Source: Desulfobulbaceae bacterium UBA5628
GTDB taxonomy: Bacteria > Desulfobacterota > Desulfobulbia > Desulfobulbales > Desulfurivibrionaceae
Reading direction: 5' to 3'
DNA length: 8,831 nucleotides
Assembly (NCBI GenBank): GCA_002421565.1
Contig: DIKC01000103.1
Location: forward strand, 1,250 to 10,080
In this document: positions 1 to 8,831 of the stretch, piece after piece
Numbering within the stretch: position 1 is the first letter of the stretch
Layout: every line of letters begins with the position of its first letter
The notes under the pieces: generated by a model
Database searches by the model: none
The model's input: the letters and a program-made list of their open reading frames with translations, nothing else
What the model was told of the DNA's origin: nothing
Position numbers and translations under genes: made by a program

Positions 1-524
1 TCCTTGTTGCCCTTGCCCAGCACCCGCACCATCCCTTCAGCCAAATCCAGCCGCTCCAGGTTAAGGGCCGCCAGTTCCGCCACCCGCATCCCGGTGGAAT
101 ATAGCATCTCCAGGATGGCGCGGTCCCGAGCCGCAAAGGGATCGGCCGGGCCGGGGGATTCCAGCAGACTGAAAACCTCATCCACCGTAAGAAAAACCGG
201 AATATGGCCGGCCTGCTTGGGCATCGCCACTGCCGCCGCCGGGTCCCGGGCAATAATCCCGCGCCGCAGCAGGTAGCGGAAAAAAGTCCGCAAGGCCGAG
301 AGTTTGCGGGCCACCGAGGAACTCTTGTTGCGGCCGTGGAGGCTATAAACAAAGGCCCGCACCATCCGGGGGTCCACCTCGGCCGCCGCCATTCCTTCCC
401 GGCCTTGGGCCGCGAATTCCGCCAAGTCGCGGCCGTAATTGGCCACCGTGTGGGGCGAATAGCCCTTTTCCACCGCCAGCCAACCTAAAAATGCGGCTAT
501 CTGTCCGGCCAGATCATCAGCCAC
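1..524 (-). CDS. Tyrosine recombinase XerC/XerD family, N-terminal part (3' end outside window)
   Basis: Site-specific tyrosine recombinase. Xer proteins resolve chromosome dimers at dif sites during division. Only the first 174 codons are present, against about 300 residues for the family. Residues 1-100 form the SAM-like core-binding domain (a GYSPHTVANYGRDL segment, then VARKLSALRTFFRYLLRRG). The catalytic domain begins near 108. The first catalytic arginine is visible as R147 in STGMRVAEL, and the catalytic lysine is probably K171 in VLGKGNK. The later HxxR, His and Tyr residues lie off the left edge. The chosen start is GTG at 524-522, with AGAGG seven bases upstream. TTG at 527-525 is the alternative, and an in-frame stop lies further upstream. 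XerC and XerD cannot be separated without the C-terminus. Family assignment is firm; nothing suggests an integron integrase. Confidence 0.9.
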   Translation of the reverse strand, partial: MADDLAGQIAAFLGWLAVEKGYSPHTVANYGRDLAEFAAQGREGMAAAEVDPRMVRAFVYSLHGRNKSSSVARKLSALRTFFRYLLRRGIIARDPAAAVAMPKQAGHIPVFLTVDEVFSLLESPGPADPFAARDRAILEMLYSTGMRVAELAALNLERLDLAEGMVRVLGKGNK

Positions 525-605
525 CAAGGCGCCTCTTAACCAGGGTCAATCATCCAGCGCAAAATCCCCGCCAGCCTACCACAACCCGCTTTTTTTGGAA
601 AGGGA

Positions 606-641
606 TTGCCCATTGGCGGCGCTTCATTTATGTTGTATCCT
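606..641 (+). promoter_or_regulatory. Candidate sigma-70 promoter for xseB-ispA-dxs
   Basis: The gap between the divergent recombinase and xseB holds two overlapping candidate promoters. One is TTGCCC (606-611), 17 bases, then TATGTT (629-634). The other is TTGGCG (613-618), 17 bases, then TATCCT (636-641). Each box matches consensus at four of six positions. The next gene starts at 689, leaving a leader of about 40-50 bases. A T-run lies at 591-597 without a clear stem. The match is weak enough that chance cannot be excluded. Confidence 0.35.
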
Positions 642-688
642 TTTTCTGATCCGAAACAGAGTCCATGTTCTCCGTCACGAGGCAGGAA

Positions 689-940
689 ATGGCGAAACAA
701 TCCTTTGAAGAAGCCATGGCCCGGCTGGAAAAAATCACCCGGGAACTGGAAGCCGGCGATCTCAGCCTGGAACTCTCGCTTAAAAAATTCGACGAGGGGG
801 TTAAACTGGCGGGATTCTGCAATCAACGCCTCGGCGAGGCCGAAAGCAAAGTAGCGCTCCTGCTTGACAGAAACGGAGTTCCCGGCCCCCAATTCTTATC
901 CCCGGCCGCGACCGAGACTGAAACCGACCCGGAACAATGA
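689..940 (+). CDS. xseB: Exodeoxyribonuclease VII small subunit
   Basis: Small subunit of exonuclease VII, the cytoplasmic enzyme that with XseA degrades single-stranded DNA. It is 83 aa, close to the usual 70-85. The family pattern is clear: SFEEAMARLEKITRELEAGD (residues 5-24), then LSLELSLKKFDEGVKLA, then CNQRLGEAESKVALLL, forming two helices that pack on the large subunit. The start at 689 is preferred because GAGG (679-682) sits six bases upstream and the SFEEAM segment then falls at the usual place. An ATG at 665 in the same frame would add eight residues. The C-terminal tail after about residue 63 is Pro/Thr/Glu-rich and probably disordered. Its stop overlaps the ispA start in ATGA (937-940), indicating translational coupling. 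xseA is not in the window. Confidence 0.95.
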   Translation: MAKQSFEEAMARLEKITRELEAGDLSLELSLKKFDEGVKLAGFCNQRLGEAESKVALLLDRNGVPGPQFLSPAATETETDPEQ

Positions 941-1833
941 ACATCAAGCAATACCTGCGCGAGATGGGCGCCCTGGTCGACGCCGGCCTGGAACAATACA
1001 TGTTGCGGCCGGAAGGAGCGCTGGCCGGCCACATCGAGGCCATGCGCTACAGCCTCTTTGCCGGCGGCAAACGGGTGCGACCGGTTCTCTGCCTGGCAGC
1101 GGCTTCCGCCCTCAAGGCCGATCCGCAACCCTTGCTGCCCCTGGCCTGCGCCTTGGAATGCATCCATACCTACTCCCTGATCCATGACGACCTGCCGGCC
1201 ATGGACAACGATGACCTGCGCCGGGGAATGCCCACCAGTCACAAAAAATTCGGAGAGGCGGCCGCCATCCTGGCCGGCGACGGTCTTTTAAGCTACGCCT
1301 TTGAGCTCCTGAGCCGGCCGGAAACGGCTTCCTCTCTACCTCCGGCCGAACAGCTACGGATTATCCATCTGGTAGCCCGCGCCATCGGGCCGCAGGGCAT
1401 GGTGGGCGGACAGGTGCTGGATATGGAAGCCGAAGGGGCCGGAGAAAAAGTTACCCTGGAACAACTGCGCCGGATCCATCGCCGCAAAACCGGGGCGTTG
1501 ATCACCGCCTCGGTTCAGACCGGGGCCATTGCCGGCCGGGCCACCGCGGAGCAATTCGCCGCCTTGACCGCTTACGGCGAACAGGTGGGACTCGCTTTCC
1601 AGATCGTGGACGACCTGCTCAATGTTACCGGCACCCCGGAAACCCTGGGCAAGGCGGCGGGCAGCGATGCGGCCCGGGGCAAGGCCACCTACCCCGCTCT
1701 CCTCGGCCTGGAGGAAACCCGCCGCCTGACCCAGGAAGCGGTCGAAGCGGCGGAGCAGGCCCTGACCGGCTTCGCTGAAAGCGCCGATCCCCTGCGCCAT
1801 CTGGCCCGTTACATCATTGCCCGCAACAATTAG
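937..1833 (+). CDS. ispA: Polyprenyl diphosphate synthase, probably (2E,6E)-farnesyl diphosphate synthase
   Basis: Condenses dimethylallyl or geranyl diphosphate with isopentenyl diphosphate to give farnesyl (possibly geranylgeranyl) diphosphate in the cytoplasm. It is 298 aa, the usual length. Visible motifs are GGKRVRP (43-49, isopentenyl-diphosphate binding), the first aspartate-rich motif DDLPAMD (84-90), GGQVLDME (157-164), KTGALI (184-189), the second aspartate-rich motif region [10 protein letters not shown] (221-230) and GKATYP (248-253). The first motif has the two-residue insertion typical of bacterial type II FPP synthases. Tyr79, five residues before it, suggests chain length stops at C15. 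The fifth position of the second motif is Asn229 instead of Asp. The start overlaps the xseB stop and has only a weak GGA upstream, so translation is probably coupled. dxs follows after 31 bases. Confidence 0.93.
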
Positions 1834-1864
1834 CCACCCAGCCATTATCGGCCAGCGAGACCAT

Positions 1865-3784
1865 ATGAGCATTTCAAATCATCCCAACCCCACCGTCTCG
1901 ATCCTTGAAAGGATCAACGATCCCGCCGATCTGCGGGCCTTAACGGAAAGCGACCTTCCCGCCCTGGCCAGGGAAATTCGCCAACGGATCGTGGAAACCA
2001 CCGCCGCTAACGGCGGCCATCTCGCCCCCTCCCTGGGGGTGGTGGAGCTTACTCTCGCCCTCCACTACGTCTTCAACACCCCGGACGACAAAATCATCTG
2101 GGACGTGGGCCATCAGTGCTATGCCCACAAGCTGATCACCGGCCGGCGCGAGCGCTTCCGCACCCTCCGCCAGCCCGGCGGCCTGAGCGGCTTTCCCAAA
2201 CGGGAAGAGAGTATCTACGACCCCTTTGACACCGGCCACAGCAGCACCTCCATTTCCGCCGCCCTGGGCATGACCTTGGGCCGCGACCTCAAGGGCGACT
2301 GCCACAAGACCATCGCGGTGATCGGCGACGGCTCGATGACCGGCGGCCTCGCCTTTGAGGGACTCAACCAGGCCGGCCATCTCGACAAAAATCTGATCGT
2401 GATCCTAAACGACAACGAAATGTCGATCTCCCCCAACGTCGGCGCCCTTTCCAGCTTTTTAAGCCGCAAGCTGACCGGCAAAACCGTGGTGCGGATCAAA
2501 AAGGAGCTGGAAAACCTGCTCAAACACTCCAAGGCCGGGGAAAATATCCTGAGCCTGCTCAAGCGCAGCGAGGAGAGCCTCAAGGGATTCTTCACCCCCG
2601 GCATGCTCTTTGAGGCCCTGAAATTTGAATATATCGGCCCGATTCCCGGCCACCAGTTCGAGGCCCTGCTGGAAACCTTCCGCAACGTGCGGGATTTCAG
2701 CTCCGGACCGGTGCTGATCCATGTCCTCACCACCAAGGGCAAGGGCTATCGGCCGGCCGAGGAACGGCCCGGCGATTTCCACGGGGTCGGCCCCTTTGAG
2801 ATCGAAACCGGCAAGCCCCTGACCGTGGCCGCCGGGCCGCCGGCCTACACCAAGGTGTTCGGCGACACCCTGGTGGAACTGGCGGAAAAAGATCCCCGCC
2901 TGACCGCGATCACCGCCGCCATGCCGGCCGGCACCGGCCTACTCAAGTTTGCCGAGCGCTTTCCCGAACGCTTCTTTGACGTGGGAATTGCCGAACAGCA
3001 CGCGGTGACCTTTGCCGCCGGATTGGCCTGCGAAGGGTTGCGGCCGGTGGTGGCGGTCTATTCCACCTTTCTCCAGCGCGCCCTCGATCAGGTGATCCAC
3101 GACGTCTGCCTGCCCAATCTGCCGGTGATCCTGGCCATCGACCGGGGAGGGGTAGTGGGCGACGACGGTCCCACCCACCACGGAGTCTTCGATCTTTCCT
3201 TTCTCCGTTTCATTCCCAATCTGCTGCTGATGGCGCCCAAGGATGAAGATGAATTGCGCCACATGCTCCTCACCGCCCTCCATTGTCCCGGCCCGGTGGC
3301 GATCCGCTACCCCCGCGGCCCCGGCCTGGGCGTACCCCTGACCGGAGAGCCCCGCAAGCTGCCGCTGGGCAAGGGGGAACTGTTACAGGAAGGAGAGGAT
3401 GTGCTGCTGCTGCCGGTGGGAAACCGGGTGGCTCCGGCCCTGGAGGCGGCGGCCGGACTGGCCAAGGTGGGAATCGGGGCGGCGGTGATCAACCCCCGGT
3501 TCGTCAAACCCCTGGACGGCGATTTGATCCGCGCCTGGGCGGCCAGAACCGGAATAGTAATCACGGTGGAAGATAACGCCCAAAGCGGCGGCTTCGGAAG
3601 CGCGGTGCTGGAACTGCTGGCCCGGCGCGGCCCGGCCGGGGTGCGGGTAAAAACCCTCGGCCTGCCGGACCGCTTCCTCGAACACGGCACCCAGCCGGGA
3701 TTATGGCATCAGGCCAGAATCGACGCCGCCGCCATCACGGCGGCGGCCTTGGAGTTGGTTCAGGAAAAGAAGTCTACTTCTTAA
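1865..3784 (+). CDS. dxs: 1-deoxy-D-xylulose-5-phosphate synthase
   Basis: Thiamine-diphosphate enzyme joining pyruvate and glyceraldehyde 3-phosphate into DXP, the first step of the MEP isoprenoid pathway, and also feeding thiamine and pyridoxal synthesis. It is 639 aa (family about 620-640). In order: [13 protein letters not shown] with His52; [12 protein letters not shown] (79-90); the Mg-ThDP motif from GDGSMTGG (154-161) to LNDNEMSIS (181-189); the pyrimidine-domain glutamate E377 in [20 protein letters not shown] (399-409); DDGPTHHG (433-440); RYPRG (481-485); and the C-terminal transketolase domain from about 505. ATG at 1865 is chosen although the ribosome site (GCGAG) is weak; a TTG at 1817 in frame lies inside ispA. 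The last 11 bases overlap the convergent gene skp (3774-3784). Confidence 0.97.
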
Positions 3785-4334
3785 GACGTTTGTCCAATTC
3801 CTGCTGGACCGTGGCGCTGATATCAAGGGCCTCGTCGGCAAAGAGAAGGCCGGTCTTGGTCCGCAATCCCTTCATGGTGTTTTCCAGGATCAGGGTATAT
3901 CCGTCCCGCTTGCCGATCTGGGCAATCACCTCGTTCAGCTCCTTCAGGATCGGCTCCATCTGCTGCTTTTCCAACTGCTGGACGGCAAACTGGGCATCCT
4001 CGCTCTTAGTGGCAAACTCCCTTTCCAGCCGCTGAAAATCGCGAATCTTCTCCTGGCGAACCTGCTCGCTCCAGACCGAGCTTTTCTTTTCGATCTCTTC
4101 CCGCATCCCTTCCAGCTTCTGCTGTTCTTTCTGGAGGGACTCACGTTGCTTGGTCAGTTCGGCTTCCACCTTTTTCCGGGCCTCCAGGGAACCCTTGGAT
4201 TTCTCCAGCACATCCTGGATACTGATGGTGGCCACCTTCACCGCCTTGTCCGCCGCCTCGGCCATCCCGGGGCCGACGAGCAGGGAACAGCTCAACAGCA
4301 TGGCCAGCACCCCGGCCCGCATCATTTTCTTCAT
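3774..4334 (-). CDS. skp: Periplasmic OmpH/Skp-family chaperone
   Basis: Skp-type holdase that keeps unfolded outer-membrane proteins soluble in the periplasm on the way to the BAM complex. It is 186 aa. A Sec signal peptide is evident (MKKMMR, a hydrophobic stretch to about 23, then likely cleavage after AEA at 25-27). The mature protein starts with a short beta segment ([15 protein letters not shown]) and continues as a long charged coiled coil (about 48-140). It closes with the family ending GYTLILE...[15 protein letters not shown] at 4334 has GAGGAG eight bases upstream. The gene lies between dxs and pal, unlike E. coli, where skp sits beside bamA and lpxD. The pal terminator just upstream implies its own promoter in roughly 4335-4382; I could not pick a convincing one. 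The stop codon lies inside dxs, and no T-tailed terminator follows. Confidence 0.9.
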
Positions 4335-4382
4335 CGCCTTAACTCCTCAAAAATTTATCTGTTCGCGGTGCCGCTGATTACG

Positions 4383-4416
4383 AAAAAAGCCGGGGTGAAT
4401 ATTCCCACCCCGGCTT
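4383..4416 (-). terminator. Intrinsic terminator of pal
   Basis: A perfect 11-bp stem (arms 4387-4397 and 4406-4416) encloses an eight-base loop. Read on the minus strand, the stem is GC-rich (AAGCCGGGGTG and its complement) and runs into six T residues (4388-4383). It lies 25 bases beyond the pal stop codon and upstream of skp, so it should end pal transcription and separate the two genes. Confidence 0.9.
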
Positions 4417-4440
4417 ACGTCACGTCATTGCTCGAGAGAA

Positions 4441-5007
4441 TTATTTGATGATGACAAAATCCGCCCGCCGATTCAGCGACCAGGAGAGCTCATCGCGGCC
4501 AAAGCTGAGCGGCCGTTCTTCGCCATAGCTGATGGTCTCCATCCGGTCGGCGGCCACCCCCATGTCCAGCAGGAACTTCTTGGCGCTCATCGCCCGCCGT
4601 TCGCCCAGAGCCAGGTTGTATTCGCTGGTGCCGCGCTCGTCGCAGTTGCCTTCGATCCGAAGCCGACTAGCGGCGTTGTCCTTCATGGCGTTACCGTTAT
4701 TGGCGGCCCGGTTCTGCTGATCGTCGCGGATGTTGGAACGGTCGAAATCAAAGTAAACCGGGAAGAAACCGGCGCTGGTCCGACCCTCGGAAATCGCCAG
4801 GTCGATGTCGCCACGATAGGCGGTATCGGTCAGGGCCTCCTCCTTGCCGGGGCCAGAGCCGACATCAGGCTTGGGAGCGGTCGCGGCGGGAGCGGGCTTG
4901 CCCGCGTCCGGAGCGGTCTTCACCGGTTGCTTGGCGCAGCCTCCGGCGAGCAAAAGGGAAGAGACAATTGCGGCCACGGTCAAGACTCGTTTCATTTCCT
5001 TTCTCAT
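4441..5007 (-). CDS. pal: Peptidoglycan-associated lipoprotein Pal (OmpA-like domain)
   Basis: Outer-membrane lipoprotein of the Tol-Pal system, anchoring the outer membrane to peptidoglycan and helping constriction during division. It is 188 aa. A lipoprotein signal (MRKEMKR, then a hydrophobic segment) ends at AGGC with the lipidated Cys24. Ala at +2 agrees with outer-membrane sorting. A Pro/Ala-rich linker spans about 27-58. The OmpA-like domain runs 83-188: VYFDFDRSNIRDD, then IEGNCDERGTSEYNLALGERRA, then YGEERPL and SLNRRADFVI. Asp123 and an Arg in GERRA fit the diaminopimelate-binding pair known in the family. The usual His of EGHADERG is Asn121. ATG 5007 is chosen because AGGAGG (5018-5023) lies ten bases upstream and the signal peptide then has normal length; ATG at 4995 is an alternative. 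tolB and tolQRA are not in the window. Confidence 0.93.
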   Translation of the reverse strand: MRKEMKRVLTVAAIVSSLLLAGGCAKQPVKTAPDAGKPAPAATAPKPDVGSGPGKEEALTDTAYRGDIDLAISEGRTSAGFFPVYFDFDRSNIRDDQQNRAANNGNAMKDNAASRLRIEGNCDERGTSEYNLALGERRAMSAKKFLLDMGVAADRMETISYGEERPLSFGRDELSWSLNRRADFVIIK

Positions 5008-5145
5008 TGCGCGACATCCTCCTGATTTTATTATGTTGGGCGACAAAATAAGGGCCAAAAAATATCACTTAGTTACCCACACTAACAGAAAGGGTTATGA
5101 AATTTCAACAGCTTTTTGCGGAAACCAGCCGAAACCACTTTCCCT

Positions 5146-5211
5146 TTGACAAGGAGGCAAGCTCTGGAATACCCTGAACCTCCGATTCACCCAACCAACA
5201 AACAGGTATAA
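5146..5211 (+). promoter_or_regulatory. Leader of the phosphorylase gene: TTGACA box and unused strong Shine-Dalgarno
   Basis: The 205-base gap between the divergent genes contains a perfect TTGACA (5146-5151). It overlaps AAGGAGG (5151-5157), a perfect ribosome-binding core, 55 bases before the phosphorylase ATG. No ATG, GTG or TTG follows it at a working distance. A CTG at 5164 would open a 15-codon frame ending in TAA at 5209-5211, one base before the ATG at 5213. The only -10 candidate at proper spacing (around 5168-5174) is poor. Either the TTGACA or the ribosome site could be the functional element. The evidence is sequence resemblance only. Confidence 0.25.
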
Positions 5212-5212
5212 A

Positions 5213-7441
5213 ATGCGCTCATCACCGGCCAATTCCAGTCAAAGCCAGGGCCGGACCAGCGGACTGCTGGCTGCCAATCCCTACGGCACCTTTTTCGGGA
5301 TCTCCCAGAAATGCCTGGATCAGGGATGGCAGGCCCTTACCGGCCCGGAAGGCAACTCGGTCACCTACGTCTCGATGGAAATCGGGGCGGACCGGGATGT
5401 TTACCATCCGATCCGGGACTACATCGAAGAAAACCGCCTCCTCGACAGCGCCGAGGAAGAGTTGCGCAACCGGCTGGAACCCTTCATCAACGGCCCGGTT
5501 AAAATTCCCAACTACGGCGGCGGCCTCGGCATCCTGGCCGGCGACACCCTCAAAAGCATGGCCGACTGCAAAATCCCGGTGGCGGCGGTATCCCTCCTCT
5601 ACCGGCGGGGCTATTTCTCCCAACTGGTGGACATGAACCTGGGGCAGGTGGCCTGGTCGCGGGACTGGGAGCCGGAGCATACCCCCGGCCTCTATCCCCT
5701 CCATCAGCCCGCCGCCCCGGATAAACCTCTTACCGTCAAGGTCCGCTTCTACGACCAGCACGACAACCCGATCATCGCCGAGGCCCAGGTCTGGATGAAG
5801 CTGGAGGTCTCCGCCGGGCTCGATTTTTTTGTCCCCGAATTCCTCCTCGATTACGATCTGCCCGCCTCTCCAACCTGGATCAGGGAGGCCTCCCGCCATC
5901 TCTACGACAGCAGTTCCGAAACAACCAAGGCGATCCAGCGCCGTCTGCTGGGGGCCGGGGTGCTGCCGGTGATGCGGGAACTGGGTCTTACCTCCCGCAC
6001 CATTCATCTCAACGAGCAGCACGGGGTGGTGCTGGTGCTTTCCCTGATTTCCGCAATCCTCCGGGGTCAGCACGGCGACCAGTTCCGGGAAAAAGCCAGC
6101 GACCAGGACATCCTCAACGCCGCCCAGCAAGCGGGAGAACGGATCGTTTACACCATCCACACCCCGGTCAAGGCCGGCCATGACCGCTTTGCCCGCTCCC
6201 TCTACCTGGGACTGGATCACTCCTTCTACCGGCGCATTCTTAATCTGCTGGCCCACGACGAAGGCAACCCGGCGGAATACAATTTCACCGCCCTGGCGAT
6301 GCGGGTCAATCGGGCCACCAACAGCGTCAGCCGGCTCCACAAGGAGGTGACCCGCGCCCAGTTTCCCCAGCACCGGGAACGGATCACCGCCATCACCAAC
6401 GGCGTCCACCACCTTACCTGGATCAGCGCCGCCAAGGCCGAGGTGTATGACGGTTTCCCGGAACTGGCCGGCTGGCGCCGCGATCCCAGCGCCTTTGCCG
6501 GAGCGGCCAAACTGCTGGGCAACGCCAAATTCCGCACCTACTTCGAACAGGCCTGGCAAAAAGACAGCGAGACCCTGATCTCCTACCTCAACCAGATGCT
6601 GGTTACCCATCGCAACCAACGCCTCACCACCTGGATCGACCCGCCCAATTACCTTTCCTACCTGGGGACGGAAGAGGGCCGGCTCAACGCCAAGGCCTTT
6701 ACCTTCGGTTTTGCCCGCCGCTTTTCCACTTACAAGCGGGCCGACCTGATCTTTGAAGACCTGGAACGGCTGGCCGAAATCCTGATCAGCAACGACTGGC
6801 CGGTCAATTTCATCTATGCCGGTAAGGCCCATCCCCACGACGAGCCCGGCAAGGGGCTGATCAAAACGATCATCGCCATCCAGGAAAAATTGTTCGTGAA
6901 AACCAATGGCCTGGCCAAGCTGGTCTTTGTCCCGGGCTACGACATGGCTATCGCCAAGATGATGGTGGCCGGCTGCCACGCCTGGCTCAACAGCCCCAAA
7001 CGACCCTTGGAGGCCAGCGGCACCAGCGGCATGAAGGCGGCGATGAACGGAGTGCCCAACGTCAGCATCATGGACGGCTGGTGGGTGGAGGGGTATCACG
7101 ACGGCCAGACCGGCTGGAAATTCGGTTACGAAGGAGAGGTTGACGCCGGCGGTCTCAGCGAACATCCCTCGGAGTTGCTTTACCAAGAAGATGCCGCTTC
7201 CTTTTACAAACTGCTGCCCGAGATACTCGCCGCTTTTTACCAGCCGGGCCGCCACTCCCAGTACCTGGATCGCTGCCTGATGAACCTGACCCTCAACTGC
7301 CCGATCTTCAACACCCACCGGATGGCGGCGGAATATGTCAGCCGCTACCGTCTCGATCTGCCGCCGGCAGTGGCCCGTCAGACGGAGAAATTCCGCCGCC
7401 TCTACCAGAGCGATCCGGAATTTCATCCCAACGGCGCCTGA
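5213..7441 (+). CDS. glgP: Alpha-glucan (glycogen/maltodextrin) phosphorylase, family GT35
   Basis: Pyridoxal-phosphate enzyme that releases glucose 1-phosphate from alpha-1,4-glucans using phosphate, in the cytoplasm. It is 742 aa, shorter than the E. coli enzymes (about 800). Visible motifs are VTYVSMEIG (50-58), NYGGGLGILAGDTLKSMAD (100-118), HLNEQHG (265-271), TNGVHHLTW (395-403), FARRFSTYKR (500-509, counterpart of the KRLHEYKR region), YAGKAHPHD (535-543) and EASGTSGMKAAMNG (600-613). Lys608 in the last motif is the expected Schiff-base lysine. SGTSGMK instead of SGTGNMK points to the alpha-glucan phosphorylase subgroup common in archaea and many non-enteric bacteria. The start has only a weak AGG upstream (5204-5206), but places the conserved N-terminus at about residue 20. 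No other glycogen gene is in the window. The opposite strand carries a chance open frame of similar length. Confidence 0.93.
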   Translation: MRSSPANSSQSQGRTSGLLAANPYGTFFGISQKCLDQGWQALTGPEGNSVTYVSMEIGADRDVYHPIRDYIEENRLLDSAEEELRNRLEPFINGPVKIPNYGGGLGILAGDTLKSMADCKIPVAAVSLLYRRGYFSQLVDMNLGQVAWSRDWEPEHTPGLYPLHQPAAPDKPLTVKVRFYDQHDNPIIAEAQVWMKLEVSAGLDFFVPEFLLDYDLPASPTWIREASRHLYDSSSETTKAIQRRLLGAGVLPVMRELGLTSRTIHLNEQHGVVLVLSLISAILRGQHGDQFREKASDQDILNAAQQAGERIVYTIHTPVKAGHDRFARSLYLGLDHSFYRRILNLLAHDEGNPAEYNFTALAMRVNRATNSVSRLHKEVTRAQFPQHRERITAITNGVHHLTWISAAKAEVYDGFPELAGWRRDPSAFAGAAKLLGNAKFRTYFEQAWQKDSETLISYLNQMLVTHRNQRLTTWIDPPNYLSYLGTEEGRLNAKAFTFGFARRFSTYKRADLIFEDLERLAEILISNDWPVNFIYAGKAHPHDEPGKGLIKTIIAIQEKLFVKTNGLAKLVFVPGYDMAIAKMMVAGCHAWLNSPKRPLEASGTSGMKAAMNGVPNVSIMDGWWVEGYHDGQTGWKFGYEGEVDAGGLSEHPSELLYQEDAASFYKLLPEILAAFYQPGRHSQYLDRCLMNLTLNCPIFNTHRMAAEYVSRYRLDLPPAVARQTEKFRRLYQSDPEFHPNGA

Positions 7442-7448
7442 ACCAGCC

Positions 7449-7476
7449 TCAAGTCTTTTCCTCCCACAGCCGATAA
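7449..7476 (+). promoter_or_regulatory. Candidate flagellar sigma-28 (FliA) promoter
   Basis: GCCGATAA at 7469-7476 is an exact match to the established -10 element of sigma-28 promoters (TAAA, about 15 bases, GCCGATAA). A partial -35, TCAAGTCT, lies at 7449-7456 (six of eight to TAAAGTTT), giving a 16-base gap from TCAA, one longer than usual. Transcription would start near 7483, leaving a leader of about 54 bases before the ATG at 7537. The -10 match is striking for a 95-base gap; the imperfect -35 and spacing keep confidence moderate. Confidence 0.5.
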
Positions 7477-7496
7477 GTTTACCAATCGGACTATCC

Positions 7497-7513
7497 CCGG
7501 CCTCTTCGGCCGG
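7497..7513 (+). other. Short hairpin in the leader of the 7537 gene
   Basis: CCGGCC (7497-7502) and GGCCGG (7508-7513) form a six-base GC stem with a five-base loop. No T-run follows, so it is not a standard terminator. It lies 12 bases before the AGGAG ribosome site at 7526-7530 and could stabilise the leader or affect translation. CCGG-rich hairpins arise easily in this base composition. Confidence 0.3.
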
Positions 7514-7536
7514 AGATGAAGCAGCAGGAGCAAAAG

Positions 7537-8346
7537 ATGAATTGCGGCCTCACCACTCCTTTTTGCCGGCAGAGCAGCTACCAGCAAAGCATCGACCTCT
7601 CCCGCCAGGCCAGCATTTCCCTGGTAACTGCGGAAGGCGATCTGGTCTCAATCAGCGGCAACAGCCGGGCCAGTTATGCCCTGGCCGCAGACCGGGCGAT
7701 CACCTCGGCCGGCAATCTCCAGAGCCTGACCCTGGCCGGCTTCACCCAGGAAAATTTCACGCTGCAAGTACAAGGGGATTTAAGCGAGGAGGAACTGGGG
7801 GACATCAGCCGGCTGCTGGGCGAGCTTACCGCCATTGCCGGCGATTTTTTCAACGGCGCGCCGGAAAAGGCGGTGGCCGGGGCGCTCTCCCTGGGGGATA
7901 TGGGCAGTATCAGCCGGTTGCAGGCCTCTTTTATCGAGAGCAGCACCATCATCCAGAAGAACACCGTCACGGACGCCCTCCCGGCCGCAACCGACCTCAT
8001 GGATTACCACCAGATGCTGCAGGCCCAGTGGCGGCAAATCAAGGAGTGGCTGGAAGATCGCACCGGCGAGCTGGGCAGCCCCAATCCGCCGGAAACGCCC
8101 CAAACCGGCCCGACCCAGGCCACCGCCCCGCCCTCGGAACGAATGCTGGCAAAAATCCGAGAAACAACGGCGCAACACCCCCGCCTGACCCCGTTTGCCG
8201 GCGCCTTGGGCGATCTGGCAATCCAACGGGCCGCCAAGCAAACAACCCAAAATCGGCTGGCGGAAGACCTTCAGGCCCGTTTCGCCGACCGCCTCAATCA
8301 CTGGTTATGCCCCTTAATCCATCGCCAACATCAGGAGGTTTTATGA
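7537..8346 (+). CDS. Unknown protein with a conserved-looking N-terminal domain (DUF5610-like); C-terminal tail from cassette DNA
   Basis: Function unknown. It is 269 aa with no signal peptide or membrane segment, so probably cytoplasmic. Residues 27-80 look beta-rich (ISLVTAEGDLVSISG, then SLTLAGFTQENFTLQVQGDL). Residues 85-140 look helical, with LSEEELGDISRLLGEL and DFFNG followed by ALSLG. This layout resembles, from memory and unverified, the DUF5610 type of small proteobacterial protein. Residues 181-200 are a Pro/Thr-rich linker, followed by a helical C-terminal part. ATG 7537 is preferred because AGGAG (7526-7530) lies six bases upstream; ATG 7516 is too close to its GGAG. Codons up to W256 match the GC-rich neighbours. 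Residues 257-269 fall beyond the proposed cassette boundary at 8304/8305 and may replace the native end. The stop overlaps the next ATG. The upstream FliA-like promoter hints at a motility link. Confidence 0.75.
   Translation: MNCGLTTPFCRQSSYQQSIDLSRQASISLVTAEGDLVSISGNSRASYALAADRAITSAGNLQSLTLAGFTQENFTLQVQGDLSEEELGDISRLLGELTAIAGDFFNGAPEKAVAGALSLGDMGSISRLQASFIESSTIIQKNTVTDALPAATDLMDYHQMLQAQWRQIKEWLEDRTGELGSPNPPETPQTGPTQATAPPSERMLAKIRETTAQHPRLTPFAGALGDLAIQRAAKQTTQNRLAEDLQARFADRLNHWLCPLIHRQHQEVL
8304..8311 (+). repeat. Proposed cassette left junction (GTTATGCC)
   Basis: GTTATGCC is the exact reverse complement of GGCATAAC at 8803-8810. In integron cassettes the crossover falls between G and TT of the GTTRRRY core, and the two outer core sites of one attC are near-complementary. 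So the cassette would begin at 8305, directly after codon 256 of the upstream gene. GTTATGC departs from the strict GTTRRRY consensus at one base. A chance 8-mer is unlikely but possible. Confidence 0.5.
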
Positions 8347-8786
8347 AAGTCAACACGGAATCAAATCACTTTTACACCACGCAGCGTGCACAGACCTCAA
8401 CTACGACAAGCGCCAACCCCGCATCGTTTTCGTCCGCACTATCAGCAGCCACTGCCGAAACATCTACCGTCAAACAAGCAGATTTCACCAGCATGACGCG
8501 CAAGGAAATGTTTGATTGGATGAATGACCAAATTCGTAGCGGGCAAATGTCGCTTGATGAAAGCTCACCTTTCCTGGCGATGACAATGAAAATCTCGGTG
8601 GCGACCGGTCAAACTGTCGATATGGCTACAGACACTACGCGCATTAATTTCGTTGAGAAGGCTCGTTTGGGTATTGAAGGTGCCCGCTCAAACAACGATC
8701 CAGATTTAGCCAAGCGATTACAGGCTGCGATAGAAATCATGCGCAGGCAACAAGGGCAGGCACTTGGCATTGATGCACGCGCATAA
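8343..8786 (+). CDS. Unknown protein, likely cassette-borne
   Basis: Function unknown. It is 147 aa with no signal peptide, membrane helix or recognisable catalytic motif. Residues 1-47 are rich in Ser, Thr and Ala and probably disordered. Residues 48-97 form a compact segment (DFTSMTRKEMFDWMNDQIRS, then GQMSLDESSPFLAMTMKISV). Residues 100-140 look helical (INFVEKARLGIEGA, then DPDLAKRLQAAIEIMRRQQ). The MTRKEMFDWMN core seems familiar from unannotated proteobacterial proteins, a recollection only. The start is supported by AGGAGG four bases upstream; the reading frame is open further upstream but has no better site. ATG overlaps the preceding stop (ATGA, 8343-8346), so translation may be coupled. 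Codon use (ACA, TCA, AAT, GAT, CGT, TTA) is clearly more AT-tolerant than that of all other genes here, which suggests transfer. Confidence 0.8.
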   Translation: MKVNTESNHFYTTQRAQTSTTTSANPASFSSALSAATAETSTVKQADFTSMTRKEMFDWMNDQIRSGQMSLDESSPFLAMTMKISVATGQTVDMATDTTRINFVEKARLGIEGARSNNDPDLAKRLQAAIEIMRRQQGQALGIDARA

Positions 8787-8803
8787 GGTGTGGTCACTCA
8801 TTG

Positions 8804-8831
8804 GCATAACCCGGCGCTCAACCCCGCTCCC
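8804..8831 (+). other. Partial attC-like recombination site (left half)
   Basis: GCATAAC (8804-8810) resembles the outer core site RYYYAAC with one mismatch. Six bases (CCGGCG) separate it from CTCAACC (8817-8823), which sits where the inner L box of an attC is expected. The element starts 17 bases after the stop of the preceding gene and is cut by the window edge. A full attC would continue with a variable centre, a complementary GGTTNNG-type box and a GTTATGC end. Only the left half is seen, so the call is tentative. Confidence 0.55.

Follow-up and report, generated by a model that had tools for sequence, protein, structure and literature searches.

Insertion of integron cassettes outside their usual attachment sites has long been known. 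Loot et al. (2024, Nat Microbiol 9:228-240), as cited in PMC11023631, PMC12901181, PMC12444791 and PMC12690207, named attG sites and described cassette insertion at them, and Recchia and Hall (1995), going by the title in the references of PMC10127599, an aadB cassette at a secondary site in RSF1010. A single attC lacking an integron-integrase is termed SALIN in PMC12690207, and such single-attC cases are reported by IntegronFinder 2.0 only on request, as stated in PMC9024848.

The locus described here resembles attG insertion, as those citations present it, in that a cassette is found in a chromosome at G/TT (the slash marks the crossover), at a site that is neither attI nor attC. However, the attG work was an experiment with a known integrase, whereas ours is a natural locus in a MAG, read from sequence alone, with no integrase seen. 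The aadB case, as far as its title tells, concerned a plasmid and a resistance cassette, whereas here we are dealing with a chromosome-like contig, a gene without assigned function and a gene end. As far as the assembly reaches, which on the right is 159 bases past the cassette, the locus shows a single attC and no integrase, as a SALIN does by the definition in PMC12690207; the restored end of the host gene speaks against a further attC there. The process itself is a known one (a probable single-attC SALIN, attG-type insertion), and this locus is a well-resolved natural example of it.

The window (the whole stretch of DNA that was analysed, 8,831 nucleotides) is part of contig C194 (10,270 bases) of a MAG of 1.80 Mb in 197 contigs, 60.7% complete. 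Its right end very probably carries a single cassette that interrupts a resident gene within its final codons, at 8304/8305, and that was likely inserted by an integron integrase at an attG-type site. Both G/TT boundaries and both attC halves are present, the joined flanks give a gene end typical of its family, and a near-identical cassette gene lies on an intI-bearing array contig of another genome. With the crossovers, the likely pre-insertion end, a close copy and the consequence for the host protein all readable, the locus documents off-site cassette integration in nature with unusual completeness, and it would show how cassette genes leave integrons to become ordinary chromosomal neighbours.

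Cassette boundaries and attC site

C194 runs 190 bases past the window, with 9 Ns and then CGCAGCGCCGGTTAGCTCTACGTTGCTCAGTTAAAAATCC, and the cassette ends 31 bases beyond the window, giving 558 assembled bases including the 9 N. It starts with a TTATGCC leader, followed by AGGAGG, the 147-aa ORF and then attC, with the one compact gene and the attC in the same orientation (Table 1). The G+C content of the part inside the window is 50.3%, versus 61.2% for the sequence to the left, where the lowest value among 181 windows of 527 bases was 52.2%.

Table 1. Features of the cassette locus; positions are those of the window unless marked C194.
Feature	Position	Strand	Remarks
Host ORF, 276 aa as assembled	7516..8346	+	native 7516-8304, then tail LCPLIHRQHQEVL from the cassette leader; stop codon TGA 8344-8346
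Left crossover G/TT	8304..8305	+	8304 is the target base, 8305 the first cassette base
Integron cassette, part inside the window	8305-8831	+	whole cassette C194:9554-10111
AGGAGG, likely ribosome-binding site of the cassette gene	8333..8338	+	also in L011 and L021
ATGA	8343..8346	+	cassette start codon overlapping the host ORF stop codon; predicted translational coupling
Cassette gene, 147 aa	8343..8786	+	186 homologs, no family match
attC left half	8803..8831	+	R'' GGCATAAC, spacer CCGGCG, L'' CTCAACC
Full attC model match	C194:10052-10117 (window 8803-8868)	+	N at 8832-8840

At the left junction, where the assembly is continuous, GTTATGCC (8304-8311) is complementary to R'' GGCATAAC (8803-8810) in 8/8 bases, and the latter is followed by CCGGCG and CTCAACC, just as the first-pass annotation had described. 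By itself this inverted match is weak evidence and close to chance, GTT-led inverted 8-mers spaced 300-800 bases apart occurring 3 times in the window versus a mean of 0.67 and a maximum of 2 in 30 mononucleotide shuffles. We judge the cassette to be real because of the right half of its attC, the covariance-model match and the cassette start that it has in common with other genomes. DNA similarity to loci L011 (a Betaproteobacteria MAG) and L021 (a Glaciimonas MAG) begins at 8304, with a query that reached 253 bases further left, and in both loci the cassette starts at the same G/TT. The alignments to L013 and L018 begin 13-15 bases inside this start, and those to the remaining loci begin within the gene.

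The assembly spans the right junction with the 9 Ns. The crossover lies after window position 8862, and the end reads ACG/TTGCTCAG. When aligned with L021, where a complete attC ending in CTCTACG stands directly before the cassette start, the window attC reads GGCATAAC-CCGGCG-CTCAACC...N...GCGCCGGTTAG-CTCTAC-G/TTGCTC. We had first placed this junction at G/TTAGCT inside L', a position that was dropped since L021 and the Glaciimonas attCs cross over at TACG/TT. One attC of the Glaciimonas genome agrees with the left half of the window site in 23/25 bases and with the right half in 23/24; at other places within the first 10 kb of the contig, the best matches to these halves were of 15-16 bases. 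This Glaciimonas site has 31 bases where the window attC has 9 Ns, so the true gap is probably longer than assembled. Extending the sequence to the right, as proposed at the first pass, yielded the other attC half beyond the gap. That half had been expected to end in GTTATGC; it ends in GTTGCTC instead, because the last R' belongs to the target after integration, and an expectation mis-specified in this way would have wrongly rejected the case.

A covariance model, as recommended in the same annotation, was built (R1) from an alignment (A2) of 11 attCs of beta-proteobacterial genomes, nine from the L021 genome and one each from the L011 and L012 genomes, and it replaced a home-made hairpin finder that separated real from shuffled sequence poorly. 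In the consensus of this alignment, one base of the L'' arm is unpaired, as in the known attC plan, and 4 of the 17 pairs are changed on both sides. The window attC was left out of R1 and the near-identical Glaciimonas site was included, so the match at the window site (38.9 bits with the loop missing; E 1e-6 over 23 sources and 9e-6 in the genome) partly reflects similarity to one site. With filters off, the 8 other matches on C194 all scored 10.3 bits or less. The site has the layout R''-L''-L'-R' with the unpaired L''-arm base, its loop being absent from the assembly. Folding, also suggested at the first pass, counts rather against the site: the two halves cofold at -14.9 versus a shuffle mean of -11.2 (22/500 mononucleotide shuffles as low), which is only moderately better than shuffles and by itself not convincing, and the pairing is of CCGGCGC with GCGCCGG and not of L'' with L'. 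R1, a model of one attC type, found no second attC on C194, whose known sequence extends 159 bases past the cassette on the right; within the same right-hand limit the assembled contig has one attC, against the at least two clustered attCs without intI that make up a CALIN.

Runs of N were seen inside or next to attC half-sites in two independent MAGs (L008, 10081-10089; L120, 2340-2353 and 4924-4994), so that attC scanners may miss such sites. The present locus would show how assembly gaps at attC hairpins hide such cases from these scanners.

The interrupted gene

Homologs of the host ORF were present in 33 of the 58 genomes searched, its own included. As assembled, the host frame enters the cassette leader in a phase that stays open up to the TGA overlapping the cassette ATG, and 13 new C-terminal residues replace LLS. 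The resulting tail, LCPLIHRQHQEVL, was found in 0/13 homolog ends read. When C194:9553 is joined to 10112 in a script, the protein instead ends in ...ARFADRLNHWLLS followed by a stop codon. This joined end, RLNHWLLS and stop, can be set beside those of the three closest homologs, RLNDWLLA in G010 and G003 and RLDRWLLS in G012, each again followed by the stop. Seven of the 13 homologs end within four residues after the conserved W, and 6/13 extend further than LLS. Eight other homologs came from a large protein set, and the three that were fetched end in DWLLT, DWLLA and DWLLSA.

The restoration of a family-typical C-terminus with its stop codon supports both crossovers, and the natural, homolog-like end given by the joined flanks identifies the end of a resident gene as the target. 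The window genome is the only member of its genus among the relatives drawn, and the continuity of the host sequence without the cassette is seen from the joined flanks set against other species. The predicted empty target reads CACTGG/TTGCTCAGTTAA. The earlier claim that the cassette was inserted where a chromosomal gene has its 3' end stands on these joined flanks, and the comparison with relatives that had been advised for it agrees, the tail being foreign to all ends read and the closest three homologs ending naturally.

On the opposite strand, the right flank encodes the end of a protein, ...KPQDIIPMDDDDFEDF and stop. In G004, a gene running towards the homolog has an end that resembles this one (62.5% over 16 residues, E 6e-4). 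G001 also has a similar convergent end, recognized by eye only, in a gene for a methyl-accepting chemotaxis protein (PF00015, E 7e-43). The corresponding convergent place in G012 is occupied by a match to PF00015 that falls below its cut-off. Because similar convergent genes end beside the homologs, the right flank is likely host DNA.

Through the insertion, the start codon of the cassette gene would have come to overlap the stop codon of the host ORF, forming the ATGA. The compact gene with its own AGGAGG, already recognized at the first pass (Table 1), is predicted to be co-transcribed with the host gene and is probably translationally coupled to it via this overlap. One could go further and propose that the stop codons of resident genes are natural docking and expression sites for stray cassettes, the host gene being spared, the cassette translated immediately through an ATGA overlap, and lone cassettes turning into new operon members in lineages that, like the present one, have no resident integron. 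We consider this generalization rather doubtful.

The cassette gene and its relatives

The cassette protein has 186 matches at E <= 0.001 (120 of them listed), and none was obtained in searches of Pfam, NCBIfam, PHROGs, GenBank phage and IMG/VR. Five plasmid records match it, each at less than 60% identity, one of which was seen in context. Rfam gave 3 matches, all far below gathering scores. The structure model, made with an alignment of 41 of the 186 homologs, was poor (mean pLDDT 50.2), and a profile search of solved structures returned 4 weak matches at E <= 1, the best at 0.015 and all of them designed proteins. The dN/dS of the gene was 0.03-0.20 in four comparisons, one of them over 49 codons only, so the protein must be under selection somewhere.

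Homologs of the gene were located in 12 loci of a species-level genome collection. Among the 395 genomes drawn from the phylum, it was found in one, its own; two relatives (L015 and L018) are from Desulfogranum japonicum, which was presumably not among the genomes drawn. The closest cassette DNA is that of L012, in a Rhodocyclaceae MAG, with 97.0% identity over 338 bases and 9 silent and 1 replacement differences from the window gene. The 5,332-base contig of L012 (also L120) carries intI at 482-1423 (476 bits, cut-off 265; one internal TAG) and attC model matches at 2194, 2308, 2866 and 4023. The gene copy is partial, lying at the contig end and cut by an N gap and that end, and the 97% identical gene, intI and attC matches thus occur together on one contig. 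This integrase-bearing array contig with its close copy belongs to another phylum.

Proteins of the same family at 65-80% identity were also noted in Verrucomicrobia, Marinobacterium, Arcobacter and Desulfogranum (L013, L014, L016 and L018; MAGs or isolates). This spread is very wide for one cassette gene.

Integrase search and alternative explanations

No integron integrase over the cut-off of 265 bits was found in the window's own genome (60.7% complete), where the model gave six stretches on three contigs, the best of 112 bits; C194 itself yielded stretches of 83 and 42 bits. These six sub-cut-off stretches are probably XerC/XerD-type recombinases. No intI was thus found beside the cassette, where a complete integron would have one together with attI. 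The first-pass annotation had seen no integrase or earlier attC to the left, and this held for the contig, on which nothing exceeded the cut-off and R1 gave no second attC; the genome-wide intI search that it had advised came out negative as well, but the incompleteness of the assembly means that absence from the organism is not established. An integrase may sit in the unassembled part, and integrases over the cut-off occur in 109 of the 193 genomes of the order that were searched, including three from the same family (G003, G010 and G014). Another member of the order, G524, has intI at coordinates and with a score and E-value identical to those in the Desulfogranum japonicum genome of L015, and the order is therefore probably Desulfobulbales. 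Around the integrase genes of G010 and G014 (L070 and L071), an imperfect palindrome of ~96 bases, AGACAGAATTGG...CAATTCTGTGTATTATTTGG, is conserved in both.

The model that we favor is one where an integron integrase would have recombined the folded attC of the cassette with a chromosomal secondary (attG-type) site. The junctions point to IntI as the enzyme, which may have acted in trans, either from an unassembled part of the genome or from a gene since lost, and the cassette may have come from a proteobacterial donor. The locus could instead be all that is left of an earlier integron, or of a cluster of several cassettes, that lost intI, attI and the other cassettes. Clusters and integrons do exist in the family, with R1 matches at E <= 0.1 in 21 of 38 family genomes, the window's own included, and several of the inspected family loci carry more than one attC. 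However, the decay of an integron would leave traces at the junction, be it attI, another attC or remains of intI, whereas here the two flanks fit together to the base as one complete gene end, which would leave no room for attI. The natural ends of the homologs in G003, G010 and G012 count partly against such a remnant as well, and we find it very unlikely.

An assembly or scaffolding artefact, by which this MAG acquired a proteobacterial cassette belonging to another community member, is in our judgement about as unlikely. The N gap at the right junction and the Rhodocyclaceae origin of the closest cassette DNA would fit such a join, but the left junction is continuous, and there are two contigs on record with the fused host protein (P0121), of which the longer, at 12,051 bases, exceeds C194. 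The right flank, moreover, supplies the host gene with an end typical of its family, and the convergent gene on it is host-like. As for the notion that an ordinary gene merely happens to lie within a chance inverted repeat, the near-chance frequency of the 8-base match is what speaks for it; contradicted by the attC and model matches, by the cassette start common to other genomes and by the rarity of the gene in the phylum, it deserves next to no credence.

Other candidate loci in the family

The only other R1 match at E <= 0.1 in the same genome is at C140:10273-10345 (22.4 bits, E 0.097), an attC-like hairpin after a 115-aa ORF (L153, G000:C140 9878-10345). Here, G/TTAGGTT at 9878 matches R'' AACCTAAC in 8/8 bases. 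No integrase-like stretch was found on the contig, and no Pfam family was assigned to the 115-aa protein, which has 115 relatives; eight of these carry organism names, six of which we take to be gamma-proteobacterial. The presence of a pair of lone cassettes in a single partial genome would be consistent with integration in trans, the C140 case being the weaker. The C140 candidate attC is immediately followed by genes for a nucleotidyltransferase (PF01909) and a HepT-like protein (PF01934; L152, 3052-3703), an arrangement that resembles the MntA/HepT toxin-antitoxin pair.

The R1 matches in 21 of 38 genomes, with 5 of them on 5 contigs in G006, which has no integrase match near the cut-off, had raised the possibility that single cassettes are scattered throughout the family, but this was not upheld as such after 20 loci had been inspected. 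L138 and L150 each have a second good R1 match, and among 13 loci whose left sides were viewed, L144, L148, L149 and L150 come, by eye, after another attC-like hairpin. G013 gave no integrase match near the cut-off. Its locus L141 and L136 of G002 have in common a stretch of 181 bases, 87% identical, that ends in GATAATATTATT/GTT before different first cassettes and may be attI.
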